Source: Limnobacter parvus
Lineage (GTDB): Bacteria > Pseudomonadota > Gammaproteobacteria > Burkholderiales > Burkholderiaceae_B
Assembly (NCBI RefSeq): GCF_024623725.1
Contig: NZ_JANKHG010000027.1
Span: 1 to 64,000 of the forward strand
Reading direction: 5' to 3'
DNA: 64,000 nucleotides
Shown: in pieces, positions 1-64,000 of the stretch
Numbering within the stretch: position 1 is the first letter of the stretch
Layout of the letters: each line of letters begins with the position of its first letter
The notes under the pieces: model-generated
The model's database searches: none
What the model was told of the DNA's origin: nothing
Seen by the model: only the letters and a program-made list of their open reading frames with translations
Program-made: the position numbers and the translations under genes

Positions 1-57
1 CCATTCAGAGGCGGGGTTTTTTATTTGCACCAATCAAAATATCAAGCCAATAAAAAT

Positions 58-86
58 GCCAGCTTTATAAGCTGGCTTTTTTATTT
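58..86. terminator. Bidirectional intrinsic terminator
   Basis: An 8-bp perfect stem (GCCAGCTT / AAGCTGGC, loop TAT) is followed by a T-rich tract on the plus strand and by ATTTTTA on the minus strand. It lies just beyond the stop of the minus-strand serine hydrolase and probably ends that transcript and one entering from the left. The bases GCGGGGTTTTTTATTT at 12-27 look like the 3' half of another terminator whose gene lies outside the window. Confidence 0.75.
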
Positions 87-103
87 AGACGCTCAGACCT
101 CGA

Positions 104-1363
104 TTATTTCAAGATGCTGCAGTTTGAGCTTACTGAAACCAAGACTTTGCCGAGTGCAGGCACTGATCTTGGGTCCAATGATTTGCCTGTATTGAGAAAC
201 GCCACTGAAATGTCTCGAGCTGGGTCAGCCCAGGTCACTATATTAATGAGTCCGAGGTGCCCATAAGCCTTGGCTGCTTTTACACCAAACAGCGAAAAGA
301 CGCTTTCGCCCAACATAAAGCCAGTTGAAAATCGAATCGGAATCATCAACGTTTGGTCAATGGTTAACGGCCCTGCGGGACGGGTGGCCAATTTAATGGT
401 TTCTGGATTGAACAACTGTTTGCCATTGAATTCGCCATCGTCCAGCATCATTTGATAAAAACGGCAAACTTCATCTGCTGTGCCGTAAATATTTCCGGCG
501 GGAATACTTGCATCCATGAAGCCACCTGTATTCGAAATACTTGCGATTTTTTCAAAATCAATGTTCAAGGCACGCTTGGCCAATATGTTGATGGGAAAGA
601 CCGGGGTAGCACCAGTGCTGTAGTTGTATGCAGCGGTCTGCTGGTGTTGTTTTTCTAGGCCGTACGTCAGGTATTTTGCGCCCAAAGGCTTTGCTATGAA
701 TCGGGCCAAATTTTCCTCAATGCTGACTCCAGTAATTCTTTGAACAAGTTCACCTAAAATGTATCCACCCACGATTGCGTGGTACGCCTGTTGGCTACCA
801 TCACCGCGCTTGGTATAACCGGAATTGATTAAGTCGATCACACTGTCCCACTTGAACAGGAGTGAAGGGTGAGGATTACTGATTGGTATTTGCGGAACAC
901 CTGCCCGATGTGAAAGCACTTGAGCGATGGTTATGTTTTCTTTGCCGTTGCAGGCAAATTCAGGAATGTATGTTCCCACAGTGTCATTCAAATTCAGTTT
1001 GCCCAGTTCTTGTAGCTTGTGAACAAGCATAGCCGTGATGGCTTTTGATGCAGAGAACAAACAAATCGGTGTATCAGGTGTCATTACTACCTGATCGGTG
1101 TCTTGATCTGGGTGGTTGGGTGGGGGATTGCCACGTGCGTGGCCTATCGATCGCTTTAAAACAACTTCACCCTGCCTGCGGACCACCATCGTCATTCCTG
1201 GCTGCAGACCGGTTCGGTAAAAGCTTTCAACGCTGTTCCAGATTGCCTCGACATTGTCTCGAGTCATGCTGACGTCGTAGGGACTGATTTCTGCTTTGGT
1301 GTCGACATGGGTAACCGATCCCACGTTCTTCGGAACGGAGATGGTGTTTGTTTTTTTGAACAT
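104..1363 (-). CDS. Beta-lactamase-fold serine hydrolase (class C / EstB-like esterase)
   Basis: The 419-residue protein has the SxxK catalytic motif of class C beta-lactamases and EstB-type esterases as SASK (Ser104, Lys107). A candidate catalytic Tyr194 sits in AYHAIVGGY, and a GHLG element near residue 368 occupies the place of the KTG motif. The family mostly hydrolyses short-chain esters or acts as a peptidase; antibiotic resistance cannot be inferred. There is no clear signal peptide, so it is probably cytoplasmic. The ATG has no good Shine-Dalgarno. It has its own promoter with two dyads just upstream, and the next gene on the same strand is another esterase-type hydrolase, so a role in lipid or ester turnover is plausible. 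The substrate is unknown. Confidence 0.8.
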   Translation of the reverse strand: MFKKTNTISVPKNVGSVTHVDTKAEISPYDVSMTRDNVEAIWNSVESFYRTGLQPGMTMVVRRQGEVVLKRSIGHARGNPPPNHPDQDTDQVVMTPDTPICLFSASKAITAMLVHKLQELGKLNLNDTVGTYIPEFACNGKENITIAQVLSHRAGVPQIPISNPHPSLLFKWDSVIDLINSGYTKRGDGSQQAYHAIVGGYILGELVQRITGVSIEENLARFIAKPLGAKYLTYGLEKQHQQTAAYNYSTGATPVFPINILAKRALNIDFEKIASISNTGGFMDASIPAGNIYGTADEVCRFYQMMLDDGEFNGKQLFNPETIKLATRPAGPLTIDQTLMIPIRFSTGFMLGESVFSLFGVKAAKAYGHLGLINIVTWADPARDISVAFLNTGKSLDPRSVPALGKVLVSVSSNCSILK

Positions 1364-1379
1364 AGGAGTGACTTGTCTC

Positions 1380-1405
1380 GTAGTAATTAGTATTTGTGTA
1401 ACTAC
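1380..1405. promoter_or_regulatory. Imperfect dyad downstream of a promoter (candidate operator)
   Basis: GTAGTAAT and GTAACTAC face each other across 10 bases, with six of eight positions symmetric. The dyad lies between the predicted -10 box and the start codon of the serine hydrolase, where a repressor would block transcription. The binding protein is unknown and no regulator gene is adjacent. Confidence 0.35.
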
Positions 1406-1408
1406 TAA

Positions 1409-1437
1409 GTATCATTCCAAGCCAAAGGCTTGGTCAA
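1409..1437 (-). promoter_or_regulatory. Sigma70-type promoter with a palindrome in its spacer
   Basis: Read on the minus strand, TTGACC (five of six consensus bases) is followed after 17 bases by TGATAC, or after 18 by GATACT. The spacer contains a perfect inverted repeat, CCAAGCC-N3-GGCTTGG (1417-1433), a likely protein-binding site. The promoter lies between the stop of the alpha/beta hydrolase gene and the start of the serine hydrolase gene, so the latter need not depend on read-through. Confidence 0.5.
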
Positions 1438-1459
1438 TCGAGAATTTAGGGCGAAGTCT

Positions 1460-2386
1460 CTAGCTGCCGTTCGAGCTGGCGGTTTCGGGAATAGTGGTTG
1501 AGTGTAGTTTGCGAATGAATTCCTCTATGGGTTTCGCGGTACTGCCTTTGAAAAATAACAAAGGGGACAGTGTGCCGATCAAAGTGACGTGGTCCGTTCC
1601 TTCAATGGTTTGCGTAGTGGAGTCATTGCCCGCCGCATCTAGTGCTTTGTGTAGAGTTTCAGTGTTGCGTTCAATGCTGACCAAGGTATCGGTTTCGGGC
1701 GCCAAAAGCAGCGTGGGCGCATTGGCGCGTTTGGTGTAATCGATGGGTTGCGATTGAGGTGGATAATCTGGATGGTTAAAGACAGGCTGAACGTCGGTGT
1801 CTTTGATGGGATAAATGTTATACGCTCCAGCCAAACCGATAAGTCCTTTCACGCTGGCTGTGTGATCGACACCGACGGTAGTTAACCATCGAGGGTCAAG
1901 AGCTAGCATTGCGGCATTGTATGCACCGGCACTGTGGCCCATCAAAATATACTGTGTTGCCGGTTTGTATTGTTGATATTCAGATTTGGCCAGCTCGGTG
2001 CGCAAGTTGGCGATACTTTGGGCACCATCTTCCAGAAAGTCGGGATATTTGACTTCGGGGTACAGACGGTAATTGGGCACGGCGGTGATGTAGCCCATAG
2101 AAGCCAAGCGCCTCCCCACAAATTCGTATTCAGACTTGTCCCCACGATTCCAGCTTCCACCATAAAAAAACACAATCACCGGTGTGGTGTCGAATTCCTG
2201 ATTGGCGGTGTCGGGCAAGTAAAGGTCATATTTCAATTTGGGATGGGTGCCAAATACAATGTTTTCCTTGACCTCTGCGGTGTAGATTTTGGAAACCGAA
2301 TTGACCACTTGCAGTGCGGAGCAGCCACCTAGCAAGATCAAAGGGATTACTTTAAGTGTGCGAAGAAGACGATTTGCTGATTTCAT
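1460..2386 (-). CDS. Alpha/beta hydrolase lipoprotein (carboxylesterase-like)
   Basis: The 308-residue protein begins with a lipoprotein signal: positively charged start, hydrophobic stretch, then LGGC with the lipidated cysteine near residue 22. It should therefore be exported and membrane-anchored. The mature part is an alpha/beta hydrolase of the carboxylesterase/BD-FAE type. It has an oxyanion loop FFYGGSWNRG, the nucleophile elbow GHSAG, a candidate acid in ETDTL and a candidate catalytic histidine in GTDHVTL. The substrate is unknown. The downstream serine hydrolase on the same strand has its own promoter, and the reductase gene is divergent, so the three form a small lipid- or ester-related neighbourhood. 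Confidence 0.8.
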   Translation of the reverse strand: MKSANRLLRTLKVIPLILLGGCSALQVVNSVSKIYTAEVKENIVFGTHPKLKYDLYLPDTANQEFDTTPVIVFFYGGSWNRGDKSEYEFVGRRLASMGYITAVPNYRLYPEVKYPDFLEDGAQSIANLRTELAKSEYQQYKPATQYILMGHSAGAYNAAMLALDPRWLTTVGVDHTASVKGLIGLAGAYNIYPIKDTDVQPVFNHPDYPPQSQPIDYTKRANAPTLLLAPETDTLVSIERNTETLHKALDAAGNDSTTQTIEGTDHVTLIGTLSPLLFFKGSTAKPIEEFIRKLHSTTIPETASSNGS

Positions 2387-2468
2387 GAAATGCTACAGTG
2401 GGTGTGCGTGATGTGCACTGTTAAAAACCAATACCTAATATTAAACACAATTTGAAGACAGGATGAGG

Positions 2469-3533
2469 ATGATGGCAACAATTGAATTGAACAAGCCGGT
2501 GTGCGTCACAGGGGCATCAGGTTACATTGCTAGCTGGATCGTGAAATATCTGTTGGAAGAGGGCTTTACGGTTCATGCCACAGTTCGAGATTCCAGCAAA
2601 GCCGGTTCGGTGGCACATCTATGGAAGCGTGCTGAAGGAGCGAAGGGCACATTAAAACTGTTCGATGCGGATTTGATCAAGCCAGGCAGCTTTAAGGCGG
2701 CGATTGAAGGCTGTGAGCTGGTGATTCACACGGCATCGCCATTCGTAATCAAAGGGTTTACCGATCCACATGCTGCTTTAATTCGCCCGGCTGTGGAGGG
2801 AACAGCGAATGTCCTGAATTGCTGCAATGCGGTGCAGACTGTAAGAAGGGTGGTTTTAACCAGTTCAGTTGCCTCGATTTACGGAGACGCAGTGGAAATT
2901 TTGAAGGCGCCTGGTGGGGTGTTTACTGAGCAATTGTGGAACAACACGAGTAGTGAAAACCATCAGCCTTATTCTTACTCCAAGGTAATGGCCGAGCGGA
3001 AGGCTTGGGAAATTTGCAAGAATCAGTCGGGTTGGGATTTGGTAACAATTAATCCAAGTCTGGTAATGGGCCCTTCTTTGACCACGCAGACCCAATCAAC
3101 CAGCATTGACGTGATGCGTGACTTGGGTAGCGGCCGCCAGCGTACGGGTGTGCCCATGCTGGAATTTGGTATTGTTGATGTAAGGGAAGTTGCGAGAGCT
3201 CACATTCTTGCTGGTTTTAACGCCAAGGCTCAGGGGCGTTACATTTTGTCTGCTCACACTGCAAGCCTGCTACAAATGGCGACAATTTTGCGTGCGAGAT
3301 TCCCAAAATACCCCTTGCCGAAAAAACAACTGCCCAAATTTTTGGTGAAATTGGTAGCGCCCATTGCGGCGGGTGTCAGCCGCGAGTTCATTGAGAAAAA
3401 TGTGGGTTATGCATTGCTTTTTGACAGCAGCAGATCAACAAGTGGCTTGGGTGTTAAATATCGTCCTTTGACTGAAACCCTGTGCGACCACTTTGCGCAG
3501 ATGATTGATGACGGTTTGCTGAAGAAGCGTTGA
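2469..3533 (+). CDS. NAD(P)-dependent reductase, extended SDR (dihydroflavonol 4-reductase-like)
   Basis: An extended short-chain dehydrogenase/reductase. The N-terminal nucleotide-binding loop is VTGASGYIASWIV, and the active site shows VVLTSSVASI followed by a YSYSK element (Tyr-x-x-x-Lys). The family reduces carbonyl groups on varied substrates such as aldehydes, flavonoids and sterol-like ketones; the sequence does not say which. Three in-frame ATGs lie close together at 2463, 2469 and 2472. The purine-rich GAAGACAGGA abuts the first and is properly spaced for the second or third, so I chose 2469 (354 residues). It is transcribed divergently from the hydrolase lipoprotein gene. Confidence 0.8.
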   Translation: MMATIELNKPVCVTGASGYIASWIVKYLLEEGFTVHATVRDSSKAGSVAHLWKRAEGAKGTLKLFDADLIKPGSFKAAIEGCELVIHTASPFVIKGFTDPHAALIRPAVEGTANVLNCCNAVQTVRRVVLTSSVASIYGDAVEILKAPGGVFTEQLWNNTSSENHQPYSYSKVMAERKAWEICKNQSGWDLVTINPSLVMGPSLTTQTQSTSIDVMRDLGSGRQRTGVPMLEFGIVDVREVARAHILAGFNAKAQGRYILSAHTASLLQMATILRARFPKYPLPKKQLPKFLVKLVAPIAAGVSREFIEKNVGYALLFDSSRSTSGLGVKYRPLTETLCDHFAQMIDDGLLKKR

Positions 3534-3676
3534 AAACATCAAGTGATGATTTTTGAACATGTTTTTCGAAAAAGTGAACTTGTTTTCTTGTTTCTTTACT
3601 TAAGTTACATGGAGTTTTTTAAAAACCAATGTTTTAGGCTGCTTAGCGTTGGCTTAGTAACTTGAGGAATCTGATC

Positions 3677-4348
3677 ATGGCATGTAATCCAATCGAAGCA
3701 ATTGATGCTTGTCGACCATCGAAAAATAAACAAGATAACTCTTGCGGTGATCTTGCAGCATTTTACGCCGGAGGCTATTGTCCAACGGTTAACTATGGTG
3801 GCGAGGTCGCTACAAACGCGTCAGCAGTTGATAGTGGCTATTCGCCGAGGTCATTAAACGCCGGTTCGAGCGCCGGTTCGAGTATGGGGGCGTTCCAATG
3901 GGGTGCTTTAATTGAAAGTTATATGGATCCGAACGACTCGACTCCCCCAAGGTTCTTGGTAAATGGAAATGGTCAGCCAAACGGCACCGGGCCTAATTTC
4001 TCTTATTATCTGACGGGCGATCCAAGTCAGCAACGTTACCCTTTGATTTATGATTTGAGTGACCCAAATGTGATTGATATGTTGGGTGGACGCGAGCGCT
4101 GGTCTGGCGCGGAGTTAACTGCACTTGGCAATTCAGCGATGCACAAGCCTCCAGAAAAACAAGCGCTGTTTTTTGAAGCTGTCGCTGCGATGGTCGCATC
4201 GCCGACTCCTTGGACTTTGAACGAATTTACGGAGTTCTTGTATGCGAATGGGTACGAGAACCACGATCCGCAATATCAAAGCACAGAGGTTCCAGCCTGG
4301 TACGTCTGGGCGCAGGAAGGAGATGCTTACAATCTTCGAATGACCTAA
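3677..4348 (+). CDS. Orphan protein, function unknown
   Basis: I do not recognise this 223-residue protein. The ATG at 3677 has GAGG nine bases upstream and is a better start than the in-frame TTG at 3662. It has no signal peptide or membrane segment. Four cysteines fall in the first 40 residues (MACNP, DACRP, NSCGD, GYCPT). A Gly/Ser/Asn-rich stretch follows, then an aromatic-rich C-terminal half with many Trp and Tyr (for example PAWYVWAQEGDAY). The Ser-Gly-rich part is encoded partly by a 12-bp tandem duplication. It stands alone between an AT-rich upstream region and its own terminator, so it is a monocistronic unit. Clean reading frame, start signal and terminator support a real gene. 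Confidence 0.65.
   Translation: MACNPIEAIDACRPSKNKQDNSCGDLAAFYAGGYCPTVNYGGEVATNASAVDSGYSPRSLNAGSSAGSSMGAFQWGALIESYMDPNDSTPPRFLVNGNGQPNGTGPNFSYYLTGDPSQQRYPLIYDLSDPNVIDMLGGRERWSGAELTALGNSAMHKPPEKQALFFEAVAAMVASPTPWTLNEFTEFLYANGYENHDPQYQSTEVPAWYVWAQEGDAYNLRMT
3859..3882 (+). repeat. 12-bp exact tandem repeat inside the orphan gene
   Basis: CGCCGGTTCGAG occurs twice head to tail and in frame, adding a second copy of a short Ala-Gly-Ser-Ser segment. A change in copy number would lengthen or shorten the protein by four residues without a frameshift. Confidence 0.85.
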
Positions 4349-4366
4349 ATCTTCTTATGCCGCAAG

Positions 4367-5335
4367 TTATCTTAACTTCAAGCCCTGCTCCCAAATGTGC
4401 AGGGCTTTTTTTCGTTCGCTGTTCCATCGGTACTGGCCCAAATCGCCTGTGGCCTTAATAACACGATGGCAGGGAATTAAGAAGGCGATGGGGTTTTTAG
4501 CAACTGCGCTGCCCACTGCCCGGCTTGCCGAGGGTTTGCCAATTGCGTTAGCCAACTGCTGATAGCTTGTCAATTGACCGTGCGGCAAATGGAGCAGAGC
4601 TTGCCACACTTGTAACTGAAATGCAGTGCCATGGACTTGCAAGGACAAGGCGCCAGTGGGCATCTCGATTTCGTGGAAAGTGATGTCAATTATTGTTTGT
4701 ACCTCTCGGTCTGATTCCTGGAATTGTGCTTTTGGGTAGATCTGAGATAGTCCTTTTAGCCATTCTAAGTAGCCGAGTGACTCAGTTTGAAATTCCAGGC
4801 TGTTAATGCCTTTGGAAGTTAAGCAAACAAAAACTTCGCCAAATGGGCTGCTTCCCCTGCCAATTCGAAATGTGATGCCCTCGCCCTGACGCTTGATTTC
4901 TCCGGGTGTGAGCGCCTCAAACTTAACCATCAACTGATGAAGTTTGCTTGAACTTGGATAGCCCATTTCCATGGTGGTGTTAAGACTTGAGTTGCCGGCC
5001 AAAAGCAGCTTGCGTGCGTGATCTTTTTGAAGGCACTGAAAAAACTGTTTGGGGCTAATTCCAGCCCATTCTTTGAACACTCGTTGAAGATGGCTGGGAG
5101 ACATACCCATTAATTTTGCGAGTTCAGCCAATGACGGTTCGTTACTTGATGCACTGATGTTCTTGGAAAGTGAGCGCCGCTCCAGCAGGTGAATCGCAGT
5201 TTCTACAAGTTGATAGTGGGCGTGTGGTCTTGATGTATTCAAGTCGATGTTCTGGTAGTTATTCAGATTGTCAGTGTGTTTCTTACGGCGTATTGCTGCA
5301 ATCTGTTTCTTGCGAAAAATGTCTGAATAGAGCAA
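4367..5335 (-). CDS. AraC-type regulator fused to O6-alkylguanine-DNA alkyltransferase (Ada-like)
   Basis: Residues about 65-150 form an AraC/XylS helix-turn-helix domain (ELAKLMGMSPSHLQRVFK, then a second helix pair). Residues about 155-320 are a methylated-DNA-protein-cysteine methyltransferase with the acceptor motif PCHRV (Cys289). This is the C-terminal two-thirds of E. coli Ada. The N-terminal zinc domain with its phosphotriester-accepting cysteines is absent and replaced by about 60 unrelated residues. The protein should repair O6-alkylguanine, but how it would sense methylation damage is unclear. The start is uncertain: I use TTG at 5335 because no in-frame ATG precedes the domains; a TTG before NTSRPH is an alternative. 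A plus-strand terminator overlaps its last codons. Confidence 0.85.
   Translation of the reverse strand: MLYSDIFRKKQIAAIRRKKHTDNLNNYQNIDLNTSRPHAHYQLVETAIHLLERRSLSKNISASSNEPSLAELAKLMGMSPSHLQRVFKEWAGISPKQFFQCLQKDHARKLLLAGNSSLNTTMEMGYPSSSKLHQLMVKFEALTPGEIKRQGEGITFRIGRGSSPFGEVFVCLTSKGINSLEFQTESLGYLEWLKGLSQIYPKAQFQESDREVQTIIDITFHEIEMPTGALSLQVHGTAFQLQVWQALLHLPHGQLTSYQQLANAIGKPSASRAVGSAVAKNPIAFLIPCHRVIKATGDLGQYRWNSERKKALHIWEQGLKLR
4381..4412 (+). terminator. Intrinsic terminator of the orphan gene
   Basis: AGCCCTGC pairs with GCAGGGCT across a 10-base loop and is followed by seven T residues. The same bases encode the C-terminal residues of the convergent Ada-like protein, so the terminator is embedded in a coding end. 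Confidence 0.8.
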
Positions 5336-5521
5336 AGTAAAGTCGAAATTTACTCACAAGTTACATCCATTTTTGCTGGTGCTTTTCTATATCTTGTGGG
5401 TATTGTTCGATTTGTGAATCTAAACCGAGTGTGTCTTAGTAAGAGGGGTTACAAATATACATTCTGGCTTATTGGCCGCACTATCTATTCAAGAGGCCCA
5501 CACGGCCCTGAGGAGACATAC

Positions 5522-7504
5522 ATGATCGGTTTTCTACCCAAGAATTCCACGCTGAAATTATCTATCCTTGTTGCACTGGCATCAATGCACTGTATTTCTA
5601 ACGCGGCTGGATCATTTGAAGGCCCGGTCGGTATTGAAGGCCGGTGGGCCATGGAAGTGACAGTGGGTGCGTCGATGCGGACCAAAGATGCTGACAAATC
5701 CCTGATATTTATTGGCAATGGTGGTAACGCTTCCAGTGGTACAGTTGACGATGGAAACCTGAACTATGGCAAGGGTGATGTATTCAATGCTGTGGCCAAG
5801 GCTGTGGGTGAGTTGGAACTGAAGAAAGACAATTACGGCGTTTTCATACGCGCCAAGGCTTTTTCTGATTTTCACAATCGAAGCAACAAGGTGCCTCATG
5901 GCTCATCGAACAACGGGTTTCGCCCGAACGAGCCATTAAACGACGATGGGTTCGACAAGGGTACCAAGTTTGAGGATGCTCAATTTCTTGATGCGTATGT
6001 CTTCGGTGATTTCGAACCTTTGGGTAAACCGCTGACAATGAAGGTGGGTAACCAAGTTGTAACTTGGGGCGAGGCGCTGTTTGTATTGGGTGGTGTGAAT
6101 CAGTATTCCAACTTTGACTCGGCGGCATTGCGTCGCCCAGGTGCCCAGCTCAAAGAAGTCTTCCTGCCAATCCCGCAAATTTACGGCAATTTGCAAGCGA
6201 CCGAGGCGCTCTCTCTGGAAGGGTTTGTACAGCTCAATCACGAGAAAGTAGTTGCCGATGGTTGCGGTACATTTTTCTCGCAGGCAGATCTACTAAATTG
6301 TAACCTTCAAGGGGCACCGATTAATCCAGGTGTATTGAGCTTGGGGGGCGCGGACATTGATTTCACCGGATACAACGACCAGCAGACTTTTTCGGGTGGT
6401 GGCACCATCAACGCAGGTGGTATTCCGATTGATACATCTTTGCTGGCAGGTTTATCCAATCTGCCAGGTTTGGGAGTTCTTTCAGGTTTGACAGGTCTTC
6501 CACTGGATGTTTCGCAACTGAATTTCCGGATGGCCCAATTGGCCGATGGTCGCCCTAAAGACAGTGGACAGGCGGGTTTGGCAGCACGTTATTATGCGGG
6601 TGAAATTGGGACAGAGTTCGGTGCTTATTTTGTAAATTATCACCAACGAATTCCCGCTCTGAGTTTGGTTAAAACACCGTCCAATATCGACAATTCGGTT
6701 TTTAATGGTTTGGCTGTGGCGGGTCAGGACATTGTTAACCCACTGTCTTATTTCTTTGATTACAGCAAAGAAAACATTCAGGTACTGGGTCTTTCCGCAG
6801 CCACAGAATTGTTTGGTTATTCGGTATTTGGTGAAATTAGTTACACAAAGGATTATCCGGCGAGTTACAACACAGCTGACTTGTTGAAGGGCGGGGCAAC
6901 TGGTGATGGTCCTCTAGGTCGCTTTGGTGATCCCGCCCAGTTTCCTGTGGGTTCTGTGTTGCAGGGCTACAAGCCGTTGGACAAAATTCAGGCGCAGGTC
7001 TCAACAATCACTTTGTTCCCCCGTCGATTGGGTGCAAGTCAAGTTGCGATCGTCGGTGAGTTCGGTGCGCAAATGTGGCGCGGTATTGGCAATCCATTCA
7101 CTGAAGAGCGCTTTGGACGCTCTCCAGCGTTCGGCGCAGGTGCCCACCAGTCTTATGGTGAGTGCACTGCCGGTGTTAACCCCAACCCACGCAACTGCGC
7201 GGTGGATGGCTATGCGACTGAAACGGCATTTGGTTATCGTGTGCTTTCTGTTGCCACATATCCTGATGCATTATTCGGTATAACTTTGGCTCCTCGAATT
7301 TTCTTCTCGCATGACTTCAAGGGTTATTCAGCCGACGGCGTGTTTCTTGAGGACCGTATGAACTTGGGCTTGGGCGTGCGCGCTGAAATGCAGTCGGCTA
7401 AATATTTTGCTGAGATGAATTACAGCATGTTCAATGACAAAGCATATTTTGACCCATTCAAGGACCGTGACTTCCTGTCTTTGGTAGTGGGCGCCAACCT
7501 ATAA
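5522..7504 (+). CDS. DUF1302 family outer-membrane-type protein
   Basis: From ATG 5522, preceded by GAGGAG, the product is 660 residues; the open frame extends upstream but lacks a start signal there. The first 30 residues are a signal peptide ending near SNAAG. The rest resembles the DUF1302 family, thought to be large beta-barrel outer membrane proteins: alternating aromatic and polar segments, Gly/Asn-rich loops, and a short C-terminus ending LSLVVGANL. A low-complexity Gly/Leu region lies near residues 290-330. In Pseudomonas and Burkholderiales, DUF1302 genes commonly sit directly before a DUF1329 gene, as here. Together with the following YCF48-like and RND genes this suggests an envelope transport system for a hydrophobic compound; the substrate is inference only. 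Confidence 0.85.
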   Translation: MIGFLPKNSTLKLSILVALASMHCISNAAGSFEGPVGIEGRWAMEVTVGASMRTKDADKSLIFIGNGGNASSGTVDDGNLNYGKGDVFNAVAKAVGELELKKDNYGVFIRAKAFSDFHNRSNKVPHGSSNNGFRPNEPLNDDGFDKGTKFEDAQFLDAYVFGDFEPLGKPLTMKVGNQVVTWGEALFVLGGVNQYSNFDSAALRRPGAQLKEVFLPIPQIYGNLQATEALSLEGFVQLNHEKVVADGCGTFFSQADLLNCNLQGAPINPGVLSLGGADIDFTGYNDQQTFSGGGTINAGGIPIDTSLLAGLSNLPGLGVLSGLTGLPLDVSQLNFRMAQLADGRPKDSGQAGLAARYYAGEIGTEFGAYFVNYHQRIPALSLVKTPSNIDNSVFNGLAVAGQDIVNPLSYFFDYSKENIQVLGLSAATELFGYSVFGEISYTKDYPASYNTADLLKGGATGDGPLGRFGDPAQFPVGSVLQGYKPLDKIQAQVSTITLFPRRLGASQVAIVGEFGAQMWRGIGNPFTEERFGRSPAFGAGAHQSYGECTAGVNPNPRNCAVDGYATETAFGYRVLSVATYPDALFGITLAPRIFFSHDFKGYSADGVFLEDRMNLGLGVRAEMQSAKYFAEMNYSMFNDKAYFDPFKDRDFLSLVVGANL

Positions 7505-7558
7505 AGGTTGGAATAAAAAGGTGAGCTATTCAAGGTTTGTTTTTAGGAGATTGTTGAA

Positions 7559-8902
7559 ATGAAAGTGATCAAAATCAGGCAAGTGGCCTTTTCGTTGGCC
7601 TTGCTGGGTACCGCCGTTGCAGCGCCCGCGTATGCCGTGGATGTTTCAAAGCTGGGTACTTCGCTGACACCAATCGGCGCTGAGAAGGCGGGCAATGCGG
7701 CTGGTACCATTCCTGAGTGGAAGGGTGGGCTCACCAAACCACCCGCTGGTTTTGATCCTGCCAAAGGCTACGTGGATCCATTTGCAGCTGACAAGCCCAC
7801 ATTGACCATTACTGCGGCCAACATGGCCGAGCACAAAGACAAGTTGGCGCCAGGTCAAATGGAGATGATGAAGCGCTACCCAAGCTACAAAATAAATGTG
7901 TACCCCACACAACGGACTGCGGCATACCGCGCTGATGTTTACAAGTTTGCCAAAGATGAGGCGGCTGGTATTAAATTGGCTGAGGGTGGCAATGGCATTT
8001 TGAACTTGAAAAAATCGAATGTGCCGTTTCCGATACCCACCGATGGAATTCAAGTGATCTGGAATCACCTAATGCGTGATTTGGGTGGATCAATCACCCG
8101 CTATTCTGCGGACTTTCCGGTTCAGACCAATGGCAGCTTCACCGTGGGCAAGCGAACGGAAACCATTTCTTATGCTTCGTTCATGGCAGATCCTGAGCCC
8201 AATCGAATTTTCTATTATCTAAACCAAACCACTGCACCAGCCAATGCCGCAGGTGAAGTGGCCCTGGTGCATGAGCCCTTGAATCAGGTTCAGGAACCTC
8301 GTCTTGCTTGGCAATACAACCCGGGTCAACGTCGTGTTATTCGCGCGCCTGAATTGGCCTACGATTCACCGGGTATCGGCGCGGATGGCCTGCGCACGAA
8401 CGATGACTTTAACGGCTTTAATGGTGCGCCAGACCGATACAACTGGAAGCTGATTGGCAAGAAGGAAATGTATGTGCCTTACAACAACTACAAATTGACC
8501 AGCAAGGCGCTGAAGTACAAGGACATTATTCAAACAAATCACGTAAATCCGGATTTGTTGCGTTATGAGCTACATCGTGTCTGGGTTGTGGAAGCAACCT
8601 TGAAACCCGGTGCGCGCCATATTTACTCCAAACGCGTGTTCTTCATTGATGAAGATTCATGGGCTGTGTTGCATGCAGACCAGTATGACGCCCGCGGTGG
8701 CTTGTGGCGAGTTCGCGAGGTTTATGGCGTGCAATTGTACGATGCACCCGCGTTTGGTCCTGCAGGAGAAGTAATTTACGACCTGCAAGCGCGCCGCTAT
8801 TTGGTGAATGCTTTGACCAATGAAGAAAAACCGGTCGAGTTTGGAAAAAAGTATACGAATGCTGATTTCTCAACCGCAGCATTGCGTCGCATGGGAAGGT
8901 GA
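7559..8902 (+). CDS. DUF1329 periplasmic protein (LolB-like fold)
   Basis: The 447-residue protein starts at an ATG with TAGGAGA at correct spacing. A typical signal peptide ends around APAYA. The mature part matches the DUF1329 family, thought to have a LolB/lipoprotein-carrier-like fold able to hold a hydrophobic ligand. Recognisable stretches include YKINVYPTQRTAAY, PIPTDGIQVIWNHL and the conserved RVWVVEATLKPGARHIYSKR. Its partner DUF1302 lies 54 bases upstream. I infer a periplasmic shuttle between the inner-membrane RND protein and the outer-membrane DUF1302 protein. A terminator hairpin follows it and may reduce expression of the next two genes. Confidence 0.85.
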   Translation: MKVIKIRQVAFSLALLGTAVAAPAYAVDVSKLGTSLTPIGAEKAGNAAGTIPEWKGGLTKPPAGFDPAKGYVDPFAADKPTLTITAANMAEHKDKLAPGQMEMMKRYPSYKINVYPTQRTAAYRADVYKFAKDEAAGIKLAEGGNGILNLKKSNVPFPIPTDGIQVIWNHLMRDLGGSITRYSADFPVQTNGSFTVGKRTETISYASFMADPEPNRIFYYLNQTTAPANAAGEVALVHEPLNQVQEPRLAWQYNPGQRRVIRAPELAYDSPGIGADGLRTNDDFNGFNGAPDRYNWKLIGKKEMYVPYNNYKLTSKALKYKDIIQTNHVNPDLLRYELHRVWVVEATLKPGARHIYSKRVFFIDEDSWAVLHADQYDARGGLWRVREVYGVQLYDAPAFGPAGEVIYDLQARRYLVNALTNEEKPVEFGKKYTNADFSTAALRRMGR

Positions 8903-8963
8903 GTTTGTCTCGGGAGATTGGGTAAGTTGTGGGTACCTGACCCCGGGATTTGAATTGTTTGTG

Positions 8964-8993
8964 ACCCAGAGAAATCGCTTCTCTGGGTTTTTT
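8964..8993 (+). terminator. Internal terminator between DUF1329 and the YCF48-like gene
   Basis: ACCCAGAGAA pairs perfectly with TTCTCTGGGT over 10 bp (loop ATCGC), followed by six T residues. It ends only 14 bases before the next start codon. No separate promoter is obvious after it, so it probably lets some transcripts through and sets the ratio of the first two products to the last two. Confidence 0.8.
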
Positions 8994-9007
8994 AAATTGG
9001 AGATGGC

Positions 9008-10168
9008 ATGAAAAAGCCACTGTTGCATGCGGTTTTGTTTGTTGTTGGACTGAGTGTAAGTCAAGTCAGTTATGCCTTTAAAGATCCACTTGACCTACCC
9101 GCAACCCAAGCACCCAAAGCGGCGAAGGCGTTGTTGTTGAATGCAACTTCACAGGGCAGCAATGTATTGATGGTGGGTGAGCGCGGAATCATTTTGAAGC
9201 GCGATTTTGCTGCGGGTGATGCAGCACAAGGTGTTACCGACAATGAAAACAAGGTGTGGACCCAGGCCAAGGTACCGGTGTCGGTGAACCTGACCGGTGT
9301 TGTGTTTGTGAACGACACCCTGGCTTTTGTGGTGGGTCATGATGGTGTGGTGCTGAAGTCGACGGATGCCGGTGCAAGTTGGGTGAAGGTGTTTGATGGT
9401 ATTAAAGCCAACGAACAAGTGGTTGCCGCAGCCAAGAAGAAAATGGAAGACATGCAAGGGCGTTATGACGCAGCCAACCCCGAAGAGCAAGACAGGTTGA
9501 ATGAAGCTCTGGAGACGGCAACTTTCGCATTTGAAGACGCCGAGGCCGGTGCACGATTTGGCCCCGCACGCCCAATGCTCGATGTGTGGTTTAAAAACGC
9601 AAACACTGGCTGGGTTGTTGGTAGCTACGGTCAAATCTTTGAGACCAACGATGGTGGCACCAACTGGACTTTGATTGCTGATCGTTTGGACAATCCTGAT
9701 TTTCGTCATTACAACGGTTTGTATGGCGATGAAACTGGATTGTTGCTAATCGCAGGCGAAGCGGGACGCGTGTACATGTCCAATGATTTTGGTGCCACCT
9801 GGACCCGATCAGATTCAGGATACAACGGTCATTTTTACGGCACAGTGGTGACTCGCAATGAGACCGGGGCCCCAAATATTTTCGCATATGGCTTCGGTGG
9901 CAACGTATATCGCCTGGGAGCAGGTGCACAGCAATGGTGGCAGTTGAAAAGCCCCAGCAAAGAAAGTTATGTGCAAGGGATTACCGTGGGGAGAACCGCT
10001 TTGTTGGTTGATCAAAAAGGTCGACTGGTAAGTACCGATGAAACCGGGACCGTCCTGAAAATGATCTACGCCACGGAGGGTAAGCCGGTTACCGGCATGG
10101 CCTTGGTGAAAAACACACTGGTATTGAGCGGGCAGAATGGCCCTAGAACCCTTGAGCTGCCACGCTAA
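9008..10168 (+). CDS. YCF48/BNR-repeat beta-propeller protein, exported
   Basis: A 386-residue protein with a signal peptide ending near VSYAF. It has repeated propeller blades of the YCF48/photosystem II stability-factor type: blade edges such as AFVVGHDGVVLKSTDAGASW, GWVVGSYGQIFETNDGGTNW and GRVYMSNDFGATW. Between blades, residues about 131-182 are a charged, Ala/Glu/Lys-rich insertion likely to be helical. GGAG lies upstream of the ATG, and the next gene starts 14 bases after its stop. Non-photosynthetic bacteria often carry such proteins next to MMPL/RND transporters of this type. Its likely role is an assembly or periplasmic adaptor protein for that transporter, which is inference from neighbourhood. 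Confidence 0.82.
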   Translation: MKKPLLHAVLFVVGLSVSQVSYAFKDPLDLPATQAPKAAKALLLNATSQGSNVLMVGERGIILKRDFAAGDAAQGVTDNENKVWTQAKVPVSVNLTGVVFVNDTLAFVVGHDGVVLKSTDAGASWVKVFDGIKANEQVVAAAKKKMEDMQGRYDAANPEEQDRLNEALETATFAFEDAEAGARFGPARPMLDVWFKNANTGWVVGSYGQIFETNDGGTNWTLIADRLDNPDFRHYNGLYGDETGLLLIAGEAGRVYMSNDFGATWTRSDSGYNGHFYGTVVTRNETGAPNIFAYGFGGNVYRLGAGAQQWWQLKSPSKESYVQGITVGRTALLVDQKGRLVSTDETGTVLKMIYATEGKPVTGMALVKNTLVLSGQNGPRTLELPR

Positions 10169-10182
10169 CTGGAAGAATCGTC

Positions 10183-12549
10183 ATGAGTAATCAAGAAGAA
10201 TTGGGCAAGGTTGAGCGTTTTTTTGAATCGATTTTATTTGGTCACAGAAAACTGGTGATCGCTGTGTTCGCGGTGTTGTCGGTGTTCTTTGCTTACCATG
10301 CTGTGCAGCTGAAGCCTGACGCATCGTTTGAAAAGATGGTGCCGGTGACACACCCTTTTATTGCGAATTACCTGAACTACGAAAATGAGCTTCGACCGTT
10401 GGGCAATGTGTTGCGCATTGCCGTGCACAATAAAAATGGCACGATTTACGAGGCTGAGTTTCTTGAAAAGCTGCGTTTGATCACGGATGAAGTGTTTTAT
10501 ATACCCGGCGTGGACAGGGGTAACTTAAGCTCCATTTGGACTCCCAACGTCATGTGGCGCCAAGTCACCGAGGAAGGCTTGAGAATGGGGCCTGTGATTG
10601 GTCAGGGATTCTCTGGTTCGCCAGAACAGATTGAGGCAGTAAAGGCCAACGTTGAGCGCTCCGGGCGCATTGGTTCCTTGGTGTCCAATGATCAGCGTTC
10701 TGCGATCATTCTGGCGCCGTTGTTGGAGGTGGACCCTGACACCGGCGAAAAACTGAGCTACGGGAAGTTGTCCGAACGCATCGAAGAAGTGGTGCGAGAC
10801 AAATACCAAAGTGATGACATTTCCATTCACATCACAGGTTTTGCGAAAGTGGTGGGGGATCTGATTGAAGGCGCGAAAGACATTGCGGGTTTTTTCGCCA
10901 TCACTTTTGTGCTCACAGTTATTTTGCTGTTGTGGTATTCCCGATGCTGGAAAAGCACGGCCGCAACGATTTTTTGCTGTTCACTGGCCGTTATTTGGCA
11001 TCTGGGCTCGGTTAGCCTGTTGGGGTTTGGCTTGGACCCGTATTCCATCTTGGTGCCATTCCTTACCTTCGCGATCGGTGTGAGTCACGCGATTCAAAAC
11101 GTACGCACTATGGCAGCAGAGCGATATCACGGTGCCAACAAAATAGACGCATCGAAAGCCACTTTCCATTTGTTGTTCATTCCCGGTTCCGTGGCATTGT
11201 TGGCCGATGCGGTTGGTTTTTCAACGTTGCTGGTGATTGAAATTGGTGTGATCCGCGAATTGGCGATTAGTGCATCGATTGGTGTGGCTGTGATTATTTT
11301 CACCAAAATGTTTTTGTTGCCCGTGTTGATGAGCTACACCGACGTGACAGAAAGCGGTCTCAGGCAAGTCGCCAAGCAGGAGGCCAGCAAACACACCGTG
11401 TCGCATTTGCTTTCCCGCTTAACCGAGAAAAAAGTGGCCTACAGCGTAAGTGCTGTGGCGGGTTTGATTCTTGTGGCGGGTTTGTTTGCATCGGCAGACA
11501 TCAAGATCGGTGACCTGGACCCAGGTGCACCGGAGCTGCGTCCCGATTCCCGCTACAACCAGGATGTGAAGTTTCTGGTTGAAAATTACTCAACCAGTTC
11601 CGATGTGTTTGTGGTGATGGTAGAAACACCTGCTGGCGAATGTGGCGCATATCCGGTTGCCTCTGTTGTTGACCGTTTCCAATGGGACATGGAAAACACG
11701 CCTGGCGTCGAGGGAACCGTCTCGCTGTTCACTGTCATGAAGAACATCATCGCGGGTTTCAACGGTGGAAATCCAAAATGGCTGGCGATTTCTCGTGACC
11801 GTTTTATTTCCAACGGGGCGCACAAAAATATTCCCACTACTTTATACAACTCTGAGTGTTCAATGACGCCAGTTATTTTGTTTTTGTCGGATCACAAAGC
11901 GGAAACACTGGAGCGTGTCGTGGCCAAGGTTCAGGCCTTCGCCGCTGAGAATGATTCTGCGGATGCCAAGTTTATTTTGGCTGCAGGCAACAGCGGTATC
12001 GAAGCGGCCACCAACATTGTGGTGGAGCAAGCCCAGAAAACAATGTTGTTGTTGGTGTACGGCATTGTGGGTGCCTTGGTGTGGTGGGAATTCAAGAGCT
12101 TCCGCGTGATGTTGGCCATCATGATTCCATTGTTCATCACCGAAGTGTTGTGTAAGGTGATTATGGTGCAGCTCAACCTGGGTATCAAAGTGGCTACGCT
12201 GCCGGTGATTGCCTTGGGTGTGGGTATTGGTGTGGATTATGGCATTTACATTTATAACCGCCTGGAAAGTTTCCTGTCGAAAGGGTTGAATTTCAAAGAC
12301 GCATACTTCGAAACCTTGAGATCGACCGGTGTGGCTGTGGCATTGACGGCAGTGACCTTGGCGCTGGGTGTGTTTACTTGGGCGTTCTCTGCAATCAAAT
12401 TCCAGGCTGACATGGGCATGCTGCTGGCCTTCATGTTCCTGTGGAACATGGTGGGTGCGGTTATCCTGATTCCTGCACTGGTGCGCTTGTTTGCATTCGG
12501 TGATTTGAAGAAACGGTTTGGTCCTTCTGTTGAGGGCCCCGGCCGATAA
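10183..12549 (+). CDS. MMPL/RND family transporter
   Basis: A 788-residue inner-membrane protein with the RND duplication. There is one N-terminal transmembrane helix (about residues 20-40), a large periplasmic domain, five helices, a second set starting near residue 415 with its own periplasmic domain, and five more helices. The second half carries GVGIGVDYGIY, the Asp-Tyr pair that relays protons in MmpL-type pumps. The equivalent place in the first half reads IGVSHAIQN, without the acid. The closest types are hydrophobe exporters (HpnN-like, COG1033). It is the last gene of the DUF1302-DUF1329-YCF48 cluster, followed by a strong terminator. Substrate and direction of transport are unknown. 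Confidence 0.87.
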   Translation: MSNQEELGKVERFFESILFGHRKLVIAVFAVLSVFFAYHAVQLKPDASFEKMVPVTHPFIANYLNYENELRPLGNVLRIAVHNKNGTIYEAEFLEKLRLITDEVFYIPGVDRGNLSSIWTPNVMWRQVTEEGLRMGPVIGQGFSGSPEQIEAVKANVERSGRIGSLVSNDQRSAIILAPLLEVDPDTGEKLSYGKLSERIEEVVRDKYQSDDISIHITGFAKVVGDLIEGAKDIAGFFAITFVLTVILLLWYSRCWKSTAATIFCCSLAVIWHLGSVSLLGFGLDPYSILVPFLTFAIGVSHAIQNVRTMAAERYHGANKIDASKATFHLLFIPGSVALLADAVGFSTLLVIEIGVIRELAISASIGVAVIIFTKMFLLPVLMSYTDVTESGLRQVAKQEASKHTVSHLLSRLTEKKVAYSVSAVAGLILVAGLFASADIKIGDLDPGAPELRPDSRYNQDVKFLVENYSTSSDVFVVMVETPAGECGAYPVASVVDRFQWDMENTPGVEGTVSLFTVMKNIIAGFNGGNPKWLAISRDRFISNGAHKNIPTTLYNSECSMTPVILFLSDHKAETLERVVAKVQAFAAENDSADAKFILAAGNSGIEAATNIVVEQAQKTMLLLVYGIVGALVWWEFKSFRVMLAIMIPLFITEVLCKVIMVQLNLGIKVATLPVIALGVGIGVDYGIYIYNRLESFLSKGLNFKDAYFETLRSTGVAVALTAVTLALGVFTWAFSAIKFQADMGMLLAFMFLWNMVGAVILIPALVRLFAFGDLKKRFGPSVEGPGR

Positions 12550-12568
12550 AAGGTGTTGTCACGATCTG

Positions 12569-12596
12569 AAGGGCGGCCATGGCTGCCCTTTTTTTT
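12569..12596 (+). terminator. Intrinsic terminator after the RND transporter
   Basis: AAGGGCGGCC is complementary to GGCTGCCCTT with one G-T pair and is followed by eight T residues. It closes the four-gene envelope cluster. Confidence 0.85.
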
Positions 12597-12651
12597 AGCC
12601 TGTGGGTTTGTGTTAATCTCCTCGAATCATTGATCACTCTAATCATTTACC

Positions 12652-13635
12652 ATGCAGTTTCCAATGCTTCCAGCCATGCCCCATGCCTTGCAGTTCAAGT
12701 CGGTTACATTCACCGCTTTGAAGCCAGGTCCAAAGTTGATCGTGTTGGGCGCAGTGCATGGCAACGAGGTTTCAGGCAGCAAAGCCATTCTTAAAATGAT
12801 TGCTGAGTTTGAATCGGGCACGCGCCTTTTGCAAAAAGGGCAGGTCACGTTCGTTCCGATCACCAACCCTTTGGCCTACAACCGAAAGCAGCGAAATGGA
12901 GACAGAAATCTGAACCGCAATTTGACTGCTACGAACAATCCAGTTGATTTTGAAGACCATGTGGCCAACTGGCTGTGCCCGCTATTGGCCGCGCACGACG
13001 TGCTCCTGGACATTCACAGCTTTCAAAAAGGTGATGTACCCTTTGCCTTGTTTGGCCCCAAGAATAACAACAGTGAACTTGAAAAATTTGAGCATGAAGA
13101 TGCTGAGCGTGGCCTGGCTTTGCGCTTGGGTGTAACGCGGTTCGTCGATGGCTGGCTGGACACCTATGCAAAAGGTGTAGCCAATCGCGTTGCCTTGTTG
13201 AAAAGTACGGGACAGTCTGGCGAAGGTTTGAACACAGACCCCCGCTACGGCATGGGTACCACTGAGTGCATGCGCTCTAGCGGTGGTTATGCGGTTACTT
13301 TGGAATGTGGCCAGCATGACGATGCGAATGGGCCCGTCGTGGCCTATCAGGCCATTGACAACACTTTGGTTCATCTAGGTTTGTTGGAAGGCATGCCTAT
13401 TCCAGCCGTTGAAAATTATCAGCACTTGAGCTTGGTCGAAGTCATTGACAAAGTGCATGTTGAGGATCAGTTCGCAAAGGCCTGGTCCAGTTTTGATTCG
13501 GTCCACAAGGGCGAGTTGATTGGCGTTCGAAAAACTGGCGACGAGGTACGTGCAAGCCAAGATGGTTTCATCGTTTTTCCCAATACATTGTCTCAGGCCG
13601 GGCAAGAATGGTTCTACATTGCTGTATCCAATTAG
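12652..13635 (+). CDS. M14-family zinc deacylase (succinylglutamate desuccinylase/aspartoacylase-like)
   Basis: A 327-residue protein with the zinc signature of the AstE/aspartoacylase branch of M14 peptidases: VLGAVHGNEVSG (His and Glu ligands), the arginine motif RNLNRN, and DIHSFQKGD (third ligand, His). A later TLECGQHDD segment fits the catalytic-glutamate region. Such enzymes cleave N-acyl bonds of small amino acid derivatives. No arginine succinyltransferase genes lie nearby, so an astE role is not supported and the substrate is open. It is probably cytoplasmic and stands alone between the RND terminator and the second orphan gene. Confidence 0.8.
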   Translation: MQFPMLPAMPHALQFKSVTFTALKPGPKLIVLGAVHGNEVSGSKAILKMIAEFESGTRLLQKGQVTFVPITNPLAYNRKQRNGDRNLNRNLTATNNPVDFEDHVANWLCPLLAAHDVLLDIHSFQKGDVPFALFGPKNNNSELEKFEHEDAERGLALRLGVTRFVDGWLDTYAKGVANRVALLKSTGQSGEGLNTDPRYGMGTTECMRSSGGYAVTLECGQHDDANGPVVAYQAIDNTLVHLGLLEGMPIPAVENYQHLSLVEVIDKVHVEDQFAKAWSSFDSVHKGELIGVRKTGDEVRASQDGFIVFPNTLSQAGQEWFYIAVSN

Positions 13636-13779
13636 CATTGTTTCTGAGCTTTATAGGTAATTTTTCCTAAAAGAGTCATCAAATGACTACAAATAAGTAA
13701 TTGAAAAATATCACTTTTCGGATTGAGGTCTGTATCCGCTTTTGATCAAATAGTGACTTGGTCAAAGGCAACTAAAAAA

Positions 13780-14643
13780 ATGAGTGGTTTTACAAACAGC
13801 ATTTACAACGCAGACCGTGTTGGTCAGTCCATCGCATTGCTTGGCGGAGCCACTGCTGATGCATACAGTGCAGTTGGGCTGCAATCGTGGCATGCCCACA
13901 CTGAATTCACTTCGCAATTCATTGACCCCTCTCCTTGGACAAACATTGCGTCCACAATGCGGCAAAATATTGAGGTAATCACCGCGCCTGCGCCTGGACT
14001 ATCTGCCGTTTCTGAACCGACGACAAAATTGGCTTCCAACGTGGCGCAGTTCAGTTCGCCAGATGAGCTGGCTAATTTTTTGCCTGCGACTCAACAGCCT
14101 TCAACGTTTGATGCTGAATTGTTGTCTCGCTATGAAAGTTTTGAATCTTTTTTAGACAGTGCCCCAACTCAATCACTCGGAGGAGTCTTGGAGACTCCTT
14201 TCGCTGCAACCGCTGCATCAGATTCTGCAGGGTCCGAACGTGAGGCATTTTCCTTGCTCGACATTCTCGCAGAGGCAATCGAGAGAGCGAAAGAGTCGCA
14301 GTCTGAATTTGAAAACACGTTTGATGGGAGCAGGCAGAGTTCTGTTCGCGAATTTCTCGAGTCTACAGGTAGCGACTTGGGGCAGGTTATTCGATCTGGT
14401 TTGCAAGACAATCTGGCAGGAGTGCCGCGCGAAATTTTATCAAACCTTCTGGAATCAACAGGTCTGGAGGAGTTAAGCCCGGTTTCTGATCCAATTTTGG
14501 CAATCGACTTTTACGGCGAATCTTCGACGGTGATTAATGGTGTCTTGGATTCAGTCAGTCAGCCGATCGGTTCATTGGCGCTTCCGCAGCTGGGCCCTTT
14601 GCTGGCGAATCCGCAAAATGAGCTATTTAACACCTTCGCCTAG
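13780..14643 (+). CDS. Orphan acidic protein with degenerate internal repeats
   Basis: I do not recognise this protein (287 residues from ATG 13780; a TTG at 13723 in the same frame is less likely). It is acidic, Ser/Ala/Leu-rich, and has no signal peptide or membrane helix. A short motif recurs in degenerate form: SFESFLDSAPTQSLGG, SVREFLESTGSDLGQ and ILSNLLESTGLEELS. This suggests stacked amphipathic helices. The C-terminus is hydrophobic and ends with Ala. The Shine-Dalgarno is weak (AAAGG at a long spacing). It lies about 100 bases before the CheV-like gene on the same strand, but no link to chemotaxis can be shown. A secreted or surface substrate is possible but untested. Confidence 0.6.
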   Translation: MSGFTNSIYNADRVGQSIALLGGATADAYSAVGLQSWHAHTEFTSQFIDPSPWTNIASTMRQNIEVITAPAPGLSAVSEPTTKLASNVAQFSSPDELANFLPATQQPSTFDAELLSRYESFESFLDSAPTQSLGGVLETPFAATAASDSAGSEREAFSLLDILAEAIERAKESQSEFENTFDGSRQSSVREFLESTGSDLGQVIRSGLQDNLAGVPREILSNLLESTGLEELSPVSDPILAIDFYGESSTVINGVLDSVSQPIGSLALPQLGPLLANPQNELFNTFA

Positions 14644-14747
14644 ATAGGGGTGTTCGCTGATCTAAGTCGGTAAAAGACCCCATTTATCCCCTTTCCTAAG
14701 TATTTGATCTGGTCGCACTTGGTTCAGAATGAAGTCTGAATCAAACC

Positions 14748-15674
14748 ATGGCCGTTTCCAGCATGAACTACAGCAACGAACCAAAACAGGGCAATTCATC
14801 CGCCGAGATGATAGAAATCCTGTTGTTTTCACTGGGTGGACCAGAAACTTTTGGATTGAATGTTTTTAAAATTCGAGAAGTGACGGAGATCAGCCAAGTT
14901 ACTCAAATCCCCGGTCAGCAAGGTGCGATGAACGGTGTCATTTCACTGCGTGGTCAAGTGCTTCCGGTGGTGGCATTGGGTGACGCAATAGGCATGTCGA
15001 ATGGGGACCCTAACACCAAGTTGATTATTTCAGAATTTGCATCGCGTTCGGTGGCCTTTGCAGTTACGAATGTAGACAAAATCATTCGTGTGCCTTGGTC
15101 CGAGGTAAAGCCCCCCCAACACTATGATTCCGAACAGGGTGCCGTATTCGGTGTTGTCATGCTTGGCAATGGCGATCTGGTTTCACTGGTTGATATTGAA
15201 AGCGTCTGTCACAGGGTATTGCCGGAGAAAGATGCAGGCGCTGTAGCCACGGCATTTGACCTGAACCAGGCTGGCCCCGTTTTCTTTGTCGATGATTCAA
15301 TTGTTGCTCGCAGAAAAATAAGCGAAGTACTGGATACGATGGGACTGCAACACAGCCATGCCGTCAACGGAGTCGAGGCTGAGCAAAAGTTGTTGGCCCT
15401 GGCTTCCAGTGCGGAAATCGGTGATGTGCCTATAGAGAAAAAGGTTTCTTTGGTGCTGGTTGACGAGGAAATGCCCATTATGGATGGTTGCACCTTGACC
15501 CGTAAGTTAAAGGGCGATCCACGTTTCAAAAACATTCCAATCATCATGTATTCATCGTTGACTTCCGACGAAAATGCCCGCCGAGGTGTTGAAGCGGGTG
15601 TAAATATTTACGTGAAGAAGTTCGACTCCACTTCGCTGTCCAATGCCATCGGGCAGCTTTTAGCACACGCCTGA
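14748..15674 (+). CDS. cheV: Chemotaxis coupling protein CheV (CheW-receiver fusion)
   Basis: The N-terminal half (about residues 22-160) is a CheW domain, with LFSLGGPETFGLNVFKIREVTE and the typical VISLRGQVLPVVAL. The C-terminal half (about residues 178-305) is a response-regulator receiver domain. Its acid pocket is in FFVDDS, its phosphorylated aspartate in LVLVDEEMPIMDG, its Thr/Ser switch in IIMYSSLT, and its lysine in VKKFD. CheV couples chemoreceptors to CheA and tunes the response through phosphorylation. No other che genes are in the window, so it acts with components encoded elsewhere. Length of 308 residues is normal for the family. Confidence 0.88.
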   Translation: MAVSSMNYSNEPKQGNSSAEMIEILLFSLGGPETFGLNVFKIREVTEISQVTQIPGQQGAMNGVISLRGQVLPVVALGDAIGMSNGDPNTKLIISEFASRSVAFAVTNVDKIIRVPWSEVKPPQHYDSEQGAVFGVVMLGNGDLVSLVDIESVCHRVLPEKDAGAVATAFDLNQAGPVFFVDDSIVARRKISEVLDTMGLQHSHAVNGVEAEQKLLALASSAEIGDVPIEKKVSLVLVDEEMPIMDGCTLTRKLKGDPRFKNIPIIMYSSLTSDENARRGVEAGVNIYVKKFDSTSLSNAIGQLLAHA

Positions 15675-15743
15675 TTCTGCGCACAACAGAAAGCGCTACA
15701 CTTGGCTGCCAGGCGATGTAGCGCGAATTTTTTGGTGGTCAGC

Positions 15744-16394
15744 GTGGATGATTTCTCTGTAAAGTTTGCTCGTTTGTTTGACTTGATTGCAAACGACATC
15801 AAAACTTGTGGCTACAGCGTACAAACTGGTGCTCTGCCGGTCGAGTTGACCGAAGCACTATTGACCAGTTTGCTGACTTTTCAATCGGGTCAGTTGAAAC
15901 CCGCCGGAGTGGGTCGGGCAGATCAGCACATTTCAAATGCTGCCATTCGGCGAGATACGATTGCCTGGATTGATAGCAGCACTGGGGCGCAGGGTGAATG
16001 GCTCAAGTTTTCCGGGCAGCTGCAGCAACATTTGAATCGAACTTTGATGTTGGGGTTGTTCTCGTTTGAATCGCATTTTGCCCATTACGCTCCAGGTGCG
16101 TTTTACAAAACCCATGTGGATGCATTCAAAGGCCAGGCCAACCGAGTGTTGTCAGTGGTGCTTTATTTGAATGAGAATTGGCGTTTGGAAGAGGGTGGCG
16201 AAATGGTGTTGTATTCAGATGCGCAGCCTGTTCAAACTCTGTGTAACATCGTGCCTCAAGCAGGCACCTTGGTCGTGTTTCTTAGCGAGGATTTTCCGCA
16301 CGAGGTATTGCCCGCAACGCGTGACCGTTACAGCATTGCAGGGTGGTACCGTGTGAATACTTCGACAAGCGGTCGCGTAGACCCTCCTGCATAG
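15744..16394 (+). CDS. 2OG-Fe(II) oxygenase (prolyl hydroxylase-like)
   Basis: The double-stranded beta-helix core shows the iron-binding HxD in FYKTHVDAF, the distal histidine in DFPHEVLPA, and the 2-oxoglutarate-binding arginine just after it (TRDRYSIAGW). The middle part YLNENWRLEEGGEMVLY is characteristic of SM-20/PKHD-type prolyl 4-hydroxylases. It probably hydroxylates a protein or peptide side chain in the cytoplasm; the substrate is unknown. The start is uncertain: GTG 15744 has GGTGG upstream (216 residues), while TTG 15702 gives 230 residues with a poorer signal. It converges on the nrsF-like gene with only four bases between the stops. Confidence 0.8.
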   Translation: MDDFSVKFARLFDLIANDIKTCGYSVQTGALPVELTEALLTSLLTFQSGQLKPAGVGRADQHISNAAIRRDTIAWIDSSTGAQGEWLKFSGQLQQHLNRTLMLGLFSFESHFAHYAPGAFYKTHVDAFKGQANRVLSVVLYLNENWRLEEGGEMVLYSDAQPVQTLCNIVPQAGTLVVFLSEDFPHEVLPATRDRYSIAGWYRVNTSTSGRVDPPA

Positions 16395-16398
16395 AACC

Positions 16399-17034
16399 TT
16401 ACCAGTTCAGCAGCCTGGGGCCCAAAAACGCGCCCACCGCACCACACAAGGCAATGCCCAAGGTGTACCAAATCGCAATAAACGGCGCGGCTGGTTCAGT
16501 GCAAGCCAATGCGTAAGCCACAGCTGCCACAGCGCCTGAAAACAAGCCACAAGCCATACCAGCAGAAATTAGACGAGTTGGGGCAAAACCTTTCATGGCC
16601 CAAAATGAACCCACCATAACTGGCAAAGACAAGCCCAAAATTGCCCAGGGACAAACCAGCCACGAATGCCCCATCAGTGCTTCCATTCGTTCAACCTCGG
16701 GGGTGGCGAAATAAGAAGCTGCACCGGCTAAACCCATAATAGACACTGCACCAACCAGCGCAGTTGTGGCCTGTTTGCCTGATGCACCAGGTCGGCCCAG
16801 CCTTGCGAGTAGCCATGCCGCCCCAAACGCCAGCGTGCCCGCGTAGGCAATCTTGATCCAGGGACCAGGCTCGGAAAACATTTCACTGGGAATCAAACCC
16901 AATACACTCAACACCATCGCCGCTGCCAACAAGCCGCCAGCAATACCCGCAGGGATCAGGCGCGATGCCAAAGAAATTTTCGGCGCCGGACCCGCTTGCG
17001 TGCTCAACATGGCAATCAATTCGTTTGTTTTCAT
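16399..17034 (-). CDS. nrsF: NrsF/DUF1109 family membrane anti-sigma factor
   Basis: A 211-residue polytopic protein with about six hydrophobic segments and a short cytoplasmic N-terminus. It matches the DUF1109 family, whose members NrsF/OsrA hold an ECF sigma factor at the membrane until oxidants or metals such as chromate act. Two cysteines in conserved-looking settings, Cys128 (SWLVCPW) and Cys178 (LACTEPAAPF), fit the redox-sensing pair known for the family. Its start overlaps the stop of the sigma gene by four bases, as expected for coupled translation of a sigma/anti-sigma pair. Confidence 0.85.
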   Translation of the reverse strand: MKTNELIAMLSTQAGPAPKISLASRLIPAGIAGGLLAAAMVLSVLGLIPSEMFSEPGPWIKIAYAGTLAFGAAWLLARLGRPGASGKQATTALVGAVSIMGLAGAASYFATPEVERMEALMGHSWLVCPWAILGLSLPVMVGSFWAMKGFAPTRLISAGMACGLFSGAVAAVAYALACTEPAAPFIAIWYTLGIALCGAVGAFLGPRLLNW

Positions 17035-17612
17035 GCCTCACCCCTGACCAGCTCAGCCAAATGTTTAATTCCGCGGTGTACCTGTACCTTCAGCGCAGAA
17101 ACAGATATCCCACTCTGTTCAGATGCCTCAATCAACGAAAGTCCCTCAATTTTGGTCATAAGGATTGCCTGTCTTTGAACTGCGGGCAGTTGTTCCAGCA
17201 ATACACTCAAGTCGCGTTTCGAAGGAAATTCTTCCTGCGCGGCAGGGTGTTGATCTTCGGTCATTTCGTCCAGCGAATCATTCAGTTTGTCTTTCCGGCC
17301 CCGTCTTCGCCACAAATCAACCAGCTTGTGGCGCGCAATTGCGAAGATCCAGCTGCTGACAGGCAGGGCATCATCGTAAGTGCCGCGCTGCAGATGCAAA
17401 GCCAGCAATGTTTCCTGAACCAGATCCTCGACCTCGTCGGGCAGCGCTTGAAGGCGCCGTCCGTAAAAGCGGCGTAGGCGCAATGCGACCTTGGCAAGTG
17501 CATCACGGTAAGCCAATGCATCACCAGCCTGCGCGCGCATCCAAAGCGGTTTTAAAGTTCGCTCGAAGTCGTCTGTAGCAGCTACAAAATTGTATTCGTT
17601 GGGCGCGGTCAT
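17031..17612 (-). CDS. ECF RNA polymerase sigma factor (SigF-like)
   Basis: From ATG 17612 the product is 193 residues; a TTG 63 bases upstream would add 21 residues without better support. Sigma region 2 includes DEVEDLVQETLLALH and SSWIFAIARHKLVDLWRRR. Region 4 holds the helix-turn-helix VQRQAILMTKIEGLSLIEASEQSGISVSALKVQVHRG; only part of it is needed for recognition. It is translationally coupled to the NrsF-type anti-sigma gene, which points to the group of ECF factors answering oxidative or metal stress. Target promoters cannot be assigned from the window. The divergent frmA gene begins about 120 bases away. Confidence 0.88.
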   Translation of the reverse strand: MTAPNEYNFVAATDDFERTLKPLWMRAQAGDALAYRDALAKVALRLRRFYGRRLQALPDEVEDLVQETLLALHLQRGTYDDALPVSSWIFAIARHKLVDLWRRRGRKDKLNDSLDEMTEDQHPAAQEEFPSKRDLSVLLEQLPAVQRQAILMTKIEGLSLIEASEQSGISVSALKVQVHRGIKHLAELVRGEA

Positions 17613-17686
17613 TTGGTTACAAAGCGATGTTCTTTTAATTGAATTGGTTGAGCCCGGTGTGGCAGTGTGACCCAACTGAGAGCCAC

Positions 17687-17692
17687 TATAAT
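17687..17692 (+). promoter_or_regulatory. Perfect -10 hexamer ahead of frmA
   Basis: TATAAT lies about 40 bases before the frmA start codon, giving a leader of roughly 35 bases. There is no good -35 hexamer at 16-18 bases, so an activator or alternative sigma may help. No FrmR-type regulator gene is adjacent. Confidence 0.5.
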
Positions 17693-17706
17693 AAAGATCG
17701 TTTTAA

Positions 17707-18852
<1,146 letters not shown>

Positions 18853-18853
18853 T

Positions 18854-19690
18854 ATGAAAATGCTCAGCAGTGTTCAATGTTTTGGCGGCTTGCAAAACCA
18901 GTATGAACATCAGTCAACAACGCTGAATTGCACCATGCAGTTCAGCGTATTCTTGCCGCCACAAGCGGCGGATGGGCAAAAAGTGCCGGTGGCATATTGG
19001 CTTTCTGGCTTAACCTGCACCGACCAAAACTTTGCCACCAAGGCAGGTGCGCAGCGAGTTGCTGCACAATTGGGCGTTGCTATCGTGATGCCGGATACCA
19101 GCCCGCGCGGGGAAGCCGTCCCCGATGACGCTGACAAAGCCTATGATTTTGGTTTGGGTGCCGGTTTTTATGTGGATGCCACACAGGTGCCGTGGAATGC
19201 GAACTACAACATGTACAGCTACATTGTTGAAGAATTGCCCGCGCTGATTGAAGCGCAGTTGACCGTGAGCAACAAGCGTGCAATTTTCGGACACTCCATG
19301 GGTGGTCACGGCGCATTGACAATTGCATTGAATAACCCCGGCCAATACACCTCGGTCAGTGCCTTCTCGCCAATCGTAAGCCCGATTCAATGCCCCTGGG
19401 GGCAGAAGGCTTTGGGCCAGTACTTGGGTGAAGACCAAGCCAACTGGAAACGTTATGACGCGGTCGAATTGATTCGTGCTGGTGCTAGCCAGTTGCCCAT
19501 GTTGGTGGATCAAGGTTTGGCAGACAATTTTTTGAAGTCGCAATTGAAAACCGAATTGCTGGAGGCTGTATTAGAAGAAACCGGTTACGCAGCGGACGTG
19601 CGCTACCACGCTGGTTATGACCACAGTTATTATTTTATTGCTACATTCATCGAAGATCACCTGCGGTTCCATGCGAAGTACCTGAAATAA
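18854..19690 (+). CDS. fghA: S-formylglutathione hydrolase
   Basis: The 278-residue esterase-D-type hydrolase has the nucleophile motif GHSMGGHG (Ser148). The typical segments SGLTCTDQNF (oxyanion loop) and GLADNFL plus GYDHSYYF (acid and histidine region) complete the triad. It splits S-formylglutathione into formate and glutathione, the second step of formaldehyde detoxification after FrmA. It is cytoplasmic. The following zinc-ribbon membrane protein begins 16 bases after its stop and may be co-transcribed. Confidence 0.95.
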   Translation: MKMLSSVQCFGGLQNQYEHQSTTLNCTMQFSVFLPPQAADGQKVPVAYWLSGLTCTDQNFATKAGAQRVAAQLGVAIVMPDTSPRGEAVPDDADKAYDFGLGAGFYVDATQVPWNANYNMYSYIVEELPALIEAQLTVSNKRAIFGHSMGGHGALTIALNNPGQYTSVSAFSPIVSPIQCPWGQKALGQYLGEDQANWKRYDAVELIRAGASQLPMLVDQGLADNFLKSQLKTELLEAVLEETGYAADVRYHAGYDHSYYFIATFIEDHLRFHAKYLK

Positions 19691-19706
19691 ACAGGAATGA
19701 ACAACA

Positions 19707-20765
19707 TTGAGTAAATCGCTGCGCCTGTCTGAAAAGTGGTTTCGCCGTGGCCTGTGGGCTGTGGCGGTGGTGTTTGCCTGGTTTTTAATTGGCTTGGGCG
19801 GCACGCTGGTGGGCGATTTGCCCCAAATTGAGGAAACGCAAACACTTGAAGATTTCATGGATCCGATCGAGTTGAAAACGGTTCGGGATGAAATTCGCAA
19901 AACAGAGTTGAATGAACGCGAGGTCAGCGATGCGCTTGAGCAATCGCGCCTGAAACACAGCGCCGCTGAGGCCGACACCGATTCCGAGCGGGAAAAGTTC
20001 ATGGCCTGGGTGGCCACTCGCAAAGCCACCGCTTTGCCCGATCAAGACAAAGAACTGGTGGCGCGCACCGAGCGCGTGGACAACCTGCAAGCGCTGGAAC
20101 GTGTTGCCTTGGCACAGCTTGAGATGCAACAAAAGCTGTTGCTGGATGCCCAACAGGCCAACCGCAAAGCCCAGTTGCGCTTGAATGAACTGGAGCAGGC
20201 CGCGCAGGGCGAGTACAACAGCGCCCGTCAAAGTCAGGAACTTCGCGTATTCATTTACCGATTGGCTTTGACCTTGCCTTTGCTGCTCGCTGCAGGATGG
20301 CTCTACAAAACCAAGCGGCAAAGCACATATTGGCCATTTGTATGGGGTTTCATCTACTTTGCGTTGTTCGCTTTTTTTGTGGAGTTGGTGCCGTACTTGC
20401 CAAGCTATGGTGGCTATGTTCGCTACATCGTGGGTATTGTAATTACAGTGCTGGTTGGGCGGCAGGCGATACTTGCCTTGAATCGCTATTTGGAACAACA
20501 ACGCTTGGCCGAAGCTCAACCTGAAACCAAACGCCGCGAGGTGCTTGAATACGACACCGCGCTGGCACGCTTGGCCAAAGGAATTTGCCCGGGTTGCGAG
20601 CGCACGGTTGATTTGAAAGACACATCCATCGATTTTTGCCCGCACTGCGGAATCGGCTTGCACGACAAATGCGGTGGCTGCAGCACCCGCAAAAGCACAT
20701 TCGCGAAATACTGCCATGCCTGTGGTACGGGGGCTGGACTCGCCAGCCCAGCGCAACAGGGTTAG
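19707..20765 (+). CDS. Membrane protein with coiled coil and C-terminal zinc ribbons, function unknown
   Basis: The likely start is TTG (AGGA about ten bases upstream), giving 352 residues. It has one membrane helix near residues 17-38, then a long charged coiled-coil-like region (about 50-180). Three closely spaced membrane helices follow (about 185-265). The cytoplasmic tail carries paired CxxC motifs: CPGCE, CPHCG, CGGCS and CHACG, enough for two zinc ribbons. I know no function for this arrangement; zinc ribbons of this kind often mediate protein or nucleic-acid contacts. Short spacing places it in the frmA-fghA transcript, but a role in formaldehyde metabolism is only positional inference. 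Confidence 0.75.
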   Translation: MSKSLRLSEKWFRRGLWAVAVVFAWFLIGLGGTLVGDLPQIEETQTLEDFMDPIELKTVRDEIRKTELNEREVSDALEQSRLKHSAAEADTDSEREKFMAWVATRKATALPDQDKELVARTERVDNLQALERVALAQLEMQQKLLLDAQQANRKAQLRLNELEQAAQGEYNSARQSQELRVFIYRLALTLPLLLAAGWLYKTKRQSTYWPFVWGFIYFALFAFFVELVPYLPSYGGYVRYIVGIVITVLVGRQAILALNRYLEQQRLAEAQPETKRREVLEYDTALARLAKGICPGCERTVDLKDTSIDFCPHCGIGLHDKCGGCSTRKSTFAKYCHACGTGAGLASPAQQG

Positions 20766-20781
20766 TGCAATTGTTGAAAAT

Positions 20782-21099
20782 TCAACGCGGTGGATATTTC
20801 ACCGCGTTCTTCAGCAGCTTTTGCTTAGCCGCATCCACAGGGTCGATATTCAGTTGATTGCAAATTTGCAGCAGGTACAGCAGCACATCGGCCACTTCTT
20901 CCTTCACCTCGTTCAGCTTCTGCCCATTTATATTGCGAGATTCTTCCTCAGTCAGCCACTGAAAATGCTCGACCAGTTCTGCAACTTCGACTGACAAAGC
21001 CATACTCAGGTTTTTGGGTGAATGATACTTTTCCCAGTCGCGTGCCTTGGAAAACTCGACAAGCTGGTTTTGAATGTTGGTAAGGGTGTCTTTGCTCAT
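20782..21099 (-). CDS. MazG-like nucleotide pyrophosphohydrolase
   Basis: A 105-residue all-alpha NTP pyrophosphatase of the RS21-C6/dCTPase type. The magnesium-binding motif is EVAELVEHFQW followed by EEVADVLLYLL, the paired ExxE/ExxD signature of the MazG superfamily. Members hydrolyse non-canonical or excess dNTPs to monophosphates, cleansing the nucleotide pool. Its length is normal for the single-domain group. Its final codons contain an AACGCGGTG / CACCGCGTT inverted repeat that could act as a weak terminator for the convergent zinc-ribbon gene. Confidence 0.85.
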   Translation of the reverse strand: MSKDTLTNIQNQLVEFSKARDWEKYHSPKNLSMALSVEVAELVEHFQWLTEEESRNINGQKLNEVKEEVADVLLYLLQICNQLNIDPVDAAKQKLLKNAVKYPPR

Positions 21100-21110
21100 G
21101 CCGAAAGCGT

Positions 21111-21140
21111 AACAAAAAACGCCAGCTTGTGGCTGGCGTT
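21111..21140 (-). terminator. Intrinsic terminator of the Old Yellow Enzyme gene
   Basis: AACGCCAGC pairs with GCTGGCGTT over nine bases (loop of five). Read on the minus strand the stem is followed by GTTTTTTGTT. It lies between the stop of the reductase gene and the start of the mazG-like gene. Confidence 0.75.
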
Positions 21141-21166
21141 CTTCTTGTCATTCAAGCGATTATTTT

Positions 21167-22297
21167 TCACTGGTCAAGGGCCGGGTAATCAATATAACCC
21201 TCAGGGCCTGGCGCATAGTAAGTCTGCGGATTGCCTTCTGCCAGCGGGGCATTCAGCTTCAAGCGCTGTACCAAATCCGGATTGGAAATGTAGGCACGTC
21301 CAAACGACACTGCATCGGCTGCGCCTGTTTCAAGCGCGTTGATTGCCATTTCACGCGTGTAGCCATTGTTCACCATGTAGGTTCCCTTGAAGGTACTGCG
21401 TGCCCATGCATAGTCGAACCCAGGCACATTGCGGTCGCCACCTGTTGAGCCTTCGATCATGTGAATAAAGCCAATGCCACGCTTGTTCAGTTCTTCAATC
21501 AAATACCCAAACACCGCTTGCGGATTGCTGTCGCTCAAATCATTGAACGGTGTTACGGGCGACAGACGAATACCCACTTTTCCGGCACCAATTTCTGCAA
21601 TCACTGCATCGACCACCTCAAGTGCAAACCTCGCACGGTTGTCAACCGAGCCGCCATATTGATCTGTGCGTTGGTTGGCACCGTCACGCAGAAACTGGTC
21701 GACCAAATAACCGTTTGCACCGTGAATTTCCACACCGTCGAACCCCGCCTTCATTGCATTGGCTGCGCCTTTGCGGAATTCTTCAACCACCACCTTGATT
21801 TCATCGGTGCTAAGTTCATGAGGTACCGGTACATCCACTTTGCCTTTGTGGGTGTAAGCCACCACATTGGGCTTGATCGGTGAGGGGGCAATCGGGTGTG
21901 GACCGCCAGTTAATTCCGGGTGGGTAATTCGACCCACATGCCAAATCTGGGCGATGATCTTGCTGCCCGCCTCATGAACTGCCTTGGTGATTGCTTTCCA
22001 GCCTTCCACTTGCGCATCAGAATAAATGCCCGGTGTGGCCATGTAGCCTTTGCCAGCGGGCGCCACTTGCGTGCCTTCGCTGATGATCAAACCCGCGTTG
22101 GCGCGTTGAAGGTAATATTCAATATTCATTTCGCTGCCAGGAATGTCACCTGCGGCTTCATCCGAGCGGCAGCGAGTCAACGGTGCCATCACAATTCGGT
22201 TCTTTACCTCAATGCTGCCGATTTTGCCTGCTTGAAAAAGCTTCAAATCTTCAACACTCTCAATTTGTTCGTTCGTGTGTGGGGTGGGTGCATTCAT
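21167..22297 (-). CDS. Alkene reductase, Old Yellow Enzyme family (NemA/XenB-like)
   Basis: A 376-residue FMN-dependent TIM-barrel oxidoreductase. The N-terminal FMN-binding stretch is NRIVMAPLTRCRS. The substrate-binding His/Asn pair is in IHGANGYLVDQF, followed by GANQRTDQYGGS, diagnostic for the classical OYE group. The enzymes reduce activated C=C bonds such as N-ethylmaleimide and enones, and often nitro compounds or nitrate esters. The divergent LysR gene and a T-N11-A dyad between them suggest control by that regulator, possibly in response to electrophiles. The native substrate cannot be told from sequence. Confidence 0.9.
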   Translation of the reverse strand: MNAPTPHTNEQIESVEDLKLFQAGKIGSIEVKNRIVMAPLTRCRSDEAAGDIPGSEMNIEYYLQRANAGLIISEGTQVAPAGKGYMATPGIYSDAQVEGWKAITKAVHEAGSKIIAQIWHVGRITHPELTGGPHPIAPSPIKPNVVAYTHKGKVDVPVPHELSTDEIKVVVEEFRKGAANAMKAGFDGVEIHGANGYLVDQFLRDGANQRTDQYGGSVDNRARFALEVVDAVIAEIGAGKVGIRLSPVTPFNDLSDSNPQAVFGYLIEELNKRGIGFIHMIEGSTGGDRNVPGFDYAWARSTFKGTYMVNNGYTREMAINALETGAADAVSFGRAYISNPDLVQRLKLNAPLAEGNPQTYYAPGPEGYIDYPALDQ

Positions 22298-22387
22298 TGT
22301 TCAGTCTTCCTCTTGTGTTGCAGTGCAATGCTGCACATTATGCGCACACAAATCACTAAGATCTACGGAACAGTTGGTATAGTATCT

Positions 22388-22402
22388 ATTCCCTGTAGGA
22401 AT
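22388..22402. promoter_or_regulatory. LysR-type T-N11-A dyad between oye and lysR
   Basis: ATTCCCTGTAGGAAT is an inverted repeat with five-base arms and contains an exact T-N11-A (22389-22401), the classical LysR half-site geometry. It lies about 20 bases before the LysR start codon, where it could serve both autoregulation and control of the divergent reductase. Confidence 0.55.
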
Positions 22403-22420
22403 GAGTGATTCAGGCGTTCT

Positions 22421-23341
22421 ATGGATAGATTGCGGTTAATGGAAACCTTTGTGCGGGTGGTTGAAACAGGCAACTTCTCGGCGGTGGCCAGGCAGGCACA
22501 CACCACACAATCAGCCATCAGCAAACAAGTACAAGCCTTGGAGGCCGATGTCGGTGTGTTGCTGCTGGTGCGCTCAACCCGAAGCCATTCATTGACTGAA
22601 GCAGGGCGCTTGTACTACCAGCGATGCAGGCAGGTATTGGACACGCTTGAAGAAGCACGCATTGAAGTGCATCGCGCCGAACATGAAGTCAGTGGTTTGT
22701 TGCGCGTTGCAGCACCCGTTGCGTTTGGGCGCATGCATATTGTGCCGCGCCTGGCCGCCTTTTATGCGCGCTACCCAAAAATGCGAATCGACCTGCAGCT
22801 TGATGACAGCTTTGTGGACCTGGTGGCTGCAGGCATTGATGTGACGTTCCGGGTGGGTGAACTCAAAGACAGTCGCCTGATTGCACGGCGTATTGGTTCA
22901 GTGTCCAGAGCTGTCATCGTTTCCAGCAGTTACCTGACAAGTCGTGGCACACCACAGAAGCCCGACGACTTGGCCCACCACAACTGCTTGCTGTACACCG
23001 GTATTAATAACTTCAATGAATGGACTTTTTTTGGCTTGAAAGACAAGGCAATCACCGTGCGTGTGGGCAGTAACTTTCAGTCGAATAGTTCTGAAGCCAT
23101 TCGCCAGGGGGTACTGGAAGGGCTGGGAATTTGTTATTCACCGACTTGGATTTACGGACGCGATATTCGGGAGGGCACTGTGCAAACCGTTTTGAAAGAT
23201 TACAAACCCAGCACATTACCCTTGAACGTGGTGTATCAACCGGAACGGCGTCCCTCTATCAAGATCAATAGCTTTGTGGAATTCTTCACTGATGCATTTA
23301 ATCAGGATCCGGACTTGGCAACAGTGATTCGCTCTGTTTAA
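22421..23341 (+). CDS. LysR family transcriptional regulator
   Basis: A 306-residue regulator. Residues 1-60 form the winged helix-turn-helix (FSAVARQAHTTQSAISKQVQALE), and residues about 90-300 are the periplasmic-binding-protein-like effector domain. It belongs to the large group often called DsdC/CrgA-like that frequently sits divergent to oxidoreductases it controls. Here the neighbour is the Old Yellow Enzyme gene with a T-N11-A dyad between. The effector is unknown. Its stop overlaps the stop of the convergent permease gene by four bases. Confidence 0.88.
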   Translation: MDRLRLMETFVRVVETGNFSAVARQAHTTQSAISKQVQALEADVGVLLLVRSTRSHSLTEAGRLYYQRCRQVLDTLEEARIEVHRAEHEVSGLLRVAAPVAFGRMHIVPRLAAFYARYPKMRIDLQLDDSFVDLVAAGIDVTFRVGELKDSRLIARRIGSVSRAVIVSSSYLTSRGTPQKPDDLAHHNCLLYTGINNFNEWTFFGLKDKAITVRVGSNFQSNSSEAIRQGVLEGLGICYSPTWIYGRDIREGTVQTVLKDYKPSTLPLNVVYQPERRPSIKINSFVEFFTDAFNQDPDLATVIRSV

Positions 23342-24216
23342 GTGCGTTGCTGCATCCACTTCGTTAGGCCTTCTGCTGCCAACAAAGCCAGTGCCAGCCA
23401 AATGGCAATGTAGGTTGGCCATTCCTGTTTTGCAATACTTTCACCGATCAGAAAAGCAACCACGACCAGCAACACCGGCTCCACATAGCCCAACAGGCCG
23501 AACAAACTAAAGGGCAGCATTTTGCTGGCCAATACATAAGCCACCAAGGCAGATGCACTCAAAATACCAAGTATTAAAATCAAGAGTGGTAGGCCGTTAT
23601 CGAGGCTTGCCATTTCGCTGAGTCCTTGGCCCGCAAAAGCAAAATACAAGGCAACTGGCAACATCAACACCATGTCAAACCACAAGCCACCCAAGTTGTC
23701 GGTTTTGAATATGGATCGCAGCACGAAGTAATAGGGGTAGCCTAGGCATACCAGCAGCGACGTCCATGAAAACCCACCCGCCTGAACAAGCGCATTGACC
23801 ACGCCCAGTATTGCGAGTAACACAGCGCCTTTCTGCCAGGCGCTTAAAGTGTCTTTGTAATGAAAGCGGCCAATCAGCACCATGATCAGCGGCATCATGA
23901 AATAGCCCAGCGACACATTCATTGCATGCCCATGCAAAGGTGCCCATAAAAACAGCCACAGCTGTATTCCTAACAGCAGCGATGAAAACGGAAGAGCCAG
24001 CCACATTTTCCATTCAGTTTTCAAGCGTTGGGCGATGGGTTTAATTAAATTCCAATCGCCGGCCCAAAATAGAAAAATACTCATCGCTGGAAGGGTCAGC
24101 AACATGCGCCAGCCAAATATTTCTTCGCCATTTAATGGGGCCAGCAAGGTGGTGTAGTAGTACATGGCACCGAAAAGAATGGAGGCCAGAACTGACAGTG
24201 AAATGCCTTTAAGCAT
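23338..24216 (-). CDS. rarD: EamA/RarD family permease
   Basis: A 292-residue inner-membrane protein with ten predicted transmembrane helices arranged as two EamA repeats. The N-terminus MLKGISLSVLASILFGAMYYY and the internal GEEIFGWRMLLTLP are typical of the RarD branch of the drug/metabolite transporter superfamily. The early match to chloramphenicol resistance in Pseudomonas gave the name; physiological substrates are poorly known. It is convergent with the LysR gene and alone on its strand. Confidence 0.85.
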   Translation of the reverse strand: MLKGISLSVLASILFGAMYYYTTLLAPLNGEEIFGWRMLLTLPAMSIFLFWAGDWNLIKPIAQRLKTEWKMWLALPFSSLLLGIQLWLFLWAPLHGHAMNVSLGYFMMPLIMVLIGRFHYKDTLSAWQKGAVLLAILGVVNALVQAGGFSWTSLLVCLGYPYYFVLRSIFKTDNLGGLWFDMVLMLPVALYFAFAGQGLSEMASLDNGLPLLILILGILSASALVAYVLASKMLPFSLFGLLGYVEPVLLVVVAFLIGESIAKQEWPTYIAIWLALALLAAEGLTKWMQQRT

Positions 24217-24369
24217 GATTGGGGTGGCTATTTCGAAGAATTCACGGAACGATGAAGGGTAGGGGATTTTGGCTCAAAACTCAAATTAGTCTATCCAGGT
24301 GATAGTTTTTTATCATCAGGGGGGTAGGCTTTAGACGGAGTTAATTGAACCAATCAGGCACATCGCATT

Positions 24370-24606
24370 ATGAAGCTTTGTTTTGTTTTTTCTTTGGTGC
24401 TTTGCGTTGGCATGGTGCTGGGTCTAAAGTCGCTCGATCTTAGTTGGACACTGTCGCTGGTTGGCGGTTTGTTGGCCATTAGCGGTGCCGGAATTTTTTT
24501 GCTGGGTTGTAATATGCAGCGCTTGTTGTCGAATGAGAAACAAGCCGAATCGCACAAAGGTCTATTAGCCGATAGTTTAAAGCGAATTCTTGTCGGTAAA
24601 AAATAA
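24370..24606 (+). CDS. Small two-helix membrane protein, function unknown
   Basis: A 78-residue frame with two hydrophobic segments: residues about 3-20 (VFSLVLCVGMVLGL) and about 27-48 (LSLVGGLLAISGAGIFLLG). A short charged tail ends in VGKK. The Shine-Dalgarno is weak (CAGG). The frame is clean and its composition fits a small membrane protein, but I cannot name a family. It lies between the rarD promoter region and the tmRNA block. Confidence 0.5.
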   Translation: MKLCFVFSLVLCVGMVLGLKSLDLSWTLSLVGGLLAISGAGIFLLGCNMQRLLSNEKQAESHKGLLADSLKRILVGKK

Positions 24607-24612
24607 TCTGTT

Positions 24613-24755
24613 TTGTTGGATGACGCTGGCGGGAAATTCCCGGCACTCGCCTTGCAGGGCTCGCGCGTTCGTCCGGCCCGGCCCCAAACTGTTGGGCCCG
24701 TGAAACCCCGGTCTCACCCCGCGCCGCTTGCGTCCGCGGCTTCAATTCCATCAAA
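24613..24755. other. GC-rich, hairpin-rich spacer beside tmRNA
   Basis: This stretch is much richer in G and C than its neighbours and contains several short inverted repeats: GGGAAATTCCC, GCCTTGCAGGGC, GGCCCC-N8-GGGCC and GCCGC-N8-GCGGC. Frames in it look non-coding. It may be a relic of an integrated element at the tmRNA 3' end, a folded RNA, or a repeat family member. Its nature is unresolved. Confidence 0.4.
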
Positions 24756-24771
24756 TCCTTCAGCTCAAAAG

Positions 24772-24800
24772 AAAAAGGCCACCACAAGGGTAGCCTTTTC
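24772..24800 (-). terminator. Intrinsic terminator of ssrA
   Basis: Read on the minus strand, AAAAGGCTACC pairs with GGTGGCCTTTTT and runs into CTTTTTCTTTT. It starts about ten bases beyond the encoded CCA end of tmRNA. Confidence 0.75.
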
Positions 24801-24809
24801 TCTTTTGTT

Positions 24810-25193
24810 TGGTGGAGCCGGCGGGAATTGAACCCGCGTCCGCAAATCCTCCACTACCAGTTCTACGTGTGTAGTCGTCTTGTTTGCATTTAACGGTTGC
24901 TGACGAAAAGCGACATCCTGCAGCACCCGCGATCCACCTTATTTAACTTACTGGCCGGCAGCAGTCCAGTAAGCGGTCCGATGTAGATGATCCCACTGCG
25001 GGTTTGACCCCGCCCAGCCCATCGGCGAGCTGGTGTAGGAAGTCCAAACTAAACTGGCTTAAGCGGCCAGTTTAAGTTCGGGGCTAAACGAAGAGTCGTT
25101 TGCGTTTAAAGTTTTTCAGATGGATTTACGAGGTAACTGATCCTCGACACGCCCCAATAGCTTTGCAATCCACGTCGAAACCAGATCGACCCC
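24810..25193 (-). ncRNA. ssrA: Transfer-messenger RNA (tmRNA)
   Basis: A 384-nt one-piece tmRNA. The 5' end GGGGTCG pairs with CGGCTCC before the encoded ACCA tail to form the acceptor stem. The T-arm GCGGGTTCAATTCCCGC and the conserved 5' stretch GATCTGGTTTCGACG are present. The resume codon is GCA at 25103-25101. The reading frame encodes ANDSSFSPELKLAA and then TAA (25061-25059). The stop lies in a hairpin AAACTGGC / GCCAGTTT, as in other tmRNAs. tmRNA with SmpB frees stalled ribosomes and tags incomplete proteins for proteolysis. The tag keeps the AND start and LAA end but is longer than the 10-11 residues I expect for relatives. Confidence 0.97.
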
Positions 25194-25205
25194 ATTGGAA
25201 TACCA

Positions 25206-25211
25206 ATTGTA
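25206..25211 (-). promoter_or_regulatory. -10 box of ssrA
   Basis: Read on the minus strand, TACAAT lies 12 bases before the mature 5' end. That fits a transcript with a short leader removed by RNase P. I see no convincing -35 hexamer. Confidence 0.5.
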
Positions 25212-25230
25212 ACACTCTTCAGTTGGGGGC

Positions 25231-25887
25231 TTACATCCTATTTTCAAGCCACTTGGCTAGATCATGCGTCGTTTTTACCACGGCATCTGCGCCCCACTGA
25301 TCGATTGGGCTTGCAATGTAGCCGTATTCAACGGCCACGGTCTGCATGCCGGCGTCCCGACCGGAAACAACATCGCGCTCATCGTCACCAATCATGACGC
25401 AGTGTTCCGTAGGCAAGCGCATTTGGCCAGCGGCCATGAAACAAGGCATTGGCGACGGTTTGGGTTTTTCAGCGGTGTCGCCGCCAATCAACACGCTACA
25501 GCCAACATTCAAGCCGAGTTCATGCACCAGCTTTTCAGCCAGATAATAAGGCTTGTTCGTCACGATACCCCACTGCGCCCCGCGCGCCTTGATTTCATTC
25601 AACAAGGGCATGATTCCGCTGTACACAGCACTCTCCCGGGCAATTCGGGCTTCATATCGTTCCAGAAATTCGGCGCGCATGGCTAGAAAATCTGGGTAAT
25701 GTTGTTCAATCCCGAAGCCCACTTTGAGTAAGGCACGCGCACCCCCTGATGCCAGATGTTCCATGGCGCGGTAGGCCGTTATGTCAACGCCACGGTCACT
25801 TTGCATGTCTTGAATGGTGCCGCACAGGTCGGGCGCAGTGTCCACCAGCGTGCCATCCAGGTCAAAAAGAATCCCCTTGAGTTGCAT
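25231..25887 (-). CDS. gph: Phosphoglycolate phosphatase
   Basis: A HAD-superfamily phosphatase. The nucleophile motif is FDLDGTLVDTAPDL, the lysine region is GIVTNKP, and the acidic motif is MIGDDERDV. The helical cap follows the first motif. It is the Gph type, removing 2-phosphoglycolate formed during DNA repair or oxygenase reactions. Of two nearby ATGs the second (25887, 218 residues) is favoured because AAGGA, overlapping the ubiG stop, is six bases before it and abuts the first. Coupling to ubiG is therefore likely, and the ubiG-gph pair is common in betaproteobacteria. Confidence 0.9.
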   Translation of the reverse strand: MQLKGILFDLDGTLVDTAPDLCGTIQDMQSDRGVDITAYRAMEHLASGGARALLKVGFGIEQHYPDFLAMRAEFLERYEARIARESAVYSGIMPLLNEIKARGAQWGIVTNKPYYLAEKLVHELGLNVGCSVLIGGDTAEKPKPSPMPCFMAAGQMRLPTEHCVMIGDDERDVVSGRDAGMQTVAVEYGYIASPIDQWGADAVVKTTHDLAKWLENRM

Positions 25888-25896
25888 GGGCATTCC

Positions 25897-26613
25897 TTAA
25901 AGGGACTTTCTGCAGGCCACCATGTAGTTCACATCGGTGTCTCTGGCCAGTCGGTACACCTTGGTCAGTGGATTGTAAACCAAGCCAATAATTTCTGAAA
26001 AATCGAGTTTGGATTGGCGCGCGTATTGGGCCAGTTCCGAGGGCTTGATAAATTTTTTGTATTCATGCGTACCCTTGGGCAGCAGGTTCAGCACGTATTC
26101 GGCGCCAACAATTGCGAATACAAAACTCTTTGGGTTTCGGTTAATCGTAGAGAAAAATAGCCAGCCGCCCGGCTTGCACAAGTCTGCACAAGCTTGAATC
26201 GTTTGTGCAGGATCTGGAACATGCTCAAGCATTTCCAGGCAGGTCACCACATCAAATGTGCTTTGTTCTTCCAAGGCCAGTCGTTCAGCAGACACACAAC
26301 GGTAGTTCACGTTGTTCACGCCAGTTTCCAGTTTGTGCAGCTCAGCGACCTTAAGCGACTTGTCCGCCAGGTCGATTCCCAATACGTCAGCGCCTCGCCG
26401 GGCCATGCTTTCGGCAAGAATACCGCCACCACAACCCACATCCAGCACGCGTTTGTCTTTCAAATCCACTCGTTCATCAATCCAGTTCAGGCGAAGCGGA
26501 TTAATCTCATGCAGGGGGCGGAATTCGCTGTTGGGATCCCACCATTTGCTGGCGAGCGCTGAAAACTTTGCCAGCTCGGCATGGTCAACATTCTTGGATT
26601 CGATACTGCTCAT
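25897..26613 (-). CDS. ubiG: Ubiquinone biosynthesis O-methyltransferase UbiG
   Basis: A 238-residue class I methyltransferase. The start region KFSALASKWWDPNSEFRPLHEINPLRL is diagnostic of UbiG; it carries motif I in LDVGCGGGILAE and motif II around DVVTCLEMLEHVPDP. It performs both O-methylations of ubiquinone synthesis at the membrane surface. Its stop overlaps the Shine-Dalgarno of gph. The strong terminator upstream separates it from the OmpA-family gene, so it needs its own promoter. Confidence 0.95.
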   Translation of the reverse strand: MSSIESKNVDHAELAKFSALASKWWDPNSEFRPLHEINPLRLNWIDERVDLKDKRVLDVGCGGGILAESMARRGADVLGIDLADKSLKVAELHKLETGVNNVNYRCVSAERLALEEQSTFDVVTCLEMLEHVPDPAQTIQACADLCKPGGWLFFSTINRNPKSFVFAIVGAEYVLNLLPKGTHEYKKFIKPSELAQYARQSKLDFSEIIGLVYNPLTKVYRLARDTDVNYMVACRKSL

Positions 26614-26670
26614 GGTGTTGATGCTCGTGAATAAAATTCGACAATCAACAGTTTACCCGAAGGCAGAAAC

Positions 26671-26699
26671 AAAAAAGCCCAGCAATGCTGGGCTTTTTT
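26671..26699. terminator. Intrinsic terminator between ompA and ubiG
   Basis: AAAAAGCCCAGC and GCTGGGCTTTTTT form a 12-bp stem with a three-base loop and T tracts in both directions. On the minus strand it ends the OmpA-family transcript before ubiG. Confidence 0.9.
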
Positions 26700-26721
26700 G
26701 ATCAGAACCAGAGGTTACGAA

Positions 26722-27378
26722 TTACTTCATAACTTTCTGTGTTGCGTTGAATTCAATTTCAACGCGACGGTTCTGGGCGCGACCTTCACGGGTCTTGTTG
26801 TCAGCCACTGGCTGGCTTTCGCCCATGCCTTTGATCTGAATGCGATCAGCAGCTACGCCTTTGCTAACCATGTAGTCTTTCACAGCCTGAGCGCGGCGCT
26901 CAGACAGCTTCTGGTTGTATGCATCGGAACCGATAGAGTCGGTGTGACCGATAGCAACTACGCTGTTCAACTCAACTTGACCCAACTTGGCGATTTCAGC
27001 GTCGATACGGTCTTTACCGCCTTGCTTCAGTGTTGACTTGTCGAAATCGAAGTATGCATCAGCGTCCAGGCTTACTTTTGTAATAACTGGAGTAGGTGCT
27101 GGTGCTGGCTCTGGAGCAGGTGCTGGAGCAGCAACTGGTGCTGGGGCTGGTTTCTTGGGGATCAGGTCTGGATCACATTCCTGAATCGCCAAAGCGGCTG
27201 TGAAGTAGCTGGTACGAACGCATTCGCCGGAGCCATCTTTAACTACCTTGCCGCTTGCATCCACTACGTAGCCGGACAGGCCCTCGCCTTTGTCTGTTGT
27301 GTGGGCCATAGCGGCTGTAGACGCTGTGCCAATGGCCATTGCCATCAGTACTTGCGTGAGAGTCGACATTTTTTTCAT
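26722..27378 (-). CDS. OmpA family outer membrane / peptidoglycan-binding protein
   Basis: From ATG 27378, preceded by AAGGAG, the product is 218 residues. A signal peptide ends near STAAMA. A short N-terminal domain holds two cysteines (GECVRTSY and QECDPDL). A Pro/Ala linker of repeated APAP units follows, then a C-terminal OmpA domain of about 110 residues that binds peptidoglycan. The motifs FDFDKSTL, GHTDSIGSDAYN, LSERRAQAVKDY and NRRVEIEF are all present. There is no eight-stranded barrel, so it resembles the short OmpA-like proteins found next to gyrA/ubiG in Burkholderiales and Bordetella. It should tether the outer membrane to the cell wall. Confidence 0.92.
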   Translation of the reverse strand: MKKMSTLTQVLMAMAIGTASTAAMAHTTDKGEGLSGYVVDASGKVVKDGSGECVRTSYFTAALAIQECDPDLIPKKPAPAPVAAPAPAPEPAPAPTPVITKVSLDADAYFDFDKSTLKQGGKDRIDAEIAKLGQVELNSVVAIGHTDSIGSDAYNQKLSERRAQAVKDYMVSKGVAADRIQIKGMGESQPVADNKTREGRAQNRRVEIEFNATQKVMK

Positions 27379-27453
27379 TGTTGCTCCTTGGGTTAAATAG
27401 GGGTTCAAGCTGGTTGATAGTTTACAGTAGAGGCTGTCATTGTTATCACCCTC

Positions 27454-28776
27454 TCAACCAACTTTCTCGACACGAGTCTGCCACACTCGTTGGGTTTTCC
27501 GCATGATTTCCCCGACTAATTCTGACCTTTTGCCTACAAGTTGTTGCGATTGCACAACTTGTACGCCTGCCACCCAAACATGCGTCACATCCCGGGAAGC
27601 CCCGCTGTAAGCCAGTTTAGACGTCAGATTGTGGTTAGGTAATTGGTGGGGCGCTTCGCCAACCGCCACTGCAATCAGGTCTGCTTGCAAGCCAATTGCG
27701 ATTCGACCTATCAGGTGGTCTGCACCCAAGGCCTTGGCTGCATGGCAGGTCATACTCAGCAATAGTTCACCAGCATTGAAAGCAGTCGCATCGCCGCTTG
27801 TGCCTTTGCACAGCAACGAAGCAAGGCGGCCTTCGTCCCACATGTCCAGCTTGTTGTTGCTAGCGGCACCATCTGTGCCCACTACCACATTCACACCTGC
27901 CTTTAACGCGCCTGCCACTGGAGCAAAGCCGCTTGCCAGTTTCAGGTTGGATGAAGGGCAGTGCACCAAACTGGCGCCTTTGGCCGCCATTGTCCTGAGT
28001 TCACGTTCGCTCAAATGCACGCCATGTACGGCCATGAATCGTTCATTAATCAAACCCAGATTCTCGAATCGTTCAAAAGGCCGAATGCCATCGCGGCTTA
28101 TTGCATCATTCACCTCACTTTCGGTTTCATGCAGATGGCAGTGAATTGGCAAGTCCATTTCTTCTGCAAGCATGGCCATGTGCTTGAAGGTTTCATCACT
28201 GACTGTGTAAGGGGCGTGTGGGGCTAGCGTCCAGTGCACGGTGGGCTCAAGTATGAATTTGTCACGGGCCGCCAAGCCAAGTTCAATGTACTGTTTGGCT
28301 TCTGATGCATACCTCGTCGGAAATTCAATCACGGTAATTCCTGCAAACACCCTGGAACCGACATCCAGTGCGGCTTGAGCGACCTGCTCAGGAAAGAAAT
28401 ACATGTCGTTGAAAGTTGTGGTTCCGCCTAGAAGCATTTCGGCTGCCGCCAACACAGTGCCGTCGTAAACAAACTCCGCGTCGGCCAAGGCGCCTTCCAA
28501 AGGCCATATCCGAGTTTGAAGCCAGTCATGCAGCGCCAGGTCGTCGGCTGCCCCACGCAGCAAGTTCATGGCTGCATGGGTGTGGCAATTGATCAGTCCC
28601 GGCATCAGCACCTGGCCGGTCAAGTCGACTGGTTCGGCCTGTGGGTACTGCTTGACCAATTCATTCCGGGGGCCGATTGCTAAAATGAGGTTTTCGTTCA
28701 GCAAAACCGCATGGTTTTCAAGCACTTCAGCACTGTGATTGAGGCACAGAAGCCATTGGGGGATCAGTAGTTGCAT
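27454..28776 (-). CDS. TRZ/ATZ amidohydrolase (5'-methylthioadenosine / S-adenosylhomocysteine deaminase-like)
   Basis: A zinc amidohydrolase of 440 residues from ATG 28776; the frame continues upstream without a start signal. Metal ligands appear in NCHTHAAMNLLRG, HCHLHETESEV and GTDGAASNNKLDMW. The substrate-contacting HGVHLSERE is also present. This is the MtaD-like group that deaminates MTA, SAH or adenosine, or related purines. Its place upstream of ompA-ubiG fits a role in handling SAH made by UbiG-type methyltransferases, though this link is inference. It is divergent from gyrA. Confidence 0.85.
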   Translation of the reverse strand: MQLLIPQWLLCLNHSAEVLENHAVLLNENLILAIGPRNELVKQYPQAEPVDLTGQVLMPGLINCHTHAAMNLLRGAADDLALHDWLQTRIWPLEGALADAEFVYDGTVLAAAEMLLGGTTTFNDMYFFPEQVAQAALDVGSRVFAGITVIEFPTRYASEAKQYIELGLAARDKFILEPTVHWTLAPHAPYTVSDETFKHMAMLAEEMDLPIHCHLHETESEVNDAISRDGIRPFERFENLGLINERFMAVHGVHLSERELRTMAAKGASLVHCPSSNLKLASGFAPVAGALKAGVNVVVGTDGAASNNKLDMWDEGRLASLLCKGTSGDATAFNAGELLLSMTCHAAKALGADHLIGRIAIGLQADLIAVAVGEAPHQLPNHNLTSKLAYSGASRDVTHVWVAGVQVVQSQQLVGKRSELVGEIMRKTQRVWQTRVEKVG

Positions 28777-28835
28777 GGGTGGGTTCACTAGATGATTTGG
28801 AACGCACCATTGCGCCCAGTTTATTCGATTTTGGC

Positions 28836-28844
28836 TGATACAAT
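28836..28844 (+). promoter_or_regulatory. Extended -10 promoter of gyrA
   Basis: TGATACAAT is a TGn-type extended -10 element about 100 bases before the gyrA start; such promoters tolerate a poor -35, and none is clear here. The leader contains no obvious terminator. Confidence 0.5.
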
Positions 28845-28945
28845 CGAAGGCTTGCAAGTGTAGCGCCTGGGATGTGGCGCAGCCTCAATTGGCAGCGTCC
28901 CGAATCGTTATTCCTTCAGTCAAATAATTCAACACAAGAAGAAAC

Positions 28946-31597
28946 ATGGATTCATTCGCAAAAGAAACGCTCCCCATCAGCCTTGAAGAGGAAATGCGCC
29001 GGTCGTACCTCGACTACGCGATGAGCGTTATTGTGGGGCGTGCGCTGCCCGATGTTCGTGACGGTTTAAAACCTGTTCACCGTCGCGTTTTGTTTGCCAT
29101 GCACGAGTTGAACAATGACTGGAACCGGGCCTACAAGAAATCGGCCCGTATTGTTGGTGACGTAATCGGTAAGTACCATCCGCACGGCGATTCTGCGGTG
29201 TACGACACCATCGTTCGCATGGCGCAAGACTTTTCCCTGCGTTACATGTTGGTCGATGGTCAAGGTAACTTTGGTTCAATCGATGGCGATAACGCTGCGG
29301 CAATGCGTTACACAGAAATTCGCCTTGCAAAGATTGCGCAGGAAATGTTGCTGGACATTGACAAAGAAACCGTCGATTTCGGCCCGAACTACGATGGTAG
29401 CGAGAGAGAGCCCAAGGTGCTTCCCGCGCGCTTGCCTAACCTGCTGGTGAACGGATCTTCAGGAATTGCCGTGGGCATGGCGACCAACATGCCTCCGCAC
29501 AACCTGAAGGAAGTGATCGCAGCTTGCCTGTTCGCCATTGATGCACCGGAATGCACCGTAGACGATTTGATCGAGCTGATCCCCGCACCCGACTTCCCGA
29601 CAGCCGGCATTATTTACGGTATTCAGGGCGTGCGTGAGGGTTATCGCACTGGCCGTGGCCGTGTGGTAATGCGTGCGAAAACCCATTTTGAAGATCTGGA
29701 CCGTGGCAACCGTCAGTCCATTATTGTGGATGAATTGCCTTACCAGGTGAACAAGAAAACCTTGCTTGAGCGAATTGCCGAGCTGGTTTCCGAAAAGAAA
29801 ATCGAAGGCATTTCCGATATTCGCGATGAATCCGACAAAGACGGTATCCGTGTCGTTATCGAATTGAAGCGCGGTGAGGTGCCAGAGGTTATTTTGAATA
29901 ACCTGTACAAGAACACCCAGCTTCAAGACACCTTCGGTATCAATATGGTGGCTTTGGTCGATGGCCAGCCCCGTTTGCTGAACCTTCGCGACCTTATTTT
30001 TTACTTCTTGCGTCACCGCCGCGAAGTAATTACCCGCCGTACTGTGTTCGAATTGCGCAAGGCACGCGATCGTGGTCACGTGTTGGAAGGTCTGGCTGTT
30101 GCGTTGGCCAACATTGATGAATTCATTGCGATCATCAAAGCTGCCCCATCGCCGCCCGTGGCGAAAGCGGACTTGGTCGCAAAAAGCTGGGATTCTTCCA
30201 TTGTTCGCGAGATGTTGGCTCGCACCGAGCTGGGCGAATCGGGTGGGGCGAAAGCCTTCCGTCCGGAAGGGCTTCCGGCGCGTTTGGGCATTCAAGACGA
30301 CGGCTTGTATCGCCTAAGCGAAGTTCAAGCACAAGAAATTTTGAACATGCGCTTGCAGCGATTGACGGGGCTTGAACAAGACAAAATTTTGAACGAATAC
30401 AAGGAAGTAATTGATCAGATCGCGGATTTGCTCGATATTTTGTCAAAGCCAGAACGTATCAATCAAATTATTAAAGACGAACTGACATCAATCGGAAACG
30501 AGTTTTCTGACGAACGCCGTTCAATGATCGAATTCAATGCCACCGAATTGGGCACGGAAGACCTGATCACGCCGCAAGATATGGTGGTCACACTGTCCCA
30601 TTCCGGCTACATCAAGAGCCAGCCTCTGACCGAATACCGAGCTCAAAAACGCGGCGGGCGCGGTAAACAGGCAGCAACCACCAAAGAAGACGACTGGATT
30701 GATTACTTGTTCGTGGCCAACACCCATGACACGATTCTGTACTTCAGTAACGCCGGGCGCGTGTACTGGTTGAAGGTGTATGAGGTACCGCAAGGTTCGC
30801 GCACTTCGCGTGGCCGTCCAATTGTGAACATGTTCCCCTTGGCCGAAGGTGAGAAAATCACCGCAGTACTTCCAGTAAAAAGTTTTGAAGAAGACAACCG
30901 CTACGTGTTCATGGCCACCAGCCTGGGTACGGTGAAAAAGTCAAAATTGAGCGACTTTTCCCGCCCCATGAAGCGCGGCATTATCGCGGTAAATCTGGAC
31001 GAAGGTGACTATCTGATAGGCGCAGCCATGACGAATGGCACCAACGATGTCATGTTGTTCAGCGATTCAGGCAAAGCAGTTCGATTCGATGAAAATGATG
31101 TGCGTGCCATGGGCCGCAATGCTCGCGGTGTGCGCGGAATGAATTTGGAAGAAGGGCAGTGCGTGATCGCCATGCTGGTTGCTGAAAGCGAGCAACAGTC
31201 AGTATTGACTGCCACGGAGCACGGCTATGGCAAGCGCACACCCGTTTCCGAGTACACCCGCCACGGGCGCGGTACGAAAGGCATGATTGCGATTCAAACC
31301 TCCGAGCGAAATGGCCGGGTGGTTTCCGCGGTATTGGTGAATCCCACTGACGAAATCATGTTGATCACCACCGGTGGTGTTCTGGTGCGTACACGGGTAT
31401 CTGAAATTCGTGAAATGGGCCGCGCCACCCAAGGCGTTACCCTGATTAATGTGGATGAGGGCACTTGGTTGTCGGGTTTGCAACGCATTGTTGAGTCCGA
31501 TGCCGAAGACATTGTCGATGAGTTGGAAGAGGGGCAGAAAGGTGACGATGCGAAAGCTGGCGATTCATCGGATGCCCCCGCAGGAACAGACGAGTAA
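28946..31597 (+). CDS. gyrA: DNA gyrase subunit A
   Basis: An 883-residue gyrase A subunit whose N-terminal numbering matches E. coli. The catalytic tyrosine is Tyr122 in AAMRYTE, and the resistance-determining residues Ser83 and Asp87 are the sensitive wild type. The GyrA box is QKRGGRGK in the C-terminal DNA-wrapping domain, and GyrA propeller repeats follow to an acidic tail. It supercoils DNA together with GyrB in an ATP-dependent cycle. It heads the plus-strand block that continues into serC 29 bases after its stop, the usual order in Burkholderiales. Confidence 0.98.
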
Positions 31598-31626
31598 CAG
31601 TGAACGGTTGATTGCACAGGGCAAGC

Positions 31627-32745
31627 ATGTCTAGAGTTTGGAATTTTTCTGCGGGTCCGGCGGCCTTGCCTGAATCAGTGCTGCGCCGTGCGGCCGAAGA
31701 AATGCTGGATTGGCAGGGCAAGGGTTTGTCTGTGATGGAAATGAGTCATCGCAGCCCGGAATACACCGACATTTTCGAGAAAACCCGCAGCGATTTTCGT
31801 AAACTGCTGAACGTGCCGGAAACGCACGATGTGCTTTTTATGCAAGGCGGCGCCGTGGGTATGAATGCGATTGTGCCGATGAACCTGATGAACGGTTTTG
31901 AGCAAGCGGCATTTGTTAACACTGGCGCTTGGTCAAAAAAAACTGCCAAAGAGTTTTCTAAATATGGTCTTTCCCGTGTGGTGCTGGACAATGCCAATTC
32001 GGTGGCCGATTCCGCAGTATCGTGCTACGTGCCTGAATGCGCACCTTTGCTGGATCGTGTGAATGGTCAGCAAATGGCTTATCTGCATTATTGCGACAAC
32101 GAAACCATTAGCGGTGTTGAGTTCAACGGACAAGTTGAAGCCATCGCCAGTCAACTGGATTGCCCCGTGGTTGCGGATATGTCGTCCAATATTTTGTCCA
32201 AAACCCTGGAAGTGTCGAAATATGGGGTGATCTATGGCGGCGCGCAGAAAAATGTGGGGCCGGCGGGTGTCACGATTGTGATTGTTGACAAAGCGCTTCT
32301 AAACCGCGCCTTGCCGATTTGTCCGTCGGCATTCACTTTCGGCACTGTGGCGGAAAATGGCTCCATGTACAACACGCCACCCACTTATTCAATTTATATT
32401 GCTGGCCTGGTGTTTGAATGGCTGATCGAGCAGGGTGGTGTGCAATGGGCGCAATCCCAAGCACAGGAAAAAGCAAGTTTGCTTTATGGCACGATTGACA
32501 GCAGCACTTTGTACAATTGCCCTGTTCGCACCGAAGACCGTTCCCGAATGAATGTGCCATTCACCCTGGCTGATGAGTCGTTGAACGCAAGGTTTTTAAG
32601 CAGAGCGGCTGAACAAGGCTTGGTTCAGTTGAAAGGACACAAGTCAGTGGGCGGCATGCGCGCGTCAATTTACAATGCCATGCCCTTGGAAGGGGTAAAG
32701 GCCTTGGTTGAATTCATGTGTGAATTCGAAAAGTCGGAGACCTGA
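31627..32745 (+). CDS. serC: Phosphoserine aminotransferase
   Basis: A 372-residue class V aminotransferase. The start FSAGPAALPESVL and the PLP lysine in YGGAQKNVGPAG are diagnostic. It converts 3-phosphohydroxypyruvate to phosphoserine for serine, and the related step for pyridoxal phosphate synthesis. ATG 31627 has AGGG just upstream. Its stop overlaps the pheA start by one base, so translation is coupled. It opens the serine/aromatic supraoperon. Confidence 0.97.
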   Translation: MSRVWNFSAGPAALPESVLRRAAEEMLDWQGKGLSVMEMSHRSPEYTDIFEKTRSDFRKLLNVPETHDVLFMQGGAVGMNAIVPMNLMNGFEQAAFVNTGAWSKKTAKEFSKYGLSRVVLDNANSVADSAVSCYVPECAPLLDRVNGQQMAYLHYCDNETISGVEFNGQVEAIASQLDCPVVADMSSNILSKTLEVSKYGVIYGGAQKNVGPAGVTIVIVDKALLNRALPICPSAFTFGTVAENGSMYNTPPTYSIYIAGLVFEWLIEQGGVQWAQSQAQEKASLLYGTIDSSTLYNCPVRTEDRSRMNVPFTLADESLNARFLSRAAEQGLVQLKGHKSVGGMRASIYNAMPLEGVKALVEFMCEFEKSET

Positions 32746-33836
32746 TGAACACACCTGATATCAATACTGAATTATTGAAGTTTCGCGATCAAATCGACGA
32801 AATTGACCAGCAAATGCTGGTGTTGTTGAACAAGCGAGCAAGCTTGGCCCAATCGATTGGCCACGTGAAAGCGAAAGCCGATGCTCCCGTAATGCGCCCA
32901 GAGCGGGAAGCACAGGTGCTGGACAAGTTAAATGCCGCCAACAGCGGTCCTTTAAATGCCCAACACGTAAATACCTTGTTTAAAGAGATTATGTCTGCTT
33001 GCCGTTCGCTGGAACGCGAGGTTCATGTGGCTTTTCTGGGCCCACTGGGCACTTACAGCGAACAGGCCGTGTGGTCGTTTTTCGGCCATTGTGTGCAGGC
33101 CGAGCCGGTTGAAACCATAGAGGAAGCTTTTCGCCAGTTGCAGGCGCAGCAGGTTGATTTTGCCGTGGTGCCTGTTGAGAACTCAACTGAAGGCTCGATT
33201 GCCCGCACCTTGGATGCTTTGGTGGAATCAAGTGCCAAGGTGTGTGGCGAGGTTCAATTGGCCATCCACCACCAGTTGCTTTGCCAAACCGGGTCGCTGG
33301 AAGGCATTGAGAAAATTTGCGCGCATCCGCAAGCCCTGGCGCAATGTCGCGGATGGCTTGCCCAATATGCGCCGCATATTCAGCAAGAAACCGTTGCAAG
33401 TAATGGCGTGGCCGCACGAATGGCCAGCGAGAATTCAAGCATTGCTGCGATTGCCGGGCAGGCTGCCCGGGAACGTTATGGTTTGAAAGCCTTTCAAGAA
33501 CATATTCAGGACGATGCACACAACACCACACGTTTTTTGGTGTTGGGCAATCAAGTCACAGGGCCTTCAGGGCAAGACAAAACCAGCCTGGTTGCATCGG
33601 TTCCGAATCAGCCAGGTGCAGTTTACAAAATGCTGGAGCCCTTCAACGCTGAAAACGTGTCAATGACCCGGCTTGAATCCCGCCCGGCCCGCAACGGCCG
33701 ATGGGAATATCATTTTTTCATCGACTTGCAAGGCCATCAAACAGAGCCGGCGGTGGCCAAGGCACTTGAACAATTGAATAAAAGCGCATCCTTTTTGAAA
33801 GTGCTGGGTTCCTACCCGGCCGCACAACGAAACTGA
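32745..33836 (+). CDS. pheA: Bifunctional chorismate mutase / prephenate dehydratase (P-protein)
   Basis: A 363-residue enzyme with three parts. An AroQ-type chorismate mutase lies at about residues 10-90 (RDQIDEIDQQMLVLLNKRA). A prephenate dehydratase spans about 95-275, with VPVENSTEGSIARTLDAL. A C-terminal ACT domain (about 285-360) carries the phenylalanine-binding ESRPARNGRWEYHFFID. It makes phenylpyruvate from chorismate and should be feedback-inhibited by phenylalanine. The following hisC-type aminotransferase completes phenylalanine and tyrosine synthesis. Confidence 0.97.
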   Translation: MNTPDINTELLKFRDQIDEIDQQMLVLLNKRASLAQSIGHVKAKADAPVMRPEREAQVLDKLNAANSGPLNAQHVNTLFKEIMSACRSLEREVHVAFLGPLGTYSEQAVWSFFGHCVQAEPVETIEEAFRQLQAQQVDFAVVPVENSTEGSIARTLDALVESSAKVCGEVQLAIHHQLLCQTGSLEGIEKICAHPQALAQCRGWLAQYAPHIQQETVASNGVAARMASENSSIAAIAGQAARERYGLKAFQEHIQDDAHNTTRFLVLGNQVTGPSGQDKTSLVASVPNQPGAVYKMLEPFNAENVSMTRLESRPARNGRWEYHFFIDLQGHQTEPAVAKALEQLNKSASFLKVLGSYPAAQRN

Positions 33837-33845
33837 CGTAGCACC

Positions 33846-34973
33846 ATGCAAAAACTGACTGAGCAAGCCCCACAATTCATTCGCGACATTGCCCCGTACA
33901 AGGCGGGCAAGCCTGTGTCAGATGTAGTTCGTGAATTGGGCCTGGACCCAAACACGGTTGTCAAGCTGGCTTCAAATGAAAATCCGCTGGGATTGGGCGA
34001 AAAAGCCAAAGCGGCGATAGCTCAAGCTGCTTTGGACTTGGGGCGCTACCCCGATGCAAATGGTTTTTCGCTGAAGGCAAGGTTGGCCGCTCGGCATGAT
34101 GTAAAAGCTGAGCAAATTACCCTTGGAAACGGTTCCAACGATGTGTTGGAATTGGCTGCCAAGGCATTTCTTACCCAAGGCACCAACGCGGTCTTCTCAC
34201 AGTACGCATTCGCTGTGTATCCACTGGCTACTCAGGGCTGCGGTGCGCAGTCCAAAGTCGTGCCGGCTCTGTGCTACACCCATGATCTTGATGGCTTTTT
34301 GAACGCCATTGATTCAGAAACACGTGTGGTGTTTATTGCAAACCCGAACAACCCCACCGGCACTTTTTTGCCGCAGGAAAAGCTGCTCGCGTTTCTGAAG
34401 CGGGTTCCCCAACAAGTACTGGTGGTGCTGGATGAAGCGTACAACGAATTTTTAAAGCCCGAAGATCAATACGATTCCACGCAATGGGTTGCCCAGTTCC
34501 CCAATTTGCTGGTGTCCCGCAGTTTCTCCAAGGCGTATGGCTTGGCAGGTTTGCGGGTGGGCTACGCGGTTTCCAGCACTGAGGTGGCCGACTTGATGAA
34601 TCGGGTTCGCCAGCCTTTCAACGTGAATTCGCTGGCATTGGCTGCCGCTGAAGCGGCGATTGATGACCGTGAGTTTTTACAAAAAACCTATGAAATCAAT
34701 TTGAGAGGCCTGGAACAAATTCAAAGTGGCTTGAAGTTTTTGGGGCTGGAATACGTACCTTCCTACGGCAATTTTGTGTTGTTCAAAGCCGGAAATACAC
34801 CTGAGGCAGGCATGAAAGTGTTCGACGCCCTGCAGCGTTTGGGTGTGATTGTACGCCCTGTAAATGGCTACGGCTTGCCCGAATGGTTGCGTGTGTCCAT
34901 CGGCTTGCCCCATGAAAATGAGGCTTTTTTGGCTGCATTGCTCACGGCACTGGCTGCCATGAAGGCGCCGTAA
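33846..34973 (+). CDS. hisC: Histidinol-phosphate / aromatic aminotransferase (HisC2)
   Basis: A 375-residue PLP enzyme of fold type I. The Schiff-base lysine is in SRSFSKAYGLAGLRVGY and the substrate loop is NPNNPTGTFLP. It is the second HisC type usually found between pheA and tyrA. There it is thought to transaminate phenylpyruvate, hydroxyphenylpyruvate or arogenate as well as imidazole-acetol phosphate. Its stop overlaps the tyrA start (TAATG). Whether it also serves histidine synthesis depends on a hisC elsewhere in the genome. Confidence 0.92.
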   Translation: MQKLTEQAPQFIRDIAPYKAGKPVSDVVRELGLDPNTVVKLASNENPLGLGEKAKAAIAQAALDLGRYPDANGFSLKARLAARHDVKAEQITLGNGSNDVLELAAKAFLTQGTNAVFSQYAFAVYPLATQGCGAQSKVVPALCYTHDLDGFLNAIDSETRVVFIANPNNPTGTFLPQEKLLAFLKRVPQQVLVVLDEAYNEFLKPEDQYDSTQWVAQFPNLLVSRSFSKAYGLAGLRVGYAVSSTEVADLMNRVRQPFNVNSLALAAAEAAIDDREFLQKTYEINLRGLEQIQSGLKFLGLEYVPSYGNFVLFKAGNTPEAGMKVFDALQRLGVIVRPVNGYGLPEWLRVSIGLPHENEAFLAALLTALAAMKAP

Positions 34974-35860
34974 TGGCCAAAGGCATCATCTTCAATCGCA
35001 TGCTCGCCATTGGCGTGGGTTTGATTGGTGGATCAATCTGTTTGGCAGCCAAGAAAAGAGGCCTGGTGGGGCATGTGCTGGGTTATTCCCGCAAACTGGA
35101 AACTTCTCACGAAGCGTTGAAGCTTGGGATTGTTGATGAATGCATCGCAGGCCCGGGCGACTCGAATGTGCGCAACGTTGATGTGGTTGTGCTGTCCATT
35201 CCCGTGCGTCAGTACAAGCAGGTGCTAACGCAATTCCTTCCCTCCTTGCCACCCAATTGTCTGATTTTCGATGCTGGCAGCACCAAGTCGGATGTGGCTG
35301 TGATGCTGAACGAGCTTGAGCAACAATTCCCGGGGCTAAAATCCAGGTTTGTGTTGGCCCATCCAATTGCGGGTGGTGAATCGCATGGTCCTGGAGCGGC
35401 TGTGGCCAACTTGTTCGAAGGCAAAAATTGCGTGCTGTGCCCGCTGGAACAAACCAGCGCCAGTGGCTTAAAGAAAGTAGAAAATTTCTGGTTGGGCATT
35501 GGTGCCAAGTTGAGCACCATGAACGCGATGGATCACGATGAAATGTTTGGCGCTGTCAGCCACCTGCCGCATTTGTTGGCTTTCTCCTATGTATCCAGCG
35601 TGTTGGGGCATCCCAAGGGCGCTGAGTTCATGAAAGAGGGCGGAGCCGGGTACCGTGATTTCACACGCATCGCCGCCAGCTCGCCTGAAATGTGGGCTGA
35701 TATTTTCCAGAACAACAGTGCGGCCTTGTTAAGCATGTTGGGCATGTTTGAAGCCAATATTGCAAGCCTGCGCTCAGCCATCGAAAGCGATGACCGGGCC
35801 ACGCTCGAACGAATTTTGGCGCAAGCCTCAGGCTACCGTAGCAACTGGAAACACAACTGA
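34973..35860 (+). CDS. tyrA: Prephenate dehydrogenase (TyrA)
   Basis: A 295-residue dehydrogenase with an N-terminal NAD(P)-binding loop GVGLIGGSICLAAK. The substrate-binding stretches are HPIAGGESHGPGAA and SHLPHLLAFSYV. There is no chorismate mutase or ACT domain, as usual for this operon. It makes 4-hydroxyphenylpyruvate (or tyrosine from arogenate). The start codon is shared with the hisC stop. A gap of about 60 bases leads to aroA. Confidence 0.95.
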   Translation: MAKGIIFNRMLAIGVGLIGGSICLAAKKRGLVGHVLGYSRKLETSHEALKLGIVDECIAGPGDSNVRNVDVVVLSIPVRQYKQVLTQFLPSLPPNCLIFDAGSTKSDVAVMLNELEQQFPGLKSRFVLAHPIAGGESHGPGAAVANLFEGKNCVLCPLEQTSASGLKKVENFWLGIGAKLSTMNAMDHDEMFGAVSHLPHLLAFSYVSSVLGHPKGAEFMKEGGAGYRDFTRIAASSPEMWADIFQNNSAALLSMLGMFEANIASLRSAIESDDRATLERILAQASGYRSNWKHN

Positions 35861-35918
35861 TTATTGCCCGGGGTTTTTTCGGACACCAGGCGGATACATT
35901 GAGCGGATACATATTGTT

Positions 35919-37262
35919 ATGTCAGATTTGAACTTGATTGAATTCCACGCCAGCAGCACCGAACACATGTCGGGTTCGGCACGCGTACCAGGCGACAAAT
36001 CAATTTCCCATCGATCCATCATGATGGGTTCGATTGCCGAAGGCACCACCGAGGTGGAGGGTTTTCTTGAGGGTGAAGATGCGCTTGCCACCATGAACGC
36101 ATTCCGGGCCTTGGGGGTGAACATTGAAGGCCCTGACCACGGCAAAGTAAAAGTACATGGCGTGGGCATGCACGGCCTGAAAGCGCCTAGGGAAGTGCTC
36201 GATTGCGGCAACTCCGGAACATCAATGCGATTGATGTCGGGTTTGTTGGCTGGTCAAGACTTTGACTGCATGCTGACCGGCGATTCAAGCTTGGGCAAGC
36301 GCCCAATGAAGCGTGTCATCGACCCGCTGGTGCTGATGGGCGCCCGAATTGAAGCGCAGGAGGGTGGTCGACCACCCCTGCACATTCATGGTCGCACCAC
36401 CTTGAAGGCAATTGATTATGTGTTGCCCATGGCCTCTGCCCAAGTGAAGTCATGTGTACTGCTGGCCGGCTTGTATGCCGACGGAACCACCACAGTGACC
36501 GAGCCTGCTGTAACCCGTGACCACACCGAACGCATGTTGCGCGGATTCGGCGTGGAGGTAACAACCCAGGGTTCCAAAGCCAGTGTGAAAGGCGGCCAAA
36601 CCTTGAAGGCCACAAAAATTGATGTGCCTTCAGATATTTCATCTGCTGCGTTTTTCATGGTGGCTGCATCTATCGCGCCGAAAGCCGACGTTACTTTGAA
36701 GCATGTGGGCCTGAACCCCACGCGCACAGGGGTTATCGACATTTTGAAGTTGATGGGCGCTGACATTGAATTGAGTAACCACGCAGAAGTGGGCGGCGAA
36801 CCAGTGGCCGATGTGCGAATTCGAAGTGCAGCCTTGAAAGGCATTGAAATTCCAGAGCACTTAGTTCCTTTGGCCATCGACGAGTTTCCAGTTTTGTTTG
36901 TGGCTGCTGCCAATGCCACGGGACGCACGGTACTTACCGGCGCAGAAGAATTGCGTGTGAAAGAATCAGATCGAATTGCGGTGATGGCGCATGGCCTTCA
37001 AAAGTGCGGCATTGATGCCGAACCCACTGAAGACGGAATGATCATTCAAGGCCTGGGCCACATGGAAGGTCTGCGTTACAAAGCCACCAGCATTGAATCG
37101 CAGGGTGACCACCGTATTGCAATGTCATTCAGTGTGGCGGCAATTCGTGCTGAGGGCACAATGGTTATTCATGGTGCGCAAACCGTAGACACCTCATTTC
37201 CAGGTTTCGTGACTTTGGCCAATTCCTTGGGTATGCACGTTCAGTCAGTGCGAAAAGGTTAA
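35919..37262 (+). CDS. aroA: 5-enolpyruvylshikimate-3-phosphate synthase
   Basis: A 447-residue EPSP synthase. It has the PGDKSISHRS motif near the start, LDCGNSGTSMRLMSG, and RVKESDR toward the C-terminus. It transfers enolpyruvate to shikimate 3-phosphate in the shikimate pathway. The open frame extends far upstream into tyrA, but ATG 35919 matches the family start. The Shine-Dalgarno is weak, so re-initiation from tyrA is likely. The next gene, cmk, starts four bases after its stop. Confidence 0.97.
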   Translation: MSDLNLIEFHASSTEHMSGSARVPGDKSISHRSIMMGSIAEGTTEVEGFLEGEDALATMNAFRALGVNIEGPDHGKVKVHGVGMHGLKAPREVLDCGNSGTSMRLMSGLLAGQDFDCMLTGDSSLGKRPMKRVIDPLVLMGARIEAQEGGRPPLHIHGRTTLKAIDYVLPMASAQVKSCVLLAGLYADGTTTVTEPAVTRDHTERMLRGFGVEVTTQGSKASVKGGQTLKATKIDVPSDISSAAFFMVAASIAPKADVTLKHVGLNPTRTGVIDILKLMGADIELSNHAEVGGEPVADVRIRSAALKGIEIPEHLVPLAIDEFPVLFVAAANATGRTVLTGAEELRVKESDRIAVMAHGLQKCGIDAEPTEDGMIIQGLGHMEGLRYKATSIESQGDHRIAMSFSVAAIRAEGTMVIHGAQTVDTSFPGFVTLANSLGMHVQSVRKG

Positions 37263-37266
37263 TGCA

Positions 37267-37941
37267 ATGAATAACTCAGACTGCCCGGTCATTGCCATTG
37301 ATGGCCCCACTGCGTCTGGCAAAGGCACTGTGGCGGCGTTGGTGGCAGCCAATTTGGGTTATCAATACCTGGACAGCGGTGCCATTTATCGCGTCTTGGC
37401 GGTGGCTGTTGCCAAGCTCGGCTTAAATCCAGAAATCCCTGCTAATTTGTTGCAAATCATTGCAATGGCCGCGAATTTGCCGGTGCAGTTTCAAGCCGAC
37501 CAAGTATTGCTGGGCGGGGAAGATGTGTCCGATGCCATACGCACCGAAGTGGCTGGCGTTATGGCGTCCCGGCTTGCTGTGGTGCCCGAAGTTCGAAACG
37601 GCTTGCTCCAACGGCAACGTGATTTCCGGCAAATGCCAGGTTTGGTGGCCGATGGGCGTGATATGGGTTCGGTTGTTTTTCCTGATTCAGTCCTAAAAGT
37701 GTTTTTAACGGCCAGTGCGCAAGTGCGCGCGGAGCGCCGCGTGAAACAAATCGAGGCGCGTGGGCAGAAGGCTGATTTCCAAATTATTTACAACGACCTG
37801 GTGGCGCGTGACAAACGCGACTCTGAGCGAGCAGTGGCCCCACTGAAACCCTGCGACGACGCCTTGGTGCTTGACTGTTCAAACATGCCGATCGATCAGG
37901 TGGTGGCAACCATTCAAAACTGGGCACGAGAACGCATTTAA
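37267..37941 (+). CDS. cmk: Cytidylate kinase
   Basis: A 224-residue P-loop kinase. The motif IDGPTASGKGTVAA binds ATP, and YLDSGAIYRV and VADGRDMGSVVFP are typical Cmk segments. It phosphorylates CMP and dCMP to diphosphates. It sits in the conserved aroA-cmk-rpsA order, with the rpsA promoter starting directly after its stop. Confidence 0.96.
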   Translation: MNNSDCPVIAIDGPTASGKGTVAALVAANLGYQYLDSGAIYRVLAVAVAKLGLNPEIPANLLQIIAMAANLPVQFQADQVLLGGEDVSDAIRTEVAGVMASRLAVVPEVRNGLLQRQRDFRQMPGLVADGRDMGSVVFPDSVLKVFLTASAQVRAERRVKQIEARGQKADFQIIYNDLVARDKRDSERAVAPLKPCDDALVLDCSNMPIDQVVATIQNWARERI

Positions 37942-37945
37942 ACGC

Positions 37946-37974
37946 TTGATCAGCAAAGGCTTTCTTGTTACACT
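37946..37974 (+). promoter_or_regulatory. Promoter of rpsA with a long structured leader
   Basis: TTGATC and TACACT are separated by exactly 17 bases. The resulting leader of about 115 bases contains the hairpin GCTAACCTG-TTG-CAGGTTGGC and no clear Shine-Dalgarno before the ATG at 38098. This fits known rpsA translation, where S1 binds and autoregulates its own messenger. Confidence 0.55.
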
Positions 37975-38097
37975 TTCATCCCTCGTTTGGCTAACCTGTT
38001 GCAGGTTGGCTTCGGGAATGCCGCATTGACCAATCCCGGTAAATGCGTTTTTGAACTCCGCCTTGCTTCCCGCAGTGGCGTGTTAAATCTCAAATTT

Positions 38098-39801
38098 ATG
38101 ACCACAACTGAAATTACCCAAGCCCCAGATAGCTTTGCAGCTATGTTTGAAGAAAGCCTGAATCGCAAAGAAATGCGTACAGGCGAAGTGATCACAGCCG
38201 AAGTTGTTCGTGTTGATTACAACTACGTAGTTGTGAATGCCGGGCTGAAATCTGAAAGCTACATTCCCCTCGAAGAATTTAAAGACGACCACGGCAATAT
38301 TGAAGTCAACGATGGTGACTTTATTTCCGTGGCCATCGAAGCCCTGGAAAACGGCTACGGCGAAACGCTGCTGTCCCGCGACAAGGCCAAGCGCCTGTCT
38401 GCATGGCTCAGCCTTGAGCAAGCGCTGGAATCTGGCGAGCTGGTTACAGGTACCATTACCGGCAAGGTGAAGGGTGGCTTGACAGTAATGGTCAACAGCA
38501 TCCGCGCTTTCCTGCCAGGTTCACTGGTAGATGTGCGCCCTGTAAAAGACACCACCCCATTCGAAGGCAAGACCCTCGAATTCAAGGTGATTAAGCTTGA
38601 TCGCAAGCGCAACAACGTGGTGTTGTCACGCCGTGCAGTGGTTGAAGCCACCATGGGTGAAGAGCGCGACAAGTTGCTGTCCAACCTGCAGGAAGGTTCT
38701 GTGGTCAAGGGCATTGTCAAGAATATTACCGACTACGGCGCGTTCGTGGATCTGGGTGGTATCGACGGCTTGCTGCACATCACCGACCTGGCATGGCGCC
38801 GTGTACGTCACCCGTCAGAAGTGCTGACAGTTGGCGAAGAAATCGAAGCAAAAGTATTGAAGTTCGATCAGGAAAAGAACCGCGTGTCCTTGGGTGTGAA
38901 GCAGCTTGGCGAAGACCCATGGGTCGGTTTGTCACGTCGCTACCCTGCTGACACACGTTTGTTCGGAAAGGTTACCAACATCACTGATTACGGCGCATTT
39001 GTTGAAGTTGAGCAGGGCATCGAAGGTTTGGTACACGTGTCTGAAATGGACTGGACCAACAAGAACGTAGACCCCAAGAAAGTGGTTACTTTGGGCGATG
39101 AAGTTGAAGTCATGGTTCTGGAAATCGACGAAGAACGTCGTCGTATCAGCCTGGGCATGAAGCAATGTGCAGCCAACCCTTGGGAAGAGTTCTCTACCAG
39201 CTTCAAGAAAGGCGACAAAGTGTCTGGCGCAATCAAGTCGATCACTGACTTCGGCGTGTTCATCGGCTTGCCCGGTGGAATCGACGGTCTGGTGCACTTG
39301 TCTGACCTGTCCTGGAACGAAACCGGTGAAGAAGCCGTGCGCCGTTTCAAGAAAGGCGACGAAGTTGAAGCCTTGGTATTGGCCATCGACACAGAACGCG
39401 AGCGCATCAGCTTGGGCATCAAGCAGTTGTCTGGCGATCCATTCACCGTATTTGCATCGACCAATGACCGTGGCAGCATGATCAATGGCACCGTAAAATC
39501 GGTGGATGCCAAAGGCGTCGTAGTTGATCTGGGTGACGACATCGAAGGCTACCTGCGTGCTTCCGAAATCTCCAACGACCGTGTTGAAGATGCTCGCAAC
39601 GCATACAAGGAAGGTGATGCCGTAACAGCCATGGTAATTAACGTGGACCGCAAGGCCCGTTCAATTGCTTTGTCCATCAAGGCCAAAGACCAGGTTGACA
39701 CAGACGAAGCCATGAAGAAGATCTCTGAAGAAAGCGCAGGCTCTGCTGGTACCACCAGCCTGGGCGCACTGCTGAAAGCAAAGCTGGGTAACAACCAGTA
39801 A
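38098..39801 (+). CDS. rpsA: 30S ribosomal protein S1
   Basis: A 567-residue protein with six S1/OB-fold repeats. The later repeats show the characteristic [22 protein letters not shown] and [23 protein letters not shown] patterns, with the first two repeats more divergent and ribosome-binding. S1 helps load structured or weakly primed mRNAs onto the 30S subunit. The ATG at 38098 starts [21 protein letters not shown], the family start. There is no Shine-Dalgarno, as expected for its autoregulated translation. Confidence 0.98.
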
Positions 39802-39816
39802 TCTGTCTGTAGAAGT

Positions 39817-39850
39817 GGCGCTTCCCACCCGGGAAGCGCCTTTTTATTTT
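39817..39850 (+). terminator. Intrinsic terminator after rpsA
   Basis: GGCGCTTCCC pairs perfectly with GGGAAGCGCC across ACCC, followed by TTTTTATTTT. It lies seven bases before the ihfB start, so ihfB must be reached by read-through or its own signals. Confidence 0.92.
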
Positions 39851-39857
39851 AAGAACA

Positions 39858-40154
39858 ATGACAAAATCAGAACTCATCAATCAGCTGGTCAAGCGGTTTC
39901 CCAAGTTGCCAGTGCGCGACACGGATTTCGCTGTCAAAAGCATTCTCGACACCATGACACAAGCCTTGGCCGAAGGTCAGCGCATTGAGATTCGTGGGTT
40001 CGGCAGTTTTTCTCTGACCCGTCGCCCTCAGCGCGTGGGTCGCAATCCAAAATCTGGCGAACAGGTGGTTGTGCCTGAAAAGCGTGTGCCACACTTTAAG
40101 CCCGGCAAAGAGCTACGCGAGCGAGTTGATTTATACTCCAAGAAAGAGAGTTAA
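39858..40154 (+). CDS. ihfB: Integration host factor subunit beta
   Basis: A 98-residue DNABII protein. The DNA-intercalating arm shows [26 protein letters not shown], with the key proline. The N-terminal helices are typical of IHF-beta ([15 protein letters not shown]). With IHF-alpha it bends DNA sharply for transcription, replication and recombination. The start codon lies just after the rpsA terminator, the usual rpsA-ihfB order. Confidence 0.97.
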
Positions 40155-40235
40155 ATCGATAGTTCTTCGGTGAAGCCTGAGTCATCACGCCGATGAATGA
40201 ATCGGTGTCGATCCAACTACAAACAGGGGACCACC

Positions 40236-40577
40236 TTGAAAATACTTGCCTGGGTAGTGCGAATCGCACTTTTCCTTGTTGTTCTCACCTTCTCCCTTAG
40301 AAACACCGACTTGGTCACCGTGAAGTGGTTGCCTGGCCTTGAGGTTCAAACTCAGCTAGTGGTTGCTTTGCTTGTGTCGCTTTTGATTGGCGCGGTATTC
40401 GCATGGATTTCTTTGTTGCCCTCGTGGTTGAAAGCCAAGCGCATTGCATCTGTTGCCTCGAAGAACGTGGAGCGCCTTGAACGTGAGTTGTCGCAGATGA
40501 AATCACAAGGTGCCGGTGTGGTGGTGGTTGAAGAGCCAGTACCTGCGCTACCCATAGGCCCAAGCCATGGAATTTGA
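40236..40577 (+). CDS. lapA: LapA family inner-membrane protein (DUF1049)
   Basis: The TTG at 40236 has AGGGGA at good spacing and yields a normal 113-residue LapA; an upstream ATG lacks a signal. Two membrane helices (about residues 3-20 and 40-65) flank the conserved LRNTDLVTVKWLPG. A coiled segment follows. LapA assists LapB in controlling LpxC turnover and lipopolysaccharide assembly. It overlaps the lapB start by 11 bases. Confidence 0.9.
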   Translation: MKILAWVVRIALFLVVLTFSLRNTDLVTVKWLPGLEVQTQLVVALLVSLLIGAVFAWISLLPSWLKAKRIASVASKNVERLERELSQMKSQGAGVVVVEEPVPALPIGPSHGI

Positions 40578-41775
40578 AACCTGGTGGTTGGTACTCATCC
40601 CACTAATTTTCAGTTTGGGGTGGATGGCAGCTCGCCTGGAAAAGCGGTCGGATGCATCAGCACGCGGGCAGTTACCGGCATCTTATTTTAAAGGTGTGAA
40701 CTTCCTGCTCAGTGAGCAACCAGACAAGGCCATTGACGCTTTTCTGGAGGTCGCATCCATCGACACGCACACCGTCGAGTTGCACTTCGCCTTGGCCAAT
40801 TTGTTTCGCAAAAAGGGCGAGATAGACCGGGCAATCCGGGTTCACCAATTTTTGACCACACGAGATCAAATTACACCCGCGGATCGAGAAAAAGCCACTT
40901 ACGAATTGGGCGTGGACTTTTTGCGGGCCGGCATTCTTGATCGGGCCGAACAGGCGTTTCACAGCTTGTCCGGTTCGGCCATGAAAGCTGAGGCGTCACG
41001 TCAGTTGCTTGAATTGTATGAGCTTGAAAAAGCATGGGACAAGGCAATAGCACAAGCGCATGTGCTTCGCGAATTCGGAGCAAATGTGCCTGCTGGCGAC
41101 ATTGCTCACTTTTATTGTGAATTGGCGGCACAGTTTATTGATGAGGACAACCTGGTTAAAGCCAAGGCAGAATTGCAAAATGCCTTGTTGACCGATCCTC
41201 AGAATGTTCGCGCATCACTGCTGCTGGGCGACATCAATTTCACGCAGAACCAATACGAGGAAGCAATCGCCCAATGGCGCGCGGCTGAGCGTCAGAATCC
41301 TTGGTACCTGCCTTTGGTAGGGCCAAATATGTGGGCGGCGTATAAAAAGCTTGGCCGCGAAGAGGAAGGCATTAACGCGTTGCGTGAGTATTGTATTGCC
41401 TACCCGTCCATCGATTTGTTGCTGGTGCTTTCGCAGGCGGTGGAGGAAACAAAGGGGCCTTTGGCAGCATTTGAACTGCTGCGGGACCAGGTGCGTGCCC
41501 GCCCCAGCCTGTTGGGCCTGGACAAATTGCTGGAACACCAGCTGCGCGGGAAAATGGACGACGAGCGCGTGCAAGACTTGCGCCTGACCCGCGAGCTGAT
41601 TTCCAAGCATACCCAACGGTTGGAACGTTATCGCTGTCAGTCTTGCGGATTCCAGGCCAAGAAATTTTATTGGCAATGCCCCGGTTGCGCCAATTGGGAT
41701 TCAATTGTGCCTCGCCGTGCTGAAGAGCTCGATTTCTACCCGGTGCCTGCCAAAAAGGCAGTGCCAACCCACTAA
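40567..41775 (+). CDS. lapB: Lipopolysaccharide assembly protein LapB (YciM)
   Basis: A 402-residue protein. One N-terminal membrane helix (about 5-22) anchors it, followed by the signature ASYFKGVNFLLSEQPDKAID. TPR repeats run to about residue 340. A C-terminal rubredoxin-like zinc site has CQSCGF and CPGCANW. LapB recruits FtsH to degrade LpxC and so limits lipid A synthesis. It is co-translated with lapA and followed by heptose genes, grouping LPS functions. Confidence 0.95.
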   Translation: MEFETWWLVLIPLIFSLGWMAARLEKRSDASARGQLPASYFKGVNFLLSEQPDKAIDAFLEVASIDTHTVELHFALANLFRKKGEIDRAIRVHQFLTTRDQITPADREKATYELGVDFLRAGILDRAEQAFHSLSGSAMKAEASRQLLELYELEKAWDKAIAQAHVLREFGANVPAGDIAHFYCELAAQFIDEDNLVKAKAELQNALLTDPQNVRASLLLGDINFTQNQYEEAIAQWRAAERQNPWYLPLVGPNMWAAYKKLGREEEGINALREYCIAYPSIDLLLVLSQAVEETKGPLAAFELLRDQVRARPSLLGLDKLLEHQLRGKMDDERVQDLRLTRELISKHTQRLERYRCQSCGFQAKKFYWQCPGCANWDSIVPRRAEELDFYPVPAKKAVPTH

Positions 41776-41788
41776 TACAGGCTAATCA

Positions 41789-42712
41789 ATGGTTGACAGG
41801 TCTCAATTCAAAGACGCGAAAATTCTGGTGGTAGGCGATGTAATGTTGGACCGCTACTGGTTTGGCGACGTAGAGCGTATTTCCCCCGAGGCACCAGTGC
41901 CTGTTGTGCTGGTGGGCACCAAAGATGAACGTTTGGGCGGTGCAGCCAATGTGGCCATTAACGCCAGTTCCCTGGGCGCGCAACTTTGCATGATGGGCGT
42001 GGTGGGCAATGATGAGCCAGGTCACACTGTGGAGGCCATGCTGAACAAAAGCGGTGTGCGTTCACGTTTGCTGAAAGACCCCAACTTCCCCACCACTGTT
42101 AAGCTTCGTGTAATAGCCCGACAGCAACAATTGGTACGGATCGATTTCGAAGAGCGTCCTTCGCCCGAACAACTGACCACCAAGCTGGAGTTGTTTGAGC
42201 AAGAATATGTCAATTACGATGTGGTGTTGTTTTCTGATTATGGCAAAGGCAGCCTGGAACATGTGGCAGAAATGATCGCCTTGTGCAGGAAGGCTGGCAA
42301 AACCACATTGGTTGACCCCAAGGGCGATGACTATGCGAAGTACGCCGGTGCATCGGTGTTGACACCGAATCGATCCGAGTTCAAGCAAGTCATGGGCAGT
42401 TGGAAAACAGAAGCTCAGTTGAATGAAAAAGCCCAAACCCTGCGGGAACGTCTGGATTTGGGGGCGTTGCTACTGACCCGTTCTGAAGAAGGGATGACCC
42501 TGTTCACCGCAAATGGCAGTTTTCATGTGTCGGCCCAAGCGCGCGAAGTATTCGATGTCTCTGGTGCGGGTGACACTGTGATCGCTACTTTGGCCTGTGC
42601 AATTGGCTCCGGAATGAGTTTGCCAGACAGCGTTGCGTTGGCGAACAGGGCCGGCGGCGTCGTGGTAGGCAAGTTGGGTACGGCCGTAATTTTGCCGGAA
42701 GAGCTCGACTGA
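41789..42712 (+). CDS. hldA: D-glycero-beta-D-manno-heptose-7-phosphate kinase (HldE domain 1 only)
   Basis: A 307-residue PfkB-family kinase corresponding to the N-terminal half of E. coli HldE/RfaE. It starts with KILVVGDVMLDRYWFG and has the ATP/catalytic motif VSGAGDTVIATLA. It phosphorylates heptose 7-phosphate to the 1,7-bisphosphate on the way to ADP-heptose. The nucleotidyltransferase half is absent, which is normal in many betaproteobacteria where HldC is separate. The next gene is hldD. Confidence 0.93.
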   Translation: MVDRSQFKDAKILVVGDVMLDRYWFGDVERISPEAPVPVVLVGTKDERLGGAANVAINASSLGAQLCMMGVVGNDEPGHTVEAMLNKSGVRSRLLKDPNFPTTVKLRVIARQQQLVRIDFEERPSPEQLTTKLELFEQEYVNYDVVLFSDYGKGSLEHVAEMIALCRKAGKTTLVDPKGDDYAKYAGASVLTPNRSEFKQVMGSWKTEAQLNEKAQTLRERLDLGALLLTRSEEGMTLFTANGSFHVSAQAREVFDVSGAGDTVIATLACAIGSGMSLPDSVALANRAGGVVVGKLGTAVILPEELD

Positions 42713-42736
42713 ACAATTGAAATTTAAGGACTCAGC

Positions 42737-43744
42737 ATGAAAGTGATTGTGACAGGTGCAGCTGGTTTGATTGGCAGCAATTTGGTGAAAGCGCTGAATG
42801 AACGGGGAATTACCGATGTGTTGGCCGTTGACAACCTGACCAAGGGCGACAAGTTCTTGAACCTGGTGGACTGTGAGATTTCTGATTACCTGGACAAAGC
42901 CGATTTTTTGGCTCGAGTAGAACGTGGCGAATTTGGCCGCTTCGATGCCATTTTCCATGAAGGCGCTTGTTCCGACACCATGGAACACAACGGCAACTAC
43001 ATGATGGCCAACAATTTCCGCTATACACAAACCCTTTTTGAGTGGGCGCAGCGCACGGGTACGCCGTTTTTGTATGCGTCTTCGGCCGCTGTGTATGGTG
43101 GCAGCACGGAATTCATTGAAAATCGCGATGTGGAAAAGCCGCTGAATGTGTACGGGTATTCCAAGTTCTTGTTCGATCAGGTACTGCGGCGTCACATGAA
43201 AGCCGGTTTGGATGCTCCAGTGTTTGGATTTCGCTATTTCAACGTGTATGGCGACCGCGAGCAGCACAAGGGCAGAATGGCGTCAGTGGCCTTCCACAAT
43301 TTCAACCAGTTTCGCGAAGGCGGCTCGGTGAAGCTGTTTGGGCCTTATGGTGGCTATGAAGCAGGTTGTCAGCAGCGCGATTTCGTGTCGATCGAAGACG
43401 TGGTTAAAGTAAATATGTTCTTTTTTGAGCAGGCTACTTCGGCGCCCTCTGGCGTTTATAACTTGGGTACGGGGCGGGCGCAAACGTTTAATGATGTCGC
43501 CTTGACCACCTTGAACACTTTGCGTGAAAGCCAGGGCAGCGCGCCGCTCAGCCTGCAAGATGCAGTGCAAGGCGGCTTTATTGAGTACATCGAGTTCCCG
43601 GATGCGTTGAAAGGCAAGTACCAAAGTTACACGCAGGCTGATTTGAACAATCTGCGAGCAGCGGGGTACAAAGAAAGTTTTTTCAGCGTAGAAGAAGGTG
43701 TCGCGAGGTATGTCGGCCGTTTGATCAAAAAATATCAAAAATAA
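42737..43744 (+). CDS. hldD: ADP-L-glycero-D-manno-heptose 6-epimerase
   Basis: A 335-residue extended SDR. The NADP-binding loop is [16 protein letters not shown]. The catalytic residues are in SSAAVYGG and [10 protein letters not shown]. It converts the D,D to the L,D form of ADP-heptose for the LPS inner core. AAGGA precedes the ATG at good spacing. It ends the LPS block; a folded RNA and terminator follow. Confidence 0.95.
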
Positions 43745-43774
43745 TGAAACTAATTGATGGGAGTTGTCACTTAT

Positions 43775-43960
43775 TAATGTTGGTTGATTCGGCTACTTGA
43801 ACCGAGTCGCCCTGAATGGTGGGGTTCCCCCACGTTTTAAGGGTAGGCCAACTGCTTGTGGACTCGCATACTCACCTCTAGGGGCGAGCTTTGCGACCAA
43901 GCAAGTGTCTCTGTCTCCTCAAGCCCTGTTAAGCCCGCTTCTATAAGCGGGCTTTTTTTT
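43775..43960 (+). ncRNA. Candidate structured small RNA or 3'-derived RNA
   Basis: After the hldD stop the sequence can fold into two nested domains. Domain 1 is closed by GTTGGTT (43779) with GGCCAAC (43846). Inside are GATTCGG / CCGAGTC and CCCT / AGGG with GTGGGG-TTC-CCCCAC. Domain 2 pairs TGCTTG (43853) with CAAGCA (43898), enclosing CTCGC / GCGAG. A perfect intrinsic terminator closes it. No frame of note lies inside, and the next gene is on the other strand, so it is not a leader of a downstream gene. I see no SRP, RNase P or 6S signature. It could be an independent RNA or the 3' end of the hldD message. Confidence 0.5.
43931..43960 (+). terminator. Intrinsic terminator ending the structured RNA / hldD transcript
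   Basis: AAGCCCGCTT pairs perfectly with AAGCGGGCTT across CTAT and is followed by a run of eight T residues. It works only on the plus strand; no T run follows on the other. Confidence 0.92.
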
Positions 43961-43972
43961 GGCAATTGATTT

Positions 43973-44326
43973 TTAACTCACCATGCCCGAAAAATACCAC
44001 TGGAACACCATGGCCAGCGTGGCCATGAGGCCGGTCATGGCGAAAGCCAGTGAAAGGGCCACGGACACCACCACTGCGCCCGTGGTTTGTTTTGTGTCCG
44101 CAGGATATTCTGGATTCAGCATGGCATTGAATTGCTCGTCTTTCATCAAACCAAATCGCATGGTGTCCACCCACCCTGCGAACGCAGAGACTGGAAAAGT
44201 CAGCATGTAAAACCAGAAGCGCTTTTTGCCAGCATAGATCCAGTGGCCACCAATGGCGCCAGTGATCAGCGCCAGCCAGCAGAAAAAAAGCTTGGATTTG
44301 AAGGGTTCTTGCGGTGATGCATTCAT
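43973..44326 (-). CDS. TM2 domain membrane protein
   Basis: A 117-residue protein. The N-terminal hairpin of two membrane helices includes [24 protein letters not shown], the TM2 domain signature (Gly-Gly-His plus a Tyr/Gly turn). A third helix (about residues 83-110) is near the C-terminus. The biochemical function of bacterial TM2 proteins is not established. It is convergent with hldD and its RNA, and divergent from rpsP. Confidence 0.8.
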
Positions 44327-44341
44327 TTTTTAAAACACTGC

Positions 44342-44370
44342 TTGTTAGATTGGGTTACGCTGGCTATAAT
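44342..44370 (+). promoter_or_regulatory. Sigma70 promoter of the rpsP operon
   Basis: TTGTTA and a perfect TATAAT are separated by 17 bases. The start point should be near 44377, giving a leader of about 88 bases before rpsP. Confidence 0.8.
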
Positions 44371-44381
44371 AGCGGGTTATC

Positions 44382-44402
44382 GGATTTCGTGTGTCGAAAT
44401 CC
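44382..44402 (+). promoter_or_regulatory. Leader hairpin upstream of rpsP
   Basis: GGATTTCG pairs perfectly with CGAAATCC around TGTGT close to the 5' end of the rpsP transcript. It may stabilise the message; no T run follows, so it is not a terminator. Confidence 0.45.
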
Positions 44403-44464
44403 CAATGATTCATTCGTTTGCAGTAGTGAAATCAAGCTGCAGCACTAATTTGAAAGAGGAAATT

Positions 44465-44719
44465 ATGGTCGTCATTCGACTCGCACGTGGTGGTTCTAAA
44501 AAGCGCCCATTTTATAGCCTGGTGGCTGCTGATTCACGCAACCGTCGCGATGGCCGTTTCATCGAGCGCATTGGTTTTTACAACCCTGTTGCGCCTGCTG
44601 GCTCCGAAGGTCTGCGTATCTCCATGGATCGTTTGACCTACTGGAAAAGCGTTGGCGCACAGTGTTCTTCTACTGTTGACCGCCTGGTTGGTGAATACAA
44701 CGCCAAGCAAGCTGCTTAA
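44465..44719 (+). CDS. rpsP: 30S ribosomal protein S16
   Basis: An 84-residue protein with the S16 signature [17 protein letters not shown] and [20 protein letters not shown]. It is an assembly protein of the 30S body. GAGGA precedes the ATG. It heads the rpsP-rimM-trmD-rplS operon, but an intrinsic terminator separates it from rimM. Confidence 0.98.
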
Positions 44720-44826
44720 TTTAAAGATTTATTAGAGTTTTCGCATAGATTGTTGTCGGCGCTTGGTTATCATTGGCGGTAATCGATCACAAATAGCAAT
44801 CAAGGCCAAAAACTGCTTGTAATCAC

Positions 44827-44866
44827 AAAGTCCGTGAATGTTTACGTTCGCGGACTTTTGTTTTTG
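44827..44866 (+). terminator. Terminator/attenuator between rpsP and rimM
   Basis: AAAGTCCGTGAA pairs with TTCGCGGACTTT (one G-T pair) across an eight-base loop and is followed by TGTTTTTG. It probably ends most rpsP transcripts and lowers expression of the modification genes rimM and trmD. Confidence 0.8.
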
Positions 44867-44907
44867 CCCCAATGCACAATGCGGAACACTGATTCTGGAA
44901 ACCGAGC

Positions 44908-45474
44908 ATGAACATACCTGACGATTTGGTTGAGCTGGGTCGAATTGGCGAGCCTTATGGTTTGAAGGGCTGGGTCAATGTACTTCCCTCGTCTGAAGAA
45001 CCAGATGTGCTGCTGAAAAGCAAGCAGTGGTGGGTGTCGCGTTTGCCAGCCAGTGATGGGGCAGCCGTGCGCCGTGCGGCTCAACCCAAATTTGAAGATT
45101 TGGTGTTCGAGTCATTTCGCGTGTTGCAAAGTAAACCCCACTCAAGCCGAATTGTTGCGCACCTTGAAGGCATTGAGCAGCCTGAACTCGCGGCCCAGTT
45201 CAAGGGTCGAAGGGTGTATGTGTCACGGGCCCGCTTTCCAGCGCCTGCCGAAGGTGAATATTACTGGATTGACCTGGTGGGTTGCGAAGTGGTGAATGTT
45301 CAAAGCCAGGCCTTGGGCTCTGTGATTCAAGTGGTTGACCATGGCGCGCATCCTATTTTGGTGGTAAAAGGCGCTGCAGATCAGGAAATATTGATTCCTT
45401 TTGTAGCCGCTTATGTATTGAATGTCGACACGCAAGCCAAACAAATTCAGGCTGATTGGCAGGATGATTATTAA
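44908..45474 (+). CDS. rimM: Ribosome maturation factor RimM
   Basis: A 188-residue protein. The N-terminal RimM barrel includes [17 protein letters not shown] and the C-terminal PRC-like barrel includes [13 protein letters not shown] and [14 protein letters not shown]. It binds S19 and helps 16S head maturation. Its stop overlaps the trmD start by one base (TAATG). Confidence 0.95.
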
Positions 45475-46208
45475 TGACGGGCCCGCGCTTTGATGTGATT
45501 ACGCTGTTTCCTGACCAATTTCCGAATTTGGTTGAACTGGGCGTGGTCGGCAGGGCGCTGAAAAAACAGTTGTTTGAACTGAATTGCTGGAATCCACGCG
45601 ATTTCACCGATGACCCACACCGAACAGTGGATGATCGTCCTTATGGCGGCGGGCCCGGCATGGTCATGATGGCGGAGCCCTTGGTGCGCTGCGTAAGCGC
45701 TATTCGCCAAGCGCGTGGCGATACGGCACCCGTGGTGTTTTTAACTCCCCACGGCCCTTTGTTAAAACAAGCCGATATTCGTGGCCTGAGTAATCTGGGG
45801 AAGGGCGCAATTTTGTTGTGTGGTCGCTACGAGGGCGTGGATCAACGCTTTATCGACGACCATGTAGACATCACGTTTTGTCTGGGCGATTTTGTGTTGT
45901 CGGGCGGCGAATTGGCAGTAGCCTGTTTTGTAGATGCTTGGGTACGCTTGCTTCCAGATGTGCTGAACCACGCTTTGTCGGCCACGCAAGATTCATTCGA
46001 GGCGGGCTTGCTGGATTGTCCGCACTACACCCGCCCGGAAGTATTTGAAAATAAGGCAGTTCCAGACGTGCTTTTGTCCGGAAATCATGCCAAAATAGAG
46101 AGTTGGCGTTTTGAGCAAGCAAAAGCTTACACAAATCGCTTTCGGCCAGAATTGCTGGAGGATATACACGTACAAGCAGGTACAACCGCTTCCAGTAAAA
46201 AAGCCTAG
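45474..46208 (+). CDS. trmD: tRNA (guanine-N1)-methyltransferase
   Basis: A 244-residue SPOUT methyltransferase. The knot region shows [13 protein letters not shown] and LSGGELAV, and [13 protein letters not shown] lies in the active-site loop. It makes m1G37 in tRNAs reading CNN codons, preventing frameshifts. It is co-translated with rimM and followed by a folded leader before rplS. Confidence 0.97.
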
Positions 46209-46211
46209 GTA

Positions 46212-46281
46212 GTGCTGACATATTGACTAAAGTTGCCGAAGGGTTAAAACCGCCTAGGGGCCAAAGTCAGTCAATCAGCAC
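46212..46281 (+). promoter_or_regulatory. Long-range hairpin in the trmD-rplS intergenic region
   Basis: GTGCTGA (46212) pairs perfectly with TCAGCAC (46275) and TTGACT (46223) with AGTCAA (46269). This gives 13 base pairs with one four-base bulge around a 40-base loop containing GGTT-AAA-ACC. It is not a terminator. It may be an RNase site or a leader through which L19 regulates itself. Confidence 0.5.
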
Positions 46282-46364
46282 ATTTTAATTTTTCATCCTC
46301 TGGCGGCGTGTACTCAAAAAATTTGGGTCAATAAAATGCCGTGAATGATGACTTGGAGATATCA

Positions 46365-46745
46365 ATGAATTTGATTCAACAACTCGAGCAAGAAGAAATT
46401 GCTCGTTTGGGTAAAGAAATCCCTGACTTCGCCCCTGGCGACACCGTGATTGTTAGCGTTCGAGTGATCGAAGGCACACGTTCACGTTTGCAGGCCTACG
46501 AAGGTGTAGTAATTGCACGCCGCAACCGCAGCCTGAATTCCTCCTTCATCGTTCGCAAGATTTCATCTGGCGAAGGTGTTGAGCGTACATTCCAGTTGTA
46601 CTCTCCTTCCATCGAAAAGATTGAAGTGAAGCGTCGCGGTGATGTTCGCCGTGCCAAGCTGTACTACCTGCGCGATCGTTCAGGCAAGTCTGCACGTATC
46701 AAAGAAAAGTTGCCACAGCGTGTGAACAAGAAAGCAGCCGTATAA
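46365..46745 (+). CDS. rplS: 50S ribosomal protein L19
   Basis: A 126-residue protein with the L19 pattern [34 protein letters not shown] and [14 protein letters not shown]. It lies at the subunit interface. ATG 46365 has TTGGAG six bases upstream; a longer frame exists upstream but lacks such a signal. It ends the rpsP operon. Confidence 0.98.
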
Positions 46746-46801
46746 GTTTTATTTTTGCGGCGCCTAGTTCACAAGCCTGGGCTGAAATGCCTGGTAGCTT
46801 G

Positions 46802-46834
46802 AAAAAGCCAGTTCCTTGTGAACTGGCTTTTTTT
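46802..46834. terminator. Bidirectional terminator between rplS and recG
   Basis: AAAAAGCCAGTTC pairs with GAACTGGCTTTTT across five bases. T tracts exist in both directions, so it serves rplS and the convergent recG. Confidence 0.9.
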
Positions 46835-46849
46835 ATTGCAGAGCGTTTT

Positions 46850-48955
46850 TTAGCTAAGCCACCAGGGTGTTTCTTCGATCCAGCGTTGAATGTGCCGACG
46901 GGTGTTTTCAGCGTCCATTGGCATTTGTTGCGCCAGCGTTCTCGCCAGTTCCAGCAGGTCTTTGTCTATCATGGGATCGGCATAGCGCATCATCGGCAAC
47001 CCTGACTGTCGCTTACCCAGCAGTTCACCGGGCCCACGAATTTCAAGGTCTTTTTCAGCCAGGTAAAAGCCGTCGTCACTTTCATGCATGGCCTTCAAGC
47101 GCATTTTAGATGTGTTCGACAAGGGGCCGCCAAACAGCAACACACACACACTTTGCACACTGCCGCGTCCAACACGGCCACGCAGCTGATGCAGTTGGGC
47201 CAGCCCAAATCGTTCTGCCTGGTCGATGACCATGAGGCTGGCATTGCCAACGTCTACACCTACTTCAATCACTGTGGTTGAAACCAGCAAATCAAGTTCA
47301 CCGGCAGCAAAAGCAGACATGGTGGCCTGTTTCAGTTTGTTGTCTTGTTTGCCATGCAGCAAACCGATGCGCCGCGTTGGCAGCTGTTCACACAGGTCGG
47401 TGTAGGTGGCCTGTGCTGCTTGCAAGTCGAGAGTTTCGCTTTCTTCGATCAAAGGGCAAACCCAGTAGGCTTGTTGGCCTTTCTCAATTTCGCCCTCAAT
47501 GGCTGCAATCAGTTGTTCCCGTTTTTTCTGCGACAGCAGTTTGGTAATAATGGGTTTTCGACCCGGCGGTTTTTCATCCAGATTCGAAACAGCCAGGTCA
47601 GACAAATAAGTTTGTGCCAAGGTGCGGGGAATCGGTGTGGCGCTCATCATAAGCTGGTGGGCCAAGTGTCCCTTGCTGGCTTTGCCAATCAGCGAAAGCC
47701 GCTGGGCCACGCCAAACCTGTGTTGTTCATCGACCACGACCAGTGCCAGTGCTTTGAATTCCACATGGTCTTGAACCAGTGCGTGCGTGCCAATGACCAC
47801 ATCCACCTCGCCGGTGGCCAAGGCTTTCAAAACCTGGTCCTTCTCACTTTTTTTCATGGCACCTTGCAGCTTGGCACAGCGAACACCCACCGCTTCAAAC
47901 AAAGGGGTGAGCTTGTGGTGGTGTTGTGCAGCCAGCACTTCGGTGGGTGCCAATATGGCGGCCTGTTTGCCGTTCTCTATAGCACGCAGGCAAGCCAGTG
48001 CCGCCACCAGGGTTTTGCCGCTGCCCACGTCGCCTTGCAGCAGGCGTTGCATGGGGTAGGGCTGGGCCAAATCATTAAAAATTTCCCGACTCGAACGTTC
48101 TTGGGCGCCGGTTAGCTTGAAGGGAAGTTGCGCAATGAATTTCTTGACCAAACCGGCTTTGGCTGGTTTCAAAACACTTGCATTTTCCTGGGTGCGTTGT
48201 TGCCGGTATTCACGCATCAGTAATTGCTGCGCCAGCAGTTCATCCACTTTCACACGGGTCCAGGCTGGGTGGGTGCGCAAATTCAGGTCGTACAATTCCT
48301 GGGGTTTGGCCTGACCATGCAGGGTTTGCAAGGCCACGGGCCAAGGAGTCAATTTGTACTTCTTGCACAGGGTTGGCGGCAGGGTGTCGACAAAGCAAGC
48401 CGGGGGCAGTTTTTTCATCCAGCGGTGCCAGTCGCTTTGTTTTAATTGACCTGTGCTGGGGTACACAGGTTCAAGCACCGCGTCGGCGCGCGCCTGCGCA
48501 CGATCCATTGTTTCAAGGGGCTCGAGCACTGCACCAGCTGGCGCTATTTTCACGGTGGGGTGCACCATCTCGAAGGTACCAAAGCCTTGGCGAATCTGGC
48601 CGCTCAATTGAATTCGTGTGCCTTCACTGAGCTTTTGTTGCAAACCCGGGTAGAAATGTAGCCAGCGCAACAGCAGGCTTGTGTCGCCGTCTTCAACCCA
48701 AACACGGAGTTGTTTGCGAGGGTGGTATTGAACTTCAGAGCCAACCACAGTGGCTAACAGGTTGACCTTCTGCCCAACCTGAAGCGCGTCCATCGCCGTG
48801 ATGGACGCTTTGTCTTCAAATCGAAGTGGCAAGTGCAGCGCCAAACCCATCCAGTGCGGCGCATGCAAAATGGCTCCCACTGCATCGGCAATGGGGGGGG
48901 GCAGTGGCAGCAGTTCGTCGAAGCTGGGTGCCGGTTTGTGGACTGCTGCAGTCAA
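46850..48955 (-). CDS. recG: ATP-dependent DNA helicase RecG
   Basis: A 701-residue superfamily 2 helicase. The N-terminal wedge/OB domain is followed by motif I GDVGSGKTLVA, motif II VVDEQHRFG (the DEQH form of RecG) and motif III MSATPIPRT. Motif VI QLRGRVGRG and the C-terminal RecG box follow. It regresses stalled forks and unwinds Holliday junctions and R-loops. It is convergent with rplS and separated from ridA by 29 bases. Confidence 0.97.
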   Translation of the reverse strand: MTAAVHKPAPSFDELLPLPPPIADAVGAILHAPHWMGLALHLPLRFEDKASITAMDALQVGQKVNLLATVVGSEVQYHPRKQLRVWVEDGDTSLLLRWLHFYPGLQQKLSEGTRIQLSGQIRQGFGTFEMVHPTVKIAPAGAVLEPLETMDRAQARADAVLEPVYPSTGQLKQSDWHRWMKKLPPACFVDTLPPTLCKKYKLTPWPVALQTLHGQAKPQELYDLNLRTHPAWTRVKVDELLAQQLLMREYRQQRTQENASVLKPAKAGLVKKFIAQLPFKLTGAQERSSREIFNDLAQPYPMQRLLQGDVGSGKTLVAALACLRAIENGKQAAILAPTEVLAAQHHHKLTPLFEAVGVRCAKLQGAMKKSEKDQVLKALATGEVDVVIGTHALVQDHVEFKALALVVVDEQHRFGVAQRLSLIGKASKGHLAHQLMMSATPIPRTLAQTYLSDLAVSNLDEKPPGRKPIITKLLSQKKREQLIAAIEGEIEKGQQAYWVCPLIEESETLDLQAAQATYTDLCEQLPTRRIGLLHGKQDNKLKQATMSAFAAGELDLLVSTTVIEVGVDVGNASLMVIDQAERFGLAQLHQLRGRVGRGSVQSVCVLLFGGPLSNTSKMRLKAMHESDDGFYLAEKDLEIRGPGELLGKRQSGLPMMRYADPMIDKDLLELARTLAQQMPMDAENTRRHIQRWIEETPWWLS

Positions 48956-48984
48956 GGATAGGGCGGTGTGCGTGTTTACAGGGT

Positions 48985-49368
48985 TTAAAGGGCCAAAATT
49001 GCTTCAACTTCAAAGCGCGCACCTTTGGGCAGACTGGCCACACCCACCGTAGAGCGGGCCGGGAAGGGCGCAGACACGTACTCCTGCATGATGGCGTTGA
49101 CCTTTGCGAATTCACTAAGGTCGGTCAAGAACAGGGTGAATTTCACGACATTGGCGAGGCTTCCGCCCGCTTCTTCTGCCACGGCTTTCAAATTGGTGAA
49201 TGCCTGGCGAGCCTGTTCTTCGGTGCCAGGCCCCACCAGGTCGCCGCTAGCTGGGTTCAAGCCGATCTGACCAGAGGTGAAAACCAGATTGCCCAACTTG
49301 ATGGCCTGGCTGTAAGGACCGATGGCGGCTGGGGCTTTTGGGGTAGATACAACGGTTGCTTGAGTCAT
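48985..49368 (-). CDS. ridA: RidA family enamine/imine deaminase
   Basis: A 127-residue protein of the YjgF/RidA family, forming trimers. The active-site arginine lies in FPARSTVGVASLPKGARFEVEAI, and the start IGPYSQAIKLGNLVFTSGQIGL is typical. It hydrolyses reactive 2-aminoacrylate and related imines released by PLP enzymes. It is likely co-transcribed with recG downstream. Confidence 0.95.
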   Translation of the reverse strand: MTQATVVSTPKAPAAIGPYSQAIKLGNLVFTSGQIGLNPASGDLVGPGTEEQARQAFTNLKAVAEEAGGSLANVVKFTLFLTDLSEFAKVNAIMQEYVSAPFPARSTVGVASLPKGARFEVEAILAL

Positions 49369-49501
49369 GTTGTGTGTGTAATAGGATTGGGTAAATGGAT
49401 CTAAATCCGCCTGATTACAATGATAACGCGGGGTAGCGCATTGTGTTGCTCATGGGGACGGTATACCATGTTCGACTTGTTTGTTGCACTGCAATGTACG
49501 C

Positions 49502-51451
49502 ATGAATCAAACCCCTAGATCAGCCAAAGTTCAACCCTCTTCTTCCCTGAGCACGGAAGAACGCGACGATATTTTTTCGGAAAAGTATGCGTGGGTGGCT
49601 GTGGGTGCATGCGGTTTGGCCTCGGTCGCTTTCGGGCCTGAGGAATCTTTCAAGGCTTTGGGCGATTCACGTCACTTACTTCTATTTCTTGGACTGCTGA
49701 CAGCTTTATCAATTCTGCTGGTGTCGCTGACTTACTTTCGCGTTACTGAATTGTTTCCAAAGGGTGGCGGTGGCTATGCCATGGCGACCAATTTGCTGGG
49801 CCCGCGGGTGGGGTTAATTGCCGGCGCGGCTTTGTTAGTGGACTACGTGCTAATGGTGGCACTGGGTATTAGCGCTTCAACACACCTGATGTTCAGCTTT
49901 CTCCCGCCTTATTTTTATGATTATCGAGTTTGGGTGTCCATGGCCTTGATGGTTGGTTTGATGGCATTTCACATTCAGGGCCGTCACTTGAACCTGAAGC
50001 CTTTCAAATACCTGTTTGTTGCCTTTCTGGTTACGCACCTGATGTTTATTCTGGTCGGTTTCTCCGACCATTTTCAAGATATCGGTGGTGTAGTCAAGCG
50101 CAGCGTTGAAACCACTCAATCTGATTTGAACACTTTGGGCTGGCTGCCTGTGCTGGCAATTTTTGCGCGGGGCTTTTTTCTAGGCGGAGGCACCTACACG
50201 GGGATTGAAGCTGCATCCGACACAGTTCAGCTAAGCCGTTACCGCCAAAGCAAGGAAAACCGCCGCAAAATGCTGGCGTACGTCGCTTGTGCGCTGGCCT
50301 TCGCAGCTGCAAGTTTGGCGGTTTTGTATTCGCTGTGGGATGTGAATGTGGAACCCACTATGGCATTGAATGGTGTGCTATTTGAGCGGGTATTCAGCGA
50401 CATTGGTTGGGACTGGCCTTACGTAATATTAGGTTTGCTGGTGATGTTGGGGCTGGAAACAGCGGTGTTGCTGCTTGCTGCCCACGTGGCATTTGCGGTG
50501 GGCCCGCGTGTGCTGTCAACCATGGCGATTGATTCCTGGCTGCCTCACCAGTTCCGGTATCTGTCGAATCGGTTTGTGACCAAAAACGGGATCATGTTGA
50601 TGGGTGGCCTGGCGTTGTTGGCAATCTATTTGGCCGATGCCAGTGTGGATTTGTTGGTGGTCCTGTTTTCGATCAATGTGTTTATTGTTTTCAGTTTGTC
50701 GATGCTCGGCCTGTGTGTGTACTGGCTAAAAAACCGTCATGAAAAGCGGTTTGTGAAAGGCTTTCTGTCGGCTGCTTTGGGGTTTGCCGTGTCGGCGTCT
50801 ATTTTGTTGGGCACCATCATCACCCAGTTTTTCCAGGGTGGCTGGATCACCATGTTGATTACCACGCTGGTGGTGTTGGCCTGCTTGTGGATTCGCAATC
50901 ATTACCGTGAAACAAAAGAAAAAATCGCGAAAATTGACGAAGTGTTTGCCATGGCGCAGTACGGTTCGGCAGCTTCGCCCCCCGAGTTAATCGACAACGG
51001 CAATACCGCCGTATTCATCGTCGGTAACAGCCGGGGTGGTGGCTTGCATGCGTTGCTGTGGGTTCAGCGTATGTTTCCCAATCACTTTCAGAATTTTGTG
51101 TTCATGAACGCCCGCACTGTTGATTCAAAAGCTTATGGTGGTCGGGAGGCCCTAGAGGCCATGCGGGTAGATGCCTCGGTTTCGCTGAATTACTTTGTGA
51201 ATTTTTGCCGAAGCCATGGCTTGCGCGCCAAAAGTTATTTGTCTTTCGGTACAGATGCGGTGGAAGAGCTGACAACCTTGGCCAAAGAAGTGGCAGAAAA
51301 CCATCCAAACGCGATTTTCTTCACCAGCAAGTTGGTGTTTGAAGATGAAAATATTTTGACTCGTTTGTTGCACAACCAGGCTGCGCTTGAATTGCAGCGC
51401 CGTTTGCACAACGCTGGCCAGCAAATGGTTATTTTGCCCATGCGGCTTTGA
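49502..51451 (+). CDS. APC-superfamily permease with a soluble C-terminal domain
   Basis: From ATG 49502 the protein has 649 residues. The first 470 or so hold about 12 membrane helices of the amino acid/polyamine/organocation type, with the unwound-helix motif VAVGACGLASVAFGPEESF near the start. The last 150 residues form a cytoplasmic domain starting around ELIDNGNTAVFIVGNSRGGG and ending QQMVILPMRL. That domain resembles a nucleotide- or stress-binding fold more than a membrane region, but I cannot name it. The transported substrate is unknown. It is monocistronic, upstream of oxyR. Confidence 0.8.
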   Translation: MNQTPRSAKVQPSSSLSTEERDDIFSEKYAWVAVGACGLASVAFGPEESFKALGDSRHLLLFLGLLTALSILLVSLTYFRVTELFPKGGGGYAMATNLLGPRVGLIAGAALLVDYVLMVALGISASTHLMFSFLPPYFYDYRVWVSMALMVGLMAFHIQGRHLNLKPFKYLFVAFLVTHLMFILVGFSDHFQDIGGVVKRSVETTQSDLNTLGWLPVLAIFARGFFLGGGTYTGIEAASDTVQLSRYRQSKENRRKMLAYVACALAFAAASLAVLYSLWDVNVEPTMALNGVLFERVFSDIGWDWPYVILGLLVMLGLETAVLLLAAHVAFAVGPRVLSTMAIDSWLPHQFRYLSNRFVTKNGIMLMGGLALLAIYLADASVDLLVVLFSINVFIVFSLSMLGLCVYWLKNRHEKRFVKGFLSAALGFAVSASILLGTIITQFFQGGWITMLITTLVVLACLWIRNHYRETKEKIAKIDEVFAMAQYGSAASPPELIDNGNTAVFIVGNSRGGGLHALLWVQRMFPNHFQNFVFMNARTVDSKAYGGREALEAMRVDASVSLNYFVNFCRSHGLRAKSYLSFGTDAVEELTTLAKEVAENHPNAIFFTSKLVFEDENILTRLLHNQAALELQRRLHNAGQQMVILPMRL

Positions 51452-51476
51452 GCCCTTTGCCTAAAAGATGTGTTGC

Positions 51477-51505
51477 TTGACAGGCGGGGCTTTGTAATAA
51501 TAATT
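51477..51505 (+). promoter_or_regulatory. Sigma70 promoter of oxyR
   Basis: A perfect -35 TTGACA is followed after 17 bases by ATAATT (within TAATAATAATTAA, which allows other registers). The start codon lies about 25 bases beyond the likely start site. Confidence 0.65.
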
Positions 51506-51533
51506 AAACCTGCAATCTTGATAGCAAAATTAA

Positions 51534-52478
51534 ATGACTCTCACTGAATTAAAGTACATCGTCGCCCTGGCTCGAGAAAAACATTTTGGCCGCGCTGCAG
51601 ATGCTTGCTTTGTCAGCCAGCCAACTCTTTCCGTTGCCATTAAAAAGCTTGAAGAAGAACTGAGTGTGTCTTTGTTTGAGCGGGGCTCGAATGAAGTTTC
51701 ACTGACTGCGGTGGGTGAGCGCATCGTAGTTCAGGCCCAAAGAGTGCTGGAAGAGGCGTCTGCCATCAAGTCCATCGCACAGCAAGGCATGAACCCGCTG
51801 AACGGACCACTGCGCGTCGGGGTGATTTACACCATTGGGCCATATTTGTTGCCAGGGCTGGTTTCGAGCATGATTGAACGGGTCCCCTCCATGCCTTTGG
51901 TGCTCCAGGAAAACTTTACGGTGCGCTTGCTGGAGTTGTTAAGACAGGGCGAGATTGACGTGGCCGTATTGGCGCTTCCTATCAACGAATCGGGATTTGT
52001 TATTCAACCTTTGTACGATGAACCGTTTATGGTGGCGCTGCCAAAATCGCACCGATGGGCCAATGAAAAATCCATTCGTTCAGACGATCTGCGCAGTGAA
52101 AACATGTTGTTGCTGGGCACTGGCCATTGCTTCCGTGACCAGGTACTGGGTGTTTGCCCAGAACTTTCGCGTTTCTCGCAATCTTCAGAGGGCATTCAAC
52201 GCACCTTTGAAGGTAGTTCGCTGGAGACCATTCGCCACATGGTGGCTTCGGGTGTGGGCATTACTGTGTTGCCTTCCAGTTCAGTACCCAACCCCGTGCC
52301 CAAGGAATCGTTGCTGACTTACATTCCATTGGCCGATGATGACACCCGCCGTACTGTGGCCTTGGTGTGGCGCAAAAGCTTTGGACGCCGTGAGGCACTG
52401 GATGCGCTGCGCGACGCCATCATGGAATGCACCTTGAACGGCGTTGAGTTTCTGGATTCACCACAAATGGTTCGCTAA
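51534..52478 (+). CDS. oxyR: Hydrogen peroxide-sensing regulator OxyR
   Basis: A 314-residue LysR-type protein. The DNA-binding start MTLTELKYIVALAREKHFGRAA is typical. The redox cysteines are Cys199 and Cys208 in GHCFRDQVLGVCPEL, with the same numbering as E. coli OxyR. Oxidation forms a disulphide that switches the promoter set for peroxide defence. It is four bases ahead of ubiA, the common oxyR-ubiA order in betaproteobacteria. Confidence 0.97.
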   Translation: MTLTELKYIVALAREKHFGRAADACFVSQPTLSVAIKKLEEELSVSLFERGSNEVSLTAVGERIVVQAQRVLEEASAIKSIAQQGMNPLNGPLRVGVIYTIGPYLLPGLVSSMIERVPSMPLVLQENFTVRLLELLRQGEIDVAVLALPINESGFVIQPLYDEPFMVALPKSHRWANEKSIRSDDLRSENMLLLGTGHCFRDQVLGVCPELSRFSQSSEGIQRTFEGSSLETIRHMVASGVGITVLPSSSVPNPVPKESLLTYIPLADDDTRRTVALVWRKSFGRREALDALRDAIMECTLNGVEFLDSPQMVR

Positions 52479-52481
52479 GGC

Positions 52482-53345
52482 ATGGCCGTATTGAACGCAG
52501 CGCGCCTGCGGGATTATTACCTGCTGCTGCGCCTGGACAAACCCATCGGTATTTTATTGCTGATGTGGCCCACCCTGTGGGGCCTGTGGATGGCGGCTGA
52601 AGGCGCGCCACCGGTGCAAGTGTTGCTGATTTTTGTGGCGGGTGTGGTGTTGATGCGTTCTGCCGGTTGCGCGATTAATGATTATGCAGACCGCGACATC
52701 GACTTGCATGTGGAACGCACGCGCAATCGCCCATTAACCAGCGGGCGGATCAAATCAAAAGAAGCTTTACTGCTTGCTGCAGGCCTGGCCATTCTGGCCT
52801 TGCTGATTACTTTGCCCTTGGGCTGGCCTGTTATATTAATGAGCATTCCAGCCGTTTTTCTAGCAGGCAGTTATCCCTTCACCAAGCGTTTTTTTCCGAT
52901 GCCGCAAGCCTACTTGGGCATTGCATTCGGCTTTTCGATCCCAATGGCGTTTGTGGCAGTGCAGGGCAGTGTACCGATGGAGGGTTGGCTGATTTTTGTA
53001 GCCAACGTATTCTGGACCATTGCTTACGATACAGAATATGCGCTGGTCGACAAGCCCGACGATTTAAAGCTGAACATTAAAACAGCGGCCATTACGCTGG
53101 GGCGGTTCGACATTGCAGGCATCATGGTTTGTTATGCAGCCAGCCTGTTGTTGTGGGCTGTGGTTGCCAATTCTTTAAGTTATGGCCTTGGCTTTTGGGC
53201 TGGCTGGGTGGTGGCCTGCGGCATTGCGTTGTATCACTTCATCCTGATTCGCAATCGAGACCGTGCACGCTGCTTCAAAGCGTTTTTGCACAACAACTGG
53301 CTGGGTGGCGCACTATTTGCAGGCCTGGTGCTGCAATATCTTTAA
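52482..53345 (+). CDS. ubiA: 4-hydroxybenzoate octaprenyltransferase
   Basis: A 287-residue integral membrane prenyltransferase with eight to nine helices. The first Asp-rich motif is NDYADRDIDLHVERTRNRPL, and the second is in DTEYALVDKPDDL. It attaches the polyprenyl chain to 4-hydroxybenzoate in ubiquinone synthesis. It follows oxyR closely and ends three bases before the convergent proC stop. Confidence 0.95.
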   Translation: MAVLNAARLRDYYLLLRLDKPIGILLLMWPTLWGLWMAAEGAPPVQVLLIFVAGVVLMRSAGCAINDYADRDIDLHVERTRNRPLTSGRIKSKEALLLAAGLAILALLITLPLGWPVILMSIPAVFLAGSYPFTKRFFPMPQAYLGIAFGFSIPMAFVAVQGSVPMEGWLIFVANVFWTIAYDTEYALVDKPDDLKLNIKTAAITLGRFDIAGIMVCYAASLLLWAVVANSLSYGLGFWAGWVVACGIALYHFILIRNRDRARCFKAFLHNNWLGGALFAGLVLQYL

Positions 53346-53348
53346 GTT

Positions 53349-54158
53349 TTAATTGCCCGCATTTTTTTGCAATTCCACCGCCCGGTCGCAAGCGGCTTGG
53401 GCGGCAATTCCAATGGCCTCTGAAACGCCAAGTGCGCGCAGTTGTTCCAGCCCCGCAAACGTGGTGCCGCCCTTGCTGGTTACCTTTTCGCGCAGCGTTG
53501 AGAAGGAATCATCTGATTGTTTGGCCAGGGTGGCTGCACCCAAAAAGGTCTGATTCACGAGCAAATTGGCTTGTGCTTCATTGAAGCCCAGGTTTTGTGC
53601 CGCTTTGGCCAGTGCTTCCATCATAAAAAACACATAACCTGGACCACTGCCTGATATGGCGGTAACTGCATTAATTTCTTCTTCAGTGTTGAGTACCAAC
53701 ACCTCGCCACAACTGCTGAAAATTTGATGGGCTGTGGCGTGGTCGGCTTCGGTGCAATTGGCAGTGAAGAACAAACCGGAAATGCCTTGAGAAACCAGTG
53801 CGGGTGTGTTGGGCATGCAGCGCACCACACGCGCTGTGGGTTGTGTGCTCCAGTTCTGGATTTGTGCAACGCTGACACCCGCCGCAATACTGATCAGCAA
53901 CACATTGTTCAGATTTTTGCTTTGGCTGTTCAACACCGCTTGCATCATTTGTGGTTTTACCGCCAGCACCACTACTTCAGGTTTGAAATTGGCTGGCCAA
54001 TCGACAGTGCAGCTTACTTTCAATTCAGCCATTTTTGCAGTCGCCTCTGGGCTGGGGTCGATGACATGAAAAGCTTGGGCTGGTACGCCATTGCGAATCA
54101 AGCCACCAAGAATGGCATAAGCCATATTTCCGCCGCCAATGAATAAAGTTTTTTGCAT
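53349..54158 (-). CDS. proC: Pyrroline-5-carboxylate reductase
   Basis: A 269-residue reductase. It begins with the NAD(P)-binding FIGGGNMAYAILGGL and has VVRCMPNTPALVSQG and the helical dimerisation region with SGSGPGYVFFMMEAL and SKGGTTFAGLEQL. It performs the last step of proline synthesis. It follows yggS by 15 bases, the conserved yggS-proC pair. Confidence 0.96.
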   Translation of the reverse strand: MQKTLFIGGGNMAYAILGGLIRNGVPAQAFHVIDPSPEATAKMAELKVSCTVDWPANFKPEVVVLAVKPQMMQAVLNSQSKNLNNVLLISIAAGVSVAQIQNWSTQPTARVVRCMPNTPALVSQGISGLFFTANCTEADHATAHQIFSSCGEVLVLNTEEEINAVTAISGSGPGYVFFMMEALAKAAQNLGFNEAQANLLVNQTFLGAATLAKQSDDSFSTLREKVTSKGGTTFAGLEQLRALGVSEAIGIAAQAACDRAVELQKNAGN

Positions 54159-54173
54159 AGTGGTTCCGAGTAT

Positions 54174-54887
54174 TTATTTGGGATAGCTGCGCGCACCGAA
54201 CAGGGCTGAGCCTACCCGCACGCAAGTGGAGCCGCATTCAATGGCCAATTCAAGGTCGGCCGACATGCCCATTGAAAGCGTGTCTAGCTTTAATCCTTGA
54301 TTGTTCAATTCATCAAAAATCGTTTTGCATTGTAGAAACTCAGCCTTGAGTTGGTCGGTGTTCTCGGTGTTGCTGGGTATGGTCATTAGGCCCCGAAGTT
54401 TCAGGTTTGGCAGGGCGCTGATGGTTTTGCACAGCTCGACTGCATCAGCGGGTTCAACCCCCGATTTGCTGTCTTCACCCGAGGTATTGATTTGCACCAA
54501 CACGTTTAAAGCAGGCAGGTTCGAAGGGCGTTGATCAGACAAACGTTGCGCAATTTTTAATCGATCAACACTGTGCACCCAAGGAAAATTTTCAGCGATT
54601 GGTTTGGTTTTATTGCTTTGAATGGGGCCAATGAAGTGCCATTCAATGGCGGGCGTATTCTGCTGGGCATTGGGGTGATCAGCCAGCTGGGTGATTTTGT
54701 CCAAGGCTTCTTGCAGGTAATTTTCACCAAAGGTGGTTTGCCCACAGGCATGGAATTCAAGCACATCGCTGAGCGGAAAGGTTTTGCTGACCGCCAGTAG
54801 CTGTACCGCGTCTGTGGCCCTGCCTGCTTTGGCGCAGGCCATGGCAATTCGCTTTTGAATGTCAGCCAGTTGGTCGGCTCGGCTCAT
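54174..54887 (-). CDS. yggS: PLP homeostasis protein YggS (PLPBP)
   Basis: A 237-residue single-domain alanine-racemase-fold protein. The PLP lysine is in LLAVSKTFP, and the C-terminal SMGMSADLELAIECGSTCVRVGSALFG binds the phosphate. It controls free pyridoxal phosphate and affects amino acid pools. It is upstream of proC on the same strand and divergent from pilT. Confidence 0.95.
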   Translation of the reverse strand: MSRADQLADIQKRIAMACAKAGRATDAVQLLAVSKTFPLSDVLEFHACGQTTFGENYLQEALDKITQLADHPNAQQNTPAIEWHFIGPIQSNKTKPIAENFPWVHSVDRLKIAQRLSDQRPSNLPALNVLVQINTSGEDSKSGVEPADAVELCKTISALPNLKLRGLMTIPSNTENTDQLKAEFLQCKTIFDELNNQGLKLDTLSMGMSADLELAIECGSTCVRVGSALFGARSYPK

Positions 54888-54926
54888 GGTGAATCAACTT
54901 AATACTCAAAGGGAGATTATAGCCAC

Positions 54927-55961
54927 ATGACACTGACCGAATTGTTGACTTGGGCCGTGGAAGAACATGCATCGGACCTTCATTTGTCAGCTGACATGCC
55001 GCCTATGATTCGGGTGGATGGTGAGGTGCGCCGATTAAGTGACGCCGTATTGAGCCACCGTGAAATTTATCGACTTATTCAAGGCTCGATGAGCGAAGCG
55101 CAATGGCAAGGCTGGGAGCAGTCGCATGAATGCGATTACAGCTTTGCCGTAGAGGGTTTGTCACGGTTCCGTGTAAACGCGTTCATGCAAAGCCGGGGCG
55201 CATCGGCTGCGTTTCGTGTGGTACCCAGCCGTGTAAAAACGCTTGAGGATTTGGAAGCTCCCACTGTATTTCGCCAGATTGCGCGCGAACCCAATGGCCT
55301 TGTGTTGGTCACCGGCCCCACGGGTTCAGGCAAAAGCACCACCTTGGCAGCGATGGTCGATGATGTGAATCGAAACCAGAAGGCACACATACTGACTATT
55401 GAAGATCCGATTGAGTTCACCCACACGCCGATGAATTGCATTATTAACCAGCGTGAATTGGGTGAGCACACCCATTCATTTGGCGCGGCCCTGCGTTCAG
55501 CTTTGCGTGAAGACCCTGACGTCATTTTGGTGGGCGAAATGCGTGACCTGGAAACCATTCAACTGGCTTTGACAGCGGCAGAAACCGGGCACCTGGTGTT
55601 TGCAACATTGCACACATCATCGGCCCCAAAAACAATAGATCGAATTATCGATGCGTTTCCTTCCGCCGACAAATCCATGGTGCGCGCCATGTTGTCTGAA
55701 TCGTTGCGCGCGGTAGTTTGCCAAACTTTGCTGAAGCGCCAGGGCGGTGGCCGGGTTGCTGCGCATGAAATCATGATGGCTACTCCACCCATAAGAAATT
55801 TAATTCGGGAGGGTAAAGTGGCGCAAATGTTGTCTTCGATTCAAACCGGCTCCCAGCATGGCATGCAGACCATGGAACAAGCGGTGCAACGCCTGTTGAT
55901 GAGTGGAAAAATTACTCGGGAAGTGGCGATGAGTGTGCTGTCGGGATCAAACCAGCCCTGA
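54927..55961 (+). CDS. pilT: Type IV pilus retraction ATPase PilT
   Basis: A 344-residue hexameric secretion ATPase. The N-terminal PAS-like part begins ASDLHLSADMPPMIRVDGEVRR. Walker A is GPTGSGKST (130-138), the Walker B-type stretch is DVILVGEMRD, and the retraction motif is PIRNLIREGK (AIRNLIRE in most PilT). It depolymerises pili for twitching and DNA uptake. It is divergent from yggS. A pilU usually follows pilT, but here a glutathione peroxidase does. Confidence 0.95.
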   Translation: MTLTELLTWAVEEHASDLHLSADMPPMIRVDGEVRRLSDAVLSHREIYRLIQGSMSEAQWQGWEQSHECDYSFAVEGLSRFRVNAFMQSRGASAAFRVVPSRVKTLEDLEAPTVFRQIAREPNGLVLVTGPTGSGKSTTLAAMVDDVNRNQKAHILTIEDPIEFTHTPMNCIINQRELGEHTHSFGAALRSALREDPDVILVGEMRDLETIQLALTAAETGHLVFATLHTSSAPKTIDRIIDAFPSADKSMVRAMLSESLRAVVCQTLLKRQGGGRVAAHEIMMATPPIRNLIREGKVAQMLSSIQTGSQHGMQTMEQAVQRLLMSGKITREVAMSVLSGSNQP

Positions 55962-56018
55962 GTGTTTTCGGTTTGAAGGTAAACTTGTTTTTCAATACAA
56001 ATTTGAAAGGCAGGAACC

Positions 56019-56507
56019 ATGGCAACTGGCGTACACGAATTTTCAAGCAAAACCCTGGATGGCAAACCCCTGAGCCTTGCTGATTTTGAGGGCAAGGTGC
56101 TATTGATTGTGAACACCGCAAGCAAGTGTGGCTTTACGCCCCAGTACGAGGGTTTGCAAGAATTGCACGCGGAGCTTGGCCAAAAAGGTTTGGTGATTAT
56201 CGGGTTTCCGTGCAATCAGTTTGGTGGGCAAGAACCTGGAACTGAAGAAGTAATTGCCAGCTTCTGCCAGAAAAACTACGGTGTTGATTTTTTGATGGCT
56301 GAAAAAGTGGATGTGAAGGGCAGCGATGCACACCCTTTGTTCAAGTATCTGACTTCCCAGGCAAGGGGAATTCTTGGTACCGAAGCGATTAAATGGAACT
56401 TCACGAAGTTTTTGGTTCGCAAGAATGGTGAGGTATACGACCGTTATGCACCCACCACCAAACCGGCTGATTTGAAAGCTGACATTGCCAAATTATTGGC
56501 AGAATAG
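56019..56507 (+). CDS. Glutathione peroxidase-like thiol peroxidase
   Basis: A 162-residue thioredoxin-fold peroxidase. The peroxidatic cysteine is Cys37 in NTASKCGFTPQY, not selenocysteine. The FPCNQFGGQEPG and KWNFTKFLV motifs (Gln and Trp of the catalytic set) are present. Many bacterial members use thioredoxin rather than glutathione. Its start follows a purine-rich AAAGGCAGGAACC. It is convergent with the RlmL-type gene, separated by one base. Confidence 0.93.
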   Translation: MATGVHEFSSKTLDGKPLSLADFEGKVLLIVNTASKCGFTPQYEGLQELHAELGQKGLVIIGFPCNQFGGQEPGTEEVIASFCQKNYGVDFLMAEKVDVKGSDAHPLFKYLTSQARGILGTEAIKWNFTKFLVRKNGEVYDRYAPTTKPADLKADIAKLLAE

Positions 56508-56508
56508 A

Positions 56509-57849
56509 TCAAGCACCGTTCTGTTCATCATTTTCGGCTGAATTTTCCACTGCGCTATCGAGACTGGCCCGTGGACGATACACGCCTCGGGTCAGTGGAA
56601 TTTCAAACAGGCGGCATTCAATCGGCCCGTTGAAAAGCGGGCGTTTGCGCTTGGGGCTTAAGCCCAGCGTTTTTTTGATTTCCAGGTCGCCCGAGAACAA
56701 AAACGCTGTCCACCCTGCGTAATTCACTTTCAAATGGTCACCATAGGCTTTGAACAGGCGCTCGTAAGCCTCGTCCTCAGGTACATCAGCGCCTTTGGCG
56801 CGCACACGTTCGCCATAGGGTGGGTTGCTGAACACAATGCCCGTGGGCGCTGGCGGTTCAACGGTGAGCGCATCGCGTTGTGCGAATTGCACAATGCCTG
56901 CATCCAGCAATTCTTCAAAGCCGGCACGCGCCACGTTTTCTTTGGCGATCTCGATCAGCAATTCTGTGATGTCGCTTGCAAACCATTGGAAATAGGGTGT
57001 TTTCAGTGCCTTGTCCAAACCCGCATTGAAGCGGCGGTTGGCATCTTCTTGAAGTTCTTTGCCCCAATCCGATGTGAAGGGTTTTAGGTTTTCAAATGCA
57101 AAAGGGCGTTCAAGCCCGGGTGCACGGTCGCAAAGTTGTGACAATGATTCGATCACCATGGTGCCGCTGCCGCAGAAGGGGTCTAGAAACACATCTGCAT
57201 TCTTTCCCGCTTCGCTTTGGCGGGCAATGTGCCACAGGCCAGCAGCCAGATTTTCTTTCAAGGGGGCTACACCCGCTTCTTCACGCCAGCCGCGCTTGAA
57301 CAGGTTTTCGCCAGCCAGGTCGATGTACACCATGGCCTCGGTGGGATTGATGGCCGCAAAAATTCGCACATCGGGTGCTTCCACACTGACATTTGGGCGT
57401 TCATCGAAGCGCTCAAGAAATGCATCGCACACCGCATCTTTCAAGCGAAGTTGGGTGAAACGTACGCTTTGAATGTCAGCACCCAAATTGTTCAAGTCAA
57501 CACGGAAGGTGTTGGAGAGCTTGAACCAGTTGTGCCAGTCCACTGATTTCGCGAGCTTGTAAAACTCGTCTTCGCTGGTGCATTCGCCACGCGCCAATTC
57601 AAGCCCGATGCGGCCCGCAAAGCGGGTCCAATAGGTCATGCGTGTGGCTTGGCGCCAGCTGGCCTCAAAAGTGCAGCCGCCTGTTACAGCGCGGGTTTTT
57701 TGCGCACCCATGGTTTCCAGTTCAGCCACAAGAATTTCTTCCAGGCCACGCGGGCAGCTTGCAAAACAGTTATACACACTTTGCTTGGTGGAGTTGTTTT
57801 GCTGACCGGCGTTATTCGGCTTGGAATGATTTGGGCTTGAATAGGACAT
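56509..57849 (-). CDS. rlmL: THUMP-domain rRNA methyltransferase (RlmL type)
   Basis: A 446-residue protein. After a low-complexity Asn/Ser N-terminus comes a THUMP RNA-binding domain (about 60-170). A class I methyltransferase domain follows, with FLDPFCGSGTMVIE and the N6/N2-type NPPY motif in FSNPPYGERV. It corresponds to the RlmL half of E. coli RlmKL (23S m2G2445). The RlmK half is absent, which is common outside enterics. It is immediately upstream of nothing on its strand and convergent with the peroxidase gene. Confidence 0.85.
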   Translation of the reverse strand: MSYSSPNHSKPNNAGQQNNSTKQSVYNCFASCPRGLEEILVAELETMGAQKTRAVTGGCTFEASWRQATRMTYWTRFAGRIGLELARGECTSEDEFYKLAKSVDWHNWFKLSNTFRVDLNNLGADIQSVRFTQLRLKDAVCDAFLERFDERPNVSVEAPDVRIFAAINPTEAMVYIDLAGENLFKRGWREEAGVAPLKENLAAGLWHIARQSEAGKNADVFLDPFCGSGTMVIESLSQLCDRAPGLERPFAFENLKPFTSDWGKELQEDANRRFNAGLDKALKTPYFQWFASDITELLIEIAKENVARAGFEELLDAGIVQFAQRDALTVEPPAPTGIVFSNPPYGERVRAKGADVPEDEAYERLFKAYGDHLKVNYAGWTAFLFSGDLEIKKTLGLSPKRKRPLFNGPIECRLFEIPLTRGVYRPRASLDSAVENSAENDEQNGA

Positions 57850-57865
57850 GAATTACTTTTAAAAA

Positions 57866-58297
57866 TTAGAAAGGTTTAACAACCACCAAAATGATGGCAA
57901 TGGTCATGAGTACCACTGGCACTTCATTGAACCAACGGAACCAGGTGTGACTGCGGGTGTTTTGACCCGCTTCAAACTTGCGCAGAATGCGACCACAGCT
58001 GTAGTGGTAGCCAGCGATTGCGAACACCACGAAAATTTTTGCATGAAGCCAGCCGCTTTGGCCACCCACACCAATTTGATACACGCCCACCAATGCGAAG
58101 CCAAGAATAAGCGCCGGAATCGCCAGAAGGGTCATGAACTTGTACAGCTTTTTAGACATTTGCAACAGGCGCGCGGTAGCGGCTGGCTCGGTTTCCATGG
58201 CCATGTTCACAAAAATACGCGGCAAGTAAAACAGGCCTGCAAACCAAGCGGCCACGAACAAAATGTGAAAGGCTTTCACCCAAAGATAACCACCCAT
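57866..58297 (-). CDS. hemJ: Protoporphyrinogen IX oxidase HemJ
   Basis: A 143-residue membrane protein with four helices. The conserved N-terminus is WVKAFHILFVAAWFAGLFYLPRIFV, with the essential histidine, and a conserved Lys/Arg-rich C-terminal part contains RWFNEVP. HemJ makes protoporphyrin IX in bacteria lacking HemG/HemY. It lies between proA and the RlmL-type gene. Confidence 0.9.
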   Translation of the reverse strand: MGGYLWVKAFHILFVAAWFAGLFYLPRIFVNMAMETEPAATARLLQMSKKLYKFMTLLAIPALILGFALVGVYQIGVGGQSGWLHAKIFVVFAIAGYHYSCGRILRKFEAGQNTRSHTWFRWFNEVPVVLMTIAIILVVVKPF

Positions 58298-58328
58298 GTA
58301 CTGCTCCAGTTAGTTGGTTTTGAAATAT

Positions 58329-59585
58329 TTAGTTGCGAATTTCACCGTGACCAAACACCACGTACTTCTGGCTGGTCAGGCCTTCAAGGCCCACTGGGCC
58401 ACGGGCATGAATTTTGTCGGTTGAAATACCGATTTCAGCGCCCAGACCATACTCAAATCCATCTGCGAATCGTGTCGACGCATTCACCATGACCGACGCG
58501 GAATCAACCTCGCGAATAAAGCGCATGGCGTGGCTGTGGTTTTCAGTCACGATGCTGTCAGTGTGGTGCGAACCATAGCGGTTAATGTGCGCAATCGCTT
58601 CATCCAGGCTATCAACCACCTTGATCGATAGAATCGGCGCCAAATACTCAGTGTTCCAGTCTTCCTCTGTGGCCAGCTTCACGCTTGGGAGCAGGGCCAT
58701 GGTGCGTTTGCAACCGCGCAACTCAACGCCTTTTGCAGCGTAGCGCTGTGCGAGTTCAGCCAGGGCAGGTTTGGCCACATGGGTGTGAACAAGCAACGTT
58801 TCCATGGTGTTGCAGGTGCCGTAGCGGTGCGTTTTCGCATTCTCGGCAATGTTGGCGGCATGCACCATATTGGCCGATTCATCAATGTACACATGACAAA
58901 TGCCATCCAGGTGCTTGATTACAGGCACTTTGGCATCGCGTGAAATACGTTCGATCAAACCCTTGCCACCACGGGGCACGATTACATCGACATATTCGGT
59001 CATGGTGATCAGTGTGCCCACCGCAGCACGGTCAGTGGTGTCGATTACCTGCACTGCATCGGCTGGCAAGCCAGCGGCTTCAAGGCCTTGGGCAACAATT
59101 GCGGCCAAGGCTTGGTTGCAGCGAAATGCTTCAGACCCACCCCGTAGAATGGTGCTGTTGCCTGACTTGATGCACAGGCCAGCGGCATCCACGGTCACGT
59201 TCGGGCGGCTTTCATAAATAATGCCGATGACGCCCAATGGCACGCGCATTTTGCCCACTTGAATGCCGGAAGGACGATTTTTGAAATCAGTCATTTCGCC
59301 GATTGGGTCAGGTAGCTGGGCTATTTGTTCCAGGCCTTCGGCCATGGTTTCAATGGCCTTGTCGCTCAGTGCCAAACGATCAAGCAGCGCAGCATCCAAG
59401 CCATTGGCCTTGGCTTGTGCCATGTCTTCCTGATTGGCTTTGGTCAGTGCGGTTTTGTTGGCACGAATGAGTTTCGCTGTTTCCAACAGCGCGGTGTTTT
59501 TGGCGAGTGTATTGGCTTTGGCCATGTACACCGCCGCAGCTCGGGCTTTTTTGCCGATGGCCAGAATTTGTTCTTCAATACTCAT
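58329..59585 (-). CDS. proA: Gamma-glutamyl phosphate reductase
   Basis: A 418-residue aldehyde-dehydrogenase-fold enzyme from ATG 59585; a longer frame lacks a start signal. The catalytic cysteine is in [13 protein letters not shown], and VPRGGKGLI and NTMETLLVH are typical. It reduces glutamyl phosphate to the semialdehyde for proline; proB is not in the window. It follows holA by 13 bases. Confidence 0.96.
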
Positions 59586-59598
59586 GGTGCTTACTCTT

Positions 59599-60639
59599 TC
59601 AGGTGTTCCAAAGTTCAGGTGGCTCGATGCCGGCCACGCCCAAACCAATAATTTCAAACAGGGTCCAGGGGTCGCCTTGCTTCATGCCCTTGATTGTTTT
59701 TTCAGCGGCGTAACACCACGCAGTCAGCTTTTGTAAACTTCCGGGGGTGTGGCGTTTAAGGGCTGCGGCAATGTGATTCTGGCGCTGTCCCCAAATTCTA
59801 TTTTGTCGGCAGGCATCCGACAAAGACATTCCACGCCGCATAGCCTGCTGTGTGTCGCGAATGGCACGAATTTCCTCCTGCAAGGCCCATAGCACCAAGG
59901 TAGGGGCTTCGCCTTCTGCTTCAAGGCCTTCTATCATGCGGGTAATACGTTTTGTATCACCAGCCAATAAGCTGCCACCCAGGTCGAACACATTGAAGCG
60001 TGCCGAGTTGGCCACCATTCCCTGAACCTGTTCTGCTTTCACGGCACCCTGATGTTCCAGGGACAGTTTTTCAATGGTTTGGTGCGCCACCAGTAAATTG
60101 CCCTCGGTTTTCTCGGCCAGCCAGGCGCAGGTTTCGCGGTCCAGTTGCACGCCTTTGCGTTTGGCGGCCTGTGCAATCCAGCCTGGCAGGGTGTCTGCGC
60201 CCACGGGGCGACAGGCGATTTCAGTGCCCTTGGCCAACAGGTCGGCAAAGCCCGTGCTTTTTTCCTGGGTTTTGTTCAGCTTTGGCGCATTCACCAGCAA
60301 GTGGTGCCCAGTGTCGCCAGCGGTAATCCATTGGGCGGCTTTGCTCAAAGCTTCAGCCGCTTCTTTGCTGAGTTTTGGCTGGTTAATCCGCAAATCAACC
60401 AGCGACACATCGCCAAACAAAGATGCTTCTGCAAACAGAGACAGGAATTCCTGTGGGTCAAATTGTCGGTCAACTTCCACAATTTGGCGCTGGTAATCAG
60501 TTTGCTTTTTCAAGCGCTGGCGGTACAGGTCGGTGGCTTGGGTTGCGAACAGAGGTTCATCAGTAAACACGCAAAGTAATTGGGGCAAGGCAGTGCTGGC
60601 CCCATCATTTAACCAGGTGTCTAGCGCAATCTGTTTCAC
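59599..60639 (-). CDS. holA: DNA polymerase III subunit delta
   Basis: A 346-residue clamp-loader subunit. It has an AAA+-like fold without a Walker A, as expected; recognisable parts are the N-terminal beta-interacting region around [28 protein letters not shown], and the C-terminal collar helices. It opens the sliding clamp. Its start overlaps the lptE stop by four bases, so the genes are coupled. Confidence 0.93.
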
Positions 60640-61130
60640 TTCTGGCCCAGTTTCAGCGCGCTCAATCGCCCTGTAATTTGGCGTGCAATGTCGCGTTGCA
60701 TTTCAGTGTAAAGCTGGTTTTCTTCTGCTTCCTTACCCAGAATTTGGTCGTCGGCGTAGGTCAGTTCACGGCGTTGGCTAAGCTGGCTGGTGGCAATCAG
60801 GAAGTCTCCGTTTTTGTCGACCACGCTATAAATAAGTTCATAGGTAATCCGAACCTCGCGCGCACGGCCTGTGGCACTGAAAGTCACAATACTGCGGTCG
60901 CGCAACTCGCTGATCAGGTTTAGTTTCAATGGCGCGCCTTCGGGCGGATTCACCTTCAAGTCAAGAATTTGGAGCTGCAAGTCCATGTTGCGACTCATTT
61001 CTGAATTGTCCATGCCACGTAACTCAATTTTCTCGAAATCAAAGTCGTATTGGCCGCGCATTTGGAAGCCGCAGGCCGCCAATGCAAATGCAGTGGTCAG
61101 CAATGCAATGACTTGGATGAATCGTTTCAT
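60636..61130 (-). CDS. lptE: LPS assembly lipoprotein LptE
   Basis: From ATG 61130, a 164-residue lipoprotein. The signal ends in a lipobox LAAC (Cys near residue 20), followed by GFQMRGQYDFDFEKIELRG, the LptE start pattern. It plugs the LptD barrel at the outer membrane for LPS insertion. It is in the leuS-lptE-holA order seen across proteobacteria. Confidence 0.93.
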   Translation of the reverse strand: MKRFIQVIALLTTAFALAACGFQMRGQYDFDFEKIELRGMDNSEMSRNMDLQLQILDLKVNPPEGAPLKLNLISELRDRSIVTFSATGRAREVRITYELIYSVVDKNGDFLIATSQLSQRRELTYADDQILGKEAEENQLYTEMQRDIARQITGRLSALKLGQK

Positions 61131-61158
61131 AAGGACTCGCTTGGTGATGAATTCAGTC

Positions 61159-63881
<2,723 letters not shown>

Positions 63882-63926
63882 TCGGGCTTTTTCGTTTTTT
63901 ACGGGCCGGGCAGGTGGGGCAATCAC

Positions 63927-63935
63927 TGTTAAAAT
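63927..63935 (+). promoter_or_regulatory. Extended -10 element of the right-edge gene
   Basis: TGTTAAAAT has the TGn extension plus TAAAAT. It lies about 34 bases before the GTG start of the partial helicase gene. Confidence 0.4.
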
Positions 63936-63968
63936 CAACAGCAAAACCCAATTCTGATGTGAGAAGCC

Positions 63969-64000
63969 GTGTCTTTACTTGAAAGCCTGAATCCCGAACA
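63969..64000 (+). CDS. uvrD: Start of a probable UvrD/PcrA helicase (cut by the window edge)
   Basis: A GTG start gives SLLESLNPE before the window ends. UvrD, PcrA and Rep typically begin with a Leu-Leu-x-x-Leu-Asn-Pro-Glu-Gln pattern (the Q-motif region), so this is a likely DNA helicase II. Only ten codons are visible, and it is divergent from leuS. Confidence 0.45.
   Translation, partial: MSLLESLNPE

Follow-up and report, generated by a model that had tools for sequence, protein, structure and literature searches.

The closest described systems to the RNA reported here are CU-rich sRNAs that are processed from longer forms, such as S17 of Bordetella and ncS27 (PMC11722255, PMC5688073). 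S17 is made as an RNA of ~190 nt, from which RNase E produces a 67-nt form whose 5′ end falls close to where the C/U-rich loop starts. S17 represses BP2158, its level is Hfq-dependent, and repression at ribosome-binding sites has been proposed (PMC11722255, a preprint). In the ncS27 group, the CU-rich regions are complementary to ribosome-binding sites (PMC5688073), and overexpression of ncS27 slows growth (PMC5688073; reviewed in PMC10987360).

The window analysed here is a 64,000-nt stretch of the Limnobacter parvus genome (contig NZ_JANKHG010000027.1, positions 1 to 64,000). Just 3′ of hldD (42737..43744, + strand; ADP-glyceromanno-heptose 6-epimerase, NCBIfam TIGR02197, 429.4 bits, cut-off 274.6), a conserved upstream neighbour, lies an RNA element of ~182 nt (about 43779-43960, + strand), composed from 5′ to 3′ of a three-way-junction domain, a stem of 6 + 5 bp, a single-stranded CU-rich segment and an intrinsic terminator. 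We consider it likely that this is a noncoding sRNA of the Hfq type that acts in trans, its CU-rich tail blocking Shine-Dalgarno sites; by analogy, it would most likely act like the S17 and ncS27 sRNAs, while its membership of the Rfam family RF02278 fails. It resembles S17 in that the latter has a precursor of ~190 nt with a CU-rich segment towards the 3′ end and an intrinsic terminator (PMC11722255), but differs in that its body is a covarying three-way junction, its core (GUCUCUGUCUCCUCAAGCCCU) is its own, no hairpin separates core and terminator, and it does not adjoin coq7 as S17 does. With RF02278 and the double-hairpin RNAs ncS03, ncS05, ncS27 and ncS62 of Burkholderia cenocepacia it has in common a single-stranded CU-rich anti-ribosome-binding-site region and a terminator hairpin (PMC5688073). 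The B. cenocepacia sRNA ncS35, here set against the hldD-linked RNA by description, is likewise long (166 nt) and strongly folded, with a processed form that is more widely conserved; however, a term search of its text did not find 'CU-rich', most of its predicted interactions fall inside coding regions, and it is reported to be absent beyond its Burkholderia groups (PMC5760752). Finally, ncS16, in the ompA 3′ UTR, also sits behind a coding gene and has a dedicated start (PMC5688073), whereas the start in Limnobacter is a predicted one. Judged by titles and the opening lines of abstracts, none of the papers that a search for Limnobacter small RNAs returned deals with the hldD-linked RNA.

A structured element is present behind hldD. 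Two folded domains and a terminator, placed at 43775-43960 in an earlier note drawn from the DNA letters, were recovered there by folding, RNAalifold and a terminator scan. The + strand of this stretch folds with an MFE of -70.9 kcal/mol (z -3.50; 0/200 dinucleotide shuffles as stable), and the 5′ domain alone, without the core and terminator, retains a z of -3.46 (again 0/200), ranging from -1.75 to -4.58 when calculated sequence by sequence (19 sequences). RNAalifold, run on a MAFFT alignment of 17 sequences, returned a consensus of 40 pairs, 18 of which are changed on both sides in one or more sequences, and reproduced the closing helix, the two inner helices, the 6-pair and 5-pair stems and the terminator proposed previously. 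According to the consensus and pair counts from these 17 sequences, the 5′ three-way-junction domain (43779..43852) comprises the closing helix P1 (43779-43785/43846-43852, GUUGGUU/GGCCAAC) and the inner helices P2 (43786-43792/43802-43808, with CUUGA in its loop) and P3 (within 43809-43844). The second stem (43854..43906) consists of P4 (43854-43859/43901-43906; 6 pairs, double compensatory changes in 3/6) and P5 (43864-43868/43892-43896; 5 pairs, double compensatory changes in 4/5). The extent first given thus holds, apart from the 5′ boundary, which we move from 43775 to ~43779; 43748-43773 resembles a promoter.

Compensatory changes in relatives, which the earlier note had set as a check on the fold, are present: the helices outside the terminator are paired in 95.8 % of 521 cells, and 14 of their 31 pairs carry double compensatory changes in the 17 sequences. 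Double-change cells number 26 outside the terminator against a shuffled mean of 3.8, and 0/500 shuffles matched the observed covariation of the 31 non-terminator pairs on any of five measures. When pairing partners were slid by 1-3 columns, 30-49 % of cells were paired, with 4-10 double-change pairs and 6-14 double-change cells, a control that is generous to the structure, as the consensus came from the same alignment as the covariation count. Five divergent species (G143, G144, G148, G149 and G154) contribute most of the covariation signal. The minus strand also folds (z -4.50), as expected of a mirror image of the plus strand; we assigned the RNA to the + strand because G-U cells far outnumber A-C cells (402 Watson-Crick, 97 G-U, 7 A-C and 15 others among the 521) and because of the U-run.

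In the MFE of the window's sequence alone, UCC-U-CAAGC in the CU-rich tail takes the place of the 3′ strand in the 6-pair stem; the covariation-backed partner of the 5′ strand is GCAAGU at 43901-43906. As a conserved sequestering switch, this pairing (GCUUGUGGA/UCCUCAAGC) was rejected, since it loses one pair in G142 and G150 and more in the five divergent species, and it is also undercut by a core accessibility that is not consistently unusual relative to shuffled bodies. Long-range pairing of the CACUU box with AAGUGUC next to the core was likewise dropped, as its 3′ side changes to AAGCGUC in G154 and G149 without compensation.

The CU-rich core (GUCUCUGUCUCCUCAAGCCCUG, 43907..43928, + strand) is unpaired in the 17-sequence consensus and complementary to Shine-Dalgarno sequences, and is our proposed target-binding region. 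Between the second stem and the terminator, GUCUCUGUCUCCUCAAGCCCU does not vary in the alignment, positions 43907-43927 being identical in 17/17 sequences. Across the five most divergent species, the core columns are 92-96 % identical to the window, compared with 41-50 % for the 5′ domain and 63-77 % for the terminator columns. Core accessibility in the predicted full-length folds is mixed (0.32-0.85 in 19 sequences), lying above nearly all shuffled 5′ domains in G143 and G144, and at or below average in most close relatives. Full-length folds of the 19 sequences neither expose nor hide the core consistently beyond shuffled bodies; therefore, neither presentation nor sequestration of the core is established. 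In a predicted bare 3′ fragment the core is at least 0.92 unpaired.

The intrinsic terminator (43931..43960, + strand) has a stem at 43931-43954 with 10 pairs and a loop of 4, followed by a U-run that counts 8 U in the window, and double changes occur in 5/10 of its pairs. It was the first + strand site behind hldD in a scan of 43400-44500, which is expected to return 1.6 terminator-like sites by chance; the hldD-linked one stands out with its 10 pairs and is conserved. No other + strand terminator was found by the scan between the hldD stop and this one, and hldD transcripts should therefore carry the RNA as a 3′ UTR. The motif AAGCCC occurs twice at 43921-43936, once just ahead of the terminator stem and once within it (CAAGCCCUGUUAAGCCCG); by eye, the first copy never varies and the second is present in 14/17 rows, and a competing terminator pairing is possible.

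Upstream of the RNA, a promoter-like element (43748..43773, + strand) begins 3 nt past the hldD stop in the window and consists of AAC (43748-43750), 17 nt and CACTTA (43768-43773). The pattern AAC-N17-ACTNA is found at this position in 19/19 sequences (17 from Limnobacter and two from a sister genus) in a stretch without gaps, the pattern having been drawn from the alignment of the same 19 sequences, while the core motif follows the element at distances of 126 to 177 nt. A transcript starting a few bases beyond the element would start exactly where the closing helix does. From this arrangement we infer a putative promoter. An RpoE promoter was considered and rejected: its GGAAC/GAAACT box is a loose fit only, and the spacing and -10 are unlike the consensus.

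hldD adjoins the RNA in 16/16 Limnobacter genomes and on an additional Limnobacter contig (L084). On the other side, outside the RNA, lies a small TM2-like membrane protein gene (43973..44326, - strand; Pfam TM2, 22.1 bits, below the cut-off of 27.9), a conserved downstream neighbour that is found together with rpsP in 14/16 genus loci, with no match at the L015 and L016 loci. A tie to LPS genes, as once suggested for this RNA, is a matter of position, and nothing was found linking the action of the RNA to LPS.

A DNA search of 268 family genomes gave matches in 27, comprising all 16 Limnobacter genomes and 11 with short, weak matches (E 7.5e-4 or worse). An exact 19-mer from the RNA occurs in 15 stretches of the genome contig collection; one match (L076) was dropped, as it falls within an ORF of an unrelated record, which we take to encode a Ku protein. 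The exact 15-mer UGUCUCCUCAAGCCC is present in 16/16 Limnobacter genomes and 2/2 genomes of the sister genus (G213 and G214), but absent from the remaining 250 family genomes searched. A one-mismatch version occurs in 27 family genomes outside both genera; in the 10 that were read, no terminator hairpin was seen by eye right behind it, and several of these sites are the complement of a Shine-Dalgarno sequence plus start codon. hldD was found in 38 genomes outside the genus; among the 14 that were read, TCTCCTC was missing from the 420 nt after hldD in 13, the exception being G214, which has the element. Under stricter filters, a covariance model search of 399 genomes of the order found matches at E<=0.1 in 84, with 194.5 and 124.8 bits for the two Limnobacter genomes among them and at most 28.1 bits for the rest. 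Of 28 non-Limnobacter covariance-model loci, 19 were inspected by eye; none showed a recognisable three-way junction, and they comprised terminators, tRNAs with a terminator behind them and a small number of sites resembling CU-rich sRNAs.

The two sister-genus copies also lie behind hldD, and keep the promoter-like element, core and terminator while differing in the 5′ part. Downstream ORFs are TM2-like and rimM-like in G214, and matches in G213 are to a TM2-like gene and rpsP. The Limnobacter covariance model scores these copies at 41.2 and 35.1 bits, mainly through the core and terminator. In the G214 MFE, a helix AUGGAU/AGUCCAU closes around three hairpins; this helix is missing from the G214 centroid and, despite the presence of both its strands, unformed when G213 is folded with longer flanks. 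The alternative 5′ body of the sister genus is thus a predicted one only. The sister-genus copies show the fold to be the variable part of the RNA and the CU core to be the constant part. While the discrete structured RNA 3′ of hldD described in the earlier note stands, that account was silent on the invariant CU-rich core, the promoter-like element, the likeness in presumed mode of action to RF02278, S17 and ncS27 and the copies in the sister genus.

No Rfam family matched the hldD-linked RNA at gathering score, in agreement with the earlier judgement that it has none of the signatures of 6S, SRP, RNase P or tmRNA; with permissive E-values, only partial terminator or CU-rich matches appeared, all below gathering. 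The strongest case for an existing family would be RF02278 (Betaproteobacteria toxic small RNA; ncS27, S17), the RNA being its Limnobacter representative lengthened at the 5′ end. The 3′ part does carry the UGUCUCCUC-type CU-rich segment followed by an intrinsic terminator and scores 37.6 bits (E 8.2e-06 for an 851-base stretch), S17 is likewise a ~190-nt precursor with its active part at the 3′ end (PMC11722255), and the short CU core could share descent with RF02278. However, the score is below the gathering value of 50, 4/8 first-hairpin pairs in the alignment are flagged as non-standard, with deletions, and the region is unpaired in our consensus; RF02278 has two hairpins, and the hldD-linked RNA lacks the first and has a long structured 5′ domain. 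It also lies behind hldD instead of adjoining coq7, as an S17 orthologue would, and a separate RF02278 copy scores above cut-off in 16/16 Limnobacter genomes, the one in the window's genome being near coq7, the neighbourhood of S17. We therefore regard membership of this family as unlikely. Still less probable is that the stretch is merely a structured 3′ UTR and terminator that stabilise the hldD operon mRNA without any action in trans. Its location directly behind hldD, next to which it was always found in the genomes seen, and the lack of another + strand terminator before its own fit such a role, but a hairpin that only stabilises mRNA does not call for 21 nt of invariant single strand amid drifting helices; a further argument against it is the promoter-like element behind the hldD stop, with spacing fixed in 19/19 sequences.

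Coding capacity was weighed too, given the putative 32-aa ORF of S17L. A 7-codon frame (ATG TTG GTT GAT TCG GCN NCT TGA) can be read in the window and several relatives; by eye, it is broken in G143, G148 and G154, where the helices remain intact, and the sister-genus copies read quite different frames, making a short peptide a highly improbable product. Least credible of all is a cis-acting leader, riboswitch or attenuator for the downstream rpsP-rimM-trmD genes. rpsP is on the same strand, and no other same-strand gene is nearer, but it begins ~500 nt downstream, beyond the strong terminator and the opposite-strand TM2-like gene, so that the earlier dismissal of a leader was reasonable; moreover, rpsP has its own promoter-like site at 44342-44370 (0.9 such sites expected by chance), and no Rfam leader was matched at gathering score.

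Returning to the preferred reading of a trans-acting sRNA, features of the Hfq type are present in the intrinsic terminator with its U-run and in the Hfq gene of the host (PF17209, 100.3 bits, cut-off 27), and RNase E/G family proteins are encoded as well. The RNA would be driven by its own promoter directly behind hldD and also be carried as a 3′ UTR on hldD mRNA, with transcription ending at the intrinsic terminator. The three-way junction and P4/P5 would form a stable, fast-evolving body that presents the tail, protects it or is cut away from it, the cut probably being made by RNase E near the border of P4 and the tail, as in Bordetella S17. Hfq would bind the U-run, and the tail would pair with GAGGAGAC-type Shine-Dalgarno sequences, repressing translation of several mRNAs, plausibly those of uptake and catabolic genes. 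Candidate functions of the structured body are stability, a processing platform and a sensor. In a bolder and quite improbable extension, the 5′ domain would act as a sensor or bind a protein and so control when a fixed anti-Shine-Dalgarno tail is released or exposed, giving a modular riboregulator whose folded body is swapped in evolution and which couples the status of the heptose/LPS operon to translation of uptake genes; were this true, the same effector tail would be served by a three-way junction in Limnobacter and by another body, predicted to have several hairpins, in the sister genus.

The analysis adds a covariation-supported sRNA family without an Rfam match at gathering score to a lineage rich in CU-rich anti-Shine-Dalgarno sRNAs. 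It offers a clean case for asking why a structured body of ~125 nt persists when a tail of ~21 nt seems enough for target binding, and, because the body drifts while the core is fixed, the body's function can be tested directly in an environmental bacterium.

Read as its complement, the core gives a strong Shine-Dalgarno context. The pattern GAGGAGACA-N1-9-ATG was found 109 times in all, in 14/16 Limnobacter genomes, compared with 6 times for a backward control; at least five of the 109 sites are complements to other CU-rich sRNA candidates. The excess over the control is expected without any sRNA because GAGGAGACA before ATG is an ordinary strong Shine-Dalgarno sequence, and the sites would suit other CU-rich sRNAs equally. 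Among the fetched loci, DUF1302 genes lie behind GAGGAGACA sites in seven genomes (in the window, 5522-7501, Pfam PF06980), these seven leaders having been found by the motif itself, so that its presence in them is no independent evidence. Other genes behind such sites are presumably those for two kinds of response regulator, an HAD-type protein, FadL-like proteins and acyl-CoA enzymes. DUF1302 mRNA is a candidate target of CU-rich sRNAs. Its leader in the window (5495-5524) reads GGCCCTGAGGAGACATACATG, and the gene adjoins DUF1329. Duplex energies of the core with the start regions of 53 window ORFs (crude starts) were no better than those of shuffled cores (38/100 as good), and the 16-nt core complement with up to 3 mismatches was not enriched (208 occurrences, including 16 self-matches, vs 190 for the backward control).

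Several related loci came to light besides the hldD-linked RNA. The window's genome has four candidate CU-rich sRNA loci of ~37 bits or more. A canonical RF02278 sRNA lies near coq7 with one ORF between them (L061, 2012-2078, - strand; G000:C6:343911-343977, 65.1 bits) and is a possible S17 orthologue. The family name 'toxic sRNA' reportedly comes from Kimelman 2012, according to citing papers. A second candidate, at G000:C21:17476-17538 (- strand, L062; 40.1 bits, like the third below the RF02278 threshold), carries UGUCUCCUCUUCUCCGCAAGCGAGAAAGG and a terminator, with similar sites at L066, L068 and L069, and is preceded by an element resembling CTAGTANNAATCACCTACAAAT that, by eye, is partly palindromic like a regulator site. 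A third, with a double hairpin, lies at G000:C7:686791-686855 (+ strand, L063; 39.6 bits) directly behind a gene that we assume to encode a phasin, and also occurs in G156 (L067). A 34-mer, GAACTCATAACTTCATTGTAATCACTTCTAAGGG, is identical in nine Limnobacter genomes (G000:C18:91174-91207, - strand; L145). It lies close to where a presumably clpS-like ORF begins and, on the opposite strand, upstream of a presumably cold-shock-like one. The only Rfam match in the window at gathering score is a tmRNA gene at 24810-25193 (- strand, 211.5 bits).
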